From positions 1 through 64,000 of the forward strand of contig NZ_FOVR01000017.1 in the NCBI RefSeq assembly GCF_900115225.1: a DNA stretch of 64,000 nucleotides. Reading direction: 5' to 3'. Source of the stretch: Cohaesibacter marisflavi. Its GTDB lineage: Bacteria > Pseudomonadota > Alphaproteobacteria > Rhizobiales > Cohaesibacteraceae. Position 1 is the stretch's first letter; the number at the start of each line of letters is the position of its first letter. The notes beneath the pieces were generated by a model. It was not told the origin of the DNA. It searched no databases and saw only the letters and a list, made by a program, of their open reading frames with translations. Position numbers and translations under genes: made by a program. Shown piece after piece: positions 1 through 64,000 of the stretch.

Positions 1-1
1 G

Positions 2-211
2 CTTGAAATCTTCGAAGAAAGATATGGCAATGCCTCGACGCTCATCACCAGCCAACTCCCCATCAGCACATGGCATGATGTCATTGGTGAGCCGACCTTC
101 GCTGATGCCATCCTCGACAGGTTCGTTCACAACGCCTATCGCATCGAACTAGAGGGCCAATCCTTCCGAAAAACTCACGCCAATATGGGTGACGAAACCG
201 GCCAAAACTGA
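2..211 (+). CDS. istB: IstB-like ATP-binding protein, C-terminal part (IS21 family)
   Basis: The window opens inside this gene; the last 69 codons are visible and end in TGA at 209-211. The reading includes [15 protein letters not shown] and [17 protein letters not shown], which are hallmark stretches near the C-terminus of IstB, the AAA+ helper ATPase of IS21-type transposition. IstB normally follows the istA transposase gene, which would lie to the left of the window. The terminal repeats of the insertion sequence follow directly. Nothing visible suggests truncation at the 3' end. Confidence 0.88.
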
Positions 212-250
212 TAACAAAAATCAACCGCCTCACGGCAATGCATCAGAGCC

Positions 251-317
251 GCGCGGATAGCCCGGAATGGGTGCGCGGATGTTGTTGGAATGACTGCGCG
301 GATACGTCGGAATCCGC
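251..317. repeat. IS21-type right terminus with three tandem 22-bp repeats
   Basis: The block GCGCGGAT-N(4-5)-GGAAT occurs three times, starting at 251, 273 and 295, exactly 22 bp apart. IS21-family elements are known for multiple short repeats inside each terminus, probably transposase-binding sites. The last copy runs into CCGCA at 317, which is the likely insertion-sequence end. The position directly after istB supports the reading. The left terminus is not in the window, so the end cannot be confirmed by matching it. Confidence 0.7.
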
Positions 318-388
318 ATCTAAAGTATCATCTCATTATGGGGGGGCATAAACTTACCTTACCAGTACCATCCACTGTTCATAGAGCC

Positions 389-1078
389 ATGCCGGATGTT
401 CAGAAAGGACTTGTTGCTACCACAGATTACACTCAATTTTCCGAGCCTTTTGCAATGTTGGGTGAAGTCAATTCCTGTGAAAATATACTGGATACATATT
501 TAAGCACCTACCACGTTTTGGAAAACTACATGATTCGTAGAGAAGTAACTTCTGTGTTCTCAAATTCAACTGGTCGGAGTTTTCAGCGGGTGAGAGATTT
601 TAAGCGATTAGGGCAACAGACTGATGATAAAGAAATCGCTCATTTGAATAAGCTCTTCTCAAAATCTTGGGAAATCATGATCGGGGAATGCAGATTGCAA
701 GAGACACTTGAGCAATCCTTTGAAGATGCACGAGCGAATGACGCGTGGGACAATGACAGCTTTGATGATTTCTTGAAGCATTTGGGATTACAGAATGGAG
801 GAGGTAATCCGGTCACGTTGTCTCACGGTTTTCATAATCAGATGCAAGTGAAAAAAAATTTTCCCAAGCTAGTTTACGCGATCAGGTGTTCGATTGTTCA
901 CAATAAGGCCACGGAATTTCACCTTTCAAACGAAGAACTGAGAAGAAATAGTATCATAGCACTCGTTATTGAACGAATTTGTCTTCCTGTGATGTATAGA
1001 CTTGCTTTTGGTCTGCCATCATCGGCCCCAGAGGACAATCCAATTCACTATCCACAACGTGAACTTATGTTCTACTAA
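389..1078 (+). CDS. HEPN-like protein of unknown role
   Basis: This frame encodes about 229 residues from the ATG at 389. Upstream in-frame starts at 290 and 338 lie in or next to the insertion-sequence end, so they are less likely. A stretch near residues 163-177 reads IRCSIVHNKATEFHL and contains Arg166-x4-His171, the R-x4-6-H signature of HEPN ribonucleases and HEPN-fold antitoxin-like proteins. The rest looks helical, with no recognised partner domain. HEPN proteins often act in toxin-antitoxin or antiphage systems, but no cognate MNT partner lies beside it, so function is inference. It sits between an IS21 end and the relaxase gene as likely cargo of the mobile element. No good Shine-Dalgarno was seen before any start. 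Confidence 0.65.
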   Translation: MPDVQKGLVATTDYTQFSEPFAMLGEVNSCENILDTYLSTYHVLENYMIRREVTSVFSNSTGRSFQRVRDFKRLGQQTDDKEIAHLNKLFSKSWEIMIGECRLQETLEQSFEDARANDAWDNDSFDDFLKHLGLQNGGGNPVTLSHGFHNQMQVKKNFPKLVYAIRCSIVHNKATEFHLSNEELRRNSIIALVIERICLPVMYRLAFGLPSSAPEDNPIHYPQRELMFY

Positions 1079-1357
1079 GATTTTTGGTAGAGTGTTTAAT
1101 CTATAGGTTGATGTAATGTTAGTTTTGATAGCTCTTGACGCTTCAAAAAGAATTTTTTTCATTGCAGATAATAATAATTATTACCAAGATTCTCTTAATT
1201 TTTATTTATAAGTAGATGGTTTGAAACAGATCTGTTCCAATCAAGGACGAAAAGGATAGGATGTACTATCGTGTCGCCACCTTTGGTGTCGATGGGACGT
1301 CCTTTCTCCTGACACTTAGCGGTCTGTTCAAGTCCGTCCCACAAGGAAATATACGGT

Positions 1358-1390
1358 CGCCACTTTTGTGGCGGCATTATTATTTTTATT
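1358..1390 (+). terminator. Possible terminator hairpin
   Basis: CGCCAC (1358-1363) pairs with GTGGCG (1368-1373) around a TTTT loop and is followed by a T-rich run. It could end transcription coming from the HEPN-like gene. It lies 280 bp beyond that gene, so it might instead be part of a transfer origin. Confidence 0.4.
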
Positions 1391-1484
1391 TCCGTCTTTC
1401 CTTCTGCCGACCTACTTCCCTTAAGCAAAAACGCATCAACGCTTAGCGCCCGGCGATTGAGGGTGCAATTGGGGAATTAACGTT

Positions 1485-1529
1485 CCGGCTGTTAAGCCGG
1501 CTGCGTTAGTTCCTTCACCTAACGGTGAA
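1485..1529. other. Candidate oriT inverted repeats
   Basis: Two adjacent hairpins are present: CCGGCT (1485-1490)/AGCCGG (1495-1500) with loop GTTA, and TTCACC (1514-1519)/GGTGAA (1524-1529) with loop TAAC. They end 38 bp before the relaxase ATG. Paired inverted repeats next to a relaxase gene are typical of oriT in MobQ-type systems. The assignment is positional; no nic sequence was matched. Confidence 0.4.
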
Positions 1530-1566
1530 TGCGCCGCTCATGCGGGAGAGGGAACAGGGTGGTACC

Positions 1567-2931
1567 ATGTCCACATACCATGCAACAATATCTCTATCTG
1601 CCATTTCATCTGATCCAAGATCTGCCTCAAATCAATCCGCAATCAAAAAGGGGGGCAAAGCTCTTTCAACCGCTTCAGCCGTATCTCAGGCTAAGGCCCA
1701 TGTTCAATATATTGTAGATCCAAACAAGACGGATCTTGCCCAAGAAGGAATGATCCTGGCATCGACCGAAGACGGGCACGTCACTACCTCGCAGGAACGC
1801 CGAGAACTCATACAGTCCATTTCTGAAAAGCTCGACCGTCGAACCCAGAAGCTTCAAAAGCCCAATCGAGATGGTTCAAAAAAGCCTCCGATTCTTAAAA
1901 GCCGCGTTCGGGTTATGGATAAGATTATTGTGTCATTACCCAATGATGCCACTCTTGAACATCAAGCCGAAATCGGCAGACTTACATTGTCTGCTCTCAT
2001 TGGCGATAGCGGCGCTTTTGGAATTGCGGCTATTCATGGCGATTGCGAAAACAATAAACATATGCACATCGCCCTAATTGACGGTCCAGAAAGCCGCGAT
2101 GCGGCTCAGAAGAGAGCCGAAACCCGTTGCGAAACCAAGCCTGACAAAGTGATCAGGGTGCGGCAGGGTGACCATCTTAGACTTAATGAAGCTTATGCCA
2201 AGCGCAACACTCGCCTGAAAATTGGCGAAATCATCAATAATGTGGCTGACCGGCATGGCCTCCGGCGGGCTGAATTGCGATCTTTGGAAGAGTTAGGAAT
2301 CGAACGCGAACCCCAGATTCACGAAGGGCCGCGAATTTCGCAGGCTCGGCGAGGGGACGAAAGGGCGTCATGCATCTCTGATCTACCGCCACGAACGCGA
2401 GAAGCTCTAGAACACAATGTTGCAACGATCATGACTGACCGTCAGCCGGATGAGCCATTAGGCGAGATCGATCCCCGTATTTTTCCCGAACGTTTGCGAC
2501 CTTACATAGATGACGGAGTGAAACATATGAATGAGGCGATGCGGCACCAACAAGAACGGGCTCAAAAAAGAGCCGCAACGGTGTCCGCAAATTCGACATG
2601 GGTCGACGGTTTAGCTATCCAGCAACATTATATGCGTTTGCGAAAGTCTTTGAAAAAGAAGGATCGGCAGGAGGCTATTCTTTGGCGGTATGGGGATGCA
2701 AAGCGCCGATTGAAAATGGTGCGAGAGGGTCGACGAAGCCAATTACTTGGACGCGCTGCTTCTAGACGTTCTTTCGCAATTGGTCGGCTCATGGGAGTGA
2801 TCAAAGTAGTCGATAAGTTTTTTTTGCTCGGATCGAGCCATCCATCTGTTCATGCCGGATGCGATCACCAAGTGTATGACGATCAACGAAGTCAGCGCTA
2901 CCGGCTGCGACGCATTGAACGCGAGAGGTAG
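1567..2931 (+). CDS. MobA/MobL-type relaxase
   Basis: The likely product is a nicking relaxase that starts conjugative mobilization of the element. From the ATG at 1567 it has 454 residues; an earlier GTG at 1525 overlaps a hairpin and is less likely. Residues 157-167 read HGDCENNKHMH, giving the three-histidine metal motif (His157, His165, His167) of MobA/MobL relaxases. A tyrosine near the N-terminus (MSTYHATISL) is a candidate nucleophile. The C-terminal half is rich in Arg and Lys and lacks a helicase or primase domain. The final 40 residues, after KVVDKFFLLG, look unlike the rest, so the original C-terminus may have been replaced. It is the first gene of the transfer module. Confidence 0.8.
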   Translation: MSTYHATISLSAISSDPRSASNQSAIKKGGKALSTASAVSQAKAHVQYIVDPNKTDLAQEGMILASTEDGHVTTSQERRELIQSISEKLDRRTQKLQKPNRDGSKKPPILKSRVRVMDKIIVSLPNDATLEHQAEIGRLTLSALIGDSGAFGIAAIHGDCENNKHMHIALIDGPESRDAAQKRAETRCETKPDKVIRVRQGDHLRLNEAYAKRNTRLKIGEIINNVADRHGLRRAELRSLEELGIEREPQIHEGPRISQARRGDERASCISDLPPRTREALEHNVATIMTDRQPDEPLGEIDPRIFPERLRPYIDDGVKHMNEAMRHQQERAQKRAATVSANSTWVDGLAIQQHYMRLRKSLKKKDRQEAILWRYGDAKRRLKMVREGRRSQLLGRAASRRSFAIGRLMGVIKVVDKFFLLGSSHPSVHAGCDHQVYDDQRSQRYRLRRIERER

Positions 2932-3109
2932 GAAATTAGTGGCTGACCCTGGTCTTTGACTGGATCAGATGGCGGTCTACTTTGGAGACGTTTATTGCAT
3001 GATCGTCCGGGTGGCGCCGGAACCACAAATGGATTCGTAAAGCACAACCCGGATGATTATTTAACCCGCTGTTACCACAGACGAAGCGGAGGCATTAGAG
3101 CACTATCTC

Positions 3110-4222
3110 TTAAGATTCAGGGGAGGTCTGTGTGAAGAGAGACCGGATGCGGTACCCTGTGACACCGTCATGTTCCGCTCTGCCCTCATCAATTAGCTCG
3201 TTCATAATTCTGCTCACGGCTTTGCGAAGACTGTCTCGGTTGTTGCGTACTTGGTTAAATGGAGCCCCAGTTCGAGACATGATCTCATCATAGGAGAGAT
3301 ACTGACCGGGATTTTGCTCTTCGCCATCACCAAGGATCTGCAAGATATTGGTTTTGCGGCCTCTCTTATCAGCAGGAATCCGCACATTGTCATTAGCGGG
3401 TTTTGTCCCCAACGAAGGGACGGTATCCATGATTGTCGCTTGAGGCACCGTGACAACATCGCCATACTTGTCGATACCAATCTCATAAGAACCGAGCTTG
3501 AAAGCCAATGGCGCCTTCAATTTTGTGTTCTTTTGCTTCAATGCAGTAAAAAGCACGACTTTTTCTGAACCGATATGTGTTTTGTCTTCGTGTATAACAT
3601 ACACACAATCCATATTGCCGATATAACCTGACGATCCTCGTGGCTTCATAAGGTCAGAGCCGGACACGTGGTGCAACATGGCAATCGCCCCGTTGACGTT
3701 TTTTGCAAGGGTTGAAAGATTCGCAGCGACGACACTTGCTGTGCTTGCCGAGTTTTCATCTCCATCCCCTAAAGAGAGTGTCAGAGTGTCAATAACGCAA
3801 AAACACTTTGAATAACCAAATTCGAGCATCTTTGTGCGGATAATACTTTCCATCTCTTTGATACAGTCTTGGTTGGTGAGGTCAGGAACGCCAGAGATCA
3901 CAAAGAAAGTCCCGTTTTTCCAACCTGGGCGTCCCATGTATGAGTAGGCTCTTCGCTTAACACCTGCAGGATCTTCTGGGGCGAAGTAGAAAACGGGCGT
4001 TTTCTCGACAATTAGCGAGCCGATAGTCAAGCCATTGACCGTGTGAGAGCACAGTGCAGACATGATAGATGTTTTGCCGGTTCCTGGGGCTCCTGCAATC
4101 AGAGAAATTTCGCCTGGAGAGAAAATCCCTTTAACGATGGTGGGAGGGTTCAAATCAGGGATAAAATCTCCAGCTAATTCGGTGGCTGAGAAAAATTTTG
4201 AAGACAATTTTTTTTCCTTCAT
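3110..4222 (-). CDS. RepA-like AAA ATPase with C-terminal winged helix
   Basis: This 370-residue protein has a Walker A motif at residues 44-52 (GAPGTGKTS), a Walker B-like strand in CFCVIDTLTLS and a following LHHVSGSDLMKPRGSSGYIG stretch. This pattern fits the RecA-fold RepA family of hexameric helicases found on mobilizable plasmids and integrated elements. The last 90 residues, with YLSYDEIMSRTGAPFNQVRNN, look like a winged helix for DNA binding. The likely role is origin unwinding during element replication. The start at 4222 was preferred because the extra upstream codons to 4267 run through a perfect DNA dyad at 4242-4260. No Shine-Dalgarno is evident for either start. It is read away from an AT-rich candidate origin. 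Confidence 0.75.
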   Translation of the reverse strand: MKEKKLSSKFFSATELAGDFIPDLNPPTIVKGIFSPGEISLIAGAPGTGKTSIMSALCSHTVNGLTIGSLIVEKTPVFYFAPEDPAGVKRRAYSYMGRPGWKNGTFFVISGVPDLTNQDCIKEMESIIRTKMLEFGYSKCFCVIDTLTLSLGDGDENSASTASVVAANLSTLAKNVNGAIAMLHHVSGSDLMKPRGSSGYIGNMDCVYVIHEDKTHIGSEKVVLFTALKQKNTKLKAPLAFKLGSYEIGIDKYGDVVTVPQATIMDTVPSLGTKPANDNVRIPADKRGRKTNILQILGDGEEQNPGQYLSYDEIMSRTGAPFNQVRNNRDSLRKAVSRIMNELIDEGRAEHDGVTGYRIRSLFTQTSPES

Positions 4223-4241
4223 AACTAGGTTTGAATGGGTA

Positions 4242-4260
4242 GCAGATTTTTGAAATCTGC
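4242..4260. promoter_or_regulatory. Perfect 8-bp dyad before the RepA-like gene
   Basis: GCAGATTT (4242-4249) and AAATCTGC (4253-4260) form a perfect inverted repeat around 3 nt. It ends 20 bp upstream of the preferred start codon of the RepA-like gene, a fitting place for an operator or an mRNA leader hairpin. No regulator is known for it. Confidence 0.45.
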
Positions 4261-4267
4261 AAGACAT

Positions 4268-4967
4268 GAAGGAATTAGGTCCGGACCCTATAGGACAGAA
4301 ATGAAAGTAGCATATACTTTAGTATTATAATTCGGTCTTTGAGCTTATGTTCCTGTAAATTTTTGCTCAGTAATCAGGACGGACAAGACAAGACAAAGAG
4401 ATTTATCTCTGTGTCTTGTCTTGTCCGTCCTGTCCTATTCATAAAGTATTTGAACGTCATGCTGAATTTTTTGAGGTGAATTATTGAAAATTTTTTCCCG
4501 TAATTTGGCAAAAATGTCAGCGGAAATTCAGGTTTTTGGCCAAATGAAAATCAAAAAACAACGCGATAAGGTCACACCATGGGGCATTCGAAATAAAATT
4601 AAAAAATAATTTTTGTTTTGCTTAAAAAGTACCCATCTATAGAAGTTTTGATTTTTTCTGATAATTGAGAAAATGCAGTTTAATATTTTTTAAATCGATT
4701 AATTCATTGAAAAATCGATGGTTTAACAAAAAATTATTTTTTATTTTTTTCTTCTAAAGACAGACCTAGTTCCATGTTGATGGTCTGCGAATAGGCGCTG
4801 GTCAATCTTTGCAATTTTGCATTCAACATGGAAACCATGGCTTCATGCTACCAAAATCCCAAATGAAACCTCTGAAGGCAGCGTTTTTTTTGCTGCAGGC
4901 CAATGATTTGCCTGTCATCGCAGAAATGCCTTGAGGTTGAAAATCGGGATGGAATGGGTGGCTTGGT
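4268..4967. other. AT-rich gene-free region, candidate replication origin
   Basis: About 700 bp carry no supportable gene. Features seen are a 20-bp perfect hairpin (4376-4431), a very AT-rich core (about 4440-4760), two AAATCGAT copies 20 bp apart (4692, 4712) and an 11-bp inverted repeat TTCCATGTTGA (4770-4780)/TCAACATGGAA (4823-4833). A RepA-like gene reads outward from it. This layout is what an origin of a mobilizable replicon looks like, but no iteron array or known ssi sequence was recognised. Confidence 0.45.
4376..4431. repeat. Long hairpin: 20-bp perfect stem plus 5-bp inner stem
   Basis: The arm AGGACGGACAAGACAAGACA (4376-4395) is matched perfectly by its reverse complement at 4412-4431. 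Inside it, AGAGA (4397-4401) pairs with TCTCT (4406-4410) across a 4-nt loop, so the whole forms a 26-position stem with one mismatch. There is no T-run after either arm, so it is not a simple terminator. It may be a single-strand initiation site or a protein-binding dyad of the replication module. Confidence 0.8.
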
Positions 4968-5240
4968 ATGAGCTCACCGAAGAGAATGTCATCCAATCCC
5001 GAAAATGTGCAGGCTGCAACGGGAACAAAATCATCTCGAACAAGCGAAACGGGTGTCTATCTAAAAAGGCTGTGTGTCGCACGCACGAAGGCAGCCTTGT
5101 TGATTGCTGACGGAGAAGACTGGATATTGCCTCATTTCGAACGCCTCAATGCCGAGGTCAACAGAGTTGAAGCAAAAAAGGATGTACTGGATTTGGCCAT
5201 AGAGATCGCTCTAAAGGCCAAGCAGATGAAATCCGACTGA
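4968..5240 (+). CDS. Small hypothetical protein
   Basis: This 90-residue frame is not recognised. The N-terminal 30 residues are polar and look disordered. The rest is predicted helical and contains CVARTKAALLIADGEDWILPHFERLN, a pattern that resembles small proteins of mobile elements only in a general way. A start at 4968 fits the ATG after the AT-rich region; upstream GGAATGGGTGGC gives a weak ribosome site. It converges on the integrase gene. It may be an accessory protein of the element, and no function can be given. Confidence 0.5.
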   Translation: MSSPKRMSSNPENVQAATGTKSSRTSETGVYLKRLCVARTKAALLIADGEDWILPHFERLNAEVNRVEAKKDVLDLAIEIALKAKQMKSD

Positions 5241-5632
5241 TGGCTGTATGAAGATCTGTACCCAATGGCGACCAATAATTATCGAGGTAGCCAATGCTCG
5301 GGCACCTCCCCTGTTGATGCCAACATAGAATTTGGCCTGGCTTTCAAGATAGCCAGAATGGTCGGTTTCTACTCCATTGCTCACTTTCCAAATAACCACG
5401 CCCCCAAAGTCATTGAAGGGCTTGAAACTGTGTTTCGTTGACGACCTGAATGACTTTGGTCTCCAGCTCTTTTAGTCCATTTCTGAAGTTGGCTAGATTA
5501 TGCCGCGGCCAAACAGTCGAAACGCCAGTAAGACAAACACTCCATGCTTGCGCTGTTCGTTGGACGTGAGATGGTTGCTCATATCTGTCTGCGATAAAAG
5601 GGCTTATAGAAAGTAGTGAAATGAAGACTGTA
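5241..5632. other. Gene-free spacer between the small protein and the integrase
   Basis: There are only short minus-strand frames of 62 and 94 codons here, without ribosome sites or recognisable sequence; the second overlaps the integrase C-terminus. I see no promoter, repeat or RNA gene. It may contain a degraded gene, as one frame has protein-like composition, but that cannot be supported. Confidence 0.4.
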
Positions 5633-6963
5633 TCACTTAAGATGTTCTGGCACGGGAAGCACAATGAGATTGTGCAAGGCCAATTTGTCTGCAAGGGTCA
5701 TATCGTCGCCGTAGAGTTCTCGGTCCCGAATGGACTTGACGCTGTGGCCCATTAATTCGCCACGGTCATCATTGGGCAGTTGAACCTTCTTTAAGCGAGA
5801 CTCAAACGCATGCCTTGTGCCACCAACAGTGTGCTTTTCTGAGGGTAAAAGGCCTTTTTCTCTCAAAGTCTTGTTTATCGCGTTGGAATAGTTGCTGTTG
5901 CCACGATACTTTGGAAATCCTTCTGGGTGCCGTTTGGCTGCTGCCAAAGCGACACCGACGAGGGGCACCTGCCGTTGAGAGGCTGTATTCTTAACCTCGC
6001 GACACATATCTCCTTCTTCCACTTGAATGTGAAGGTGCGGGATTGGATCATCCAGTACAATCGCATGTGGGGCAAATTCGAAATCTCGCTCTGACGGCAT
6101 CCGGTCTCGATTGAGATCAACAGAATATCGACTGCCTCTTGGTTGATTCCATCAAATGCACCAGGTGCGAACCACTTTTCTGTCATCCAGTTAACCGGGA
6201 TTTCAAGTTTGCGGTTGGCTTTCTCGTAACGGTCTTTTTTGATGCCAATGCCCTGATAAGTCCTCGGTGCTTGTACCATCCCGATGCTTTCGTAATAATC
6301 ACTGAGCATCGAACGCATATGGATAAAATCCTTGTTGGCTGTGTCGGGTTTTGCCTTGCCCGTAGAAACTGCCTTCTGCCAGAACATTTTGTGTTTCTGA
6401 ACAGCCGCCGCGTCGATTTCAGAAACAAGAATGTCATTGTTTCCAATTGATTTCATTAGATTTCGGACAGCCTTTTTCCGAGGGTTACGCCATTTGCGCA
6501 ATTGGTCGTCATTCTTATGCCGGTTGTCATGCCTACGGTATTCCTCGACGGTTGCAACTAATTCGGACAATCGCAAACCTGGTTCTTCAATACCGCCGAG
6601 AAGTGCTCGGGCCACCTGAATGTTATCGCCTTCCGCAAGTTTTTCGAAACGAATCAAGGTTTCTTCTAGTGGTGCCAAAAGTAGTGATCCTGACGGCAGA
6701 TAGTTGAGACCTCGCTTTTTGACAATTTCTTGCGCGGCTCGATAAGAATCCGCACAATCTGGTTGATCCTTAAGAAGCTTCAGTGCCTTCAGTTCGTCCA
6801 AGATACCCTTTCTCATCGCTGGCACCAATTCAGTCGCCTTGCGCGCGCTGTCTGTTTTCAAAGTCCGATGGATTTCTGTCTTTCCGGCAATGCCCACATA
6901 TTCTTTCGGCACCCTCATTCTGAAGTGGAAAGTGCCTTTCCCGCGTTTGATCAAACCACCCAT
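5633..6963 (-). pseudogene. Tyrosine integrase, frameshifted
   Basis: Two overlapping minus-strand frames together make one phage-type tyrosine recombinase. The first frame (6963 down to about 6070) holds the N-terminal arm and core-binding parts and the first catalytic Arg in IETGCRQSEISNL. The second (about 6070 down to 5633) holds the catalytic Lys in REVKNTASQRQVPLVG, the H/R box in HTVGGTRHAFESRL, GHS and the nucleophilic Tyr in RDRELYGD. The frames join at a run of four C on the coding strand (GGGG at 6069-6072). Adding one C restores NLPPHAIVLDDP, which fits the family. All catalytic residues survive, so this is a recent mutation, a sequencing error or a slippery site. The start at 6963 (MGGLIKRG) is preferred over 7035. 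The gene lies next to the element end. Confidence 0.85.
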
Positions 6964-7013
6964 TAATTTTACCCATTTTACCTTTGTTGCAGCGCTGCCC
7001 AGCCGACATGTGC

Positions 7014-7036
7014 TGCTACACATTTTGCTACACATT
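7014..7036. repeat. Direct repeat at the integrase 5' end, possible arm-type sites
   Basis: TGCTACACATT occurs at 7014-7024 and again at 7026-7036, one base apart. It lies between the integrase start and the tRNA-derived end. Short direct repeats in this place are typical binding sites for the N-terminal domain of a tyrosine integrase or for an excisionase. The role is inferred from position. Confidence 0.5.
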
Positions 7037-7417
7037 CCGTTTGAATGCTCACAAAGTAATTAGGGCTAAACTTCTAGAAACAAAAAGAAAAATCAATATT
7101 GGCAAAATCCGCCAAAATCCCTCTCTCTCCGCCATTACCTGTTGCCCGTTTGCTTCCCTATCCAATCTTGCCTTTACGCACTGCTTGCTACAAGATTTGA
7201 CACAGAGTTTGTTTCAAAATGAGCCTTGCTATGCAGATGGCAAAGCTTGGCAAGGACATCGATTTTTATTGTGGTCAATATCGCGCAAGGGTAACCGTGC
7301 CGGAGCGGTTAAGGTCTCTCTTGCCCTATGTAGGCAGCAATCATTTTACAGTCAGATCAAGGTATATGAACACCCCGTCCGTAGGCTGCGCGGGCTAGCC
7401 GGAGCGCAGGAAGCGCT
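7037..7417. other. Spacer holding the element end and chromosomal flank
   Basis: No gene is supported here. The left part belongs to the element and includes a 10-bp near repeat (7101-7110 and 7111-7120, G-S-CAAAATCC). The tRNA-Ser 3' end copy follows at 7116-7134. From 7135 to 7417 is the presumed original flank downstream of the tRNA gene. A plus-strand 194-codon frame across it has no ribosome site or recognisable sequence. Confidence 0.5.
7116..7134 (+). other. Attachment site: duplicated tRNA-Ser 3' end
   Basis: AATCCCTCTCTCTCCGCCA equals the usual end of alphaproteobacterial tRNA-Ser genes: the last T-loop bases, the T-stem 3' strand, the acceptor 3' strand, the discriminator base and CCA. 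The T-stem 5' strand and everything before it are missing, so this is a fragment and not a tRNA gene. It lies beside a tyrosine integrase, as expected for the far attachment site left by integration into the 3' end of tRNA-Ser. The isoacceptor cannot be told from 19 nt. Confidence 0.75.
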
Positions 7418-8281
7418 CTATGCTTCGCCCTTTTGCTGTTCGACAACAGCTTTTAGTGAAGTCGCTTTGACGAGGATGATCTTGCGGATAAATGCCGCCA
7501 GGAATAGAGCCGTCATAATGAGGATGATGGTTGGGGCAGGGGCACTATCAAGGAAGAAGCTCAAATAGGTGCCTGCAAGCATTGATGCCATACAAACAGC
7601 AACTGACACCCAAAGCATTGTACTGAACTTGCGAACCAGCAGAAAGGCGATGGCCCCCGGTGCGATGAGCAGGCCAACGGCCAGAATGAGGCCGGCGGCT
7701 GAAAGCGTCGCCACGATGGTGAGTGAGAGCAGGGTCAGCAAGCCATAATGTAACAGACTGACCGAGAGCCCTGAAACCCGGGCCTGTGCCGGATCGAAAC
7801 TGTGGAGCAACAGGTCTTTCCACTTGAGGAGCAGACTGGCTGCAACAATTGCAGAAATGACTCCGGCATTGAGCAATTCGCTGTTATCGACGCCGAGCAT
7901 ATTGCCGAATAGAACATGATCGAGATGCACGTTTGTGTGGATTGAAACATAAAGAACGATACCCACTGCAAACATGCCCGAGAAGACAACGCCCATGACT
8001 GTGTCGCGCTTGATGCGGCTGTTGGCGGACAGATAGCCGGTCGAGAGCGCGCAGACCATACCGGCCGCAAAAGCGCCAATCAGGAGCGGAAAGCTGAAGA
8101 TATAGGCCAGAACGATGCCGGGCAGAATGGCATGGCTGACGGAATCGCCCATTAGGGCCCATCCCTTGAGCACCAGAAAGCAGGAAAGGAGCGCCGTCGG
8201 CACGGAAACAATGATCGCAATCAGGAAGGCATTCTGCATGAAGCCGAACTGGAAGGGGAGGAGCAGGGTATCAAGGGGCAT
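7418..8281 (-). CDS. sitD: Manganese/iron ABC transporter permease SitD
   Basis: This inner-membrane permease belongs to the ABC-3 family (SitD/MntD type), 287 residues with about eight hydrophobic segments. Characteristic stretches are FLVLKGWALMGDSVSHAILPG and LILAVGLLIAPGAIAFLL. It would form the channel with SitC for Mn2+ or Fe2+ entry. The start at 8281 (MPLDTLLLPFQFG) lies 1 nt after the sitC stop, so the longer N-terminal reading to 8368 is rejected. It is the last gene of the sitABCD operon on the minus strand. No clear T-run terminator was found after it. Confidence 0.92.
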   Translation of the reverse strand: MPLDTLLLPFQFGFMQNAFLIAIIVSVPTALLSCFLVLKGWALMGDSVSHAILPGIVLAYIFSFPLLIGAFAAGMVCALSTGYLSANSRIKRDTVMGVVFSGMFAVGIVLYVSIHTNVHLDHVLFGNMLGVDNSELLNAGVISAIVAASLLLKWKDLLLHSFDPAQARVSGLSVSLLHYGLLTLLSLTIVATLSAAGLILAVGLLIAPGAIAFLLVRKFSTMLWVSVAVCMASMLAGTYLSFFLDSAPAPTIILIMTALFLAAFIRKIILVKATSLKAVVEQQKGEA

Positions 8282-8282
8282 G

Positions 8283-9173
8283 TCACGCGTCTTTCCGCTC
8301 TGCAGCCAGTGGTTCATCATACCTTGCAACGGCCTTTCTGGCCTTGCGTTTGGCTGCCAGCAATCCATGTTTTGGCGCCAGCAGAAAAGCGATCAGGAAA
8401 AGCAGCGTTTGCAGGGTAACGATCACACCACCAGTGGCGCCATCCAGAAAATAGCTGATATAGGCACCGAAAAATCCGGTCAGGGCTCCAATGATGATTG
8501 CGGTGATGATAAGCCGTGGGAACCGGTCGCAGAACAGATAGGCCGTTGCGCCGGGGGTGACGACCATGGCGATCACAAGGAAAGCTCCCACTGTCTGCAT
8601 CGCCGCTACCACCGAGGCAGAAAGCAGCACAAAGAAGATCGCCTTGAGCAATGGCGGATTGAGGCCGATGGTGCGGGCGTGGCTTTCATCAAAGAAGGTG
8701 ACCATCAGGTCTTTCCATTTGGCCGTCAGGATGATGAGCGAAATGATACCGATGAGCGCGAGCTGCAGGGTATCTTCTGGTGTGATGGCGAGAATGTTGC
8801 CCATGGTGATGGTCTGAATGCTGATGGACATCGGGTTGATGGACACCATGAACAGACCGAGCCCGAAGAAGGACGTAAAAATCAGTCCGATGATGACGTC
8901 GATTTTGAGCCCTGAGCGTTCAGACAGAAAGAGCATGCTGCCTGCTGCAAGGCCACCAGCAATGAAAGCGCCAAGAGCAAAGGGCAGACCAAGCATATAA
9001 GCGCCTGCCACGCCGGGCACCACCGAGTGGGACAAGGCATCTCCAATCAGCGACCAGCCCTTGAGCATGAGAAAGGCCGACAAGAAGGCACAGACACACC
9101 CCACAAGGGCCGAAACCCACATGGCGTTTGTCATATAGCCATAGCCAAAGGGCTCGAGAAGGAACTCCATCAT
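8283..9173 (-). CDS. sitC: Manganese/iron ABC transporter permease SitC
   Basis: This is an ABC-3 family permease of 296 residues with about eight membrane segments. It contains [22 protein letters not shown] and [18 protein letters not shown]-like sequence near residues 190-215, the family hallmark shared with SitD. It starts at 9173 and overlaps the sitB stop by 4 nt (ATGA), a sign of translational coupling. The C-terminal tail is basic and cytosolic. With SitD it forms the membrane part of a SitABCD importer for Mn2+ and possibly Fe2+. Confidence 0.93.
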
Positions 9174-10063
9174 TGCTCCTCCTCACTTATCATTGTTTTC
9201 TGGCCATATTGCACAAAGGGTCGTTCGTCATCAGAAAGAATGGTAACCTCTCGCCCGTCCTTATCTTCATGCAAGTTTTGGCCCCCCAATGTGAAATGGC
9301 GTAGCACGCCACCAAAGGCTTGTTCCAAGTTCGTGCGGGTGAACGTGGTCTCGGTCGGGCCATAGCCCAGCACCGTGCCTTTGACCAACACGGTTCGGTC
9401 GCAGAATTCAGGCACCGAGCCCAGATTGTGAGTTGATACCAGCATCACGCGTCCTTCTTCGCGCAAGGAACGCAACAGGGCGATGATCTGGTCTTCTGTT
9501 TTGACATCAACGCCGGTGAAGGGCTCGTCTAGCAATATGACCATTCCATTCTGGGCGAGAGCCCTAGCCAGAAACACCCGTTTGCGCTGACCGCCTGAAA
9601 GCTCCCCGATCTGCCGTTTGCGAAAGTCCTGCATATTGACGCGATCAAGTGCTTCATTCACGGCGTCATGATCTGCCTTTTTGGGGCGGCGCAGAAAGCC
9701 CATATGGCCATAGCGCCCCATCATCACAACATCTTCCACCAATACGGGGAAGGCCCAGTCTACCTCTTCAGCCTGCGGCACATAGGCAACAAGATTGCGC
9801 TTCAACGCCTGCTTGATGGGAAGCCCCCAAAGGGAAATCGTGCCCGCAGCCACCGGCACAAAGCCCATGATGGCTTTGAATAAGGTGGATTTTCCCGATC
9901 CATTCACCCCCACCAGCGCTGTGATGGTGCCCGTCGGCGTTTCAAAGGATGCATCATGCAGCGCGGTGTGTCCGTTGCGATAGGTTACCGTGACACCGTG
10001 AGCCGAAATGCCGCCCCCCTCAAGAGGGGCTGATGTGCCGGGGAGCTGGTTGTCAAAAGTCAT
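9170..10063 (-). CDS. sitB: Manganese/iron ABC transporter ATPase SitB
   Basis: This ATP-binding subunit of 297 residues shows Walker A (GVNGSGKST), Q-loop region ([14 protein letters not shown]), signature (LSGGQRKR), Walker B (MVILLDEP) and switch His (STHN). The DWAFP stretch after the Q-loop is typical of metal-type (SitB/MntB) ATPases. The start at 10063 (MTFDNQLPG) lies 1 nt after the sitA stop, matching the tight spacing elsewhere in the operon; a start 24 nt earlier is possible. A C-terminal extension of about 35 acidic residues follows the ABC core. Confidence 0.93.
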
Positions 10064-10064
10064 G

Positions 10065-10979
10065 TCAGTCCAGAAGTCCTTTGGCAACGGTGCTCGATGT
10101 GACGCGGAGCAGATCGAGATAGGTTGGCACGGGCCCTCCGGCTTCGCTTAATGAATCGACATAAAGCTCTCCGCCATAGCGACTGCCGGTTTCGCGCGCC
10201 ACCTGTTTGGCAGGCGATGTGTTCACCGTGCTCTCGCAGAAGACAACCGGAATGTGGTTCTGTTTCACCCCATCAATGACTTTCTTGACCTGCTTCGGGG
10301 TGCCGATCTGATCGGCGTTCATGGGCCAGAGATAGAGTTCTTTCATGCGGAAGTCGCGGGCGAGATAGCTGAAAGCTCCTTCGCAGGTTACAAGCCATCG
10401 TTTGTCTTCAGGAATCTTGGAGATCATGTCGCGTAAAGGCTCAAGCGTGCTGCGAAGCTCGTCTTTGTACGCTGCTGCGTTGCGGACATAGATCTCCGCG
10501 TTCTCTGGATCATGCTCAGCAAATGCCTCAAGGATATTGTCGATATAGATCAGTGCATTATCGAGCCCCATCCATGCATGCGGGTTTGGCTTTCCCTCAT
10601 AGTCGCCTTCGGCAATGGAGATCGGCTTTATGCCTTTCGATAAGGTTGCCGAGGGGACCTCTCCCAGCTGGCCGACAAATTGTTCGAACCAGCGTTCCAG
10701 ATTCAGGCCGTTCCAGAGAATGAGATCCGCGTTATGGGCGCGCACGATGTCTTGCGGTGTTGGCTCATAGCCGTGAATTTCTGCTCCGGGCTTGGTAATC
10801 GATACGACCTCAGCGGCATCTCCGGCGACATTTGAAGCCATGTCTGCCAGCACCGTGAAAGTGGTAACCACTTTCATTTTCTCCGCGGCATGAGCAAATG
10901 ATGAGGCGGCGGTGCTCAATAGGGCCGATGCAAAGAAAGATAGGATTGCTGTTTTAAAATGCCGTTTTGAAAGGGGCAT
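10065..10979 (-). CDS. sitA: Manganese/iron-binding periplasmic protein SitA
   Basis: This cluster A-1 metal-binding lipoprotein-like receptor (304 residues) delivers Mn2+ or Fe2+ to SitBCD. A signal peptide with cleavage near AHA-AEK is seen, without a lipobox Cys, so the protein is probably free in the periplasm. Expected metal ligands are visible: His in [13 protein letters not shown], His in NPHAWMG, Glu in [10 protein letters not shown] and Asp in [11 protein letters not shown]. The start at 10979 (MPLSKRHF) is set by CAGGAG 6-7 nt upstream; the longer reading to 11033 would bury the signal peptide. It is the first gene of the operon. Confidence 0.94.
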
Positions 10980-11010
10980 TGAGGGCTCCTGTCTCGAGAT
11001 AGTCTGAATA

Positions 11011-11032
11011 TTGCGAATGACTTGCAATTGCA
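11011..11032. promoter_or_regulatory. Candidate Mur/Fur-type operator of sitABCD
   Basis: TTGCGAATGACTTGCAA (11011-11027) is a TTGC-N9-GCAA dyad, and it overlaps the perfect palindrome TGCAATTGCA (11023-11032). It lies about 32-53 bp upstream of the sitA start. Rhizobial sit operons are repressed by the Fur-family protein Mur through TGCAA-rich dyads, so this site fits. The exact consensus could not be tested. Confidence 0.5.
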
Positions 11033-11161
11033 TTAGGGCATTATATTTTTGATATTTGCAAGTTTATAAGGCTCGGAGCAGGTGAAAAACTGGGGAAATG
11101 CGGGGAATATAGCCTTGGCTTTAAAATCGGAGACTTATTTCACTGTCAATTCTTCAAATGA

Positions 11162-11189
11162 AAAGGCCAACTCCCAAGAGCTGGCCTTT
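11162..11189 (-). terminator. Rho-independent terminator of the gene at 11301-11864
   Basis: On the minus strand AAAGGCCA (11182-11189) pairs with TGGCCTTT (11162-11169), followed by TTTCATTT-like sequence. It lies about 110 bp downstream of the unknown minus-strand gene and separates it from sitA. Confidence 0.7.
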
Positions 11190-11300
11190 CAAAGCCTCAG
11201 ACATAACTTTGGTTTTGAATTCTGGTAAATGTTTCTTCTGCTTCAACAGTCCCCTGATCCAATCCCATTGATTCAGGTGGTGTCATCCCTCCGTGCAAAT

Positions 11301-11864
11301 TTATTGGCTCAGAATTTTTACATTGAACAGATCATCTGGCGCCGTAGCCATGAGTCTTGCAATCAAGTCCTGTTTGAAAGATTGATAGGCACTTTGTTCA
11401 GCGTCATCACCTTTGCGCGGCTGGAACCCTCGCACCATATTGCGAAATTCTTCTGTGAAATAGCCATCCACCGGCCATAGGGCAATCCGTTTTCCTTCAT
11501 ACTCGAATTCATAGTAGAAGCGTCCGATCAGAGCTTCTGGGGCCTGTTCGGGGAGCCCTTCCGTTTTTATCGTTATATTGTCAGCATTGCGTGTGCTGCC
11601 GCGAAGGACAAGCTCAATGATATCAGTGACTCCGGGGCCGGGGAAACCCACTTGCACCTTAAGTGCGTTTCTTTCGATCAAACCATCATTGGCCAATTCT
11701 GCAGAAGCCTTTTTGAGCATCTGAAACATAAGAGCCGTGGCGATGATCTGATCTGGTCCGGCATAGCGAATAAAATCCTCCCGCGTAAAAGAAAGAGGGC
11801 AATCGCCTTCTCTCAGATCCACTGTCGGTGCGTGACGTTCTCCAATGCCGTACGGATTTTTCAT
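11301..11864 (-). CDS. Hypothetical protein beside an ABC importer operon
   Basis: This 187-residue soluble protein is not recognised. It has no signal peptide and no membrane segment. Conserved-looking blocks are YAGPDQIIATALMFQMLKKA, KVQVGFPGPGVTDIIELVLR and FYYEFEYEGKRIALWPVDGYF. The chosen start (MKNPYGIGERHAP) is 51 nt inside the longest frame; neither start has a clear ribosome site. It is divergent from the two ThuA-like genes and shares their dyad-bearing promoter region, so it probably belongs to the same functional unit as the importer. It could be an enzyme or an adaptor; nothing in the sequence decides this. Confidence 0.72.
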   Translation of the reverse strand: MKNPYGIGERHAPTVDLREGDCPLSFTREDFIRYAGPDQIIATALMFQMLKKASAELANDGLIERNALKVQVGFPGPGVTDIIELVLRGSTRNADNITIKTEGLPEQAPEALIGRFYYEFEYEGKRIALWPVDGYFTEEFRNMVRGFQPRKGDDAEQSAYQSFKQDLIARLMATAPDDLFNVKILSQ

Positions 11865-11930
11865 TTTGAGTGTTTTCCCATATCGCTGTTGACAAAATTT
11901 GAGTTTTTTATACAAGAATATCGATAAATA

Positions 11931-11960
11931 ATATGAGTTAGGAACTCAAGATAAAATAAT
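11931..11960. promoter_or_regulatory. TGAGT-N5-ACTCA dyad, copy 1
   Basis: ATATGAGT-N5-ACTCAAGA, with TGAGT at 11934-11938 and ACTCA at 11944-11948, lies in the divergent promoter region between the unknown gene and the first ThuA-like gene. It is followed by ATAATTCA. The same arrangement recurs at 13321-13347 before the permease genes, which points to a shared regulator. Confidence 0.55.
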
Positions 11961-11990
11961 TCATTTCAACGCACTTGCGAAAGAGAGCCA

Positions 11991-12632
11991 ATGGCAAAGT
12001 CACAAGGACGTTTTCTGTTCGTCGACAATACTGCTGTAGGATTGGCTGCCCTTCCGCCCCGCTTGGATCGTCATCGGGTCGATGTTCTGCAGCAATATGA
12101 GATCGATCGTCTGAACTGGGCTGTCTATGACGCGGTCATTCTGACTATCCATGCAGATCAGATTCATCTGATGGAGTTGAAGGACAAGTTCGAAAGCTAT
12201 CTGGCATGCGGTGGGACGGTCCTGTTCAACGGCCATGTGGTGCAGCCTTTCCTGCCAGAACTCACCCGCTTTCAGCCGCTGCCAAAGCGCGGAAGAAACG
12301 ATCTTATCGTTCATCGCGAAGCGGATCATCCTGCGTTTGACGGCATCACTGGTGAGCTATTGTCATTCAGAAAAGGCGTATCTGGTTTTTATGGCCGCGG
12401 GATGAATCCACCTCCTGAGGGAGCCTTTGTCGTCAACAGCATCGGTGCGGACCATTGGCCGCTTGACTGGGTTGTCGAGCGCGAGGGCGGTGGGCGCATT
12501 TTCGTTCATGCTGGCAATGATATCTGGGGGGTTCTGATGATCGGTTCTCCGGGAAATCTGCCTTACGTTCAACGCTTCTTCGACTGGCTGAGCGAAAGCT
12601 CAAGCCTGAAAGATACGATCGTAGCTGTGTGA
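11991..12632 (+). CDS. ThuA/class I amidotransferase-like protein, paralogue 1
   Basis: This cytosolic protein of 213 residues has a Rossmann-like start (GRFLFVDNTAVGLAALPPRL) and the block YDAVILTIHADQIHLMELKDKFESYLACGGTVLFNGHVVQPFLPEL. That alternation resembles the ThuA/class I glutamine amidotransferase-like fold, in which a strand is followed by a helix ending in aGG and a further strand. No catalytic Cys of a true amidotransferase is visible. Ribosome site AAAGAGAG precedes the ATG. It is followed 25 nt later by a paralogue and then by ABC importer genes, so it probably acts on the imported compound. The fold assignment is inference. Confidence 0.7.
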   Translation: MAKSQGRFLFVDNTAVGLAALPPRLDRHRVDVLQQYEIDRLNWAVYDAVILTIHADQIHLMELKDKFESYLACGGTVLFNGHVVQPFLPELTRFQPLPKRGRNDLIVHREADHPAFDGITGELLSFRKGVSGFYGRGMNPPPEGAFVVNSIGADHWPLDWVVEREGGGRIFVHAGNDIWGVLMIGSPGNLPYVQRFFDWLSESSSLKDTIVAV

Positions 12633-12657
12633 CTGGCCCTTTGAGAAGGATTTTTCG

Positions 12658-13293
12658 ATGATGACTATCGAGCAAGCCCCCCAGAAGAAATCCATCGCAG
12701 CGATTGATGGTGGATTCTCTTATCACCATCAATCCTTACGGTGTGAGCCGTTTGCGCACTTCTTCGATGAGGTCATCTATATCAGGGATGTTCCTCTTAC
12801 CGATCTGACACAGTTCGGAACGCTCATCATTCCATGCAGAACGAACGCGTTTCATCTCGCTCCGCTATCGGAGCAGTTTCAAAGTTACATGAAAGCCGGA
12901 GGCAGGCTGGTCGTGATGGGGGAAACTTTCCCCGATCGGTGGTTGCCAAACATCAGTTTCACAGGGATGGAAACGAATTTCTGGTGGTGGCTTGAGAAAG
13001 GGGCCGATCTTGGTGTGCGGATCGTAGACACCAATCATCCCATGTCGGCCCATGTCACCAAGGAGGGCGCGACGTGGCATCTGCACGGAACATTGGATCC
13101 TCTGACTAAGAACCAGCAAAGCTTGATCGCTTCGCAGAATGGCGAATGCCTGATGTTTGAAGATGTATCAAGTTACGCCCCCGGCACCCTGCTCGTGACC
13201 ACACTTGATCCATTCTATCATCATGGCTGTCATTTCATGCCTGCGACAACGGTATTTCTGGACAGGTTCCTCACCTGGCTTTCGGAAGGTTAG
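12658..13293 (+). CDS. ThuA/class I amidotransferase-like protein, paralogue 2
   Basis: This 211-residue protein shares the layout of the preceding gene: a short N-terminal strand, FGTLIIPCRTNAFHLAPLSEQF, then MKAGGRLVVMGETFPDRWLP. It also has WHLHGTLDPL and a His-rich LDPFYHHGCHFMPA. AAGGA lies about 8 nt upstream of the ATG; a second ATG at 12661 is equally possible. The pair probably arose by tandem duplication and diverged strongly. No catalytic triad is obvious. The gene ends 84 bp before the first permease gene, and that gap holds a strong nested inverted repeat. Confidence 0.7.
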   Translation: MMTIEQAPQKKSIAAIDGGFSYHHQSLRCEPFAHFFDEVIYIRDVPLTDLTQFGTLIIPCRTNAFHLAPLSEQFQSYMKAGGRLVVMGETFPDRWLPNISFTGMETNFWWWLEKGADLGVRIVDTNHPMSAHVTKEGATWHLHGTLDPLTKNQQSLIASQNGECLMFEDVSSYAPGTLLVTTLDPFYHHGCHFMPATTVFLDRFLTWLSEG

Positions 13294-13296
13294 AAG

Positions 13297-13368
13297 CGGA
13301 TCTGGACAAAGTGAATTAAATATGAGTATAAAACTCAAGAATAATTCAACCATCTGTCTCCAGATCCG
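13297..13368 (+). promoter_or_regulatory. Nested inverted repeat between ThuA-like and permease genes
   Basis: Outer arms CGGATCTGGA (13297-13306) and TCCAGATCCG (13359-13368) are perfectly complementary. Inside, GAATTA pairs with TAATTC, and innermost TGAGT (13323-13327) pairs with ACTCA (13333-13337). The right outer arm ends 9 nt before the permease ATG, where a ribosome site would be and none is visible. It may act as an mRNA processing or translation-control element, and the innermost part is the second copy of the dyad seen at 11931. Confidence 0.6.
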
Positions 13369-13377
13369 ATATTTCTT

Positions 13378-14316
13378 ATGGCGATCCAACTTTTCCAGCG
13401 CCTCGTCCAGGCTGTGATCTTATTGTTTGTAATTTCTATCGTCGGGTTTGCCTTGCTGCGCCTGCTTCCGGGGGATTTCGCAGAGGTGCTGCTCCTTGCT
13501 CAGATGGATGGAACCCTGCCGGACCCGGCCACTGTCACGCAATTTGCACAAGACAATGGCTTCAATGATCCTATGCCAGTGCAATATTGGCACTGGCTGA
13601 CAGATGCGCTGGGTGGTGACCTTGGGCAATCGTTCATTACAGGCGAGGCTGTTTCGAGCGACATGGCCCTTCGTATCAGCCGCTCGCTATTTCTTGGTGT
13701 CACATCACTGGCAACAGCATTGATACTAGCCATTCCAATCGGCTTTTTCTGCGCCACTCATACGGGTGGATGGATCGACAGAGCCCTGACCGCCTTGAGT
13801 GTGGTGGGCATGTCCATTCCCAATTTCTGGCTGGCGCTTTTGATGGCGTTGTTCTTCTCGCTTTTCCTCGATCTTTTGCCAAGTTCCGGCCATGGCACAC
13901 TGGCACACGTGGTTCTTCCTGCGTTGGTTATCGCAACGTCGGTTACCGGTGTCATTGCGCGCTTTGTCCGCGCGCGCCTGCTTGACGAGCTGTCGCAGGA
14001 TTATGTCCGCACAGCTAATGCCAAGGGAATGGGGCGGCTTCGCATTCTCTTGAGCCACGTGGTGCCGAACATCTTGCCATCAACGCTGACGCTGACCGGG
14101 CTACAGTTTGCCAAGATTTTCGATGGCATGATTGTGGTCGAAACCATTTTTGCCTGGCCCGGAATCGGCAGTCTGCTGGTTGAATCCCTGTTCAACAGAG
14201 ACTATCCGCTCATCCAGATGTGCTTTCTTGTGATCGCGTCCGGATATGTCGTTATCAATCTGGTGGTCGACTATCTGATCACGCTGATTGATCCCAGAGT
14301 GCGAGGAGCCATATAG
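13378..14316 (+). CDS. Peptide/nickel-type ABC transporter permease (DppB-like)
   Basis: This inner-membrane permease has 312 residues and six membrane segments. It starts with the family hallmark of an N-terminal helix followed by FALLRLLPGDFAEVLL and a long periplasmic loop. The EAA-type cytoplasmic loop reads DYVRTANAKGMGRLRILLSHVVPN, and the end matches the DppB/OppB pattern DYLITLIDPRVR. It pairs with the next gene to form the channel for a peptide, nickel-chelate or glycoside-type substrate. No Shine-Dalgarno is visible before the ATG. Operon: permease, permease, binding protein, all nearly abutting. Confidence 0.88.
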   Translation: MAIQLFQRLVQAVILLFVISIVGFALLRLLPGDFAEVLLLAQMDGTLPDPATVTQFAQDNGFNDPMPVQYWHWLTDALGGDLGQSFITGEAVSSDMALRISRSLFLGVTSLATALILAIPIGFFCATHTGGWIDRALTALSVVGMSIPNFWLALLMALFFSLFLDLLPSSGHGTLAHVVLPALVIATSVTGVIARFVRARLLDELSQDYVRTANAKGMGRLRILLSHVVPNILPSTLTLTGLQFAKIFDGMIVVETIFAWPGIGSLLVESLFNRDYPLIQMCFLVIASGYVVINLVVDYLITLIDPRVRGAI

Positions 14317-15183
14317 ATGCTCCGAAAAACTCCGGACAATCAATTGCGAACCCGCTCTCATTGGAGACGAATGCCGCTAAAGGGGCTGGTGTTTCTTGTC
14401 GTGGTTCTCCTGTGTATCTGGATTCCATTTTTCGCTCCTTATGATCCCCAAGCGATTGATATTCTGAACAGACTTGCAAGCCCGTCACCCAGCCATTGGC
14501 TCGGGACTGATCAGATGGGACGAGACGTCTTTGCGCGCCTTTTGTATGGGGCCCGCATTACAGTTGGCAGCGCCTTGCTTGTCGTCCTGTTTGCTGGCGG
14601 CATCGGAACGCTCATCGGTGCTCTTTCCGGCTATCTGGGAGGCTTTCTGGACAAGGTTGTCATGCGCCTGTGCGAAGGCATGTCAGTGCTCCCGGCGCTC
14701 GCAATCACCATGGTCATTGCAGGCGTTCTGGGGCTTGGTTTGTGGGCGGTCATTGTCGCGCTCATCTCGGTGCACTGGACCGAATATGCCCGACTGGTGC
14801 GCAACATGGTGATGGTGGAAAAGGCCAAGACTTACATCCAGGCAGCAGAAAGCCTGGGGGCCGGGCGCTTTCGGATCATCAGGCACCATCTATTGCCCAA
14901 TATCGCCGGGCCGCTTCTTACCATTACGGCCTTTTCCATGTCATGGGCCATTCTCTCTTTTGCAGGCCTCAGCTTTCTTGGACTTGGCGTCGAGCCCGGC
15001 ACAGCGGAATGGGGCCGTATGATTGCTGAATCCCGATCTCATCTGAGATCCCATCCTCACCTCGTTCTTGCCCCCGGGCTGGCCATCATGGCTCTCGTCA
15101 TGGCGATCAATCTGTTCGGAGACGCCTATGGCGACCGTCTGCGGGGGACACACACCAATCCACTCAAATCACGGAGATCTTGA
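14317..15183 (+). CDS. Peptide/nickel-type ABC transporter permease (DppC-like)
   Basis: This is the second permease of the importer, 288 residues. It has the OppC-type N-terminal helix, the motif HWLGTDQMGRDVFARLLYGARI of the DppC family and the EAA loop YIQAAESLGAGRFRIIRHHLLPN. The C-terminal part reads FLGLGVEPGTAEWGRMIAESR as in other DppC proteins. Its ATG follows the stop of the first permease without a gap, so the two are surely co-translated. Six membrane segments are expected. The substrate is unknown. Confidence 0.9.
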   Translation: MLRKTPDNQLRTRSHWRRMPLKGLVFLVVVLLCIWIPFFAPYDPQAIDILNRLASPSPSHWLGTDQMGRDVFARLLYGARITVGSALLVVLFAGGIGTLIGALSGYLGGFLDKVVMRLCEGMSVLPALAITMVIAGVLGLGLWAVIVALISVHWTEYARLVRNMVMVEKAKTYIQAAESLGAGRFRIIRHHLLPNIAGPLLTITAFSMSWAILSFAGLSFLGLGVEPGTAEWGRMIAESRSHLRSHPHLVLAPGLAIMALVMAINLFGDAYGDRLRGTHTNPLKSRRS

Positions 15184-16728
15184 ATGAAACTCAGGTCATT
15201 GTTTAAAGGCGTGGCGACAGCTTTGCTTGCCGTTGCAGCATTGGCGACGCCTCTGTCGGCCAGTCACGCTGACGAGGGTGATAACACCCTCACTGTCGCG
15301 ACCATGTGGGAAGCCTTGCCGCTTTCCATGAAACCACGCAGAAGCCGCTTCTTTAATGAGAGCGAGATCCTTGACACACTGGTCAAACTCGACTTTGACA
15401 TGAAGCTCATTCCCGGTCTCGCCACGTCCTGGAAAAGAGAGACGCCAACCAGCTGGCATTTCACGCTTCGTGAAGGCGTCAAATTCCATGATGGCACCGC
15501 CTTCAACGCAGCCGCTGCAAAATACTCTCTGGAACGCGTGATTGCTCTTCTGCCTTACGCTTCGGATCTCTTGAATATCAAGGATATCAAAGCTGTATCA
15601 GATACAGAACTCGCAATCGAAACCAATGCTCCCTTTGCAGCTTTGCCTAACCAATTGACCGATGCAATCACGGTTATCTATGCCCGTGCGTCCTTCGATG
15701 AAAAGGGCGCGTTTGTTAAACCGGTCGGTACTGGTCCGTGGAAGTTTGTCGACTATAAGAAGCAGGACCGGACCGTGGTCGAACGGTTCGACGGCTATTG
15801 GGGTGACGCCCCGGCACTGGACAAGATCATCTATCGCTACATTCCAGATCACAATGCGCGTGCCCTTGCGTTGGAGACGGGCGAAGTGGATTTTGTCGTA
15901 CATCTGTTGCCATCCGATGTTCAAAGAATGGAAGCCGATAAAAATTTCAAGGTCTACAAGGCGCCCAGTGCAGGCCTTTATTATGGTGCCTTCAATGCAG
16001 GTGAGATGAGCCCGTTGAATGACAGCAAGGTCCGTCAGGCCCTGAACCTGCTTGTTGATCGTGATCTGTTGGTCAAGGGTGCTCTCGACAATATCGGCAA
16101 GCCTGCCTGGAAATTCTTCCCGGACGCATTTCCATGGTCTTCGGACAAGGTTTCCAGCTACAGATTTGACCCCGAGGCAGCTGCCACCCTGCTGACCGAA
16201 GCGGGCTATGATAAGGTTGATGGCGTTTGGTCCAAGAACGGGATGCCTCTTGAGTTGCGCATCGTCAGCTACTCCAGTCGTGCCGAAATGTCTGTGATTA
16301 CCGAGACGATGGCCGCTTTGCTGGCACAAAATGGCATCAAGTCCAAGATCGAAATGTTCACTTGGGCAGGCATGCTCGATAAGGTCAAGCAGGGCGCCTA
16401 TGATGTCTCAGTTGTCTTCTGGACGCCTGAAATGACTGGTCATCCGGATTTGCATCTGAAATCCCAATTCCACTCCAAAGCCGGCCTCAACTATCAGAAC
16501 TGGGCCAATCCGGAGTTCGATGCGCTGGTGGATAAAGGGCGCGGTCTGGACGTGGGACCTGAAGCCAAGGACGTCTATATCAAGGCGCAGCAAATCCTGC
16601 AGGACGATGCACCGATCATCCCTCTCGTGCACAAGATCTATGTGGCGGCCTCAAACAACCGAATTGAGGGCTATAAGGTCCACCCTTCGGGCTTCTTCTA
16701 CAATTTCAAAGCAGTCAGCAAGAAATAG
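15184..16728 (+). CDS. ABC transporter substrate-binding protein, family 5
   Basis: This 514-residue periplasmic receptor of the peptide/nickel class has a signal peptide with likely cleavage at SHA-DEG. Family 5 hallmarks are present: LIPGLATSWKRETPTSWHFTLREGVKFHDGTAF (in parts), the VGTGPWKFVDYKKQDRTVVERF region and ADSLLVDRD-like RQALNLLVDRDLLVKGAL. It starts 1 nt after the permease stop. No ATPase gene (DppD/DppF type) follows: a terminator lies 20 nt beyond the stop. The ATPase must be encoded elsewhere or shared with another importer. The ligand is not readable from the sequence. Confidence 0.92.
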   Translation: MKLRSLFKGVATALLAVAALATPLSASHADEGDNTLTVATMWEALPLSMKPRRSRFFNESEILDTLVKLDFDMKLIPGLATSWKRETPTSWHFTLREGVKFHDGTAFNAAAAKYSLERVIALLPYASDLLNIKDIKAVSDTELAIETNAPFAALPNQLTDAITVIYARASFDEKGAFVKPVGTGPWKFVDYKKQDRTVVERFDGYWGDAPALDKIIYRYIPDHNARALALETGEVDFVVHLLPSDVQRMEADKNFKVYKAPSAGLYYGAFNAGEMSPLNDSKVRQALNLLVDRDLLVKGALDNIGKPAWKFFPDAFPWSSDKVSSYRFDPEAAATLLTEAGYDKVDGVWSKNGMPLELRIVSYSSRAEMSVITETMAALLAQNGIKSKIEMFTWAGMLDKVKQGAYDVSVVFWTPEMTGHPDLHLKSQFHSKAGLNYQNWANPEFDALVDKGRGLDVGPEAKDVYIKAQQILQDDAPIIPLVHKIYVAASNNRIEGYKVHPSGFFYNFKAVSKK

Positions 16729-16746
16729 CGAAACAAGCATAAGTTT

Positions 16747-16780
16747 GGCACACGGGCATTTTGTTCGTGTGCCAGTTTTT
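16747..16780 (+). terminator. Rho-independent terminator of the ABC importer operon
   Basis: GGCACACG (16747-16754) pairs perfectly with CGTGTGCC (16766-16773), followed by AGTTTTT. It lies about 20 nt beyond the binding-protein stop and closes the operon, which confirms that no ATPase gene belongs to it. Confidence 0.88.
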
Positions 16781-17325
16781 CTAACGCCGAAAATGGCCGG
16801 TAAGAGTTGTGTCTGATATATCCTGGCCTATCAGTCGTGGCCAGATGGCTCCATTGGCAAGTGCCCCTTGCACTCTGGCGGCATCTCGTCGAGGGTGGCC
16901 GAGAAGGCGATGCCCTGTCATTTCTTTTGTCATCAGTTGACCATAAGAATGGCGCGAAGAACTTGTATTTCAAACGGGCCGGTGTTCCACCTTCTGATCG
17001 CAGTATTTGAGTCTAAACAGCTCACCGAAGGTCTTCTCTCAGCGATATGCAAGCACATTCCCACTCTTATTTGAGTGCACAAATGGGCTTAAGGGAAAGT
17101 TCGGATCTTTAAACTTTCAAAGCTGATCAAATAGCTGAATATACAGATTATTTTTGATCGCTCATTTTCTGCTCATCGCACAGTGCGGCCAAAATTCATT
17201 CTATCTATGACTGAAGCAAAAAACAATTTTGTTGACATAATCATGGGCTTAGCCAATATTTACCTAAATATTTTTGAGTAAAAATGAACGCTGCAGCTCA
17301 AATCCACTCAAAGGAAGACATCTGA
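16781..17325. other. Intergenic region upstream of the GntR gene
   Basis: There is no supportable gene in about 545 bp; short frames on both strands lack ribosome sites. The right part carries a good promoter (17232-17260), a CACTC-TTATTT-GAGTG inverted repeat (17062-17077) and further TGAGT/ACTCA half-sites near 17273 and 17307. The left part (16800-17010) shows no signal I recognise. Confidence 0.5.
17232..17260 (+). promoter_or_regulatory. Sigma-70-type promoter of the GntR gene
   Basis: A perfect -35 box TTGACA (17232-17237) is separated by 17 bp from AATATT (17255-17260). It lies about 65 bp upstream of the GntR start codon. Half-sites of TGAGT/ACTCA type follow just downstream, where a repressor could act. 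Confidence 0.65.
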
Positions 17326-18138
17326 ATGAAAGCCTCCAAGACCGGAATGCCCAAAAGGCGCAACGCTCGTAAGTCCGACCTCACGCGGTTCATCAACACA
17401 TCGCTGGTGGATCTGGTCGCCAAACAGATCCGCTCAATGATTTTTGCCGGAGATTATCTGCCAGGAGAGAAGCTGGTTGTGAGGGAATTGTCGGAAGTGC
17501 TGGGTGTCAGCCATACGCCAGTCAAGGACGCGCTGAACCGTCTGGTCGCTGAAGAACTGGTCGAGGCAATTCCCAACAAGAGCATGGTGGTCAAGAGCTT
17601 CACCAACAACGAACTGGTCGAACGCTTGGGGGTGCGGCTGATGTGCGAGCTTTTTTATGCCGGAGAGATCATTCGCTCGGCCAAAGAGGACGACACATTG
17701 GTGTCTGATCTGGAAGCCTGTCTGACTGCCATGGAGGAGGCAATCTGCGACGATAGCAACATTGACTATGAAGCTTGGGTGTCGAACGAAACCCGCTTTC
17801 ACCGCCGATACATGACCGCAGCAAAGAACCAGACTCTGGTGAGCGTCTATAATGGCCTCAACACCAACGAATTCACTTTCTTTGCGTATCTGCACAATGA
17901 ACACAAGCCGCTGAAGCGGCCCATTTTCGAGAATAATCTGGTTGAACATCGAGCGATCATTGATGCCCTCAAGGCACTCGATCAAGCCAGATTTGTCAGA
18001 GCCATCGCATGGCATGTGTTGCACGCCTGCGAAGACTACAATGTCGATGAGGAGGCTCAACTTCGCATCGAACAAATCAAGAGGTTGGCAGAGTGCCACC
18101 TCGACGGATTGGGAGAACCGTCTCAAAAAATCTCCTGA
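17326..18138 (+). CDS. GntR-family regulator, FCD type
   Basis: This 270-residue transcription factor probably controls the TRAP/sugar genes downstream. The N-terminal winged helix covers roughly residues 25-90 (VAKQIRSMIFAGDYLPGEKLVVRELSEVLGVSHTPVKDALNRL). A helical FCD ligand-binding domain follows, with the metal- or acid-binding pattern seen in FHRRYMTAAKNQTL and HRAIIDALKALDQ. AAGGA lies 10 nt before the ATG. The gene stands 105 bp ahead of the TRAP binding-protein gene in the same direction. The inducer is likely a sugar acid or a phosphorylated sugar, by analogy with the family. Confidence 0.88.
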   Translation: MKASKTGMPKRRNARKSDLTRFINTSLVDLVAKQIRSMIFAGDYLPGEKLVVRELSEVLGVSHTPVKDALNRLVAEELVEAIPNKSMVVKSFTNNELVERLGVRLMCELFYAGEIIRSAKEDDTLVSDLEACLTAMEEAICDDSNIDYEAWVSNETRFHRRYMTAAKNQTLVSVYNGLNTNEFTFFAYLHNEHKPLKRPIFENNLVEHRAIIDALKALDQARFVRAIAWHVLHACEDYNVDEEAQLRIEQIKRLAECHLDGLGEPSQKIS

Positions 18139-18243
18139 CTTTCTGCCCTGGATACGTCTCGACTGAGCCTGTTCCGTGCTTGCATGGTCAGGACCCCGCC
18201 TCGTACCCGAGACAGATTTGCGTTTAACCCTATGGAGGAAATC

Positions 18244-19239
18244 ATGAAAAAAACAAATTGGGTGCTGACGTTGCTGGCCGGTGCTGCTTTCGCGGCAGTA
18301 GGAGGAATGATGGCTAGCACATCCGCTCTGGCAGCAGACCAGATCGTTCTACGTCTGGCTCATATCAACGCAAATACTGATCCGAAACAAAAAGATGCCG
18401 AGAAGTTCAAGGAACTTGTCGAGCAAAAGACCAATGGCCAGGTCAAGGTTGAAATCTATGGTGCTGGCGTGCTTGGCAATGTGCGCGAGATCATCGAAGG
18501 CTTGCAGTTGGGCACCAATGAAGTCGTTATTGAAGGCTTCGGTACACTGCCATCTTACACCGACCTTTCCTTGCTTGATCTTGTCCCCTTCATGTTCCGT
18601 GATCGGGCCCATTTTGATAAGGTCTGGGAAGGTGAAATTGGTGCGGATCTGCTCAAGGAAGCTGGTGATCAGGCTGGCATGAAGCTGTTTGGCCCGTCCT
18701 ATCGCGGCGTTCGCGTGACCACGTCAACGAAGAAATTTACCGATGTAGAAGGCGTCAAGGGTCTCAAGATCCGCGTGCCGGCTGATGATATGAGCGTCAA
18801 GACATGGCAGGCTCTGGGGGCGACGCCAACCCCGATGGCCATGACAGAAGTGCTCACCGGTATTCAGCAGGGTACCGTGGAAGCACAGGAAAACCCTCCA
18901 ATCCTTTCATACAATTTCGGTCTTGCTGACATCTGCAAATTCCTCATCAAAACGGACCATCGCTGGAGCGCAGACGTCTTCATGATGGACCAAAACTATT
19001 TTAACAGCCTGCCTGAAGATGTTCAGACTGCCATTGTGGAAGCCGGTAATGAGGCTGGCCACTACACCAGTGGTCTGATCACGGACAATGAAGACGGCTA
19101 TCTGCAGAAATGGAAAGATGCAGGCGCAGAAATCGTCAAGCCTGAACTTGACGGCTTCCGGGAAGCAACAAAGGATGTCGTCAAGGACAACTTCCCACAA
19201 TTGACGGAATGGGTCGAGAAGATCAAAGCCGTCCAATAA
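18244..19239 (+). CDS. dctP: TRAP transporter substrate-binding protein DctP
   Basis: This periplasmic receptor has 331 residues after choice of the start at 18244, where GGAGGA lies 5-8 nt upstream. A signal peptide ends near ALA-ADQ. The family signature is clear: VKGLKIRVPADDMSVKTWQALGA, with the Arg that clamps the ligand carboxylate, then TPMAMTEVLTGIQQGTVEAQENPP. It therefore binds an organic acid or a sugar-related acid. It is the first gene of a TRAP set (P, Q, M) followed by an aldolase and a kinase, under a GntR regulator. Confidence 0.93.
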   Translation: MKKTNWVLTLLAGAAFAAVGGMMASTSALAADQIVLRLAHINANTDPKQKDAEKFKELVEQKTNGQVKVEIYGAGVLGNVREIIEGLQLGTNEVVIEGFGTLPSYTDLSLLDLVPFMFRDRAHFDKVWEGEIGADLLKEAGDQAGMKLFGPSYRGVRVTTSTKKFTDVEGVKGLKIRVPADDMSVKTWQALGATPTPMAMTEVLTGIQQGTVEAQENPPILSYNFGLADICKFLIKTDHRWSADVFMMDQNYFNSLPEDVQTAIVEAGNEAGHYTSGLITDNEDGYLQKWKDAGAEIVKPELDGFREATKDVVKDNFPQLTEWVEKIKAVQ

Positions 19240-19369
19240 TCAGCACTCGCTAGAGCCAAATGAATGACCAACGGGTGTCAGAGTTCCAAGCTGACACCCG
19301 ACGGGTCAGTCATGCCCAGCCTACCCCACTGCAGGGCGGCCCATGCCGCCAAGACCTGCGGAGAAAACC

Positions 19370-19876
19370 ATGCGTATTTTAGAGTGGGTCTGTGGTGCGA
19401 TCGAGAAAATCATCAATTTCATCATCATCGTGTGTCTCATGATGATGACCGTTGTGATCTTCTATCAGGTCGTACTGCGCTACGTCTTCAACAGCTCCAA
19501 CATCTGGGCGGAAGAATTCGCCCGCTATGCCTTCATTTGGGTCGTCCTGCTAGGAGCGGCCAGTGCGCTCAGGCGCTTTCAGCACATCAGGATCGATTTC
19601 GTGGTCAACATGTTGCCAGAGCGAGGCCAGAAGCTGATCGGCTTCATCAACTATGTTCTGATTGTCGGTTTCCTCTTGACGCTGATCAAATATGGCATTG
19701 CCATTTCAATGAAAACCACGCACCAGATTTCAGCCGGACTGCATATTCCAATGTCCTTCATGTATCTGAGTATTCCGATTGGAGCAGCGCTGATGCTGCT
19801 GTTTACGATCCAGATCATTCTGAGAGATTACTTGCTGCCTTCTGATGCCAATTCACCAGCTCTGGAGAGGGAATAG
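19370..19876 (+). CDS. dctQ: TRAP transporter small permease DctQ
   Basis: This four-helix inner-membrane subunit has 168 residues. The hallmark QVVLRYVFNSSNIWAEEFARYAF of the DctQ family lies near residues 35-60. The start at 19370 (MRILEWVCGA) is preceded by GGAGAAAA; the longer reading has no ribosome site. It is followed after 2 nt by the large permease gene, so the two are coupled. A larger plus-strand frame (19264-19845) overlaps it in another register and is a shadow. Confidence 0.9.
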   Translation: MRILEWVCGAIEKIINFIIIVCLMMMTVVIFYQVVLRYVFNSSNIWAEEFARYAFIWVVLLGAASALRRFQHIRIDFVVNMLPERGQKLIGFINYVLIVGFLLTLIKYGIAISMKTTHQISAGLHIPMSFMYLSIPIGAALMLLFTIQIILRDYLLPSDANSPALERE

Positions 19877-19878
19877 CC

Positions 19879-21156
19879 ATGGGTATCGGAACCGTTCTTC
19901 TCGTTGGCCTGATTGTGCTTGTGCTGATGGGCATGCCCGTCGCCTTTGCAATCGGTGTTGCATCTATGGCTTCCATTCTCGTGGGGAACTATAATCTGAT
20001 CGTTGTTCCCCAGAAGATCCTCGCAGGCATGGACTCCTTTCCCATGCTGGCAATCCCCTTCTTTGTGCTCGCTGGCAACCTGATGACGGGAGGTGGCATT
20101 ACTGACCGTATTCTGAGTTTCACCAAGGCGACGATGGGATGGATGCGCGGCAGTCTGGGCATCGTCACGGTTATCGCCTCTGCGATTTTCGCAGCCATTT
20201 CCGGCTCAGGCACGGCAACGGTAACAGCCATCGGTGGCATCACCATTCCTGCCATGAAAAAGGAAGGCTACCCGCCTGAATTATCTGCGGCCATTGCTGC
20301 CAGTGCTTCCACCGTCGGCCCTCTTATCCCACCGAGCATCATTCTGATCGTTTATGGCAACTCGGTGCAGACATCCATTCGCGAGCTGTTCATGGCGGCA
20401 GTCATTCCTGGCGTCATGCTTGTTCTGGGGTTTCTGGGCTACACCTATTACAAGGCCCGCAGTCTTAATCTGCCTGTCGGCAAAAAATTGGACCATAAGG
20501 AAGTCTGCCGTGAAACGAAACGCAGCTTCTGGGCTCTGTTGATGCCGATTATCATTCTGGGTGGTATCTTTGGTGGTGTTTTTACCCCCACAGAAGCGGC
20601 GGCCGTCTCTGCGGTCTATGCCTTCATCATCGGCATCTTCGTCTATCGAAATCTGACGCTGAAGAGCATCAACCGGATCTTTTATGATAGCTGTATTGTT
20701 TCAACGATCATGCTGTTTCTGGTTGGTTGTTCCAAGACTTCCAGTTGGGTCCTGGCCATGGGACGTGTTCCTGAAGCCATCGCATCCAATCTGCTTTCGG
20801 TGACCGACCAGCCCGTTTTGCTGCTACTGCTGCTCAACGTTTTCCTCCTGATTGTCGGCATGTTCATGGAAGCAAACGTGGCTGTTGTGATCTTCACTCC
20901 CATCCTGCTGCCCATTGCCATGGCCTGTGGCCTCAGCGTCGTCCAGTTTGGTGTCGTGATGTGCTTCAACCTTTGCCTTGGATTAATCACCCCGCCGGTT
21001 GGTCTATGCGCATTGCTTGGGAACAATATCGCTGAAGGGAGGCTGGAGCTTACCTTACGCTACTGTGCCAGCCTGTTCCTCGTCGGCGCCGTCATTCTGA
21101 TGTGCACGACCTATATACCAGCCATGACCACCTGGCTGCCGAGCATTTTGAAATAA
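19879..21156 (+). CDS. dctM: TRAP transporter large permease DctM
   Basis: This is the ion-coupled permease of 425 residues with about twelve hydrophobic segments. Family marks include AIPFFVLAGNLMTGGGITDRI, AAISGSGTATVTAIGGITIPAMKKEGYP, STVGPLIPPSIILIVYG and FGGVFTPTEAAAVSAVYAF. It works with DctP and DctQ in sodium-driven uptake. It starts 2 nt after the dctQ stop. The class II aldolase gene begins about 90 bp further on. Confidence 0.95.
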   Translation: MGIGTVLLVGLIVLVLMGMPVAFAIGVASMASILVGNYNLIVVPQKILAGMDSFPMLAIPFFVLAGNLMTGGGITDRILSFTKATMGWMRGSLGIVTVIASAIFAAISGSGTATVTAIGGITIPAMKKEGYPPELSAAIAASASTVGPLIPPSIILIVYGNSVQTSIRELFMAAVIPGVMLVLGFLGYTYYKARSLNLPVGKKLDHKEVCRETKRSFWALLMPIIILGGIFGGVFTPTEAAAVSAVYAFIIGIFVYRNLTLKSINRIFYDSCIVSTIMLFLVGCSKTSSWVLAMGRVPEAIASNLLSVTDQPVLLLLLLNVFLLIVGMFMEANVAVVIFTPILLPIAMACGLSVVQFGVVMCFNLCLGLITPPVGLCALLGNNIAEGRLELTLRYCASLFLVGAVILMCTTYIPAMTTWLPSILK

Positions 21157-21248
21157 ACAAGATATTGGACAACCGCCCAGCCGTCGGAACCACGCGCGAA
21201 CCAATGGAAATCGCGCGCCGACAGCTGACGGGCGTCAAGGAATCCAAA

Positions 21249-21869
21249 ATGGAAGCGTCTAAAACTCTGTCTGACTTCATCGCCCTGTGCCACAAGATAT
21301 ATGCCCACGATTTCGTGCCCGGATCAGGAGGCAATGCGAGTATTCGCCTTGGTGACAGGATCGTCATAACGCCCTCGGGGATCAGTCTTGGCAAACTTGA
21401 AGAAACGGACCTTGTGTCCATCGCCATGGATGGCTCGGTCATCGGCAAAGGGAAACCTTCAAAAGAGTGGCGAATGCACATGAATTGTTATGAACGTGCC
21501 GATGTCAATGCGGTCATTCATGTTCATAGCCCTTACGCTGTCGCCATTGCTTGCCTGAAGGAGCTCGACACCACCTGCGCTATGCCGGTCTATACGCCGG
21601 GCTATTCGGTGCGCGTGGGTGCGCTGCCCGTCGTGCCCTATTATCGTGCAGGTTCGACCGAGCTCGCCGACAGTATCATCGCCATCATGGCGCATCGCAA
21701 TTCACTTCTGTTAGAAAATCATGGTCTGCTCACCGTCGGTGTAACCATGGATCAGGCCTTTAATCTGGTGGAGGAAGTCGAGGAGAACGCTCACTTGCAC
21801 TTTACTCTAGGCGGGGCGGGTAAACCCCTGACCAGAGAACAGCAGGAAGATTTGACCGGCAAATACTGA
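21249..21869 (+). CDS. Class II aldolase (fuculose-phosphate aldolase-like)
   Basis: This zinc-dependent aldolase or epimerase of the AraD/FucA family has 206 residues. GSGGNASIRLGDRIVITPSG supplies the phosphate/substrate loop, VIHVHSPYAVAIA the first metal His pair and LENHGLLTVG the third His. The start at 21249 (MEASKTLSD) follows AAGGA by 8 nt; a longer reading into the permease gene is rejected. With the kinase just downstream it should cleave a ketose 1-phosphate or sugar-acid phosphate to a triose or two-carbon aldehyde. The exact sugar cannot be given. Confidence 0.87.
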   Translation: MEASKTLSDFIALCHKIYAHDFVPGSGGNASIRLGDRIVITPSGISLGKLEETDLVSIAMDGSVIGKGKPSKEWRMHMNCYERADVNAVIHVHSPYAVAIACLKELDTTCAMPVYTPGYSVRVGALPVVPYYRAGSTELADSIIAIMAHRNSLLLENHGLLTVGVTMDQAFNLVEEVEENAHLHFTLGGAGKPLTREQQEDLTGKY

Positions 21870-21908
21870 TCATCTGTGACAACCAAAACAACAGGAAAGA
21901 AAAATAAG

Positions 21909-23459
21909 ATGGTCACGCAAATGAACCGCCCCATTGTGCTCGGTATCGATATTGGAACCACCGGAACCAAATGTAGCTTCTATGATTTGGAATGCAATCT
22001 CGTTGCAAGTGAATATCAGGAATATCCAATGATCCATCCCCGCGAGGGATGGGTTGAAGAAGACCCGAATGTCTGGTGGGCCAGCGTCGTCCGCAATGTC
22101 AAACTCTGCATCGATCGCGGGGATGTCGATCCTATTGAAGTGGCTGGTATTGGCGTCAGTTGCACCAATTCCTTTATTCCTCTCGACCGGGAAGGCAACA
22201 ATCTTTACAACGCGATCCTTCAGCTTGATCAGCGCTCGGCAAGCGAAGTGAAATGGCTTGAAGACACCATCGGCCGGGACCGAATCTACGAAATTACCGG
22301 CAACCGCATTGCCAGGGGTACATTCGCCCTTCCAACCCTGCTTTGGTATCTCAAGAACCGCCCAGACATCATTGAGAAGACGCACAAATTTGTCGTTCCC
22401 AGCGGCTTTATCATCAATAAACTGACCGGAGAATTCTCTATTAACACCTCTCGGATGGGGTTCACTCTTCTTTCCAACATTCGCACCGGTGAGTGGGACG
22501 AAGGGCTGGCTAGAGATACAGGTGTTCCAATCGATAAACTGCCCAAGCCCTACAATGCTTCGGACATTGTGGGGCATGTTACGTCGTGGGCTGCGGCGCA
22601 ATGTGGGCTGAGAGAAGGCACGCCTGTTATCGCCGGCTCCATGGACACTGTATCGGCGGCAATCGGTGCAGGAGCGATCCTCCCCGGGGATACCTTCCTT
22701 GCCATAGGTACTTGTGGACGGGCCTGCTTTACCAGTGAAACCCCGCTTTTTGACGATCGATTGATGAATTGCCGACATGCTGTCGAAGGCCAGTGGTTGA
22801 GCGTGGAAGCAACCAACGCAGCGGGCGCATCGCTAAGATGGTTTCGCGACCAGTTCGGGGAGGCTCTTGAAAAGCGCTGTCATGAGGAAGGTTGTTCCAT
22901 CTATGAGATGCTGGACAAGGTGGCCGAGGAAGCAGATGCCGGGTCCAATGGTGTTATCTATCTCCCCTACCTATCGGGCGAACGATGCCCGATCTGGGAT
23001 CCCAATGCCCGCGGCGTCATGTTTGGCCTTAGCTTTGGCACAAGCTATGGAGACATGGTCCGCGCGATTATGGAAGGTGTGGCCTATTCCATTCGTCAGG
23101 GCATGAAGATTGTTCTCAAGCATAATGACAAACCCAAGACCCTGTCGCTTGGCGGCGGTATTGCCAACAGTCGCATCTGGTGTCAGATTTTTGCGGACAT
23201 CCTCAATGAGCCGATTGTCCGATTGCGAGTTAGTGAGACCGAGACGCTGGGGGCTGCCATTCTGGCAGCAAAGGGAGTGGGTTTGATTGACACTCTGGAC
23301 AAGATGACCGGATACACAACCCAGAACTGTGAAGTCGTCCAGCCGAACAACGAAGCCTCCAGCATTTATGACGACTATTTTGTCCTTTATGAAAAGCTCT
23401 ATGACGATCTGAAGGACAATTTCGTTGCAGCACAAACAATAAAAGACCAACACGGCTAG
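21909..23459 (+). CDS. FGGY-family carbohydrate kinase
   Basis: This ATP-dependent sugar or polyol kinase has 516 residues. The N-terminal phosphate-1 loop reads VLGIDIGTTGTKCSFYD, and the C-terminal ATP site is LSLGGGIANSRIWCQIFADIL followed by ETLGAAILAA. The closest known groups by pattern are xylulokinase/ribulokinase-like members. The start at 21909 (MVTQMNRP) follows AGGA; an upstream GTG has no ribosome site. It ends the GntR-TRAP-aldolase operon, so import, phosphorylation and aldol cleavage of one sugar are encoded together. Confidence 0.9.
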   Translation: MVTQMNRPIVLGIDIGTTGTKCSFYDLECNLVASEYQEYPMIHPREGWVEEDPNVWWASVVRNVKLCIDRGDVDPIEVAGIGVSCTNSFIPLDREGNNLYNAILQLDQRSASEVKWLEDTIGRDRIYEITGNRIARGTFALPTLLWYLKNRPDIIEKTHKFVVPSGFIINKLTGEFSINTSRMGFTLLSNIRTGEWDEGLARDTGVPIDKLPKPYNASDIVGHVTSWAAAQCGLREGTPVIAGSMDTVSAAIGAGAILPGDTFLAIGTCGRACFTSETPLFDDRLMNCRHAVEGQWLSVEATNAAGASLRWFRDQFGEALEKRCHEEGCSIYEMLDKVAEEADAGSNGVIYLPYLSGERCPIWDPNARGVMFGLSFGTSYGDMVRAIMEGVAYSIRQGMKIVLKHNDKPKTLSLGGGIANSRIWCQIFADILNEPIVRLRVSETETLGAAILAAKGVGLIDTLDKMTGYTTQNCEVVQPNNEASSIYDDYFVLYEKLYDDLKDNFVAAQTIKDQHG

Positions 23460-23485
23460 AAGTTCTTGGTTCCAAGACGGTTCGA

Positions 23486-23521
23486 AGGGGGGCGGCTTTG
23501 TGAAAAAGAGCCGTCTCCCCT
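23486..23521 (+). terminator. Hairpin after the kinase operon
   Basis: AGGGG-GG-CGGCT (23486-23497) pairs with AGCCG-T-CTCCCCT (23509-23521) with a minor internal mismatch. It lies about 27 nt after the kinase stop. A T-run is absent, so termination is likely but not certain. Confidence 0.45.
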
Positions 23522-23648
23522 GTACTACCCGGTGGCTTGCTACCCTTATCCTTTGGACGGTTTTCTTTTCAAAGACAGTCTGCTTCGAACGGCATCAAGG
23601 CTATTGGCTTCTTGATGCCAAGCTCACTGTGTTTGACAGCTTCAGTCC

Positions 23649-24797
23649 TCAATCGTCCACATCGGATAAGGTTACCGCGTTGGTGACCTTTTCGCGTTGG
23701 GCCTGACGGGCGACCATCACACTCATGCCTGCCATGAGGGGAAGCCATTTTTTGTCCGAGACCGAGAGGACGAAATTGTCAAACACGATATTGCCCAGCG
23801 TGGCGTTCAGTTTTCTGGCTATGGTCCCGATCTGTTTGTCTGCAAGCTTGACCTGATAGTTGGAGCCGAACATGGCATTCATCTTGATTAGCTCAAGCTT
23901 GCCTTGTGATGTCTTTCCGGAAAAATAGGTATGGTGCAGAACAAGCCGTCTTTTGAGGCGACAGAATTTGCTGCCATCCAGATAAAGATCATAGGTGGTA
24001 AAGATGTGAAACAGGCGCTTGGTGAGCATGAAACGCTCCTGATCGCTGTCTGTTTCGTAGATGTGGAAGGTTTTGCACGGAAGCTGCGACGTGACGGTCA
24101 GTGCTGGATTCAGATCTGCATCAAGCAGGTGGAAGTCCTGCCCGGTCCATTTGAATTCTTCGTTGAAGAGATAGATCTCTTCCTTGCTATCCATGCCCAG
24201 TGCGGAGTTGTCTGCCTTGCCTGAACTGAAGAAGCCCTGCAACCGGTCGATCAATGTGGGCAACAGGCAGGCCGAGCCGAAGGAATAGCGGATGATACCC
24301 TCTGTGCTCTTCGGGCGTTCGGGCTGTTTCAGGCGCCATGCATCTTCGCTAGCGGGTCGCAGTCTGGATGTCATCGTGCTGAAATTGACGCTGATGAAGA
24401 TGCCCAGTACCGGCCTGATGAAGACATATTCTTCTTCCGGATTAGGCCCCAGAATGATGACATCCTTGCTGATCGTCGAGATTTTGCCGAACCAAGGCAT
24501 GCCCCACGCGGTTTCCATGCCCTTGAAGGCGTCAAAGATCTCTTCAAGGCTTGCGCCACGCGTGTTGACGACCAGTTTCACGCTGTCATTAAACTTGTTG
24601 TAGAGCCCGGGGCTGAAAAATTGTAGCGCCACCAGAGCCAAAATGAAGAGCAACGTGCTTGCAATGATGGGCCATGTTGCCACATCTGCTTCACCGGGGC
24701 TGAACCCTTCGATCAGATAGTTGAGAGACAGAACAAAAAGCCCGATTGCGGCAATCAGGAAAATAGCTCTAACGAGCTGAATTTTAAAGTGAAGCAT
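23649..24797 (-). CDS. Membrane protein of unknown function, possible LURP-one-like domain
   Basis: This 382-residue protein starts at 24797 (MLHFKIQLVRAIF), after AGGATC. Two hydrophobic helices (about residues 10-30 and 45-62) anchor it to the membrane, and the rest is soluble. The C-terminal 150 residues alternate short strands, for example FMLTKRLFHIFTTYDLYLDGSKFCRLKRR and KLADKQIGTIARKLNATLGNIVFDNFVL (in parts). This recalls the Tubby/LURP-one/scramblase beta-barrel, but that is a weak impression. It stands alone between a kinase operon and a hydrolase gene, and context gives no function. The longer reading to 24911 has no ribosome site. Confidence 0.72.
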   Translation of the reverse strand: MLHFKIQLVRAIFLIAAIGLFVLSLNYLIEGFSPGEADVATWPIIASTLLFILALVALQFFSPGLYNKFNDSVKLVVNTRGASLEEIFDAFKGMETAWGMPWFGKISTISKDVIILGPNPEEEYVFIRPVLGIFISVNFSTMTSRLRPASEDAWRLKQPERPKSTEGIIRYSFGSACLLPTLIDRLQGFFSSGKADNSALGMDSKEEIYLFNEEFKWTGQDFHLLDADLNPALTVTSQLPCKTFHIYETDSDQERFMLTKRLFHIFTTYDLYLDGSKFCRLKRRLVLHHTYFSGKTSQGKLELIKMNAMFGSNYQVKLADKQIGTIARKLNATLGNIVFDNFVLSVSDKKWLPLMAGMSVMVARQAQREKVTNAVTLSDVDD

Positions 24798-24973
24798 GGA
24801 GAAGATCCTGAAATTGTTGGCGCATAAAAGCTGTGGTTGGCGCCGATCTATCTCTATGCTTGTAGAGAGTCTGCTCTGAGACGTCTCTCCGTTATATTGC
24901 CGATGAGACATATGGATGCAGAGGGCCTATGCCGTTTGGCAAGGGCTTGAGGGCGTGTCTTTGGAATGCTCGT

Positions 24974-24998
24974 GAAAAAGGCCGCATGGTTGCGGCCT
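24974..24998 (-). terminator. Rho-independent terminator of the FAH-family gene
   Basis: AGGCCGCA (24979-24986) and TGCGGCCT (24991-24998) form a perfect 8-bp stem. Read on the minus strand it is followed by TTTTTC. It lies 31 nt after the hydrolase stop codon. Confidence 0.85.
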
Positions 24999-25028
24999 CT
25001 CACGTTTGCGGGCTTATTGGTGCAGGTG

Positions 25029-25748
25029 TTAGCCTTTGAGTGGTTCGGAGACCTTGAAGGACAGGTCTGCAAGGCCTTCGATTGCACATTGGATGTGATC
25101 TCCGATGGCAACGGGGCCAACGCCAGCAGGGGTGCCGGTGAAGATGATATCGCCAGCGGCCAGTTTGAACTGCTCTGACAGGTTGGCGATGACTTCGGGC
25201 ACTTTCCAGATCAGATGATCAAGATCGCTTTCCTGTCTGGTTTCGCCATTCTGCTTGAGCCAGATTTTTTTCTTCTCCAGTGTGGGAACACTTTCGGCCG
25301 CGATGATTTCTGAAACGGGCGCCGAATGCTCGAAGGCTTTGGCGGCGATCCAGGGGCGGCCCTTCTTCTTTGCTTCGGCCTGCAGGTCGCGGCGGGTGAA
25401 ATCCACGCCAACGCCATAGCCGAAAATCAATGCGTTGGCATCGCTGACAGCGATATTGGTCCCGCCTGCCTTGAGCGCGACGAGCAATTCTACCTCGAAA
25501 TGCACATCCTGACTGAGAGGCGGATAGGGGAAGTCTTTGCCAAATAGCAGGTTGTCGGGGTTCTTCTGGAAGAAGAACGGAAATTCACGGTCCGGGTCAT
25601 GGCCCATTTCTATGGCATGGTCTGCATAGTTCCGGCCAACACAATAGACGCGCCGGATGGGAAAGCTCTTGTCCGATGCCTTGATGGGCAGGGTTGGAAT
25701 GGCTGGCGCCGGAATCGCGTAGTGAGGCTGAAGATCGCTGGTGCTCAT
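25029..25748 (-). CDS. Fumarylacetoacetate hydrolase family protein
   Basis: This 239-residue metal-dependent C-C bond hydrolase or isomerase-type enzyme belongs to the FAH family. The pattern VYCVGRNYADHAIEMG and the metal Glu pair in VHFEVELLVALKAGG, with Asp in VGVDFTRRDLQ, match the fumarylpyruvate hydrolase-like branch. Typical products of the branch come from ring-cleavage pathways, such as gentisate degradation. The gene lies 125 bp downstream of the LysR gene in the same direction, while the LysR-divergent genes face the other way. It may belong to the same regulon. Substrate is inference only. Confidence 0.88.
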   Translation of the reverse strand: MSTSDLQPHYAIPAPAIPTLPIKASDKSFPIRRVYCVGRNYADHAIEMGHDPDREFPFFFQKNPDNLLFGKDFPYPPLSQDVHFEVELLVALKAGGTNIAVSDANALIFGYGVGVDFTRRDLQAEAKKKGRPWIAAKAFEHSAPVSEIIAAESVPTLEKKKIWLKQNGETRQESDLDHLIWKVPEVIANLSEQFKLAAGDIIFTGTPAGVGPVAIGDHIQCAIEGLADLSFKVSEPLKG

Positions 25749-25872
25749 GGTGATGCCTGATAAAATATTTGGAAAAAAAAGAACTGAAAGCTTCTTTGAT
25801 TAAACACCATGAGGCGAGACACATCAACGCACTGTTTGGCGCTTTTCAGGGCAAAGGCAAGACTGTATCTTC

Positions 25873-26787
25873 CTAAGTTGAATCACCCGAAGATGCATCT
25901 GTCTGCGCAGCGCACAACTCTGCAGAAAAGGGCAAGACCAGCGGGTTCATGGTGTCTGACCTCCAAGCGCAGACCAGCGTGACTGAGCTGGGCAACTCGG
26001 GCAGGGGGCGATAGCAGACACCGGCAACCGGTTCGTTGAGTACCCACGCAGGCACGATGCCAACTCCCAGTCCAGCCGCCACCAGCGTAACGACGCCAAT
26101 GGTGTGAGACACCCGCTGGATGACATGGGGCAGGAAGCCTGCTTCGCGGCAATGTTGGTTGACGATATCCTGATAGCCGATGCCCCGGATTTCGGTGTAG
26201 CTGATAAATTTCTGATCCTTGAGGTCTTTGACCGTAAGGGTCGCGCGCCGGGCAAGCTCTGACTTGTCATGGACGACCGCGACAAAGCCTTCGCGATAGA
26301 TCTGGCGGGTTTCCAACCCGCTGGCGACACGCGGCGGCCGCATCAAGGCGATGTCAATTTGACGTGAGGCCAACAGGTCCAGTTGCTCCTCAGTGGTGTG
26401 CAGATGCATGTCGAGTCGGGCCGATGGATATTTTTTGCTGAAGGCGGAGAGAGCGGCTGGCAAGACTGAATGGACTGCAGAGCCCATCGCGCCGATGCGC
26501 AGCACGCCTGAGCCCAGGCCACCAGCCATGCGGGTTTCATCAACGGCATTGGAAAGGGCCGTGACCAGAGCCTGCGCCTTGGTGGCAAAGACTTCTCCGG
26601 CCGGTGTCAACTGCACGCTGCGGGTGTTGCGGTCAAACAGGCGAACGCCGATTCGTTCCTCCAATTGTCTGATCTGCTGACTGAGAGGCGCTTGGCTGAT
26701 GCCCAGTATTTCTGCGGCGCGTCCGAAGTGCAGTTCGTCGGCCACTCGTAAGAAATACCGAAGGTGTCTGATTTCAATGCCTTGCAT
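25873..26787 (-). CDS. LysR-family transcriptional regulator (TRAP/hydrolase operon)
   Basis: This 304-residue regulator has an N-terminal helix-turn-helix: IEIRHLRYFLRVADELHFGRAAEILGISQAPLSQQIRQLE (in parts). A periplasmic-binding-like effector domain follows. The start at 26787 (MQGIEIRHL) is chosen because LysR proteins begin close to the helix-turn-helix; the longer TTG reading to 26835 is rejected. It is divergent from a TRAP operon with a 110-bp shared promoter region, the usual layout for a LysR activator. It also precedes the FAH-type hydrolase gene in the same direction. Confidence 0.9.
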   Translation of the reverse strand: MQGIEIRHLRYFLRVADELHFGRAAEILGISQAPLSQQIRQLEERIGVRLFDRNTRSVQLTPAGEVFATKAQALVTALSNAVDETRMAGGLGSGVLRIGAMGSAVHSVLPAALSAFSKKYPSARLDMHLHTTEEQLDLLASRQIDIALMRPPRVASGLETRQIYREGFVAVVHDKSELARRATLTVKDLKDQKFISYTEIRGIGYQDIVNQHCREAGFLPHVIQRVSHTIGVVTLVAAGLGVGIVPAWVLNEPVAGVCYRPLPELPSSVTLVCAWRSDTMNPLVLPFSAELCAAQTDASSGDST

Positions 26788-26802
26788 GATTAAGTCTCTA
26801 AA

Positions 26803-26828
26803 CAGAATAATTATGCTGATTAATATAT
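26803..26828. promoter_or_regulatory. Possible LysR binding site between LysR and TRAP genes
   Basis: The divergent region holds a TAAT-N7-ATTA dyad within ATAATTATGCTGATTAAT. Its position between the divergent starts suits a LysR recognition site, but the match to the T-N11-A rule is imperfect and the sequence is AT-rich, so chance is possible. Confidence 0.3.
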
Positions 26829-26897
26829 TGGACAACTTGATTTGTCAGTGTTTAATTTTTTGAAAAAACAAGAATTCACCAGACCAGAGTTAAAAAG

Positions 26898-27398
26898 ATG
26901 GACCTTTTTCTACCTTTGCGGTGGCTCACTGCATCAATGCTGTCAATGGTTGTCGTGGTAACGCTGTTGCAGATTGTAATGCGCTATCTGTTCAATGCAC
27001 CCCTGATCTGGAGCGAAGAATTCGTTCGCTTCGTCACGGTATGGATGACATTCATCGGCGCAGTTGTTGTTTGCTATGATGGCCGGCATCTCAATGTCGA
27101 CGTCTTTTTGCAAAAAGCTCCAGCCCCTATCAAGCGCGCCCTGCATTGGTTCAATGCAATTCTCTCTTTCGGCTTTCTGGCCATTCTCGGGTGGACTTCC
27201 ATCACACTGGTCAAGATCGACATGATGAATGAGCTTTCTGCGCTTCCCCTGACGCTGGGTCATTTGCGCCTTGCTGTGACCGTGGGCAGTTTTCTGATGA
27301 TCGCGGCCATCCTGCTGCGTGTCTTCTATAAGCGAGCACCGGAATATTACGCTTCAAAATCTTCCCCCTCTCAATCCCCTTCGCAGGACATGGAGTAA
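26898..27398 (+). CDS. dctQ: TRAP transporter small permease DctQ
   Basis: This small membrane subunit of 166 residues has four hydrophobic helices. The family mark QIVMRYLFNAPLIWSEEFVRF is at residues 26-46. The last 20 residues are polar and unusual (SKSSPSQSPSQDME). It is the first gene of an operon divergent from LysR and is followed 4 nt later by dctM. The binding-protein gene of this transporter comes later, after a hydrolase gene. Confidence 0.9.
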   Translation: MDLFLPLRWLTASMLSMVVVVTLLQIVMRYLFNAPLIWSEEFVRFVTVWMTFIGAVVVCYDGRHLNVDVFLQKAPAPIKRALHWFNAILSFGFLAILGWTSITLVKIDMMNELSALPLTLGHLRLAVTVGSFLMIAAILLRVFYKRAPEYYASKSSPSQSPSQDME

Positions 27399-27402
27399 GC
27401 CC

Positions 27403-28680
27403 TTGTTGACCGTATCCATTATTCTGCTGTTGCTGGTTCTAATTGCCTGTGGTTTGCCGCTCTTCTTCTCCATCGGTATTTCTTCGATGGTCTATTTCTA
27501 CATGGCCGACATCAACCTTGCCCTGATGGGGCAACGGATGAGTGGCGCTGTGGATTCCTTTCTCATTCTGGCTATTCCCTTCTTCTTTCTGGCCGGAGAA
27601 CTGATGAATGCCTGCAAGTTGACGGATCGCATCATCAATCTCGCTCGCGCTTTTGTCGGCCATATCGATGGCGGTTTGGCTCAGGTCAATATTTTCGCCA
27701 GCCTGATTTTCTCGGGCATGTCCGGTTCTCCCACCGCTGATACCACGGCGCTCGGCTCGGTGCTTATCCCGGCTATGAAGCGCGAAGGCTATCCGGCACC
27801 ATTCTCTGCTGCCGTTACGGTGGCCTCCTCGATGGTCGGTCCGATGGTGCCGCCTTCGGTGGCGCTGGTGATCTATGGTACTCTGGCTGATGTTTCTATC
27901 GGGCGCCTGCTTCTGGCTGGTATCCTGCCTGGTGTGGTGATCGTTGGCACGCAGATGGTCTTTACCTATTTCTACGCCCGTCACAAAAAGTTCCCCAAAT
28001 ATGAGCGGGCGTCGATGGAAGAGGCCTGCACCGCTGTCAAACAAGGCGGTGCAGCCTTGCTCTTCCCCATTATCATCGTGGGCGGCATTCTGGGGGGCAT
28101 CTTTTCGCCAACTGAAGCAGCTGCAGTTGCCGTGCTCTATGCGCTCTGCCTTGGTTTCATTTACAAGAATGTCAGTCTTAAAGACATTACCGATGCGATC
28201 ATCAAGACAGGGCTTGGCTCTGCGCGCATTCTGGCCATTATTTCGGTTGCCTCCACCTTCTCGTGGATCATGGTGCGCGAAGGAGTGCCTCTGGCCATTG
28301 CCAGCGCCATTTCTAACATCTCTGATGATCCGACCATTGTCTTCTTCCTCATCGTGGCGATGCTGCTGGTGGTTGGCCTGTTGATGGTCGCCTCATCTGC
28401 TGAGATTGTGCTGACCCCGATTTTGGTGCCCGTGATCCTGCAGTTCGGCATTGATCCGGTGCATTTCGGTGTGCTGATGGTCTTTACCCTCATCATTGGT
28501 GGGGCGACGCCGCCTGTTGGTGTGCTGATGTTCATTGCTCAGGACATTGCCGAGATCAGTCACGGCAAGATGGTCAAGGCGATGCTCCCCTACTATCTCC
28601 CCATTTTCATTGCAGTGGTGCTGCTGGTCATGTTCCCGCAAATCAGCCTCTTCCTGCCAAATCTCGTCTTCGGCTCTTAA
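27403..28680 (+). CDS. dctM: TRAP transporter large permease DctM, TTG start
   Basis: This permease has about 426 residues. The frame stays open into dctQ, but the family N-terminus (LLTVSIILLLLVLIACGLPLFFSIG) fits a TTG start at 27403, with GGAG 7 nt upstream; a second TTG follows directly. Hallmarks are AIPFFFLAGELMNACKLTDRI, GMSGSPTADTTALGSVLIPAMKREGYP and GGIFSPTEAAAVAVLYAL. The rare start codon would lower its translation relative to dctQ. Confidence 0.92.
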   Translation: MLTVSIILLLLVLIACGLPLFFSIGISSMVYFYMADINLALMGQRMSGAVDSFLILAIPFFFLAGELMNACKLTDRIINLARAFVGHIDGGLAQVNIFASLIFSGMSGSPTADTTALGSVLIPAMKREGYPAPFSAAVTVASSMVGPMVPPSVALVIYGTLADVSIGRLLLAGILPGVVIVGTQMVFTYFYARHKKFPKYERASMEEACTAVKQGGAALLFPIIIVGGILGGIFSPTEAAAVAVLYALCLGFIYKNVSLKDITDAIIKTGLGSARILAIISVASTFSWIMVREGVPLAIASAISNISDDPTIVFFLIVAMLLVVGLLMVASSAEIVLTPILVPVILQFGIDPVHFGVLMVFTLIIGGATPPVGVLMFIAQDIAEISHGKMVKAMLPYYLPIFIAVVLLVMFPQISLFLPNLVFGS

Positions 28681-28698
28681 AGTATGGAGAAACCAAAA

Positions 28699-29514
28699 AT
28701 GACCAAGACCAAAAATCATCTCCTAGAGAATATGACTTTCGAAGAGTTCCGCACCTGGAGCGAAGAGGAAGAAAATCCTGTGGTTCTGATCCCGCTCGGC
28801 TCGCAGGAAATTCAGGGGCCGGTGGTGCCCATGGGCGATTTCATGTTGGCCCGCAAGATTGCCGAAGAGGTTGCCGAACGCTCCAATGCGGTGACGGCTC
28901 CGACCATGCCATTCGGCTATGCAGAATATTTCTGGTCTGTCCCGGGGGGGATTGCCCTGTCTGCGGACAGCTTCCGCGGCGTGCTGCGTGACATTCTGGA
29001 CAATTTCCTGCGTCACGGTCACAAGCGACTGGTGATCCTTAATGGTCACTCCGGCAACTATTCCCTGATTGATCAGGTGATCCGTGCGGTCCGCCGCGAG
29101 ACTGGCCTGATCATTCCTTGCATCAATCTGTGGCGCGCCATTCCGGATAGTGTCTGGACCGAAATCCATGGTGACTATGGCAAGAAGGCTTTCTCCCATG
29201 GCGGCGACCCGATCACGTCCGTTTACATGCACTATTTCCCTGAACTGACCCATCCGGAGAAGGCAAAGCTGCCAGACGCTCCGCTAGAAATGGCTGGAAT
29301 GCCGGTGATGGGTCTGGGCGGCGCCAAGTTCAAGGATGTTGAAATCGGCATGCCCGTCAATGTGGATGACCGGTGCCCGGATGGCATCGTCAATGGCGAC
29401 CCACGTCTCTCGTCTGCAGAGAAGGGTGAGAAATTTGCCGAATATCTCGTCGGCTTCTGCGCCGACTTTGTCGAACACTTCCGCAGTGTCGACCCCTCCG
29501 ACCCCAAAAAATAA
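28699..29514 (+). CDS. Creatininase-family amidohydrolase, atypical metal motif
   Basis: This 271-residue enzyme belongs to the creatininase/creatinine amidohydrolase family. The first family motif, usually GS-x-EQHGPHLP, reads GSQEIQGPVVPMGD here, so the metal-binding His is Gln while Glu and Asp remain. The NGHSGN motif and SHGGDPITS are kept. The start at 28699 (MTKTKNHL) follows GGAG; an ATG 15 nt earlier is possible. The gene sits between the permease and the binding-protein genes of the same TRAP system, so it should act on the imported compound. The altered ligand set suggests a non-creatinine lactam, lactone or cyclic ketone substrate. Confidence 0.86.
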   Translation: MTKTKNHLLENMTFEEFRTWSEEEENPVVLIPLGSQEIQGPVVPMGDFMLARKIAEEVAERSNAVTAPTMPFGYAEYFWSVPGGIALSADSFRGVLRDILDNFLRHGHKRLVILNGHSGNYSLIDQVIRAVRRETGLIIPCINLWRAIPDSVWTEIHGDYGKKAFSHGGDPITSVYMHYFPELTHPEKAKLPDAPLEMAGMPVMGLGGAKFKDVEIGMPVNVDDRCPDGIVNGDPRLSSAEKGEKFAEYLVGFCADFVEHFRSVDPSDPKK

Positions 29515-29545
29515 AATCCAACCTCCAGACAGGGATCCAAACGAA

Positions 29546-30496
29546 ATGAAAACAGTATTGAAAGCAGTTGCATTTCTTGCGCTTCTCACCACCACGGCAA
29601 GTGCTGATGAAATCCGCTATGCCACATGGGCTAAGCAGGGCGAAGCTCAGTATGTCGGCGCTGAAGAATTCAAGCGTGTGGTTGAAGAAAAGACCGACCA
29701 CACCGTTACGATTTTCCCGGGTGATCAGCTGGGCAAGCCAAAAGAGGTCTACACCCAGATGGCTCTGGGCACGACCCAGATTCTGGCCTCCGGTGACCCG
29801 GGTCTGAAGGAAATCGAATATCTTGCCCTGCCATATCTCATGAAGGGCATGAAAAACTATCAGGACGTTCTGAAGACCGATTTCGCTGAAGTCTGGAACG
29901 AAAAACTGATCAATGACCGCAAGGTCCGCATTCTCGGCTTTATGCCGCGTAGTCCCCGCCAGATCAGTGCCAACAAGCCAATCGAAACCATCGAGGATCT
30001 TGCTGGCCTGAAACTTCGTGCTCCCGAGCGCGATTATTATGTGAAGTCTCTCTCCGCACTTGGAGCCAGCCCGACCCCAATGGCTTTTGCCGAGGTTTAC
30101 ACCGCCTTGCAGACAGGCGTTGTTGACGGTCAGGAAAACCCCATCGAGACCATTTATGCTCAGAAATTCTATGAAGTGCAGAAGGGCGTTGCGATGCTCG
30201 ACTATATCGTCAAGCCAGCCTACGTGACGATCTCTGCTCCTTTCTGGGATTCCCTGTCTGAAGCCGATCAGGCGGTTCTGATAGAAGCCAACGAAGCTTC
30301 TACCGCAGTCGTCGAAAAGCTTCTGCCTGAGCAGCAGGAAAAATATCTGCAGGTCATGAAAGATGCGGGTGTGACCATCACCTATCCGGAAAAAGGCCCT
30401 TTCATCGAAGCCACCCAGTCGGTGCGTGATGAGCTGGGCACAAAAGCCTGGGGCAAGGACGTTTACGAGCAGATCAAGGAAATTGGCGCTCAATAA
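29546..30496 (+). CDS. dctP: TRAP transporter substrate-binding protein DctP
   Basis: This periplasmic receptor of 316 residues has a signal peptide cleaved near ASA-DEI. Conserved parts are IEDLAGLKLRAPERDYYVKSLSALGASPTPMAFAEVYTALQTGVVDGQENP (in parts), with the ligand-clamping Arg in LRAP. The start at 29546 follows AGGGATCC; the longer frame runs into the preceding gene and is rejected. Gene order Q, M, hydrolase, P is unusual because P normally leads. A hairpin 20 nt after the stop may lower expression of the amidohydrolase that follows. Confidence 0.93.
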   Translation: MKTVLKAVAFLALLTTTASADEIRYATWAKQGEAQYVGAEEFKRVVEEKTDHTVTIFPGDQLGKPKEVYTQMALGTTQILASGDPGLKEIEYLALPYLMKGMKNYQDVLKTDFAEVWNEKLINDRKVRILGFMPRSPRQISANKPIETIEDLAGLKLRAPERDYYVKSLSALGASPTPMAFAEVYTALQTGVVDGQENPIETIYAQKFYEVQKGVAMLDYIVKPAYVTISAPFWDSLSEADQAVLIEANEASTAVVEKLLPEQQEKYLQVMKDAGVTITYPEKGPFIEATQSVRDELGTKAWGKDVYEQIKEIGAQ

Positions 30497-30513
30497 TCGT
30501 TCCTGACAATTTC

Positions 30514-30546
30514 GGGTGTCGCGAGGTCTTGCGGCACCCCGCCTTT
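30514..30546 (+). terminator. Terminator or attenuator between dctP and the M20 gene
   Basis: GGGTGTCGC (30514-30522) pairs with GCGGCACCC (30531-30539), with one G-T pair, followed by CGCCTTTT. It lies 18 nt beyond dctP. Since the M20 gene downstream is in the same direction and likely in the same operon, it may be a partial terminator. Confidence 0.55.
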
Positions 30547-30689
30547 TCGCGCCCAGATCTGACCGGCTCTTGCCGCTCCCGGCTTATGAAAGTCCGATTG
30601 ACTGGTTCGCGTGCCTTTCCCTCACATTCGAAAGCTTGTCGGATGGCTCTGGCCGTTTTCGGCATAGCAATTGGAGTTGGACACTAGAG

Positions 30690-31889
30690 ATGACTTGCCC
30701 TGCCGAAATCAGAACACAGATCGAAAAGCTCACGAGCCAGATCACGCCGGATCTGATCGCCATCCGCAGATGGATGCACGAAAATCCGGAGCTTGGCTTT
30801 GAAGAAGTGGAAACCTCCGGCATGATCCAGCATGAGTTGGATAAGATTGGTGTTTCCTGGAAAGGCGGTTTCGGTAAAACCGGTGTCTGTGCGACGATTG
30901 ATGGCGGAGATGGTCCCTGCATTGCGCTTCGGGCCGATTTCGATGCCCTGCCTATCAATGAGACGGGCAATCCGGACTATAAGTCCAAGATTGCGGGAAA
31001 GATGCATGCCTGTGGTCATGATGCCCATACAGCGATCATTCTGGGGGTCGTGCGGGTTCTCTCCCAGATTGATGATTTGCCGGGCAAGGCCATGTTCGTG
31101 TTCCAGCCTGCTGAAGAAGGTCTGGGTGGCGCACGGGCGATGCTCGCAGATGGCCTGTTTGACTATTGCGATCCGGATATAATGCTCGGCTATCACAATT
31201 GGCCGCCGTTGCCCGCTGGCACCATTGGCTGGCATCCGGTGACGGCTTTTGCCTCTTCTGATCCCTTTGACATCGTCATCAAGGGTAAATCCGGCCATGG
31301 TGCGCATCCGCATATGGCAAAGGATCCAATTGTTGCTGCCGGTGCGTTGGTGTCCGGTTTGCAGAGCATTGTCAGTCGCGAAGTGGCGCCCCTCAGTGCT
31401 GCTGTCGTAACCGTGGGATCGATCCATGGGGGATCGGCCCGCAACCAGATCCCCGATGAAGTGACGTTGGAAGGCGCTGTGCGTACGCAATCTGAAGATG
31501 TGCGCCAGACCGTGAAAGGCGCCATCGGGCGCATCGTGGAAGGCATCGCGCTGCAATATGGCATGGAAGCAGAAGTCAAATTCCTGCAAGGCGTGCCTCC
31601 TGTGGTCAACACGCCGGATATTCTGGCTCATGTGGTGGGCGTCGCCCGTGATGCCCTTGGCTCGGACAAAGTGGTCGAGTTGCCACAGGGGTCCATGGGC
31701 AGTGAAGATTTTGCTGAATATTCCAGCCGCAAGCCAGCCGCGCATCTGCGCATCGGCTCGCAGCATAAGGAACTCAACACGATGCTTCACCGCAGTGATT
31801 TCGACCTTGATGAAGCCTGTATCCCAACCGCTGTGAAAGTGTTGAGCGAGGCCATCATCTCGCTGATGTTGGAGAGCAAGAAGGCCTAA
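30690..31889 (+). CDS. M20D-family amidohydrolase (aminoacylase/hippurate hydrolase type)
   Basis: This cytosolic metalloenzyme of 399 residues hydrolyses N-acyl amino acids or related amides. Metal and catalytic groups are visible: Cys-Gly-His in KMHACGHDAHTA, Glu pair in FQPAEEGLGGA, His in GYHNWPPLPAG and Glu in QGSMGSEDFAEY. The dimerisation insert lies in the middle (FASSDPFDIVIKGKSGHGAHPH, in parts). The start at 30690 (MTCPAEIRTQ) is chosen because the 58 upstream codons are not family-like. It ends the TRAP operon, so the imported ligand may be an N-acyl or amide-linked acid processed together with the creatininase-type enzyme. Confidence 0.9.
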   Translation: MTCPAEIRTQIEKLTSQITPDLIAIRRWMHENPELGFEEVETSGMIQHELDKIGVSWKGGFGKTGVCATIDGGDGPCIALRADFDALPINETGNPDYKSKIAGKMHACGHDAHTAIILGVVRVLSQIDDLPGKAMFVFQPAEEGLGGARAMLADGLFDYCDPDIMLGYHNWPPLPAGTIGWHPVTAFASSDPFDIVIKGKSGHGAHPHMAKDPIVAAGALVSGLQSIVSREVAPLSAAVVTVGSIHGGSARNQIPDEVTLEGAVRTQSEDVRQTVKGAIGRIVEGIALQYGMEAEVKFLQGVPPVVNTPDILAHVVGVARDALGSDKVVELPQGSMGSEDFAEYSSRKPAAHLRIGSQHKELNTMLHRSDFDLDEACIPTAVKVLSEAIISLMLESKKA

Positions 31890-31890
31890 T

Positions 31891-32766
31891 CTAGCTTTTT
31901 GATGTGCGGTAGCTTGAAAGGGCTTCCGTCAGACTATCAAGCACGGCCGAGCGACTGGACGTTGGGCGACGCACAACGCCCAGTTTGCGATAGATGGGGG
32001 GATTCCCGAAGGGAAATGCCCCTAGTTCTGATGTCTTCATGCCATGCATGGCTACCTCTGGAACGACGGAAAATCCCAGCCCCGCTTCGACGCAGCCGAC
32101 GATGGCTGGCATGGTGTTTACAGAGAATACCCGGCGAGGCTCAGCTCCCAGACGCGCCATTTCTGTGTCAATTTGACGCGCTAGCGGCACATGAATGCGA
32201 TATCTGATGTAGGGAATCGAGCGCACGAGTTCCTCAAACGGGAGCTCTTTGGTGCCTGCCGGTACGAGAATCATTAAGGGCTCGCTGAGTACTTCCGTCC
32301 AGTTGAGGCCGCTTGGAACAGTCACCTGATCAGCAACAAGTGCAGCGTCCAGCTGGCCTGATGCAACTTCGCTCATCAACTGCTCCGACATGCCGATCCT
32401 GAGGCGAAAATTCAAATCTGGATAGGTCGTCCTCATCGTGGCCAGCGTTTTTGGTACGTAAGAATTGGCTGCCGTTCGCAAGGTGCCAAAAGCAAGTGTT
32501 CCCCTGACCTTAGAGCCACTTACCGACGCTTTGGTTTCGTTGACGATCTGTAGGATCGTGCGGGCAGAGCGCACCATTTCCCCGCCCTTTACCGTCAAAA
32601 CTGGTGGTCGGCGGGAGCGATCGAACAGGTCCGTTTGCAGTTCGCTTTCAAGCGCTGCGATTTGCTGGCTGACAGCGGAGGCTGTCAGGTTGATAGCATG
32701 TGCTGCTGCGGCGAATCCACCATGCTGCACAACGGCCAAAAGGGTTTCGAGCTGTCGGGTGTCCAT
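31891..32766 (-). CDS. LysR-family regulator (TctCBA operon), ArgP-like
   Basis: This 291-residue regulator starts MDTRQLETLLAVVQHGGFAAAAHAINLTASAVSQQ (in parts), a LysR helix-turn-helix. The sequence resembles the ArgP/IciA branch in having a short N-terminal arm and NLTASAVSQQI. It ends only 1 nt from the stop of the convergent M20 gene. It is divergent from tctC across 135 bp that hold a T-N11-A dyad, so it most likely activates the tripartite transporter operon. Confidence 0.9.
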   Translation of the reverse strand: MDTRQLETLLAVVQHGGFAAAAHAINLTASAVSQQIAALESELQTDLFDRSRRPPVLTVKGGEMVRSARTILQIVNETKASVSGSKVRGTLAFGTLRTAANSYVPKTLATMRTTYPDLNFRLRIGMSEQLMSEVASGQLDAALVADQVTVPSGLNWTEVLSEPLMILVPAGTKELPFEELVRSIPYIRYRIHVPLARQIDTEMARLGAEPRRVFSVNTMPAIVGCVEAGLGFSVVPEVAMHGMKTSELGAFPFGNPPIYRKLGVVRRPTSSRSAVLDSLTEALSSYRTSKS

Positions 32767-32783
32767 GGTTTAACGTTAGCATA

Positions 32784-32802
32784 TCTTATTTTAATAGCAA
32801 GA
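32784..32802. promoter_or_regulatory. LysR box TCTT-N11-AAGA before tctC
   Basis: TCTT (32784-32787) and AAGA (32799-32802) are exact inverted repeats with an 11-bp spacer, matching the LysR T-N11-A rule. The site lies 18 bp from the LysR start and about 100 bp from tctC, a standard place for the recognition site of a LysR regulator. Confidence 0.6.
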
Positions 32803-32901
32803 ATTATGCGCTTTGGTGGGGTGTTTCTTGTGTTAACGTTGTTGCGCAATCACAAACAAAAACGGATTTCCGTTATAAATTTTCCATTGGGAGTAGTCTC
32901 C

Positions 32902-33849
32902 ATGAATTTACGTTCAGGCCTTGTGGGCCTCTTTGCCGCTGTTTCTCTTTTTGCCTCGCCGGTCGTTGCTGCAGATTATCCGGAGCGTCCGGTCGAATTC
33001 ATCGTTCCATGGTCACCGGGTGGTGGGTCTGATACCCTGATGCGCCTCATCGCCAACAATATCGAACCGTTTCTCGGCGCTGAAATGCCGATCATCAACA
33101 TGCCCGGTGTGGGCGGAACGGTTGGCTTGCGCGAAGCCTCACGCCGTGCAGCCGATGGCTACACCATTTCTCAGGTTCATGAAGGCCTACTGGTTGCCTC
33201 TCAGATCGGTCTGACAGAGCTCAAATGGAATGATTTCGAACCTATCGCCCTGATGACTTCTTCTCCGCAATATTTGGTTGTCAATGGCAAGGCGCCCTAC
33301 CAGACTTTTGAAGAATTCCTCGCCTATGCCAAGGAACATCCGGGTGAAATCACCATGGGTGTGACGCTGGGCGGTGTGCCGCATCTGCATGCTGCCATGA
33401 TCGAGCAGGCCTTCGATCTCAAATTCTCTTATGTGGGCTATGAAGGCACCGGTCAGCGCATCCGCGCACTGGTTGGCGCCAACCTTGATGCTGCCATCGG
33501 CGACATCAGCTCTTCCAAGCAGTTTGTCGACAATGGCGATCTGACATTCCTCGCCGTCGGCTCCGCCAATCGGGTCAAGGCTGCTCCGGATGTACCAACC
33601 TTCAAGGAACTGGGCGCCGACATCGAGCTGAGCGTAACCCGCGGTATCGTGATGCCAAAAGGCGCACCGCAGGAAGCCCGCGACGGACTGGAAGCTGCTC
33701 TCAAGGCTCTGTCTGAAGACGAAACCTATGTGACCCAGACCAACAATGCCGGTGCGGAAGTCGATTTCCGCGGCCAGACTGCCTATACCGAATATCTTGG
33801 CAAGCTGGATAAAACCGTCACCAGTCTGGCAGAGGTTCTCGCACCGTGA
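32902..33849 (+). CDS. tctC: Tripartite tricarboxylate transporter binding protein TctC
   Basis: This Bug-family periplasmic receptor has 315 residues and a signal peptide cleaved near VVA-ADY. Family marks are YPERPVEFIVPWSPGGGSDTLMR, MPGVGGTVGLREASRRAADGYT and the late FKELGADIELSVTRGI VMPKG. The start at 32902 is set by GGAG 8 nt upstream. It captures a carboxylated ligand for TctAB. The stop codon overlaps the tctB start. Confidence 0.93.
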   Translation: MNLRSGLVGLFAAVSLFASPVVAADYPERPVEFIVPWSPGGGSDTLMRLIANNIEPFLGAEMPIINMPGVGGTVGLREASRRAADGYTISQVHEGLLVASQIGLTELKWNDFEPIALMTSSPQYLVVNGKAPYQTFEEFLAYAKEHPGEITMGVTLGGVPHLHAAMIEQAFDLKFSYVGYEGTGQRIRALVGANLDAAIGDISSSKQFVDNGDLTFLAVGSANRVKAAPDVPTFKELGADIELSVTRGIVMPKGAPQEARDGLEAALKALSEDETYVTQTNNAGAEVDFRGQTAYTEYLGKLDKTVTSLAEVLAP

Positions 33850-34361
33850 GCCAGTCAGATCTTGACGAAGAACTGTCTCTGGAGGTGGGCGAGATCGCCC
33901 GCCTCTTGAGTTACATCCTGTTTCTTCTTGTTTCTGCCGGGATGTTCTTTGCTGCAGGGGATATTCCGACCTCTCGTTTCGAGAAGCTTGGGGCAGGGGC
34001 GTTTCCGCAATTTGTCTTTGCAGGAATCTTCCTCATCTGTGCGATCGCGATTGTGCTGACCGTCCCCAAAATTCCGGCTCGAGCCTATGGCCAGCTTTTT
34101 AATCAGGCCATTCTCTGGGCGCGCAAATGCTATCTGGTGTTTGTTTGTCTTGCTGCTCTTGGGGTCTATCTGGTCGCCATGCCATGGCTTGGGTTCAGCC
34201 TTGCCAGCCTGATTTTTCTCTTTGGCCTGCAAATGGCCCTGCTGCCGCGCTCGCTTAACACCATTTTTATTGCCGCGATTGTCGCGGTGGTCTTCTCCTA
34301 TGGCTTGAACATGTTATTCGCCGACATTTTCACCGTTTTCCTGCCAAAGGGAGTGTTCTGA
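33846..34361 (+). CDS. tctB: Tripartite tricarboxylate transporter small membrane protein TctB
   Basis: This 171-residue protein has four hydrophobic segments typical of TctB, including FAGIFLICAIAIVLTVPKIP and the closing LNMLFADIFTVFLPKGVF. The GTG start at 33846 overlaps the tctC stop by 4 nt (GTGA), so the two are coupled. Sequence conservation in this family is low, and the call leans partly on its place between tctC and tctA. Confidence 0.88.
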   Translation: MSQSDLDEELSLEVGEIARLLSYILFLLVSAGMFFAAGDIPTSRFEKLGAGAFPQFVFAGIFLICAIAIVLTVPKIPARAYGQLFNQAILWARKCYLVFVCLAALGVYLVAMPWLGFSLASLIFLFGLQMALLPRSLNTIFIAAIVAVVFSYGLNMLFADIFTVFLPKGVF

Positions 34362-34362
34362 T

Positions 34363-35880
34363 ATGGATAGCTTTCTTATTGGCGCCTCGCAGATTTTTAC
34401 GGTCACGACGCTGGCCTATATGCTTGCCGGGTCTATTGCCGGCATTGTCGCCGCAGCCATTCCCGGCTTCACTGTTACCATGGCTATCGTGCTGACGCTG
34501 CCGCTCACCTTCACCATGGAACCCCTGCAGGGCATCGCCGTGATGCTCGCCGTTTATGTGGGGGGCTATACAGGCGGTCTCATTTCGGCAGCCCTGCTGG
34601 GCATTCCCGGCACGCCCTCTTCGGTCGCCACCACTTTTGATGCCTTTCCCATGGCCCGTGGCGGTGAAGCGGGTCGCGCGCTTTCCATGGGGGTCTGGGC
34701 TTCCTTTTTCGGCACGGTCATCTCCACCATCGTTTTGATCGTTGCCGCGCCTCCTCTGGCCATGATTGCTGTCAAGCTGGGCCCTTGGGAATATTTTTCC
34801 CTCATTGTCTTTGCTCTGACCATCGTTGCAAGTCTTGTCGGAGAATCCGTCATTCGCGGCTTGATCGCAGGGCTGATCGGTCTGGCCATGTCTACGGTTG
34901 GCAGTGATCCGATCTTGGGGCGTTCGCGCTTTGATTTCGGTCTTGAAACCCTTGAGACAGGCCTGCCATTTCTCGTCGTGCTGATAGGCATTTATGCTAT
35001 CTCGCAGCTCGCCTCAGAAGTGGAAGACGCCAAAAGCGTAAAATCGGGCAGTAAACTGGTGACTGGCGCCATTGATTTCCAGACATGGAAAGTCATGCGT
35101 GAGGTTCTGACCCGCCCGGTCAACCTTATTCGGTCTTCGATCATCGGTGTGCTTATTGGCGCTCTTCCCGGTGCGGGGGGCTCCATCGCCAACCTTGTGG
35201 CCTATGATCAGGCCAAACGGTCGTCCAAAAATCCTGACGCTTTCGGCACAGGCACGCCGGACGGCATTGTTGCCTCAGAGGCTGGCAACTCGGCCACTGC
35301 CGGTGGCGGTCTTATCCCTATGATCGGGCTTGGTATTCCCGGTTCGGCCGTTGATGCCATCCTGATGGCATCCTTGATGGTGCATGGCATCTCGGTCGGC
35401 CCGCGCCTCATCATGGATCACTCGGATCTGGTCTATGGCATGTTCATCGCCATGGCTGTTGCTTCCTTCATCATGTTGATCGTTGCCACCTTGTCCATGC
35501 GCCTTTTCCTGCGTGTGGCAGAAGTGCCCAAATGGATCATCGTACCGGTGGTGATGATTTGTTGTGTGGTTGGCGCATTTGCGCTTAACAACCGGGTGTC
35601 TGATTTGTATCTGTTGGGCTGTATTGGCGTCTTCGGCTATGCCTTGCGGGCGCTCGGCTATTCTCTTGCCCCCTTGGTTCTGGGCGTCATTCTGGGCCCG
35701 ATTGCCGAAACAAACCTGCGCAGGGCCTTGATGACCAACGAGGATCCAACCCTGTTTTTCACCCGTCCAATCAGTCTTTTGTTCTTGATCGCTGCGGTCG
35801 TTTCGATTGTCTGGGCCATCAGAGGACATATGAAGAAACGCAAGACAGAAGAAAGGCTCTTCGATGCTGCTGCGTCATGA
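34363..35880 (+). CDS. tctA: Tripartite tricarboxylate transporter permease TctA
   Basis: This large permease has 505 residues with about twelve membrane segments. Hallmarks are AAAIPGFTVTMAIVLTLPLTF, VGGYTGGLISAALLGIPGTPSSVATTFDA (in parts) and LIGALPGAGGSIANLVAYDQAKRSSKNP (in parts). It starts 1 nt after tctB. Its last 17 nt overlap the start of the gamma-glutamyltransferase gene, which ties that enzyme to the transporter. Confidence 0.95.
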   Translation: MDSFLIGASQIFTVTTLAYMLAGSIAGIVAAAIPGFTVTMAIVLTLPLTFTMEPLQGIAVMLAVYVGGYTGGLISAALLGIPGTPSSVATTFDAFPMARGGEAGRALSMGVWASFFGTVISTIVLIVAAPPLAMIAVKLGPWEYFSLIVFALTIVASLVGESVIRGLIAGLIGLAMSTVGSDPILGRSRFDFGLETLETGLPFLVVLIGIYAISQLASEVEDAKSVKSGSKLVTGAIDFQTWKVMREVLTRPVNLIRSSIIGVLIGALPGAGGSIANLVAYDQAKRSSKNPDAFGTGTPDGIVASEAGNSATAGGGLIPMIGLGIPGSAVDAILMASLMVHGISVGPRLIMDHSDLVYGMFIAMAVASFIMLIVATLSMRLFLRVAEVPKWIIVPVVMICCVVGAFALNNRVSDLYLLGCIGVFGYALRALGYSLAPLVLGVILGPIAETNLRRALMTNEDPTLFFTRPISLLFLIAAVVSIVWAIRGHMKKRKTEERLFDAAAS

Positions 35881-37453
35881 TCCCATTTATTCATCCCGCC
35901 GCTCACCGGTTCTTGCCGACAATGTCGTCGCAACATCGCAGCCTCTTGCCACGCAGGCAGGTCTGACGATTCTGCAAAAGGGAGGCAACGCCGTTGACGC
36001 GGCGATTGCTACGGCTGCAACCCTGACCGTTGTTGAACCCACGGGCAACGGCCTTGGGTCCGATGCCTTCTGCATTCTCTGGGATGGCAAGCAACTGCAT
36101 GGCCTCAATGCATCTGGTCGGGCTCCCGCAGCCTGGACGCCAGAGCGCTTTCCCAATGGCATGCCACAGCATGGTTGGGATAGTGTGACGGTTCCCGGTG
36201 CGATCAGTGCCTGGGTGGAGCTTTCGGCTCGCTTCGGCAAGCTCGATCTGGCCCAGGTTCTGGCGCCAGCCATCCGTTATGCGGAAGAAGGCTTTATTGT
36301 CTCTCCTGTCATCGGGGAACTGTGGGCGCGTGGCGCGGCAACGCTGAAAAGCCAGCCCGGTTTTGCAGATCATTTCATGCCCGGTGGGCACGTGCCCAAG
36401 GCGGGCGAACGCTTCGTGAACAAGGCGGCTGCGAAGACCCTCAAAGCCATTGCCGAGACCCATGGCAAGGCCTTTTATGAAGGTGAGATTGCCGAGAAGA
36501 TTGTTGCCTTTGCCAAGGCCAATGGCGGCGCAATGGCAATAGAAGATCTGGCCGAGCACGAGGCCGATTGGTGCGGCACCATCAGCCAAAGCTTTGATGA
36601 TGTGGACTTGCACGAGATTCCGCCCAACGGACAGGGGATCGCCGCCTTGATGGCGCTGGGTATTCTTGAGAATACGTCCATCCGCGACCACGGTCCGGAT
36701 GATCTGGCTGCTGTGCATCTTCAGCTTGAAGCCATCAAGCTGGCTTACAGCGATTTGCATCGCTTTGTGGCTGACCGTCGCTTCATGACCGAAGTGCCGG
36801 AAACGGTCTTGCTCGATCCAGATTATCTGAAGGCGCGGGCCGCCCTGATCAGCATGGATCAGGCTCAAAATCTCGGTCATGGTGCCCCAAAGCGCGGCGG
36901 CACGGTGTTGCTCAACACTGCCGATGCATCCGGCATGATGGTCAGCTTCATCCAGTCCAACTATGCGGGCTTTGGCTCAGGCGTTGTTGTGCCCGAAACC
37001 GGGATTGCACTTCAGAATCGCGGCTTTGGCTTCGTTACGGAAGAGGGACATCCCAATTGTGTGGGGCCGAAAAAGCGCCCGTTCCATACGATCATCCCCG
37101 GCTTTGCCATGAAAAATGGGGCACCGCTAATGGCCTTTGGCATGATGGGTGGACCAATTCAGGCACAGGGCCATATGCAGCTCTTGCTCAGAACCCAGCT
37201 TTGGGATCAGGATGTGCAAACCGCCGCCGATGCACCGCGCTGGCGCATGATCGAGAATCTCGATGTGGCGTGCGAGCCGACCATGCCTGAAGCGCTTCTG
37301 GAAGGGCTTACGGATCTTGGTCATCGCATCCAGATTGAATCGCCCGACAATGCCTTCGGCTTTGGCGGGGCACAGCTAGTCCAGAAGCTGCCAGACGGGG
37401 GCTATGCTGCCGGGTCCGATCCTCGAAAGGATGGGCAGGCCGCAGGGTTCTAG
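35864..37453 (+). CDS. Gamma-glutamyltransferase family protein
   Basis: This 529-residue Ntn hydrolase homologue probably cleaves or transfers gamma-glutamyl or similar acyl groups. N-terminal MLLRHDPIYSSRRSPVLADN and GGNAVDAAIATAATLTVVEPTGNGLGSDAF (in parts) match the YwrD-like branch. The autocatalytic Thr is Thr347 in KRGGTVLLN, with FGSG and GGPIQAQGHMQ further on. No signal peptide is seen, unlike the periplasmic Ggt, so it is likely cytosolic. The 17-nt overlap with tctA implies it processes the compound that TctCBA imports. Confidence 0.9.
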   Translation: MLLRHDPIYSSRRSPVLADNVVATSQPLATQAGLTILQKGGNAVDAAIATAATLTVVEPTGNGLGSDAFCILWDGKQLHGLNASGRAPAAWTPERFPNGMPQHGWDSVTVPGAISAWVELSARFGKLDLAQVLAPAIRYAEEGFIVSPVIGELWARGAATLKSQPGFADHFMPGGHVPKAGERFVNKAAAKTLKAIAETHGKAFYEGEIAEKIVAFAKANGGAMAIEDLAEHEADWCGTISQSFDDVDLHEIPPNGQGIAALMALGILENTSIRDHGPDDLAAVHLQLEAIKLAYSDLHRFVADRRFMTEVPETVLLDPDYLKARAALISMDQAQNLGHGAPKRGGTVLLNTADASGMMVSFIQSNYAGFGSGVVVPETGIALQNRGFGFVTEEGHPNCVGPKKRPFHTIIPGFAMKNGAPLMAFGMMGGPIQAQGHMQLLLRTQLWDQDVQTAADAPRWRMIENLDVACEPTMPEALLEGLTDLGHRIQIESPDNAFGFGGAQLVQKLPDGGYAAGSDPRKDGQAAGF

Positions 37454-37581
37454 GTGCTTGAAAGGCCCTTTGAGGCGAAATATAGAGCGTTCCTTTGTTG
37501 TTTGAAGCATGAAGGGGCGCTCAAGGCAGAAGTAATAAGAAGCAGACTGGCACGCGACCAGATCTTATAATCGGAGGAATC

Positions 37582-38589
37582 ATGAATTTTCTCAAACGCA
37601 TTGGTATAGACACCTATATGGTGCTGCTGATCGCGACAGTATGTCTTGGTTTGCTTATCCCGGCCCATGGTATCGCCATGGTCGGGCTTGGTCATGTGAC
37701 TTTCTGGGCGGTGGCGCTGCTCTTTTTTCTCTATGGTGCCAAGCTTGATGCCAGCTCTGTCAAAGCGGGCCTGATGAACTGGCGCTTGCAGGGGCTTACC
37801 TTTCTGGCCACCTATCTGGTGATCCCGATTATCGGTCTGGCGCTGGCGGCCATCTTTGGCCCGCTGCTTGGCGGAACGGTGACGCTGGGGCTGCTGTTTC
37901 TGGCGGTGCTGCCTTCCACGGTTCAGTCTTCCATTGCCTTCACCTCGATTGCCGGGGGGAATGTGCCTGCAGCCATTTGCGCGGCTTCCGTTTCAAACAT
38001 GATCGGTGTGGCGCTGACGCCCGCGCTTGTGGCTCTGTTGATGCATCAGGGCAATGGCGGGGTGAGCTTTGATGCGGTGGTCAAGATCAGCACGCAGATC
38101 CTCTTGCCCTTCATTCTGGGCCAGCTGGCGCGGCCGCTTATCGGTGCTTTTATTGCCAAGCATAAATTCCTGACCATGATCGTGGATCGCGGGTCCATCT
38201 TGCTGATTGTCTACAAGGCGTTCAGTTCGGGCACGACATCGGGCTTGTGGAGTGCAATTCCGATGACCAGTCTGGCGATGCTGTTTGTCGTCATCCTTAT
38301 TTTTCTGGCTTTGACCATGGCAGCCATGGTGTTTGGCGGTCGGCTGTTCAAGCTTGATTATCCGGACCGGGCGGTGCTGTTCTATTGCGGTTCAACCAAG
38401 AGCCTTGCCAGCGGGTTGCCCATTGCCAGCGCGCTGTTTGCGGCTGACAGGGTTGGCGCCATCGTGCTGCCGATCATGATCTACCATATGAGCCAGTTGC
38501 TCGTTTGCGCCTATGTCTCGCAGAAGGCTGGCCGCGCGCAGTTGGCCGCGGATGGAGAAGGTGCTTTGGCCAATGGAACGGCCAAGTAA
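37582..38589 (+). CDS. Bile acid:sodium symporter (SBF)-family protein, YfeH-like
   Basis: This integral membrane carrier has 335 residues and about ten hydrophobic segments. The YfeH/SBF-like pattern includes FWAVALLFFLYGAKLDASSVKAGL, FLAVLPSTVQSSIAFTSIAGGN and FYCGSTKSLASGLPIASALF. A strong GGAGG lies 5 nt before the ATG. It probably moves an organic anion with sodium. It stands 128 bp after the GGT gene and may belong to the same transcript, as no terminator is visible between them. Confidence 0.88.
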   Translation: MNFLKRIGIDTYMVLLIATVCLGLLIPAHGIAMVGLGHVTFWAVALLFFLYGAKLDASSVKAGLMNWRLQGLTFLATYLVIPIIGLALAAIFGPLLGGTVTLGLLFLAVLPSTVQSSIAFTSIAGGNVPAAICAASVSNMIGVALTPALVALLMHQGNGGVSFDAVVKISTQILLPFILGQLARPLIGAFIAKHKFLTMIVDRGSILLIVYKAFSSGTTSGLWSAIPMTSLAMLFVVILIFLALTMAAMVFGGRLFKLDYPDRAVLFYCGSTKSLASGLPIASALFAADRVGAIVLPIMIYHMSQLLVCAYVSQKAGRAQLAADGEGALANGTAK

Positions 38590-38618
38590 GACGTTTCACA
38601 GTCCATGCCGATAATATG

Positions 38619-38655
38619 AAAAGGGTGCCATACGGTTTTGTATGGCACCCTTTTT
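38619..38655. terminator. Bidirectional rho-independent terminator
   Basis: AAAAGGGTGCCATA (38619-38632) pairs with TATGGCACCCTTTTT (38641-38655) across an 8-nt loop. It serves the SBF gene on the plus strand and the efflux operon on the minus strand, with U-runs in both directions. Confidence 0.92.
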
Positions 38656-38700
38656 GTTTGATGATTTGATATGTGGCCGTGATCGGCTGGCATATGAAAT

Positions 38701-39825
38701 CTAGCGCCGAGCGAGGGCCGTCCTGAATATCTTCGCATCAGGCAATGACAGGCCGCCTACGCCTTTGGCGCTGTCCTCGTCGGTCTGCACAGATATGTCG
38801 ACGATGGTGATGACAGACATGCCGGGCACAAGTCGGTTGGAATTTTCCTGATTGCTATCAATGGAAATTCGGACAGGAACCCGCTGGGCTACCTTGGTGA
38901 AGTTGCCGGTGGCATTGTCTGATTTGAGCACGCTGAACTCAGACCCCGTCGCCGGAGAAAAGCGTTCCACATGGCCCGTGAAGCGCCTGTCATTCTGCGC
39001 ATCCACGGTGAAGCTCACCGGCTGGCCAATGCGCATTTTTGCCAGCTGGGTCTCCTTGTAGTTGGCTACCACCCAGACCTCTTTGGGAACCAGATGGGTG
39101 GCGGCAGTGCCTGCCGTAACATATTGCCCTACATGGACGCCGACCGTGCCCAGAACCCCATCGCGCGGGGCGGTGATGCGCGTATGCTCAAGGTTGATTT
39201 CGGCCAACTCAACCTGCGCTTTGGCGCTGGCAACGGCAGCTGTTAAAGCATCGCGGTTGATGTGGGTGGTGCGCACGTGCTGCTGAGCCACAATGAGCGC
39301 GGCTTTCTGGGCATCAAGAGATGCCTGCGCCTGATTGAATGTGGCGCGATATTGATCAGCCTGACTGGTGGCGGCAAATCCCTTTTCATGCAGTTTGCTG
39401 GTCCGGTTGAGATTAAGGCGGGCGATTTCTAGAGCGGCCTTGGTACTGGCCAGTTGAGCCTTGGCCTGATCGACCTGAGCCTTGGCGGTTTCTTCGTTGC
39501 TATCGGCATTTTGCAGGGTTACTTCGGCTTCCTGCAAGGCTGCCTTGGCTTGAGCTAACTGTTGGACATAGATGCGGTCATCTATGCGGATCAGTGTTTG
39601 CCCCTTGGTGACATGCTGATAATCCTGTACAGGCACAGCCACGATATATCCGGCCAGTTGCGGACTGATCGTTGTGACGCGCCCCTTGATATAGGCGTCC
39701 TCGGTGCGTTGCAGGTTCGTTGCGTTGAAGGGCGGCAACCCCCAGACATAGAGCACCACGAAGATGCCACACAGACCAAGGGCGATGGCCACATAGGTTG
39801 CGATGGTTCGTAGAAATTTGGGCAT
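38701..39825 (-). CDS. HlyD-family membrane fusion protein (EmrA-type)
   Basis: This periplasmic adaptor subunit of a tripartite efflux pump has 374 residues. One N-terminal membrane helix (VAIALGLCGIFVVLYVWG) is followed by a lipoyl-type half motif (TISPQLAGYIVAVPVQDYQHV), a long coiled coil rich in Ala, Gln and Lys, and the second half motif (ITAPRDGVLGTVGVHVGQYV). The start at 39825 (MPKFLRTIATY) is taken in place of a longer unsupported reading. It is the last gene of an operon MarR, MFS, HlyD on the minus strand. Confidence 0.9.
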   Translation of the reverse strand: MPKFLRTIATYVAIALGLCGIFVVLYVWGLPPFNATNLQRTEDAYIKGRVTTISPQLAGYIVAVPVQDYQHVTKGQTLIRIDDRIYVQQLAQAKAALQEAEVTLQNADSNEETAKAQVDQAKAQLASTKAALEIARLNLNRTSKLHEKGFAATSQADQYRATFNQAQASLDAQKAALIVAQQHVRTTHINRDALTAAVASAKAQVELAEINLEHTRITAPRDGVLGTVGVHVGQYVTAGTAATHLVPKEVWVVANYKETQLAKMRIGQPVSFTVDAQNDRRFTGHVERFSPATGSEFSVLKSDNATGNFTKVAQRVPVRISIDSNQENSNRLVPGMSVITIVDISVQTDEDSAKGVGGLSLPDAKIFRTALARR

Positions 39826-39848
39826 GATAAAAAGCAATCTTGTAATGG

Positions 39849-41549
39849 TCAGGCCGCAGCGGCAGCCATGGTTTGTTTTCTGGCCCGATGGAGCTGGATG
39901 AGGCGTTCCACACCAAGCAGGCAAAAGGTGAGAGCAGAGAGAAAGGCCATGAGCAAAAAGGCATCATTATACGCCAGCACATAAGCCTGACGGGATGCGG
40001 CACTGGCAAGCATGGCGACCCCTTGCGCACTGCGCTGGACCGGATCAGTGATCGCGGAAGCTACGCTGTGGCCATAAAGCTGGATGCGGTGCGCCACATC
40101 GGGGTCTGTCATGACCAGCGACTGGGTAATGGCGTGGGAATGGAATTTCTCTCTGATGATGACAAAGCTTCTGAAGAAGGCCGAGCCCATCATGGCGCCA
40201 ATCTTCTGCGTCGTGATGAAAAGGCAGATGAAGGACATGATATAGTCAAAACCCTTGCGGAAGGCGGCAATCATGCCAAAGGACATGGCTGCTGGCATGA
40301 ACAGGCCGCTGGCAAAGGCAATCAGGGCTTGCGAGACATACATCTGTTCCGGTCTCGTCTGAATTGTCAGATGACTGTTCATCCATGAGCCGATGCATAG
40401 AAGCAAAAGGGCAAACATCTTCAGATAGATCTGCTTGCCGATTTTCAGCACGAAGCAGCAAGTGATGCCAGCCGTAATGGAGACGGCGAAGATCATTGCG
40501 TAGAAGGGGATCAACTGATCGCCGACAGCACCCATTTGCCTGAAGAACCCCACCGCACCGGTGGTCTGTTCCGAACAGATAATTCGATAGAGGAACAAGG
40601 CGACGATGAATTGCAGGATCTCCCGCGATGTCAGCCAGCGGATGTCGATAAAGGGCGTTTTGCGGTTGACCTCAACGGTAGCAAACAGGGTGGCAGCCAG
40701 AAGGCTGGTCACGACGATCCAGCCAAGCCAACGGGCCTCTGTCCACCAATAGGTCGTGCCGACCGTCCAGAGAATGCAAAAGCCGCCCATTGCGATGGCA
40801 AGCGCAGGAAAACTGATGAAATCGGCCTTCTCGATTACCTTGCGCCGGGCGGGAGATTGCAGAGGGCAGACATAGATCGCGGCAATAGCCATCAAGGTCA
40901 GCCCGAATTCCAGCATGAACAGGCCCTTCACGCCCCAGACATCGAGCAGATAAGGCGAAACCATGCCGGCCATTGGACGACCGAGGGTCACCATGGTGGC
41001 GCCAAGGCTGATGCCGATTGTCATTTTTCTGGCGGGCGGCAGGGTCTCCATCATGTAGATCATGGTTAGCGACGTGAGGGACGCGCCCGCAATGCCTGAG
41101 AAAAATTCCACTATGAGCGCCATTTGCAGAGTGTGTACCGTCAGTCCCAGAAGTGAGACCAGCAGATGCACGATGATGGCGATCTCGGCAAACTTGCGGA
41201 TTCCATATTGCAGCCGGATCTTGAAAAGGAACAAGGTGAGGCTGACATTGGGTGCCAGATAGGCTGCCGTCAGCCAGGAAGCTTCCGCCGGAGTTGCGCC
41301 GATGGGGCCGGCAATCTGATAGAGATTGACCGATAGTGAGCTGAAGCCAAAGCCATAGGCGAGCCCGACAATCACGGCAACCAGCACATAGGCAGCCTTG
41401 ACCGGCAAGGGGCGAGGGCCCAGCGGCATGCGTCTTGGCAGGTTGGCGATTTTAGGCCTTGGTGGTGGCGCGGTTGGGGCAGGGCTGGCTGTGCCCTTTT
41501 GAGAAGCCGTGGGCTGCTTCTCAACCAGCTTTGCTGATAGATTTGACAT
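39849..41549 (-). CDS. MFS drug efflux transporter, DHA2 (EmrB) family
   Basis: This proton-driven exporter has 566 residues and about fourteen membrane segments. The N-terminal 45 residues are Pro- and Ala-rich and cytosolic (ASPAPTAPPPRPK), an unusual extension. The sequence GATPAEASWLTAAYLAPNVS matches the DHA2 pattern after the first helix, and SLGATMVTLGRPMAGMVSP lies in helix 5. It pairs with the HlyD protein 23 nt downstream and is preceded 6 nt upstream by marR. The range of substrates is unknown. Confidence 0.88.
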   Translation of the reverse strand: MSNLSAKLVEKQPTASQKGTASPAPTAPPPRPKIANLPRRMPLGPRPLPVKAAYVLVAVIVGLAYGFGFSSLSVNLYQIAGPIGATPAEASWLTAAYLAPNVSLTLFLFKIRLQYGIRKFAEIAIIVHLLVSLLGLTVHTLQMALIVEFFSGIAGASLTSLTMIYMMETLPPARKMTIGISLGATMVTLGRPMAGMVSPYLLDVWGVKGLFMLEFGLTLMAIAAIYVCPLQSPARRKVIEKADFISFPALAIAMGGFCILWTVGTTYWWTEARWLGWIVVTSLLAATLFATVEVNRKTPFIDIRWLTSREILQFIVALFLYRIICSEQTTGAVGFFRQMGAVGDQLIPFYAMIFAVSITAGITCCFVLKIGKQIYLKMFALLLLCIGSWMNSHLTIQTRPEQMYVSQALIAFASGLFMPAAMSFGMIAAFRKGFDYIMSFICLFITTQKIGAMMGSAFFRSFVIIREKFHSHAITQSLVMTDPDVAHRIQLYGHSVASAITDPVQRSAQGVAMLASAASRQAYVLAYNDAFLLMAFLSALTFCLLGVERLIQLHRARKQTMAAAAA

Positions 41550-41555
41550 GTAGGC

Positions 41556-42002
41556 TCAGTCGCTTTTTTCGCCAACGCAGGCCGAGGCTGATTGCAATAC
41601 GGAAATTGCGACCTCCAGATCCCTTGTTGGTATATCGCCAAATACCTCCTGGCGAATGGCCTCCCCAATTGATTTAACCAACTGGCCGCTTGCTTCTCCC
41701 TGCTCGGTCAGATGGATCTTCTTGACGCGTCTGTCTCGTTCATCTGGAAGCCTGCGGATCAGATCATGATCTTCCATTCTGTCGAGTAGCCGCACGACAG
41801 TGGCTTGTTCAAGCCCTAGTTGGCACGCCAGTTCCCGTTGGGTCATGTCTGGCGAGCGGACTAAAAGCATGAGGGCCCGGCCACGGGTGTAAGTTAGGCC
41901 ATGAGCGGTGACGCGGGCATCGAACAGCGTTTTCAGCTTTCGGCTCAGCTTGGTCAGGGATTCCAGAAATTCTTTTGTCAGATGGTCTTCAAGATCATTC
42001 AT
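41556..42002 (-). CDS. MarR-family transcriptional regulator
   Basis: This 148-residue winged-helix repressor has the recognition helix region MTQRELACQLGLEQATVVRLLDRMEDHDLIRR (in parts) and the wing DERDRRVKKIHLTEQG. It is the first gene of the efflux operon and lies 6 nt before the MFS gene. A dyad in its own promoter (42013-42028) suggests autorepression that is relieved by a small ligand, as known for EmrR/MprA in EmrAB systems. Confidence 0.92.
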   Translation of the reverse strand: MNDLEDHLTKEFLESLTKLSRKLKTLFDARVTAHGLTYTRGRALMLLVRSPDMTQRELACQLGLEQATVVRLLDRMEDHDLIRRLPDERDRRVKKIHLTEQGEASGQLVKSIGEAIRQEVFGDIPTRDLEVAISVLQSASACVGEKSD

Positions 42003-42012
42003 GAGAAAATAG

Positions 42013-42039
42013 ATAGTATGCTAACTATTAGTATGTCAA
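42013..42039 (-). promoter_or_regulatory. marR promoter with candidate MarR operator
   Basis: On the minus strand TTGACA (42034-42039) serves as -35, with TACTAT 15 bp or CTATCT 17 bp further on as -10. The inverted repeat ATAGT-N6-ACTAT (42013-42028) overlaps the spacer and -10, so a bound repressor would block polymerase. It lies 11 bp before the marR start codon. Confidence 0.55.
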
Positions 42040-42140
42040 TTATTTATTTTTGAGGGGTCTGTCGGAGTTTGGTCCTTTGGCAAGCCTGATGAGAGGGGAT
42101 TTGGAGGGCATTGAAGCCGGCTGCCGCAATAGCGGGCAAA

Positions 42141-42158
42141 AGGTCATTCAGCTGTAAC
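42141..42158 (+). promoter_or_regulatory. Weak candidate Pho box upstream of btaA
   Basis: AGGTCAT and CTGTAAC lie 11 bp apart, the spacing of PhoB half-sites. Each matches CTGTCAT at five of seven positions. The site is about 100 bp upstream of the btaA start. BtaAB is phosphate-regulated in other rhizobia, but this match is weak. Confidence 0.3.
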
Positions 42159-42255
42159 ATTGGCGAAATATTCGAACGGAACTGGAGTTCGCGCTGCATC
42201 TGTCCTGCCGAATCGCGGTCGGTGCATGCAGGTTCCCTTGATATTAGGAAGTGAT

Positions 42256-43482
42256 ATGAACCAATCTCTGTCGGTGAAGAAACGCATTTCTCTGGTGGTC
42301 AATCCAGATGCCGTATTCTCTCAGGAAGGTTTGCTGGAGCATATATTCGGGCGCTTCTTTCGCGGCTTGGTCTATGCCCAGATCTGGGAAGACCCCGTTG
42401 CGGACATGACTGCGCTGCAGCTTGGCTCCGATGACGATATCGTTTGCATTGCTTCGGGTGGTTGCAATGTGATGTCCTATCTCTGCGCCCAGCCAACTTC
42501 AATCTCCGCGGTGGACCTCTCTCCTGCGCATGTGGCGCTCAACCGGCTCAAGCTCGCAGCTGCGCGTCACCTGCCAGATCAGGCGAGCTTCTATGACTTT
42601 TTCGGCCATGCGAACCGGCCTCACAACATCACGCATTTTGATCAATATCTTGCACCCCATCTTGACGCGGATACGCTGCGCTATTGGGACAAAGCCTCTC
42701 TTGTGGGCAAGCGCAAGAGCATGTTTCGCAAGGGACTATACAGACATGGGCTGTTGGGGCGCTTTATCGGGCTGGTTCATCTTGCAACGCGCATTGGTCG
42801 CGTGCGGTTTAAAAGTCTGTTGCAGGCCAAGACACTTGAGGAGCAGGCCTTGTTTTTCGAGCAGCAGATTGCGCCGCTCTTTGAAACAAGCTTTGTGAGA
42901 TTTCTTGCCAGACGGCGTTCCTTGCTCTTTGGTCTTGGCATTCCGCCAGCGCAATATGACAAGCTCGCAGCAGATCGGGATGGCGATATCGTGTCGGTGC
43001 TGCGCGAAAGGACGCGAAAGCTCTTTTGCGATTTTCAAATCGGGGACAATTACTTCGCCTGGCAGGCGGCCAATCGCAGCTATGCGCCGGATGGCAAGGG
43101 GCCTGTTCCGCCCTATCTGGAGGCGCAGTATTTCGAAATCCTGCGTGCCAACGCAGACAGGGTGACGGTTGCCAATCAATCCATTACCGAGATGCTGGCG
43201 AGCCAGCCCAATGGCAGCAAGAGCGTCTATGTGCTTTTGGATGCGCAAGACTGGATGAATGACAGGCAGCTGAACGAGCTCTGGACTGAAATCACCCGCA
43301 CCGCACGGTCGGGCGCGCGGGTACTGTTCCGCACAGGTGGTGTTGAGGATATTTTGCCCGGTCGCGTGTCTGCTCATCTGCTGGATCAATGGATCTACGA
43401 CGACGAAGCATCCCGCAAGGCAACGGCTGAGGATCGCTCAGCGATTTATGGTGGCGTGCATCTATATCGTATGGGCAGGTGA
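42256..43482 (+). CDS. btaA: BtaA: S-adenosylmethionine:diacylglycerol 3-amino-3-carboxypropyl transferase
   Basis: This enzyme makes diacylglycerylhomoserine, the first step to the betaine lipid DGTS. The 408-residue protein has the DUF3419 pattern: FGRFFRGLVYAQIWEDPVADM near residue 34, an AdoMet-binding DDDIVCIASGGCNVMSYLC and later VYVLLDAQDWMNDRQLNELW. The start at 42256 follows AGGAAG; the 32 codons upstream are not family-like. It is followed 4 nt later by btaB. DGTS replaces phospholipids under phosphate shortage in bacteria such as Sinorhizobium and Rhodobacter. Confidence 0.92.
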   Translation: MNQSLSVKKRISLVVNPDAVFSQEGLLEHIFGRFFRGLVYAQIWEDPVADMTALQLGSDDDIVCIASGGCNVMSYLCAQPTSISAVDLSPAHVALNRLKLAAARHLPDQASFYDFFGHANRPHNITHFDQYLAPHLDADTLRYWDKASLVGKRKSMFRKGLYRHGLLGRFIGLVHLATRIGRVRFKSLLQAKTLEEQALFFEQQIAPLFETSFVRFLARRRSLLFGLGIPPAQYDKLAADRDGDIVSVLRERTRKLFCDFQIGDNYFAWQAANRSYAPDGKGPVPPYLEAQYFEILRANADRVTVANQSITEMLASQPNGSKSVYVLLDAQDWMNDRQLNELWTEITRTARSGARVLFRTGGVEDILPGRVSAHLLDQWIYDDEASRKATAEDRSAIYGGVHLYRMGR

Positions 43483-43486
43483 GAGA

Positions 43487-44140
43487 ATGGCTTGTTCCGG
43501 TGAGACACAAGGCAACCATGCCGGATTGATGGATGACATCTACCGCTATCAACGCCGGATCTATGATATCTCGCGTAAATATTATCTGCTGGGACGGGAT
43601 CGGCTGATCATGCAGATGGAGCCCGCCGAAGGGGCTCATATTCTCGAGATCGCATGCGGTACCGGGCGGAATCTGGATTGCATCAGCAGGCGTTATCCCG
43701 GACGCTCTCTGTATGGGCTGGATATATCAGAACAGATGCTTGCCACGGCGCGCGGCAAGTTGGGCGTACGGACTGAGTTGGCGCAGGGCGACGCCTGTGC
43801 CTTTGATGCCACGAGCCTTTTTGGTCGGGACGGGTTCGATCATATCGTCATGTCCTACAGTCTTTCCATGATCCCGGATTGGCAAGGTGCACTCCGGGAA
43901 GCGCTCAGACATCTTGCTCCGGGAGGCACTCTGCATATTGTTGACTTTGGCGATCAGGCCCGGTTGCCAAAGGGGTTCAGGCTGCTGTTGTTGGCATGGC
44001 TGGCGACGTTTCATGTCACGCCTCGCGAGGCCCTTGCCGAGACCCTTGAAACCCTGTCGCTGAGCCTGCCGGTCAATATAGAGCATGCATCTTTGTTTCG
44101 GAATTACGCTCAGATTGCTCGGATCCATTTGCGGCTCTGA
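43487..44140 (+). CDS. btaB: BtaB: diacylglycerylhomoserine N-methyltransferase
   Basis: This is a class I AdoMet methyltransferase of 217 residues. The first motif is HILEIACGTGRNLDCISRRYPG, then LYGLDISEQML and the post-motif HIVMSYSLSMIPDWQGALREA. It would methylate the homoserine nitrogen three times to complete DGTS. AGAGA lies before the ATG at 43487, and the gap to btaA is 4 nt. A longer reading overlapping btaA is rejected. Confidence 0.9.
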   Translation: MACSGETQGNHAGLMDDIYRYQRRIYDISRKYYLLGRDRLIMQMEPAEGAHILEIACGTGRNLDCISRRYPGRSLYGLDISEQMLATARGKLGVRTELAQGDACAFDATSLFGRDGFDHIVMSYSLSMIPDWQGALREALRHLAPGGTLHIVDFGDQARLPKGFRLLLLAWLATFHVTPREALAETLETLSLSLPVNIEHASLFRNYAQIARIHLRL

Positions 44141-44168
44141 TTTTGTGCCTCGCAGTCCCCGGTTTTAC

Positions 44169-44195
44169 ATTCCAAAACTTTGGAATTTCTTCTGT
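44169..44195 (+). terminator. Weak terminator-like hairpin after btaB
   Basis: ATTCCAA (44169-44175) pairs with TTGGAAT (44180-44186), followed by TTCTTCTGTTT. The stem is short and AT-rich, so it is only a candidate. Confidence 0.35.
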
Positions 44196-44400
44196 TTAGA
44201 TCGCTTTTGGAAGTCTTGTGAATGTTGGTGTTGGATGCCTGATGTTGTTTTTATATAAAAATATTTCTGTTTAAATGTGTCCAAAATAATCTTCTCTACC
44301 GCAATCCCCATAGGGCAGATGTAGCAGTATTTCGCCGTTTATTTGGGATGTCTCAATGTAAACAAACTGTTAAATGGGCGGCGAGAATCGGTATCAATAT

Positions 44401-44436
44401 TGTCAAATTGACACAAAAGCCCTTTAATGAAATATT
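44401..44436 (+). promoter_or_regulatory. Promoter of the first RTX gene with an overlapping palindrome
   Basis: TTGACA (44408-44413) and AATATT (44431-44436) are separated by 17 bp. The -35 box is the right arm of the palindrome TGTCAA-A-TTGACA (44401-44413), a likely operator. The distance to the start codon is about 85 bp. Copy 2 of the AAATGTGTCCA repeat lies just downstream of the -10. Confidence 0.55.
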
Positions 44437-44520
44437 TAGATATAAATGTGTCCAGAGCAGAAAATACAATAATTACAAAACTTAACTCGCGCCTTACGCG
44501 TTCTCAAGGGGAGAGTAAAA

Positions 44521-47500
44521 ATGGCTTCAGGTATTCGCACCGAACTCGTCAACCGATATAATGTTTCAGGTTCAAACAACGGGCTGTCCTCAGCATATGG
44601 GGTGCACAGCCTGACCATCGGCGACCACACCTATGTGTATGTGGCCGCTCAATACAACGATGCAATCACAGTCTTCGAGTTGGAGGCCGACGGGAGCCTG
44701 ACGCCTGTTGAATCCTACAATGATACGACAAGCGCGCTGCTGGATAGTGTTTCAACACTAACATCGACCACCATTGGAGGCTCCACCTATCTGTTTGCCA
44801 ATTCAAATGGCTATTATGGGGAAGGCATCACCTCCTTCAAGGTCAATAATGATGGCACGCTAACACCTGTTGATACCGTGGCTGAAAGCTCCACCGTTGA
44901 ACTGGATGGTACGATCGGTAGCATGAGTGTCACAACGGTGGGAACAACCCAGTTCTTGATCGCCAGCGGGCGAGATGATGATGGCGTGAGCGTTTTCAGA
45001 ATCGGGACCGATGGTACGTTGGTCAATACGTCTGATTATGATGACGCGTCCAACGTGAACTATGGCTTGAATGGCGCCATGGGCGTAACGACCGCCAAGG
45101 TCGGGACGAGCACTTATGTTTTTGTTGCCGGTTACTATGACAGCGCCGTCACCGTTATGCGGTTGAATCCCAACGGGACGATGACCTTTATCAATACTGT
45201 TGAGAATACCGGCGATCTAAATCTGTCTTACGCCACGGAGCTGACAACTGCTGTCGTGAATGGAACCACATATTTGTTTGTTGGTGGCTCCTCTTCTGCT
45301 GGTGTCAGTGTGTTTTCTGTGGCCGCTAACGGAACCCTGACCAACGTCTTCAATACTCCAAGTGACAATTCTACAGAGCTTAGTGGCGTCTTGGGGCTAG
45401 AGACCTTTACGCTCAATGGCCAAACCTATCTCATGACCAATGGTGCAAACTATAGTAGTCTGAGTTACTTCAGCGTGGGCAATGATGGGTCTTTGACGTT
45501 GGTGGATACCGTGAGTGACGATGAAACCGTCAATCTCTATGGGACGGATTATTCAGACATCGTGACCATTGATGGGCATAGCTATGTTATTGCCACGGGC
45601 AGCAGCGAAAGCGGCGTATCGGTTTTCGAGCTGGGCGTTGAGAACCCGATTGTCGGGACGGCCGGGCCAGACTTTCTTGAAGGCACAGACCTTGCCGATA
45701 CGATGGATGGCAGAAATGGCAATGACATCATAAGCGCCTATGGTGGCAATGACACGGTCCATGGTGGTAACGGAGCTGACGTCATTTTGGGCGGAGATGG
45801 TGACGATATCATCTATGGCGATGATGATAATCTGCAGACACTGTCCAATACAGTCACCGTACCGAGTACGCAGCAGCAGCTCTCCATTTCTGCAACTCTG
45901 CCTGCAACATCGAATACGAATTCCATTGATGTGTCCGGCTTCATTAGCCGTGATGCGATGAAGACATCCGATTTCAATATCGTTTATGTCATCGATGTTT
46001 CCGGCTCGATGGGGTCAAGCTTCTCCGGCAATGAAACCGTTCCGGACATGAACGGAGATGGCTATGCAAACGAACTCATCGATGGCGCCATTACCGCTTA
46101 TGAATCGGTGACAGATTCTCTGGTGAGTGCAGGACTGTCTGGTTCCAACCTGGCTGTTGTTGCCTTCTCGGGTTCTGCCACGACCATTTATAACGGGACC
46201 GTTGGGGGCAATGTCGACAGTGTTCTGGAAACGTTGAATGCTAGCGGAAGTACCTATTTTGAAGCTGCGCTCGACCAGACAATTACGGCTCTTAATGGCA
46301 TGGGGACAGGCGAAAATCATGTCTTCTTCATGTCTGATGGTGCACCTGGCGATCAGGGAGCCTATTCAGATGAAGTCTCGACCTTGCTGGCGGCCAATGG
46401 GCTGAATGCAACCATTCGGGCGATTGGTTTGGGAACCGGTGCCAATATTGATGTACTGGATCTGGTCGATGATGGTCTGGACAACGACACCGCTGAACGC
46501 GTGCTGACACCGTCTGCCCTGACCTCCAGTTTGACCGGTGCGCCTGTGCAGGCAAGCGAAGTTGCGCGTATCGAAATTCTGGTCAATGGCAAGGTCGTGG
46601 AAACAATCAGGCCAGCCGAATTCACCAGTACACCTCTCGGCCTGAGATACTCGGCCACTGTCAATGGCCTGTCGACTTCGGCCAATGACCAGATCGTAGT
46701 CCGGATGGTTGCGTCTGATCCCGCTCATACAACAGCGAGAGTGGGAGTGACATTGAAGAATGCAGGCACTGGCGATGGTGATGATATCTTGTTCGGCAAT
46801 GATGGCAGTGACACCATCATGGGCAATGGCGGCAATGATACTATTCATGGTGGCCATGGCGATGACGTCTTGTCAGGCATGTCTGGGAATGACGTACTCT
46901 TTGGCGGTGCCGGTGCTGACAAAATGTCGGGTGGTAGCGGCAACGACGTCTATTATGTCAATATGGCCCGCGATACCGTCACCGAATATGCGCGTGGTGG
47001 GTTCGACAAGATCAACTCGCACATTTCGTTTAGCTTGATGCAGGATGGTCAGAATGTCGAGAGCTTGAACCTCTTGGGTGACGCCAATCTCAAAGGCTAT
47101 GGTAACGCTGCCAATAATGTTATTTCCGGGAATGCGGGCAACAATGTCCTCTATGGCTTTGCGGGAAATGACAAAATTTATGGCAACAATGGCCGGGATA
47201 CCCTGATCGGTGGTGATGGCAATGATAGCCTTTATGGTGGCAATGGACTTGATACCATGCGGGGTGGCGCTGGCAATGACATCTATTTTGTCGAAAGTTG
47301 GGGCGACAAAGTCGTCGAAGTGGCCAAAGGGGGCATTGATAGCGTCAATAGCACTTCAAGCTTCTCTCTCAATCTGAATGGCGCTTTTGTCGAAAATTTG
47401 AACCTTACGGGCAAGGCAAACATCAACGGGATTGGCAACGGGTTGGCCAACAAGATTGAAGGCAATTTGGGAAATAATATCCTGAATGGTCTGTTAGGGA

Positions 47501-48081
47501 ATGACAAGCTCTTTGGTTATAAAGGCAATGATCGCCTCAATGGTGGTGATGGCGCTGATCGGCTTGATGGTGCCAACGGCAATGACATTCTGGATGGGGG
47601 CAATCATAATGATGTCCTATTTGGTGGCAACGGCAATGATACCCTTTATGGCAGAAATGGTGCCGACAGCCTGTTTGGAAATAGCGGCAACGATATCCTG
47701 CAAGGTAACCTCGGGGCTGACCGCCTGAATGGTGGCAATGGCATGGACCGGATGTATGCCGGTGTTGATAATGTTCGTGACGTGTTCGACTTCAACACGG
47801 TTCTGGAAAGCCGTGTCGGGGCCGCTGTCCGCGACAAGATCTTCCAGTTCGATCGTGGGGAAGACAAGATTGATCTTTCCGGGATTGATGCCAACACATC
47901 GGCTGCGGGCAATCAGGCCTTTGCTTTTACGGGCCATGTCGCCAAAGCGCATTCGGTCTGGTGGGTCGATACAGGCACTGATGTTGTTCTTCGAGGAGAT
48001 AACAACGGTAACAATGTTGCTGATTTTGAAATTCAGATCAACGACATCGGTGGGCTGAATGCGGGTGATGTCATTCTGTGA
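44521..48081 (+). CDS. Large RTX protein: beta-propeller-like domain, VWA domain and calcium-binding repeats
   Basis: This is an 1186-residue secreted protein. Residues 1-373 hold about seven repeats of roughly 50 residues with endings such as GVSVFELG, GVSVFRIG and SYFSVGNDGSL, which suggest a seven-bladed beta-propeller. A first RTX block covers about 379-437. A VWA domain covers about 484-670, with the MIDAS motif Asp492-x-Ser-x-Ser (DVSGSMGS). A second, longer RTX array runs from about 750 to 1080 (GGNGNDTL-type nonamers), and the C-terminus (FEIQINDIGGLNAGDVIL) resembles serralysin-type type I secretion signals. There is no Sec signal peptide. GGGGAG lies 8 nt before the ATG. It should be exported by the HlyD/ABC pair nearby and fold on binding calcium outside. 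It could act in adhesion, aggregation or matrix formation. Confidence 0.92.
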   Translation: MASGIRTELVNRYNVSGSNNGLSSAYGVHSLTIGDHTYVYVAAQYNDAITVFELEADGSLTPVESYNDTTSALLDSVSTLTSTTIGGSTYLFANSNGYYGEGITSFKVNNDGTLTPVDTVAESSTVELDGTIGSMSVTTVGTTQFLIASGRDDDGVSVFRIGTDGTLVNTSDYDDASNVNYGLNGAMGVTTAKVGTSTYVFVAGYYDSAVTVMRLNPNGTMTFINTVENTGDLNLSYATELTTAVVNGTTYLFVGGSSSAGVSVFSVAANGTLTNVFNTPSDNSTELSGVLGLETFTLNGQTYLMTNGANYSSLSYFSVGNDGSLTLVDTVSDDETVNLYGTDYSDIVTIDGHSYVIATGSSESGVSVFELGVENPIVGTAGPDFLEGTDLADTMDGRNGNDIISAYGGNDTVHGGNGADVILGGDGDDIIYGDDDNLQTLSNTVTVPSTQQQLSISATLPATSNTNSIDVSGFISRDAMKTSDFNIVYVIDVSGSMGSSFSGNETVPDMNGDGYANELIDGAITAYESVTDSLVSAGLSGSNLAVVAFSGSATTIYNGTVGGNVDSVLETLNASGSTYFEAALDQTITALNGMGTGENHVFFMSDGAPGDQGAYSDEVSTLLAANGLNATIRAIGLGTGANIDVLDLVDDGLDNDTAERVLTPSALTSSLTGAPVQASEVARIEILVNGKVVETIRPAEFTSTPLGLRYSATVNGLSTSANDQIVVRMVASDPAHTTARVGVTLKNAGTGDGDDILFGNDGSDTIMGNGGNDTIHGGHGDDVLSGMSGNDVLFGGAGADKMSGGSGNDVYYVNMARDTVTEYARGGFDKINSHISFSLMQDGQNVESLNLLGDANLKGYGNAANNVISGNAGNNVLYGFAGNDKIYGNNGRDTLIGGDGNDSLYGGNGLDTMRGGAGNDIYFVESWGDKVVEVAKGGIDSVNSTSSFSLNLNGAFVENLNLTGKANINGIGNGLANKIEGNLGNNILNGLLGNDKLFGYKGNDRLNGGDGADRLDGANGNDILDGGNHNDVLFGGNGNDTLYGRNGADSLFGNSGNDILQGNLGADRLNGGNGMDRMYAGVDNVRDVFDFNTVLESRVGAAVRDKIFQFDRGEDKIDLSGIDANTSAAGNQAFAFTGHVAKAHSVWWVDTGTDVVLRGDNNGNNVADFEIQINDIGGLNAGDVIL

Positions 48082-48124
48082 TGCATCGCTGACTGCTTCT
48101 GGGCTGAAGCTTGAGGCATAAACT

Positions 48125-48159
48125 AAAAGCAGCATCCCATTATAGGATGCTGCTTTTTT
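48125..48159. terminator. Bidirectional rho-independent terminator
   Basis: AAAAGCAGCATCC (48125-48137) pairs perfectly with GGATGCTGCTTTT (48145-48157) and a T-run continues to 48159. It ends the RTX gene on the plus strand and can also stop the secretion operon coming from the minus strand. Confidence 0.93.
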
Positions 48160-48263
48160 CATTTTTTCATGCTTTTGGGGTGGGCATTTGAACCGCGGCG
48201 CTATGGATCGATTGGGTTCCTCGCCGGGGGTTAGCCGCTTGCCGGTCCGTCACTTTATTTGGG

Positions 48264-49574
48264 CTAGCGTTCCTTGAAGGCATGGGTGATCTGGTCGACC
48301 ATGGGTTTGATCAAGTAGGACATGATGCTTCTATATCCGGTTTGCAGATAGACCTCTACCGGCATGCCGGGCACCAGAAGTTTGCCGCCCAGCCGACTGA
48401 GTTCTCCGTCATTTATGGTGACGCGCACCAGATAATAGGCTGTGCCTGTCGAGCTATCGACGATGCGGTCCGCAGAGATGAGCCGCAACGTGCCAGCAAG
48501 CTCTGGGGTGGTGCGGCGATCGAAGGCAGGAAAGCGTAGGCGGGCTTGCTGTTCGGGTGACAAACGATCGATCTGGGCTGGGCTGACTTGGGCGTCAATC
48601 ACCAGATTGTCTGCGGAAGGAACGATGATCATCACAGTTTCGCCCGGAGAAATAACGGCCCCGATGGTGTGCACGGCCAGCTGCAAGACGCGTCCGTCCT
48701 GAGGAGCCTTGATTTCCATGTGCCTGAGCTGTTCCCGTGCGGCGATTTCCTGTTGTTCCAGTTGTCCGATCTTTGTTTCGGTCTCGTGATATTGTTCCAG
48801 AACCGACGATTGATAATTCTCGTCCAACTGGACGATCTGGAACTTTTTCTCGCTGATGGCCTGCTTGAGCTGGGCGATATCCGAGACAAAGGCCCCATAT
48901 TCTCCTTCCAGCTCGGCTTTTTCGCGCTTTAGGGTGTTGACCCTTGATTTTGTGACCAGCTGCTTTTCCAGAAGGGACACATTGGCCGTGATGTCGCTCT
49001 GGATAAGGGAAATTTCGTCATTCTTGGCATCGCGCTGGACTTGCAAACCGTCAATCTGTGTCCGGATCTGATTGATCTGTTCTTGCAGCTGGCTCTTGTT
49101 GCCAGCAAGGGCGTTGCGTTTGGAGAGCAACAGTTGTCTGTGGCTTTTATACAGATCTTCCCTCTCGCTGTTGCTCATAACGGATGGGTCAATTTCGGGA
49201 AAGTCGATGTCCTCAAGGCCATCGCGTTCGGCGATCAAGCGTGCCTCTGCGGCGCGCAATTGCGCAAGATGTTTGGTGACGATGGCGAGATTGGCACGGG
49301 TGGATGTGTCGTCAAGGCGAATGAGAATGTCACCAGCGGCGACCGGGTCGCCCTCCTTGACGTTAATCTCCTTAACCGTTCCCCCTTCGCGGTGCTGTAC
49401 TCTCTTGCGGTTGCCTTCAACAACCACCGAGCCGGAAGCGATGACAGCGCTTGAAATGTTTGAATAGGCACTGGAAACGCCCAGACCGCCAACAATGATG
49501 ATCGTCAGGATGAGGGCGATGACGAGATGAACGCGAAGTTCTTTTGTGATCGATTTTACGAGTGACTTATTCAT
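48264..49574 (-). CDS. Type I secretion membrane fusion protein, HlyD family
   Basis: This 436-residue adaptor has an N-terminal helix (LVIALILTIIIVGGLGVSSAYS), the first lipoyl half near VVEGNRKRVQHREGGTVKEINVKEGDPV (in parts), a long coiled coil from about 100 to 270 and the second half (MEIKAPQDGRVLQLAVHTIGAVISPGE, in parts). The tail VPGMPVEVYLQTGYRSIMSYLIKPM is the standard end of PrtE/PrsE-type proteins. It links the inner-membrane ABC exporter to an outer-membrane TolC. It is the second gene of a two-gene operon. Confidence 0.93.
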   Translation of the reverse strand: MNKSLVKSITKELRVHLVIALILTIIIVGGLGVSSAYSNISSAVIASGSVVVEGNRKRVQHREGGTVKEINVKEGDPVAAGDILIRLDDTSTRANLAIVTKHLAQLRAAEARLIAERDGLEDIDFPEIDPSVMSNSEREDLYKSHRQLLLSKRNALAGNKSQLQEQINQIRTQIDGLQVQRDAKNDEISLIQSDITANVSLLEKQLVTKSRVNTLKREKAELEGEYGAFVSDIAQLKQAISEKKFQIVQLDENYQSSVLEQYHETETKIGQLEQQEIAAREQLRHMEIKAPQDGRVLQLAVHTIGAVISPGETVMIIVPSADNLVIDAQVSPAQIDRLSPEQQARLRFPAFDRRTTPELAGTLRLISADRIVDSSTGTAYYLVRVTINDGELSRLGGKLLVPGMPVEVYLQTGYRSIMSYLIKPMVDQITHAFKER

Positions 49575-49580
49575 GGCGGA

Positions 49581-51293
49581 TCAAGCAGCCCCTTGCGAGG
49601 AAACAGGTGAAAGGACCTTGGCAAGAACTTCATTTTTCGGGCCGATTGCCTGAACCTGCCCTTCGTTAAGACAAAGAACATAGTCGACTGCGGCAAGGGC
49701 GCTGGGGCGATGGGCGATGACCACAATGATCGATCCCTTTTCTTTCATGGCAAACAGGGCTTTGGTCAATGCGCCTTCGCCCTGACTGTCGAGGCTGGAA
49801 TTGGGCTCGTCCAATACGATCAGGAACGGATCGCCATAAAGCGCTCTTGCAAGCGCGATACGCTGCATTTGTCCCCCTGAAAGAGCAAAGCCAGCAGGCC
49901 CGATAACAGTGTCATAGCCATCAGGCAGGCGGGAAATCATGTCGTGCAGATCAGCCAATCGAGCCGCTTCGATAACCGCCTCTGAAGAGGCTGCGGCGTC
50001 AAAGCGCGCGATATTCTGGGCCACCGTTCCCTGAAATAGCTGTAAGTCCTGTGGCAGATAGCCGATGATATGCTTGTGTTTGTCTTCTGACCAATGATTG
50101 AGTTCTGACCCGTCAAAGCGAACCGCACCGCTCAGGGCTGGCAGAATGCCGACCATGCATTTTGCCAATGTCGACTTGCCCGATCCGGAAGGGCCGATGA
50201 TGCCCAGAGCCTGCCCTGCCTTCAATTTGAGAGACATCGGTGCAATGAAGGCCTTTCGGCTGCCGATCGGGGCGCAGCTTGCCTGCTCAATGGAGAGATT
50301 GTTTTGCGGAATGGGTAATTCAAGATCGACATCATGATCCGGCATCCTGTTCATGAGCTCAATCAGGCGCGCATGGGACTGTCGGGCTCCGACAAAGGCT
50401 CGCCACTGGCTGATGGCAAGCTCGATGGGAGAAAGGGCGCGCGATACCATGATAGAGCCTGCGACCATTGTGCCAGCCGTGATTTCATGTTGAATGGCAA
50501 GCCATGCCCCCACGCCAAGAATGGTGGATTGCAGCATCAGGCGGATGGTCTTGGTGACCGACGTGAAAAAACCATTGCGGTCAGCGGCTGTTTTCTGTTT
50601 GCGCAGATAGCTTTCGTTGTTTCGGGTCCAACGCTGTTGCAGGTCGCCAAACATGCCCATCGCCTTGGACACTTCGGCATTGGCACGTGAGGATTCCACC
50701 AGCTCGTTGCGCACGGCAGCTTCCTGTGTTGCGTCCTTGATGGGGGTTCTGGAGAGCCACTCGTTAAGGGCGATCAGAATGCCGATGACAATGGCCCCCA
50801 ACAGGCCGATAAGCCCCAGAATGGGATGGAAAAGATAGACGATAAACAGGTAAAACGGCATCCATGGGCTGTCGAACAGAGCGGCAGGGCCGGGGCTAGA
50901 GAGAAACTGACGGATTCTGTCAAGGTCACTTACCGGGCGAACGGCTGATGCGTTGGAGCCGGTGATAATCGGGGCTGTCGACGAGGCTCGATAGACGCTT
51001 TCGGACATGCGCGCGTCAACATATTGGCCGATCCGCAACAATATCCGACTGCGCAGAATATCCAGAATGCCATAAAAGGTATAAAGCGTGATCGCGATGA
51101 TGCCCAAGACGACGAGAGTTGGTACAGAGTTGCTCGATAGCACGCGGTCATAGACTTGCAGCATAAAAAGCGGGCCTGTCAGCATCAGAATATTAATGAT
51201 GGCGCTCAGTAAGCCAACGCCAACCCAGACCCAACCTGTATTCTTGAAAAAACTAACCAATTTACTGTTTGCTTTCGCAGGGGGTCTTGGCAC
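49581..51293 (-). CDS. Type I secretion ABC transporter (PrtD/PrsD type)
   Basis: This exporter of 570 residues has a membrane domain of about six helices (GPLFMLQVYDRVLSSNSVPTLV is the PrtD mark) followed by the ABC domain: Walker A GPSGSGKST, signature LSGGQMQRIALARAL and Walker B FLIVLDEPNSSLD. The start is taken as the GTG at 51293 (VPRPPAKANSKLV), because GGAGG lies 6 nt upstream; a longer ATG reading to 51380 has no ribosome site. No N-terminal C39 peptidase-like domain is present, as in the protease/lipase exporters. It is expected to export both flanking RTX proteins. Confidence 0.93.
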   Translation of the reverse strand: MPRPPAKANSKLVSFFKNTGWVWVGVGLLSAIINILMLTGPLFMLQVYDRVLSSNSVPTLVVLGIIAITLYTFYGILDILRSRILLRIGQYVDARMSESVYRASSTAPIITGSNASAVRPVSDLDRIRQFLSSPGPAALFDSPWMPFYLFIVYLFHPILGLIGLLGAIVIGILIALNEWLSRTPIKDATQEAAVRNELVESSRANAEVSKAMGMFGDLQQRWTRNNESYLRKQKTAADRNGFFTSVTKTIRLMLQSTILGVGAWLAIQHEITAGTMVAGSIMVSRALSPIELAISQWRAFVGARQSHARLIELMNRMPDHDVDLELPIPQNNLSIEQASCAPIGSRKAFIAPMSLKLKAGQALGIIGPSGSGKSTLAKCMVGILPALSGAVRFDGSELNHWSEDKHKHIIGYLPQDLQLFQGTVAQNIARFDAAASSEAVIEAARLADLHDMISRLPDGYDTVIGPAGFALSGGQMQRIALARALYGDPFLIVLDEPNSSLDSQGEGALTKALFAMKEKGSIIVVIAHRPSALAAVDYVLCLNEGQVQAIGPKNEVLAKVLSPVSSQGAA

Positions 51294-51385
51294 GCTATAC
51301 CTCCGTTGCGAGGAAAAAATAGAAATAAAAAGACGGTTTTTCTTACCATGTTGCATGCGCAATGACGAAAGAAATGTCAATTGCT

Positions 51386-51404
51386 ACAATGCTATTAGCA
51401 TTGT
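51386..51404. promoter_or_regulatory. Perfect 19-bp palindrome upstream of the secretion operon
   Basis: ACAATGCTATTAGCATTGT is a perfect palindrome with a single central base. It lies about 93-111 bp upstream of the ABC exporter start and within the gap to the second RTX gene. With a one-base centre it is poor as an RNA hairpin, so a dimeric regulator site is more likely. The regulator is unknown. Confidence 0.6.
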
Positions 51405-51447
51405 TTAACCACTTAACACGGCGGGTATTTCCAAATTGTAATAAAAC

Positions 51448-51488
51448 GAAACAAATAAAGCGAGTCCACCGTTTAAAGTGGATTCGCT
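51448..51488 (-). terminator. Rho-independent terminator of the second RTX gene
   Basis: On the minus strand AGCGAATCCAC (51478-51488) pairs with GTGGACTCGCT (51459-51469), with one G-T pair, followed by TTATTTGTTT. It lies 41 nt after the RTX stop and separates it from the exporter genes. Confidence 0.85.
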
Positions 51489-51528
51489 TGTAAAGCTTAA
51501 TTTTTAAGGACTTATGTTGGCTACGCCT

Positions 51529-54348
51529 TTAAAGGATGAAATCTGTATCGACCAGAGTCTGGGTGTCCATGAGTTGGATTTCAAAATCTGCCGAGGCATC
51601 GCCGTCCGTATCAGCAAAGACAAACAGGTCAGAGCCGCTGGCTTGATACCAAACAGCGTGAGCATCCGCTGTTGTGCCGCTGAAGGTAAAGCTGTCGTCT
51701 ACCGAGGTGGCGCTATTGGCGTCGATAGCGGAAAGATCGATGATATCCTCGCCACTGTCAAACATGTGAAGCTTGTCATGATTGGCTCCGGTCAAGCTGT
51801 CATTGACACTAGAGAACACGAATGTGTCCTGAGCATTGTCGTTGCCAGCAAACATGACGTCTGCACCGAGGCTGCCAATCAGGGTGTCGGCGCCTGAACC
51901 TGCTCCCAGAATGTCATTTCCGATGCCGCCGTTCAGGCTGTCATTGCCCGCACCGCCGGTGAGTGAGTCGTTGCCCTGATTGCCGAACAAATGGTCGTTG
52001 CCGAGATCACCGAACAACTTGTCATCACCGAGACCACCGTTAAGAGTGTCGTTATGTTGGTTGCCGTGGAGCGTATCAGCACCGGCGTTGCCGTTGAGCT
52101 TATCATCTCCGGCACCACCAAAGAGCTTGTCATTGCCTAGGTCGCCAAAGAGGATGTCGTTGCCGTTGCCGCCGTTGAGGGTGTCGTTGTTCTGGTTGCC
52201 GTGAAGCGTGTCAACTCCATCATTACCATTGAGGATGTCATCTCCGGCGCCGCCAAAGAGTTTGTCGTTGCCCAGATCGCCAAAGAGTGTGTCGTTGCCG
52301 TTGCCGCCATTGAGGGTGTCGCTATGCTGGTTGCCATGGAGCACATCGGCGCCATCATTGCCGTTGAGAATGTCATTTCCGATGCCGCCAAAGAGCTTGT
52401 CATTACCCGCGCCACCGCTGAGGGTATCCTTGCCCACATTGCCGAAGAGCGTATCGGCTCCTGCATGACCAAAAAGCCTGTCGTCGCCGTTGCCACCGTT
52501 CAGAGTGTCGTTGCCAAGGTTGCCGAACAGCCTGTCATTGCCATCGCCGCCGTTGAGGGTATCGTCGCCAGCAAGGCCCGACAGGGTATCATTCCCAATA
52601 AGACCATAGAGATGATTGTCTCCGATGTTGCCGCTCATGTTGTTGGCTTGCATATTGCCTGTGGCGTTAAGGTCTGCCTTGCCGGTCAGAGTGATGTTTT
52701 CGATATATTGGCTGGAGTTTTTGAGGTTATAGCTGGCTGAACTGAACACTCTGTCCATGCCTTCGCCTGCGGTTTCTGTGACGATATCACTGCTGTTGTC
52801 GACATAGAATGTGTCGTTGCCGGCGCCGCCGATCATCGTGTCTACCCCTGCGCCCCCGTAGAGGGTGTCGTTGCCATCGCTGCCATTGAGCAGGTCAGCG
52901 CCCGCCAGACCTTTGAGGGTGTCATTGCCCTCTTTGCCCGAGAGCTCGTTATGAACTGCGGAGCCGATGAGGGTGTCGTCCTGGTCTGTGCCTTTGGCGC
53001 CTTCTATGCCTGACAAGATGTCTGTGTCGCCATAGCCGTCTGTCGCTGTTCCTCTTGCCAGATTCACAATTACGCCAGCTGTGCCGAAATTGTTGTAAAG
53101 CCCAAGTTTGTTGTCATCCTTGTGATAGTCGACCATATCGAAGCCACCACCGCCGGAAATCTTGTCATTTCCGCCCAGGCCAAGGAAGATTTCATCGGCG
53201 TCCGAGCCGATGAAGGTATCAGGAAGGAAGGTCCCTCGAACCCTCTCGATCCCGGACAGGCTGTCCGTATCGCCAAAGCCATCGGTGGCAATACCGGTTG
53301 CCAGATTGACCGTTACGGCATTCGTGCCACCATTGGAATAGTCATAATAATAGGAGACGGTATCGTTGCCTGCTCCACCGATCAGGGTATCATTGCCCCC
53401 AAGCGAGATCAGCAATGTGCCTTGGGCATCCGTCGTGATGGTGTCGTCAAATGCTGTGCCAATGAACCGGTCAACATCACCCCCATTGAGCAGGACGCGG
53501 TCTGTCTTGGTGCTGGATTGAATCAGACCGGTTGACAGATTGGCAACGATCCCCTCGTTCACGAAGCTGTAGTTCATGCATATATAGGCAAGGTCGTTTG
53601 TCAGGATGACAGTATCGTTTCCCTCACCGGTCACGATGGTGTTGTCATCGTCATCGGTTGCGGCCTTTGTGACATAAATAGTGTCATTGCCCGGTCCGCC
53701 ATCAAGATAGTCTTCGCCAGCGCCAGCATAAAGCACGTCGTTGCCGTAGCCACCGTAAAGTTGATCGTCGCCATCACCGCCATGGATCGTATCATCATTA
53801 TCCATACCATAGATGATGTCATTTCCAGCGTTGCCGTTGATGGTATCGTCGCCCTTATATGCGAAGATTAGATCAGCACCATCGCCACCGGTAATGGTGT
53901 CATCGCCCCTGTCACCATTCAGTTCGATGGGCGTGGCTTCTGTGCCTTGGGTAGCGCTCGCGTCGATTGAGCTGCCACCTGTCACGGCAAGAGAATAGAA
54001 ATATTCGAACGCGGTCTCGAAACTTGAATCCAGAGCGGATGCGTTCCAGTCAACCGCATCCAATGTGGCAATAAAGGACTCTAGAGATATGCTGAAATCG
54101 GTTGCTTCAACCATCGTGTTACCATTGGCATCAATGAGCAGGGCGCGGGTTATGGTGCCACCTGTCACTTCGAGATCATCACCAAAGCCAATTGACGTGA
54201 TGTTGTTGCCAAACAGGGTGATCCGAGTGCCGTCAGTATTGGAGATCGAAAATTGGGTGCTGCTTACATTAAAGAGTGAGCCGTCTTCCATCCCGTCAAC
54301 GTTAAAATCTACACCTGATGCTGCCTGATAATAGGTTACCTGAGCCAT
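51529..54348 (-). CDS. RTX calcium-binding repeat protein
   Basis: This is a 939-residue protein made mostly of RTX nonamers (GGxGxDxLx) from about residue 145 to 840. The N-terminal 140 residues are not repetitive (MAQVTYYQAASGVDFNVDG) and hold no catalytic motif that I recognise. The C-terminal 95 residues resemble those of the first RTX protein (DKLHMFDSGEDIIDLSAIDANS, FEIQLMDTQTLVDTDFIL), so both share a secretion signal type. There is no Sec signal peptide. CAGGA lies 8 nt before the ATG. Residues about 660-800 consist of three copies of a 45-residue unit. A structural or surface-layer-like role is more likely than enzymatic, but that is inference. Confidence 0.92.
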   Translation of the reverse strand: MAQVTYYQAASGVDFNVDGMEDGSLFNVSSTQFSISNTDGTRITLFGNNITSIGFGDDLEVTGGTITRALLIDANGNTMVEATDFSISLESFIATLDAVDWNASALDSSFETAFEYFYSLAVTGGSSIDASATQGTEATPIELNGDRGDDTITGGDGADLIFAYKGDDTINGNAGNDIIYGMDNDDTIHGGDGDDQLYGGYGNDVLYAGAGEDYLDGGPGNDTIYVTKAATDDDDNTIVTGEGNDTVILTNDLAYICMNYSFVNEGIVANLSTGLIQSSTKTDRVLLNGGDVDRFIGTAFDDTITTDAQGTLLISLGGNDTLIGGAGNDTVSYYYDYSNGGTNAVTVNLATGIATDGFGDTDSLSGIERVRGTFLPDTFIGSDADEIFLGLGGNDKISGGGGFDMVDYHKDDNKLGLYNNFGTAGVIVNLARGTATDGYGDTDILSGIEGAKGTDQDDTLIGSAVHNELSGKEGNDTLKGLAGADLLNGSDGNDTLYGGAGVDTMIGGAGNDTFYVDNSSDIVTETAGEGMDRVFSSASYNLKNSSQYIENITLTGKADLNATGNMQANNMSGNIGDNHLYGLIGNDTLSGLAGDDTLNGGDGNDRLFGNLGNDTLNGGNGDDRLFGHAGADTLFGNVGKDTLSGGAGNDKLFGGIGNDILNGNDGADVLHGNQHSDTLNGGNGNDTLFGDLGNDKLFGGAGDDILNGNDGVDTLHGNQNNDTLNGGNGNDILFGDLGNDKLFGGAGDDKLNGNAGADTLHGNQHNDTLNGGLGDDKLFGDLGNDHLFGNQGNDSLTGGAGNDSLNGGIGNDILGAGSGADTLIGSLGADVMFAGNDNAQDTFVFSSVNDSLTGANHDKLHMFDSGEDIIDLSAIDANSATSVDDSFTFSGTTADAHAVWYQASGSDLFVFADTDGDASADFEIQLMDTQTLVDTDFIL
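51960..52365. repeat. Three copies of a 135-bp tandem unit inside the RTX gene
   Basis: The phrase GGTTGCC occurs at 52059, 52194 and 52329, exactly 135 bp apart, and the surrounding sequence is nearly identical between copies. Each unit encodes five nonamers (LHGNQHNDT, LNGGNGNDT, LFGDLGNDK, LFGGAGDDI, LNGNDGADT). This marks recent segmental duplication on top of the basic 27-bp RTX period, and the copy number may vary between strains. Confidence 0.85.
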
Positions 54349-54813
54349 ATTTTATTCCTGTATGCGTATGCTGAAAAACGAAGACAATATTGGGCGATAA
54401 GCCTCTTCGAAAAAACAATATCAAAGGGGCGTGGTTATCGGACTGAAGGCCCGATCTGCGATGCTCCTTGCGGACAAACCCGTCTCTCGGAAAACATATT
54501 CATTTCTGTTGCTCTGATCGTCATGGGTGTCAATCAGTAGTTGTCCCAAACGCTTCCATTTGTAGCGATAATGGAAAAAGAATATGTATCTTGTTTCCCG
54601 TTTATAAAAACCGAACTCTTGGAACCAATAAGCCTGCCAATGCTGTAAAGGTTGGCGGACGTTGATTTATGCCAATTGTTAAAAGAGCAATATTCGGCAT
54701 AGTTATACTTTTGGGTGTCTATGGACTGACACCTTGTGCATTTTGTCAGATTTTTGTGTTGCAAATGTCAGACAATTGGAATAGCTTGTTCAGACAGAGA
54801 GTGGAAAGACACG
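54349..54813. other. Intergenic region upstream of the galactonate regulator
   Basis: No gene is supported here; frames of 60-76 codons on both strands lack ribosome sites. The right part contains the dyad GGTGTC-N8-GACACC (54714-54733) and two TGTCAGA copies 22 bp apart (54744 and 54766), the second within TGTCAGACA. The left part (54349-54700) shows nothing I can name. Confidence 0.45.
54744..54774 (+). promoter_or_regulatory. Candidate GntR operator pair before the galactonate regulator
   Basis: TGTCAGA occurs at 54744-54750 and 54766-54772, spaced by 22 bp, about two helical turns. The second is part of the palindrome TGTC-A-GACA (54766-54774). FCD-type GntR proteins bind GTC/GAC-type dyads, so autoregulation is plausible. 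The site lies 40-70 bp before the start codon. Confidence 0.4.
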
Positions 54814-55575
54814 ATGACCAATACGGCGGAAATATCGAAAACAGGCAATTCGAAAGCGGTTGGAGGCTTACTGGCCGACGAGCTGGCGAAACTCGTTTTC
54901 GATGGGTCTCTGGTTCCTGGGGATACGCTGCCTCCAGAAACCGAACTGGCGGCAACGCACCAGATCAGCCGAGCATCCGTGCGCTCGGCGCTGCAGTTGC
55001 TGGAAACGCTGGGTATTGTTGCGCGTCGTGCCGGACGGGGGACTACGGTTCAGGAATTTCGCGAATGGAACTTCCTTGATAGCCAGGTCAGCCAGTGGAT
55101 CGCCGATTATGCTGCGCCGAACCTTGGGGTTCTGCATGACGTTTTCGAGTTCCGCGTAACAACCGAACCACTCATCGCCACTTTGGCGGCTAAGCGGGCC
55201 ACGGCGCGTGATCTGCTGGCAATGGAGGAAGCCTTCAATGTGATGGAGGCAAACTGGGAGAGACGGGCCTCGCTGGGAGAGCGGGTGAGTTTTTCTCAAG
55301 CCGATATCGCTTTTCACGAAGCGATCTATCGCGCGACACATAACTTGGTTTGGGCTCAGATTGTTCACATTCTGCGCCCCGCGATCTTGCTGGTGATCAA
55401 AACCAGTAACGAGACAGCCGAAGAGCTTCGCGAAAGTCTGGAGCGCCACCGTCGTTTGATGGAAGCAATCCGGATGCGGGATTCCGACGCTGCGCATGTA
55501 GCCGCTACGCGTATTTTGTCTCAGACCGGCTACGATTTGGGATTTGAGGAAACCCCGGGGGAAAAAGAAACCTAA
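54814..55575 (+). CDS. GntR-family regulator, FCD type (likely galactonate-responsive)
   Basis: This 253-residue regulator has a winged helix at about residues 15-80 (LADELAKLVFDGSLVPGDTLPPETELAATHQISRASVRSALQLLE, in parts) and an FCD effector domain (FEFRVTTEPLIATLAAKRAT, FHEAIYRATHNLVWAQIVHILRP). The FadR-subfamily layout and position ahead of TRAP and dgo genes make it a DgoR-like repressor, induced by galactonate or a derived sugar acid. The start at 54814 (MTNTAEISKTG) follows GGAAAG; an earlier ATG has no such site. Confidence 0.87.
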   Translation: MTNTAEISKTGNSKAVGGLLADELAKLVFDGSLVPGDTLPPETELAATHQISRASVRSALQLLETLGIVARRAGRGTTVQEFREWNFLDSQVSQWIADYAAPNLGVLHDVFEFRVTTEPLIATLAAKRATARDLLAMEEAFNVMEANWERRASLGERVSFSQADIAFHEAIYRATHNLVWAQIVHILRPAILLVIKTSNETAEELRESLERHRRLMEAIRMRDSDAAHVAATRILSQTGYDLGFEETPGEKET

Positions 55576-55576
55576 T

Positions 55577-55650
55577 CCGCAATTGCGGGAGGATCCCGGA
55601 AGGGGCTCAAGTTCCGACTAGTTTTTTTAATGCCGGCATGGGAGCCGGCA
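55577..55650 (+). promoter_or_regulatory. Palindrome and hairpin upstream of the TRAP binding-protein gene
   Basis: CCGCAATTGCGG (55577-55588) is a perfect 12-bp palindrome right after the regulator stop codon. TGCCGGC (55631-55637)/GCCGGCA (55644-55650) is a perfect 7-bp hairpin that ends just before the ribosome site. The first could be an operator, the second an mRNA leader structure that raises dctP yield. Roles are inferred. Confidence 0.45.
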
Positions 55651-55670
55651 AATGAGCAAGGAGGACTCAT

Positions 55671-56705
55671 ATGACTCTGTCGAAACTGCTTCGTGCAAGC
55701 GGAGGTTTGTTCGTTGGTGCTGCTCTTGGTCTGATCATGGCCAATCAGGCAGTTGCTGCTGATTACGAATGGACCTTCCAGACGTCCGAAAATACCGGCG
55801 AGCCACAGTTTGAAATCAAGAAACAATGGGCTGACAATATCGAGAAGATGACGCAAGGACGCGTCAATATTGAGATTTTGCCAACCGGCGCTGTTGTTCC
55901 TCACAACCAGACCCTTGATGCAGTCCGCTCCGGCATTCTGCAGGGTCATCTCACCGATCCAAGCTATTTCTCCGGTATCGATCCGGCTTTCTCCATGCTC
56001 GGCAACCTTGTTGGCGCATGGGGCGATCCGCTCGAATTCCTTGAATATATGAAATATGGTGGCGGTGAACAGCTTTATAACGAGCTGGTCGAACCTTACA
56101 ATGTGCATCTCATCGGTGCTGCTGCAACCGGTCTTGAAGCCTTCGTAACTAAGAAGCCGATCCGCACTGTTGCCGATCTTAAAGGCCTTAAGGTTCGTGC
56201 ACCAGAAGGCATGGTTTACGAGATTTTCTCCAAAGCTGGCGCTTCGCCGGTGAACCTGCCGGGGTCTGAAGTTTACACCGGTCTTGAAAAAGGTGTGATC
56301 GACGCGGCCGACTACACCGTGTTCTCAACCAACCAGGCTCAGGGCCTGCATCAGTTCGCCCGTTATCCGAACTATCCGGGCTTCCACTCCCTGCCAATGG
56401 TTGCCGTTTCCATGAACAAGGAAATCTGGGACGGCCTGCCTGAAGACATCAAGACTGCCATGGAAGTCGCTACCGACGATCTGGCTTATGATCTTGTCTT
56501 CAAACTGAAGGCTCGCGATCTGGATGCCGTTGAAGAAGCGCGCGCTGATCCGAATATCGAAATCATCGATATGGCTCCGGAAGAACGCAAAAAATTCCGT
56601 AACATCGCCAAGGAAGAATGGGCCAACTGGGCCAAGAAGAACGAGCTGACCCAGAAAGTCTATGACTCGGTCGTCGCCTTCCTGACGAAACGGAACCTCA
56701 TGTAA
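55671..56705 (+). CDS. dctP: TRAP transporter substrate-binding protein DctP (galactonate/gluconate locus)
   Basis: This 344-residue receptor has a signal peptide cleaved near AVA-ADY. It differs from the other two DctP proteins here in the early stretch TSENTGEPQFEIKKQWADNI and in the central block VADLKGLKVRAPEGMVYEIFSKAGASPVNLPGSEVYTGLEKGVID (in parts), which matches the branch that binds larger sugar acids. AAGGAGGA lies 6 nt before the ATG. Context with dgoDAK and gnd/gntK suggests that galactonate or a related aldonate is the ligand. Confidence 0.92.
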   Translation: MTLSKLLRASGGLFVGAALGLIMANQAVAADYEWTFQTSENTGEPQFEIKKQWADNIEKMTQGRVNIEILPTGAVVPHNQTLDAVRSGILQGHLTDPSYFSGIDPAFSMLGNLVGAWGDPLEFLEYMKYGGGEQLYNELVEPYNVHLIGAAATGLEAFVTKKPIRTVADLKGLKVRAPEGMVYEIFSKAGASPVNLPGSEVYTGLEKGVIDAADYTVFSTNQAQGLHQFARYPNYPGFHSLPMVAVSMNKEIWDGLPEDIKTAMEVATDDLAYDLVFKLKARDLDAVEEARADPNIEIIDMAPEERKKFRNIAKEEWANWAKKNELTQKVYDSVVAFLTKRNLM

Positions 56706-56820
56706 AATACCCCAATGTCCGGCGGGTTTGTCCCGCCGGGCGCTTGCTCGATTTCTGGTGTCACGTCTGGCGCGTCTAATCCGGATGCGTCGCATGGCCG
56801 ATCCTGCGAAAGTTTCTCAA

Positions 56821-57399
56821 ATGTCAATTGATTCCAACACTCCCGCCTCGCCGGAACCGGCTGGCGTGGATGGGGAGATCCGCACGCCGCTTGACGCTGC
56901 CATCGACTGGTGCGGACGCGGCCTGGCCTGGCTGGTCTTTATCGCCATGGCCATCAGCGTCACAGAAGTTATCAGCCGGTATGTCTTCGATAGCCCTACA
57001 TCCTGGGTGCACGAGACCACGGTCTTCATGATCGCGATCATCTTCGCTCTGGGCGGCCCGATCGCCCTTGCGCGCGACAAGCATATCCGTGTTCGTATCA
57101 TCTACGATACGGTGTCTACCAAGACCCGCAAAATTCTGGATGTGTTCAACACGATCGTGACCTTCCTGTTTTCCATCGCCATGTCCTATGCAGCCTTTGT
57201 TCTGTTCTGGCGCTCTTCGCACAATCCAAGTGGTGCATGGCAACTGGAACGCTCCGGTACCAGCTGGAACCCGCCGTTCCCGGCCCTCACCAAGGGCATT
57301 ATCCTCACCGCCATGGCGATCATGACCGTGCAGTCCATTCTGCATGTCATCAAAGCCATCCGCGCGGTCAATGAAAACAACAAAAGCGAGGAGAAGTGA
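56821..57399 (+). CDS. dctQ: TRAP transporter small permease DctQ
   Basis: This 192-residue membrane subunit has four helices and the family stretch EVISRYVFDSPTSWVHETTVF. Its insertion FWRSSHNPSGAWQLERSGTSWNPP before the last helix is typical of the longer DctQ form of this transporter branch. The start at 56821 (MSIDSNTP) is likely, though an in-frame ATG at 56794 is also possible; neither has a strong ribosome site. The stop overlaps a GTG in front of dctM. Confidence 0.88.
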   Translation: MSIDSNTPASPEPAGVDGEIRTPLDAAIDWCGRGLAWLVFIAMAISVTEVISRYVFDSPTSWVHETTVFMIAIIFALGGPIALARDKHIRVRIIYDTVSTKTRKILDVFNTIVTFLFSIAMSYAAFVLFWRSSHNPSGAWQLERSGTSWNPPFPALTKGIILTAMAIMTVQSILHVIKAIRAVNENNKSEEK

Positions 57400-57401
57400 C
57401 C

Positions 57402-58730
57402 ATGGGTGGACTTGGCCTGCAAGCCCTGGGCATTGAATGGGGCACTTATGTTCTTGTCGGCAGTATCTTCTTGCTGCTGCTCACAGGACTTCCTCTTGCT
57501 TTCGTTACCGGTCTGGTCGCCATGGTCTTTACCGTCGGCTGGTTCGGTCCCAACGCTATTCCTCTTGTCATCAGCCGTGTTTATGGCTTTATCACCGAAT
57601 ATTCCCTTGTCGCGGTGCCCATGTTTGTCTTTATGGCATCCTTGTTAGACCGATCGGGGATAGCCAAGGACTTATTCTCGGGCATGAGGGTGCTCGCCGG
57701 ACGATTGCCCGGTGGTGTTGCCATTCAGACCCTGATTGTATCCGTTTTCTTGGCTGCCATGTCCGGCATTATCGGCGGTGAGATCGTTCTCCTGGGTATC
57801 CTTGCCCTGCCTCAGATGCTTCGTCTTGGCTATGATCGCAAGATCGCCATCGGCGTGGTCTGCGGTGGTGGGTCTCTGGGTACCATGATCCCACCATCCA
57901 TCGTGCTGATCATCTACGGCCTGATCGCTTCGGTTTCCATTGCTGACCTGTTCGTCGCAGCTGTCGTGCCGGGTGTCATGCTCGCCGGCCTTTACATGAC
58001 CTATGTTCTGAGCCGCTGCCTGATCAATCCGGAACTGGCACCGCCAATGCCTCCGATGGAACCAGAAGAGCGCAAGGTTGCTCGGCGTCAGGCGATCAAA
58101 TCGATCCTGCTGCCTGCTGCGATTGCCTTCATGGTGCTTGGTACCATCTATGCCGGTATTGCTTCTGTGACGGAAGCGGCTGCAATGGGTGTGTTCGGCG
58201 TGCTGGCTGCAACGGCCATCCGTCGCGAGTTTTCCTTCAAGCTCATTCATCAGAGCGTGATGCAGACCCTTACCACCTGCGGTATGATTGTCTGGATTGG
58301 TGTCGGTGCGGCCACGCTGGTTGGTGTCTACAACCTGATGGGTGGTAACCGCTTCGTTTCCAACACGATCCTTGGACTGGATGCAGCCCCTGTCGTCATC
58401 ATTATGGTCATGATGCTGATCCTTCTGGTGCTGGGCCTGTTCCTCGACTGGATCGGGATTGCAATGCTGACCCTGCCAATCTTCGTACCAATCATCACCC
58501 AGCTGGGCTATGACCCGATCTGGTTCGGTGTGTTGTTTGCGATCAACATGCAGGTCTCCTTCCTCAGTCCGCCGTTTGGACCGGCAGCCTTCTATCTGAA
58601 GGGGGTTGCGCCACCCGAGATCTCTCTGGGAGATATCTTCTCCTCCCTGTGGCCATTCATCCTGATGCAGTTGACTGTTCTGGCCATCATGCTTGCTTTC
58701 CCGGACATCGTATTGTGGATGGTGAACTAA
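57402..58730 (+). CDS. dctM: TRAP transporter large permease DctM
   Basis: This permease of 442 residues carries about twelve membrane segments. Marks are [45 protein letters not shown] and [19 protein letters not shown], and [17 protein letters not shown] near the end. The ATG at 57402 has GAGGAG 8 nt upstream; a GTG two codons earlier overlaps the dctQ stop and is the alternative. An antisense frame of 421 codons on the minus strand is a shadow. Confidence 0.94.
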
Positions 58731-58818
58731 CGGCCTAACAAGACAGGATCCGGCGGCGACAAGTTTGAGAGCCGGCCGTCGGATCTCTCCCGAAAATTCC
58801 AAAGAGCGGATGCTGAAA

Positions 58819-59967
58819 ATGAAAATTACAAAGCTCACAACATGGCTGGTTCCCCCCCGCTGGATGTTTGTCAAAATCGAAACTGATGAAGGTATCAGCG
58901 GCTGGGGTGAGCCGGTCATCGAAGGACGAGCCCGCACGGTTCAGGCGGCCGTTGAAGAAATGGCTGAAATTCTGGTGGGCCGCGATCCGCGCCATATCCA
59001 GGATATCTGGCAGATGCTGTATAGAACCGGTTTCTATCGCGGTGGTCCGATTCTGATGTCAGCCATTGCCGGTATCGATCAGGCGCTTTGGGATATCAAG
59101 GGCAAGGCGCTGGGTGTGCCAGTGCATGAATTGCTTGGTGGCAAGCTGCGCGACAAGATGCGTATGTATTGCTGGATTGGTGGCGATCGGCCCAACGATG
59201 TGGGACGACAGGCCAAGGAAGTGGTTGCCAGTGGCTTTACCGCCTTCAAGATGAACGGCACACCGGAAATGGCCTTTGTCGATAGCCACGCCAAGATTGA
59301 TGATGCGGTGGCCCGCGTGGCCGAAGCGCGCCAAGCGGTGGGGCCGGATGTCGGTATCGCCATCGACTTCCATGGCCGGGTGCATCGCCCCATGGCCAAG
59401 GCGTTGTTGCGCGAGCTGGAACAATATCACCCGATGTTTGTTGAAGAGCCGGTGCTGACCGAGCATCTCTCCTGCCTTAAGGAAATCGGCGGCGGGCTTG
59501 GCTACCCCATCGCTTCTGGCGAGCGTATTTTCTCGCGTTATGGCTTCCGCGATGTGCTGGAACAGCGCATGGTGGATATCATCCAGCCGGACCTTAGCCA
59601 TTGCGGCGGCATCACCGAAGTGTTCAAGGTTGCGGCCATGGCCGAAGCCTATGATGTGGCCATCGCACCGCATTGTCCGCTCGGGCCTTGCACGCTGGCA
59701 GCCTCGCTGCATCTGGACTTTGTGTCCTACAATGCCTTCATTCAGGAACAGTCCATGGGCATCCATTACAATGTGGGCAATGATGTGCTCGACTATATGG
59801 TCGATCCGAGCCCGCTGACCATCAAGGATGGCTATGTGCATGCGCTGACTGGTCCAGGGCTGGGCGTGGAAATCAATGAAGACTTCGTCATTGAACGCTC
59901 CAAGGAAGGGCACAACTGGCACAACCCGATCTGGCGTCATGAAGACGGGAGTGTGGCAGAATGGTAA
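58819..59967 (+). CDS. dgoD: D-galactonate dehydratase DgoD
   Basis: This enolase-superfamily enzyme of 382 residues converts D-galactonate to 2-dehydro-3-deoxygalactonate. It shows the DgoD stretches [30 protein letters not shown] (in parts), [27 protein letters not shown] (in parts), metal ligands in [12 protein letters not shown] and [16 protein letters not shown], the catalytic His in APHCPLGP and the end [14 protein letters not shown]. It follows dctM by about 90 bp. The start at 58819 ([10 protein letters not shown]) matches the family N-terminus; an ATG 9 nt earlier is possible. The stop overlaps dgoA. Confidence 0.95.
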
Positions 59968-60602
59968 GTGCATTCAGCGAACAGTTCGAAACCGCTTTTG
60001 CCAAGATGCCTCTTGTGGCTATCTTGCGCGGTGTTCCGGCAGAGCGGGCCAAAACTCTTCTTACCATCCTTGTGGAGGAAGGCTTCACCCTCATCGAAGT
60101 GCCACTGACCTCTGCGGATGCGACCGATGCAATCCAAGAGATGGTTGAGGCCGCTCCTGATGGCATTATGATCGGGGCGGGGACTGTGCTGAGCCCTGAA
60201 GACGTCCAGGCAGTCTATGATGCGGGCGCACGCTTTATCGTTACGCCCAACACCGATCCGGATGTCATCAAGAAGGCCAACGAACTGGGCATGCCGTCCT
60301 GCATCGGTTGCCTGACGCCAACGGAAGCGTTGTTGGCGACGCGTTCGGGTGCAACGGTGTTGAAATTCTTCCCTGCAGCCCGTTTGGGTGGGCAATATAT
60401 CAAGGACGTCAAGGTCGTGCTGCCACCTCAGATGCGGGTGCTGGCGGTGGGCGGGGTTGGCCCTGCCGAGTTTGAAGAATATGTAGCGGCAGGTGCTGCC
60501 GGCTTCGGTATTGGCTCGGACCTCTGGAAAGTTGGCCGGTCTGACGAAGAGGTCAGAAGCTCTGCCCGTGCGCTGGTGGGCCAGTGGAAGGATATGCAAT
60601 GA
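59961..60602 (+). CDS. dgoA: 2-dehydro-3-deoxy-6-phosphogalactonate aldolase DgoA
   Basis: This class I aldolase of 213 residues splits KDPGal to pyruvate and glyceraldehyde 3-phosphate. The KDPG/KDPGal aldolase pattern is clear: [10 protein letters not shown], catalytic Glu in [22 protein letters not shown] and the Schiff-base Lys in [15 protein letters not shown]. It overlaps the end of dgoD by 7 nt and ends overlapping dgoK, so the three enzymes are translated together. Confidence 0.95.
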
Positions 60603-61522
60603 CCAAGAAGCTGATCATTGTCGATTGGGGGACGACCTCCTTTAGGGCGTGGCTGCTGGAAGCGGAAACCGGCACCATCCTGTCCGAGATCACCGAAGGC
60701 AAAGGCATGCGGGCGCTGCATCGTAGTGAATTTTCCGCCTACGCCAAGAGCCAGCTGGATGGCTGGCGGGCCGATAGCGAAGAGACCATTCCGGTTTATC
60801 TGGCTGGCATGGTTGGTGCGCCACAAGGCTGGCAGCAAGCCCCGCAACCACCGTTGCCCATGCGCGGGGAAGAGCTGGTGCGTGATATCGTGCCGGTGGC
60901 CGATATGGCCGACACCTACATCATTCCCGGCGTGCGTCAGTCCGGACAACCGCAGGATGCCGATGTTATTCGCGGTGAAGAGGTGCAGATTTTCGGCGCC
61001 ATGGCAAGTCTTGGTCGCCAAAGTGGTCTGGTCTGCCTGCCGGGCACCCATAGCAAATGGTGCGAAATGCAGGAGGGTGTCTTCACCCGCTTCCATACCT
61101 CCATGACGGGCGAAGTCTACGAGGTGATGAGCAAACACTCGATCCTCGGTCTGATGGCAGATCCGTCAGCGGACTTTGATTCCGATGGCTTTGAAAAAGG
61201 CCTCGGTCAGGTGGAAGGCGAGGGCGGTCTGCTCAATCATCTCTTTAAGGCGCGTGCGCGTGTGCTTTATGGCGATCTGGAGCAATCCCAGACCGCAAGT
61301 TTCCTTTCTGGCATGTTGATTGGTGCGGAAATCAGGGCAATGCGTGACATTTATGAATGCGAAGGCAGAGAAATTCTGCTTGTTTGTGCCGACCGGCTTG
61401 CAAAACCCTACAGCCATGCGCTGTCCCACCTGGGTTTGTCCAGCCGACACATTTCCTCCAAGGATGCAACGCTCGCCGGGGTTCGCGCTCTGGCAGCCCT
61501 GCATGGCGTAAACAGCAAATAA
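60599..61522 (+). CDS. dgoK: 2-dehydro-3-deoxygalactonokinase DgoK
   Basis: This 307-residue kinase phosphorylates 2-dehydro-3-deoxygalactonate with ATP. It has the ASKHA-type N-terminal loop KLIIVDWGTTSFRAWLLEA and the family stretches GEEVQIFGAMA, CLPGTHSKWCEMQEG and FTRFHTSMTGEVYEVM. The ATG at 60599 overlaps the dgoA stop by 4 nt. It is the middle step between dgoD and dgoA products, although the gene comes last of the three. Confidence 0.95.
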   Translation: MTKKLIIVDWGTTSFRAWLLEAETGTILSEITEGKGMRALHRSEFSAYAKSQLDGWRADSEETIPVYLAGMVGAPQGWQQAPQPPLPMRGEELVRDIVPVADMADTYIIPGVRQSGQPQDADVIRGEEVQIFGAMASLGRQSGLVCLPGTHSKWCEMQEGVFTRFHTSMTGEVYEVMSKHSILGLMADPSADFDSDGFEKGLGQVEGEGGLLNHLFKARARVLYGDLEQSQTASFLSGMLIGAEIRAMRDIYECEGREILLVCADRLAKPYSHALSHLGLSSRHISSKDATLAGVRALAALHGVNSK

Positions 61523-61534
61523 AGGTGAAATTCG

Positions 61535-62932
61535 ATGCAAACCCGCACACTCGCAGACATTGCCATTATCGGACTCGGGGTCATGGGGCGCAATCTGGCG
61601 CTCAACTTTGTCGACCACGGGTTCAGCGTTGCCGCTTACGATGCCTTTCCAGAGGCGTTGGAAGGGGCACGTGAGGCACTGGGTGCGAGCGTCGGGTTGC
61701 ACGATAGCCTTGAAGGCCTTGTGGCCTCTTTGAAAAAGCCGGCCCGCATCCTGATGATGATCAAGGCCGGAGATCCGGTGGACGAGATGATCGCCCGCCT
61801 TGCGCCTCTGCTTGTGGCAGGGGATATCGTAATGGACGGGGGCAACTCCTTTTATCGGGATACGGAGCGTCGCGCCGCGTTGCTCGAAGCCCAGAATCTT
61901 GTTTTCGTTGGTCTTGGGGTCTCTGGCGGAGAGACCGGCGCGCGCTTCGGACCTGCCTTGATGGCCGGTGGTGACAGTGCGGCGCTGGCTCATGTCGATG
62001 ATCTTTTCTCGGCCATTGCCGCCAAGGCGCCGGATGGCGGAGCCTGCTATGCGGCTCATGGCGCAGGCGGGGCAGGGCATTTCGTTAAAACCGTTCACAA
62101 TGGCATTGAATATGCCCAGATGCAGCTCATCGCAGAAGCTTATTTGCTGCTGTCTGGGCCTGCCGGACGCGACCACGGACAAATCTCCTCCCTCTTTTCC
62201 AGTTGGAATCGCGGTCCGGCAGCCTCCTATCTATTGGAAATTTCCGCAGCCATTGCAGGCACCATCGATCCTGAGACGGATCGCCCCATTCTTGAAGTCA
62301 TCAAGGATGCGGCTGGGCACAAGGGCACCGGTCGCTGGACGACGGAAGCGGGGCTTGAATATGGCGTTGCCATTCCGACAATTGCTGCGGCCTTTTTGGC
62401 GCGAGCTCTTTCCGGTCGGGAGCGTCTGGCGCTTGAAAAACGCCTCTCTCCGAGCGCGGACATCAATGGTGAGGCGCTCGCCGAAGAGATTGGCGCGGCG
62501 CTGCCAGCGGCCATGCTCGCCTGCTATATTCAGGGGCTTGAGCTGATTGCTGCGGCGTCCGACGCCAACGGCTGGAATACGGATCTTGCGGCTGTCGCGC
62601 GCGGCTGGCGCGCAGGCTGCATCATTCGCTCGGTCATGCTGGACCCGATTGCCGCCATGCCGCAAGACACGGACATGCTCGCAAGCGACTATGCCGGCGG
62701 TCTGTTGAATGGATCCGAGACCGCCATGCGGGCTGTGGCTGGAATGGCTGCCGTATCGGGCACCCCGGTGCCTTGCTTCTATTCGGCTCTTTCATGGCTG
62801 GATGGACGGCGCAGCGCCTGTGTTGGCGCAAACCTCATTCAGGGGCAACGAGATTATTTTGGTGCCCATACATTTGAGCGCACCGACAAATCCGGTCACT
62901 TCCACTTCGATTGGAACGCACAAGCGGAGTGA
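61535..62932 (+). CDS. gnd: 6-phosphogluconate dehydrogenase, decarboxylating
   Basis: This cytosolic enzyme of 465 residues oxidises 6-phosphogluconate to ribulose 5-phosphate with NADP. The Rossmann motif is IIGLGVMGRNLALNFVDHGF. GGNSFYRDTERR, SGGETGARFGPALMAGG and the catalytic HFVKTVHNGIEYAQMQLIAEAY (in parts) follow. The C-terminus with NLIQGQRDYFGAHTFERTDK is complete. AAAGGTG lies 6 nt before the ATG, 12 nt after dgoK. Its presence beside gntK and edd shows that gluconate carbon can enter either the pentose phosphate or the Entner-Doudoroff route. Confidence 0.95.
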   Translation: MQTRTLADIAIIGLGVMGRNLALNFVDHGFSVAAYDAFPEALEGAREALGASVGLHDSLEGLVASLKKPARILMMIKAGDPVDEMIARLAPLLVAGDIVMDGGNSFYRDTERRAALLEAQNLVFVGLGVSGGETGARFGPALMAGGDSAALAHVDDLFSAIAAKAPDGGACYAAHGAGGAGHFVKTVHNGIEYAQMQLIAEAYLLLSGPAGRDHGQISSLFSSWNRGPAASYLLEISAAIAGTIDPETDRPILEVIKDAAGHKGTGRWTTEAGLEYGVAIPTIAAAFLARALSGRERLALEKRLSPSADINGEALAEEIGAALPAAMLACYIQGLELIAAASDANGWNTDLAAVARGWRAGCIIRSVMLDPIAAMPQDTDMLASDYAGGLLNGSETAMRAVAGMAAVSGTPVPCFYSALSWLDGRRSACVGANLIQGQRDYFGAHTFERTDKSGHFHFDWNAQAE

Positions 62933-63028
62933 GCTTGAGGCGTTTGCGGCTGGACCCAAGAACAAGAAGAAACGAACAAGACGCCTGTCGTCTACAACGC
63001 AACGACATGAAACTGTGAGGCCAGAGAC

Positions 63029-63529
63029 ATGATTATTGTCGTCATGGGAATTTCGGGAAGCGGAAAATCAACGCTCGGGCAGCTGTTGGCTGATCGTCTG
63101 AATGTTCCGTTTGAAGAAGGCGATGCCTATCATTCCGACGAGAATGTCAAGAAGATGGCCGCTGGCATTCCTCTCAGCGATGAGGATCGCAAGCCGTGGC
63201 TTGCCACTCTGGCAGATGCAATGCGCACTTGGGATGCCAACGGAGAAACGCGGGTGGTAAGTTGCTCATCCCTGCGTAAATCCTATCGCGATATTTTCAG
63301 AGAGGCTACGGATAACTTGCGCTTCATCTTTCTGGATGGGGCCAAGGAACTGGTGCGGGCCCGCATGGCCGAACGGCAAAGCCATTTCATGCCAGTGCAG
63401 CTGATCGAAAGCCAGATTGCCGCTCTGGAAGTGCCCGATGGGGAAGAGGATGTTATCCGCATCGATATTTCCCGAGACCCTGAAGCCATGGCCGAGGAGT
63501 TGCTTGGCAAGGTGAACCCGCTTCTCTGA
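63029..63529 (+). CDS. gntK: Gluconokinase
   Basis: This small P-loop kinase has 166 residues and makes 6-phosphogluconate from gluconate. Walker A is MGISGSGKSTLGQLLADRL, and EEGDAYHSDENVKKMAAGIPLSDEDRKPWL (in parts) and SCSSLRKSYRD are the GntK signatures. CCAGAG lies 6 nt before the ATG. It stands 96 bp after gnd and is followed by a terminator. Confidence 0.95.
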   Translation: MIIVVMGISGSGKSTLGQLLADRLNVPFEEGDAYHSDENVKKMAAGIPLSDEDRKPWLATLADAMRTWDANGETRVVSCSSLRKSYRDIFREATDNLRFIFLDGAKELVRARMAERQSHFMPVQLIESQIAALEVPDGEEDVIRIDISRDPEAMAEELLGKVNPLL

Positions 63530-63543
63530 TTTTTGAGAAATCC

Positions 63544-63579
63544 AAAGAGATCGGGCCGACGCAATCGTCGGTCCTCTTT
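63544..63579 (+). terminator. Terminator after gntK
   Basis: AAAGAG (63544-63549) pairs with CTCTTT (63574-63579) around an inner stem GCCGAC/GTCGGT. It lies 15 nt after the gntK stop and before edd. The inner loop is imperfect, so strength is moderate. Confidence 0.6.
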
Positions 63580-63650
63580 CTGCTCGCGCGCATTTTCGCC
63601 CGCATATCATGGCCCTGCGAAGAGGGCTGCCAAAGGACCAGGAGACGAGC

Positions 63651-64000
63651 ATGAGCAAACCGCTTCATGATACATTGAAACGCGTCACAGACCGCATTAT
63701 GGACCGCAGCCGCGATAGTCGCGCGGCCTATCTTGCCAAGGTTGAGGCCGCCAAGGCGAAAGGTCCGGGGCGTGCGCATCTGACCTGTGGCAATCTCGCC
63801 CATGCCTTCGCCGCTTCCCCCGAGGTGGACAAGCCTGATCTGGCGAGTGCTCGCGTTCCCAATGTGGGCATCGTGACCGCCTATAACGACATGCTCTCGG
63901 CGCATCAGCCCTATGAGCACTATCCTCAGCTCATCCGTGAAACCGCGCGCAGCTTTGGCGGCACGGCGCAGGTTGCCGGAGGTGTTCCGGCCATGTGTGA
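63651..64000 (+). CDS. edd: Phosphogluconate dehydratase Edd, N-terminal part
   Basis: The first 116 codons are visible; the window cuts the gene. The reading MSKPLHDTLKRVTDRIMDRS and GIVTAYNDMLSAHQPYEHYP, then AQVAGGVPAMC, matches Edd of the IlvD/Edd family, an iron-sulfur enzyme that turns 6-phosphogluconate into KDPG. CCAGGAGA lies 5 nt before the ATG at 63651. It completes the route from gluconate to the Entner-Doudoroff pathway; the matching aldolase (eda) is not in view. Confidence 0.93.
   Translation, partial: MSKPLHDTLKRVTDRIMDRSRDSRAAYLAKVEAAKAKGPGRAHLTCGNLAHAFAASPEVDKPDLASARVPNVGIVTAYNDMLSAHQPYEHYPQLIRETARSFGGTAQVAGGVPAMC

Follow-up and report, generated by a model that had tools for sequence, protein, structure and literature searches.

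Results

Gene content of the cassette and its surroundings

The window analyzed here is a stretch of 64,000 nucleotides of Cohaesibacter marisflavi. An ORF check of the window confirmed the six ORFs of a cassette at the positions given by an initial annotation, which had been made from the sequence alone. The genes and features are as follows.

11301 to 11864, minus strand: FmdE-like gene; the ORF reaches a TTG at 11915, and the probable start is the ATG at 11864
11931 to 11951, no strand: operator 1, ATATGAGTTAGGAACTCAAGA, in the divergent gap between the FmdE-like and ThuA1 genes; core TGA-N9-TCA; exact palindrome match
11991 to 12632, plus strand: ThuA1, GATase/ThuA-fold paralogue (family alignment and family HMM)
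12658 to 13293, plus strand: ThuA2, GATase/ThuA-fold paralogue (alignment and predicted model)
13320 to 13340, no strand: operator 2, ATATGAGTATAAAACTCAAGA, upstream of permB; exact palindrome match
13378 to 14316, plus strand: permB, OppB/NikB-type permease (PF00528, E 3.5e-44; PF19300)
14317 to 15183, plus strand: permC, OppC/NikC-type permease (PF00528, E 8.8e-33)
15184 to 16728, plus strand: SBP5, family 5 substrate-binding protein (PF00496, SBP_bac_5, E 4.3e-87)
16745 to 16775, plus strand: intrinsic terminator, a 14-pair stem and T tail directly 3' of the SBP5 gene

The permB, permC, and SBP5 genes abut, and by Pfam their products are the family 5 binding protein and the two OppB/OppC-type permeases of an Opp/Dpp/Nik importer. 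The EAA loops of permB (DYVRTANAKGMGRLRILLSHVVPN) and permC (TYIQAAESLGAGRFRIIRHHLLPN) are both intact. By inspection, SBP5 has a signal peptide, and none was seen on ThuA1, ThuA2, or the FmdE-like protein. DppA was the best solved relative of SBP5, followed by HbpA, GsiB, and NikA. Nickel-type families were the top NCBIfam models for SBP5, permB, and permC, with every score below the cut-off.

Downstream of the cassette lie a GntR regulator gene and then a TRAP transporter. Directly beside it on the other side, at 7418-11033, is a SitABCD-type Mn/Fe importer with a binding protein, an ATPase above the PRK15056 cut-off, and two ABC-3 permeases. A zinc system was considered on account of these "ZnuABC-like" neighbors and was rejected, since they are of the SitABCD type and the gene set sits elsewhere in other species. 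A candidate sigma-70 promoter at ~11889 was also rejected due to a spacing that is too short, and no riboswitches were linked to the module. Separately, a recombinase-like gene with a DUF6538 N-terminus, seemingly split into two overlapping ORFs, was seen at window positions 5633-7035.

An Opp-type importer without ATPase genes

No ABC ATPase gene was found within the cassette or downstream of it, and the sole nearby ABC ATPase (9170-10087) is part of the neighboring SitABCD-type importer. The initial annotation had described an importer lacking ATPase genes and closed by a terminator, and the Pfam matches, the hairpin, and the gene content of the unit all bear this out. OppB loci were paired by hand with ATPases from their positions. 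In G000, the genome to which the window belongs, 17 of the 18 OppB loci had an adjacent ATPase pair, as did 14/15 in the single-contig genome G003 and 8/9 in G147, and the one exception in each genome was the cassette. Every Opp-type ATPase pair of G000 adjoins an OppB gene. No orphan DppDF pair, which the initial annotation had proposed to look for, was found in G000, G003, or G147, with the reservation that a very divergent ATPase could escape the search; the only loose candidate in G000 (C28:458025) proved to be PhnK of a phn C-P lyase operon. In these three genomes, two cognate ATPases for the cassette were therefore found neither in the operon nor as an orphan pair.

The relatives of the importer in G147 and G473 have no ATPase within 20 kb. 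More generally, the stretches of ~18-20 kb inspected around the ATPase-free forms contained no ATPase; the one exception was G004, where a separate complete Opp operon adjoins the cassette. G473 has three further Opp-type permease loci (C32:87321, C23:112282, and C56:5658) without an ATPase at the threshold used. Since the cassette has no ATPase, no orphan pair was found, and the EAA loops are intact, the channel most likely runs on the borrowed ATPase pair of another importer. The initial annotation had raised this possibility. No close relative examined has an ATPase in its importer. Coupling-loop similarity, used as a pointer to the donor, gave no clear winner among 17 systems.

Predicted folds of the accessory proteins

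The divergent protein had been called unknown. Its predicted model matched the FmdE protein 2glz with a Foldseek probability of 1.00 and a Z of 13.1 over 138 residues. Compared with the three solved FmdE proteins (2glz, 2gvi, and 3d00), the model gave Z scores of 13.1, 10.9, and 10.5, and the next unrelated row had a Z of 4.6. By this model, the protein is FmdE-like and has the alpha+beta core of the FmdE fold. FHGHxC is the metal motif described for FmdE, 2glz binds Zn/Ni, and most FmdE genes adjoin metal-ion transporters (PMC2954224). The cassette protein is like this family in fold and in its neighborhood of a metal-type importer. It differs in that the C-terminal zinc finger is absent and FHGHxC is lost, with KYHGxxA at this place of the alignment in Bacilli and RYAGPDQ in the genus Cohaesibacter. 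PF02663 does not match the window protein and matches only 4/13 members of its family (best E 1.8e-5), a share that both links these proteins to FmdE and sets them apart from it.

The model of ThuA2 (pLDDT 91.5) resembled solved GATase1/ThuA-like structures, with a Z of 15.6 to 2gk3, 13.1 to 1t0b, and 12.7 to 4jqs. The model thus places the two paralogues in the class I GATase-like/ThuA fold. The name ThuA-like, given in the initial annotation, holds for the fold but finds no support in Pfam, where the ThuA family (PF06283) left the window proteins unmatched and matched 2/37 family members (best E 0.025). The alignment separates ThuA1 and ThuA2 into two distinct subfamilies. ThuA1 has the motif RKGVxGFYxRG, and ThuA2 has the conserved motifs TNFWWW, W-H-x-H-G, and D-P-x-x-H-x-G. 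No conserved Cys column, as expected for the nucleophile of class I glutamine amidotransferases, was present in the paralogue alignment. While the fold is common to the known ThuA/GATase1-like proteins, the cassette paralogues stand apart in lacking a Pfam ThuA match above the cut-off and a conserved Cys nucleophile, in being nearly always paired, and in having their own conserved His/Trp motifs.

Conservation among relatives

A search of 150 related genomes found ThuA2 in six of the same genus (G002, G003, G004, G008, G013, and G015) and in G147. The six-gene set is in the same order in G002, G003, G004, and G008 and is rearranged in G015, and in G013 the ThuA-fold pair lies beside a FecCD-type importer. 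Five other species of the genus also have the importer without an ATPase, and so do two alphaproteobacteria outside the genus, G147 and G473, whose relatives of SBP5, permB, and permC are at about 49-67% identity. Across eight genomes of three genera, the ORFs and EAA loops are intact at 52-99% identity. The flanks of the cassette vary between species and, therefore, the gene set moves as a unit. A search of plasmids with SBP5 at 1e-80 gave no match.

The initial annotation had suggested that related genomes carrying the importer without the three accessory genes would count against the set. G147 has the importer with the ThuA-fold pair. In G473, the importer (52-63% identity) lacks the pair, yet it is accompanied by two FmdE-like genes. 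G473 thus goes half of the way to the observation that would count against the set. Recurrence in those five species, together with variants in Bacilli and other Alphaproteobacteria, makes the gene set more than chance.

Also, G004 contains a 193-aa remnant of SBP5 (L082:8665-9246) with 86-90% identity to the C-terminal third of the protein. This remnant adjoins a different metal importer of the ABC-3 type, lies ~25 kb away from the intact G004 cassette, and is a trace of past rearrangement.

The ThuA-fold pair with other importers

Homologues of ThuA1 and ThuA2 are paired in nearly every locus examined and are fused in several. With or without FmdE, the pair ranges over Alphaproteobacteria, Bacilli, and one haloarchaeon. 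Its partners are importers of the Opp, FecCD, SsuA/NMT1, and Fbp types, FecCD being the most common. Complete Opp-type partners with ATPases were found in Bacilli, Paracoccaceae La6, L089, G015:C17, and L068; SsuA/NMT1-type partners in Chelatococcus, Bosea, G378, and G235; and an Fbp-type permease in the haloarchaeon. In methanotrophs, the FecCD importers of the pair adjoin TonB siderophore receptors and HemP. The initial annotation had grouped the accessory genes with this importer in one set. They are genuine recurrent partners of ABC importers in the genus, in Bacilli, and in other Alphaproteobacteria, but in relatives the pair is mostly found beside FecCD-type importers. The FmdE-like gene was present at 15/18 Opp-only loci with the pair and at 10/32 FecCD-only loci. 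These counts are not independent, since they include some closely related loci and count the G147 region twice.

Several of these loci have further genes. A HupE/UreJ_2 membrane protein gene (nickel/cobalt permease family) is present at L068:17431-18747 and L089:6218-7429, both with an Opp-type version that has a fused permC-ATPase-ATPase. The complete Opp-type operon of Bacilli (L044:9609-12941; also L040, L045, L050, L053, and L055) has four extra genes downstream of the ThuA pair, for an FtsE-like ATPase, an FtsX-like permease (PF18075/PF02687), a weakly PcsB-like coiled-coil protein, and an unknown protein. On plasmids of Agrobacterium vitis, Labrenzia, and Martelella (L099:11495-19362, L100:1-5266 and 20144-22652, and L101:10800-18511), a FecCD-type importer and an FmdE-like gene are directly followed by the C-P lyase genes phnG, phnH, phnJ, and in most cases phnI, and by two ATPase genes. 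A LysR gene and the fused ThuA pair adjoin them. These plasmid loci perhaps serve the uptake of metal-phosphonate chelates. A selenium link was dropped, as the LysR match in L054 was below the cut-off.

Operators and probable iron control

The palindrome ATATGAGTnnnnnACTCAAGA, with the core TGA-N9-TCA, occurs in exactly two copies in the cassette, one before each transcription unit (11931-11951 and 13320-13340). In a palindrome scan of the window, the chance was 0.32 even at 3 mismatches. These iron-type operators had no place in the initial annotation. They are conserved in G002, G003, G004, G008, and G015. A scan of eight genomes with the palindrome pattern at 2 mismatches found the same motif in G000, G002, and G003, in the gap that separates a TonB receptor gene from hemP-hemS-hmuT. 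With a matrix built from the heme sites alone, the two top-ranking sites of the 64 kb window were those of the cassette. The RirA (IRO) motif has been published as TGA-N9-TCA (PMC8822346), so the cassette promoters carry the palindrome of the RirA regulon. By this likeness, the repressor is probably RirA.

The full matrix, built partly on the cassette sites and with no sites from the stretches tested, was applied to 23 further loci of Alphaproteobacteria, almost all of which have the ThuA-fold pair. Promoter windows were drawn manually from the gene starts. In 11/23 loci, the top site fell within the importer promoter, against 0.5 expected by length. For 300 symmetric column permutations of the matrix, the mean was 2.1 and the maximum was 7. 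An IRO-like site was absent from some loci, namely those of G147, G473, Paracoccaceae, and methanotrophs.

Loci of Bacilli were scored with the 19-bp Fur consensus, at a threshold of 15 or more of 19. A Fur box (15-18 matches of 19) was found at the operon start in 20/25 loci, while shuffles gave a mean of 0.16 and a maximum of 2. Because the 25 loci are mutually related, there were fewer independent events than this count implies. An 18/19 box was also present in Paenibacillus L107.

The operators are the strongest pointer to the function of the cassette. Since its operator is the one found at the heme-uptake genes of the species, the cassette is, judging from the sequence, very probably induced by iron shortage. 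In addition, two phyla use different regulators, with RirA-form operators in one and Fur boxes in the other, which suggests iron as the common answer.

Further copies of the operator were seen at G000:C40:9681 (L157), G013:C1:1987454 (L161), and G001:C1:3533184 (L160). They lie near NMT1/SsuA-type importers, a TonB receptor, and a ZinT gene, and may be further members of the same regulon.

Discussion

The best explanation, which we consider slightly more probable than not, is that the cassette is an uptake unit, induced by iron starvation, for a ferric chelate or siderophore or for heme, with a borrowed ATPase and with the ThuA-fold pair and FmdE acting on the cargo in the cytoplasm. SBP5 would capture the iron source in the periplasm, and the channel of permB and permC would carry it inward. 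Since this channel has no ATPase of its own, it would be powered by the pair of another Opp-type system in the same cell. ThuA1, ThuA2, and the FmdE-like protein would handle the imported complex in the cytoplasm and would most likely help to free or degrade the ligand; this is the form that the processing role proposed in the initial annotation might take. In iron-rich cells, a repressor, probably RirA, would shut both transcription units at the two TGA-N9-TCA operators. Several observations speak against this explanation: the HupE/UreJ_2 genes of two relatives, the loci that lack an IRO-like site, the loss of FHGHxC in the FmdE-like protein, and, for the borrowed ATPase, the three further G473 loci and the chance that a very divergent ATPase escaped the search.

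Another possible explanation is that the cargo is a different transition metal (nickel, cobalt, or zinc), taken up as a chelate, and that control by iron merely belongs to a broader response to metals. The nickel-type NCBIfam models, although below cut-off, would fit this explanation, as would the Zn/Ni bound by 2glz and the frequent placement of FmdE genes beside metal transporters (PMC2954224). The HupE/UreJ_2 genes attached in L068 and L089, both of them Opp-type relatives, also lend nickel or cobalt some probability. However, the Bacilli Fur boxes and the operator common to heme uptake point to iron, and most partner importers are of the FecCD type, some of them beside siderophore receptors, so we regard a different metal as unlikely. 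The cargo could also be heme specifically, as in the DppBCDF route of E. coli, which is a narrower case of iron uptake. The operator common to the heme locus and the presence of HbpA among the relatives of SBP5 agree with this, but the genome already has heme uptake of the HemP/HemS/HmuT type, and in other genomes, partners of the FecCD and Fbp types hint at ferric chelates. A dedicated heme importer is therefore improbable.

An importer for an organic nutrient, such as a peptide, opine, phosphonate, or glycoside, might be incidentally under iron control, with the ThuA-fold pair as a catabolic enzyme. DppA is the closest solved structure to SBP5, ThuA-like folds occur in sugar metabolism, and three relatives adjoin phnGHIJ-type genes. 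It is hard to reconcile such a role with the same pair accompanying four unrelated importer types, or with iron-type operators in two phyla, and we think it rather unlikely. Last, the importer could be a relic that no longer transports, its ATPase genes having been lost. The lack of an ATPase in the ~18-20 kb around the ATPase-free forms, the separate Opp operon of G004 excepted, could be read in this way, but eight genomes from three genera have intact reading frames and EAA loops, at 52-99% identity, and the operators are conserved, making a relic very improbable.

The cassette can be compared with several known systems. It shares the family 5 binding protein, the two BPD_transp_1 permeases, and the intact EAA loops with importers of the Opp/Dpp/Nik type, which take up peptides, nickel, heme, and opine metallophores. 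Unlike them, it has no DppD/DppF-type ATPases, with no orphan ones in the genome, and it adds the FmdE-like and ThuA-fold genes and the iron-type operators. MsiK and MsmX are shared ATPases of sugar importers. Sharing as such is already known, for example MceG for Mce1 and Mce4 (PMC9947336). As in the MceG, MsiK, and MsmX systems, a channel without its own ATPase gene is found here in a cell with compatible ATPases, but in the open-licence literature that we searched, no Opp-type permease pair is described as sharing an ATPase in this way. The siderophore and heme uptake loci controlled by RirA or Fur have the same TGA-N9-TCA operators in Alphaproteobacteria and Fur boxes at operon starts in Bacilli, whereas the ThuA-fold pair and the FmdE-like protein are absent from the descriptions that we found. 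Among open-licence papers, we found none that links either ThuA or FmdE with iron uptake, that describes an iron-regulated module with interchangeable importers, or that describes an Opp-type importer stably without ATPases. Opp-type importers and iron regulons are already known, as are the two folds; relative to these papers, the new part is their combination.

More broadly, we tentatively suggest that ThuA1-ThuA2, often with FmdE, may form an undescribed, widely transferred cytoplasmic module that dismantles one class of iron chelates and is combined freely with unrelated ABC importers. Here it would be joined to an Opp-type channel that has permanently lost its own ATPases and runs on those of other importers. 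Two orphan folds, FmdE-like and ThuA-like, which are annotated as hypothetical or misleadingly, would thereby be tied to iron acquisition in several phyla. Also, an Opp-type permease pair is stably without its own ATPases even though the other Opp systems of the same cells nearly all keep theirs, and ATPase sharing in this large transporter family thus becomes directly testable.
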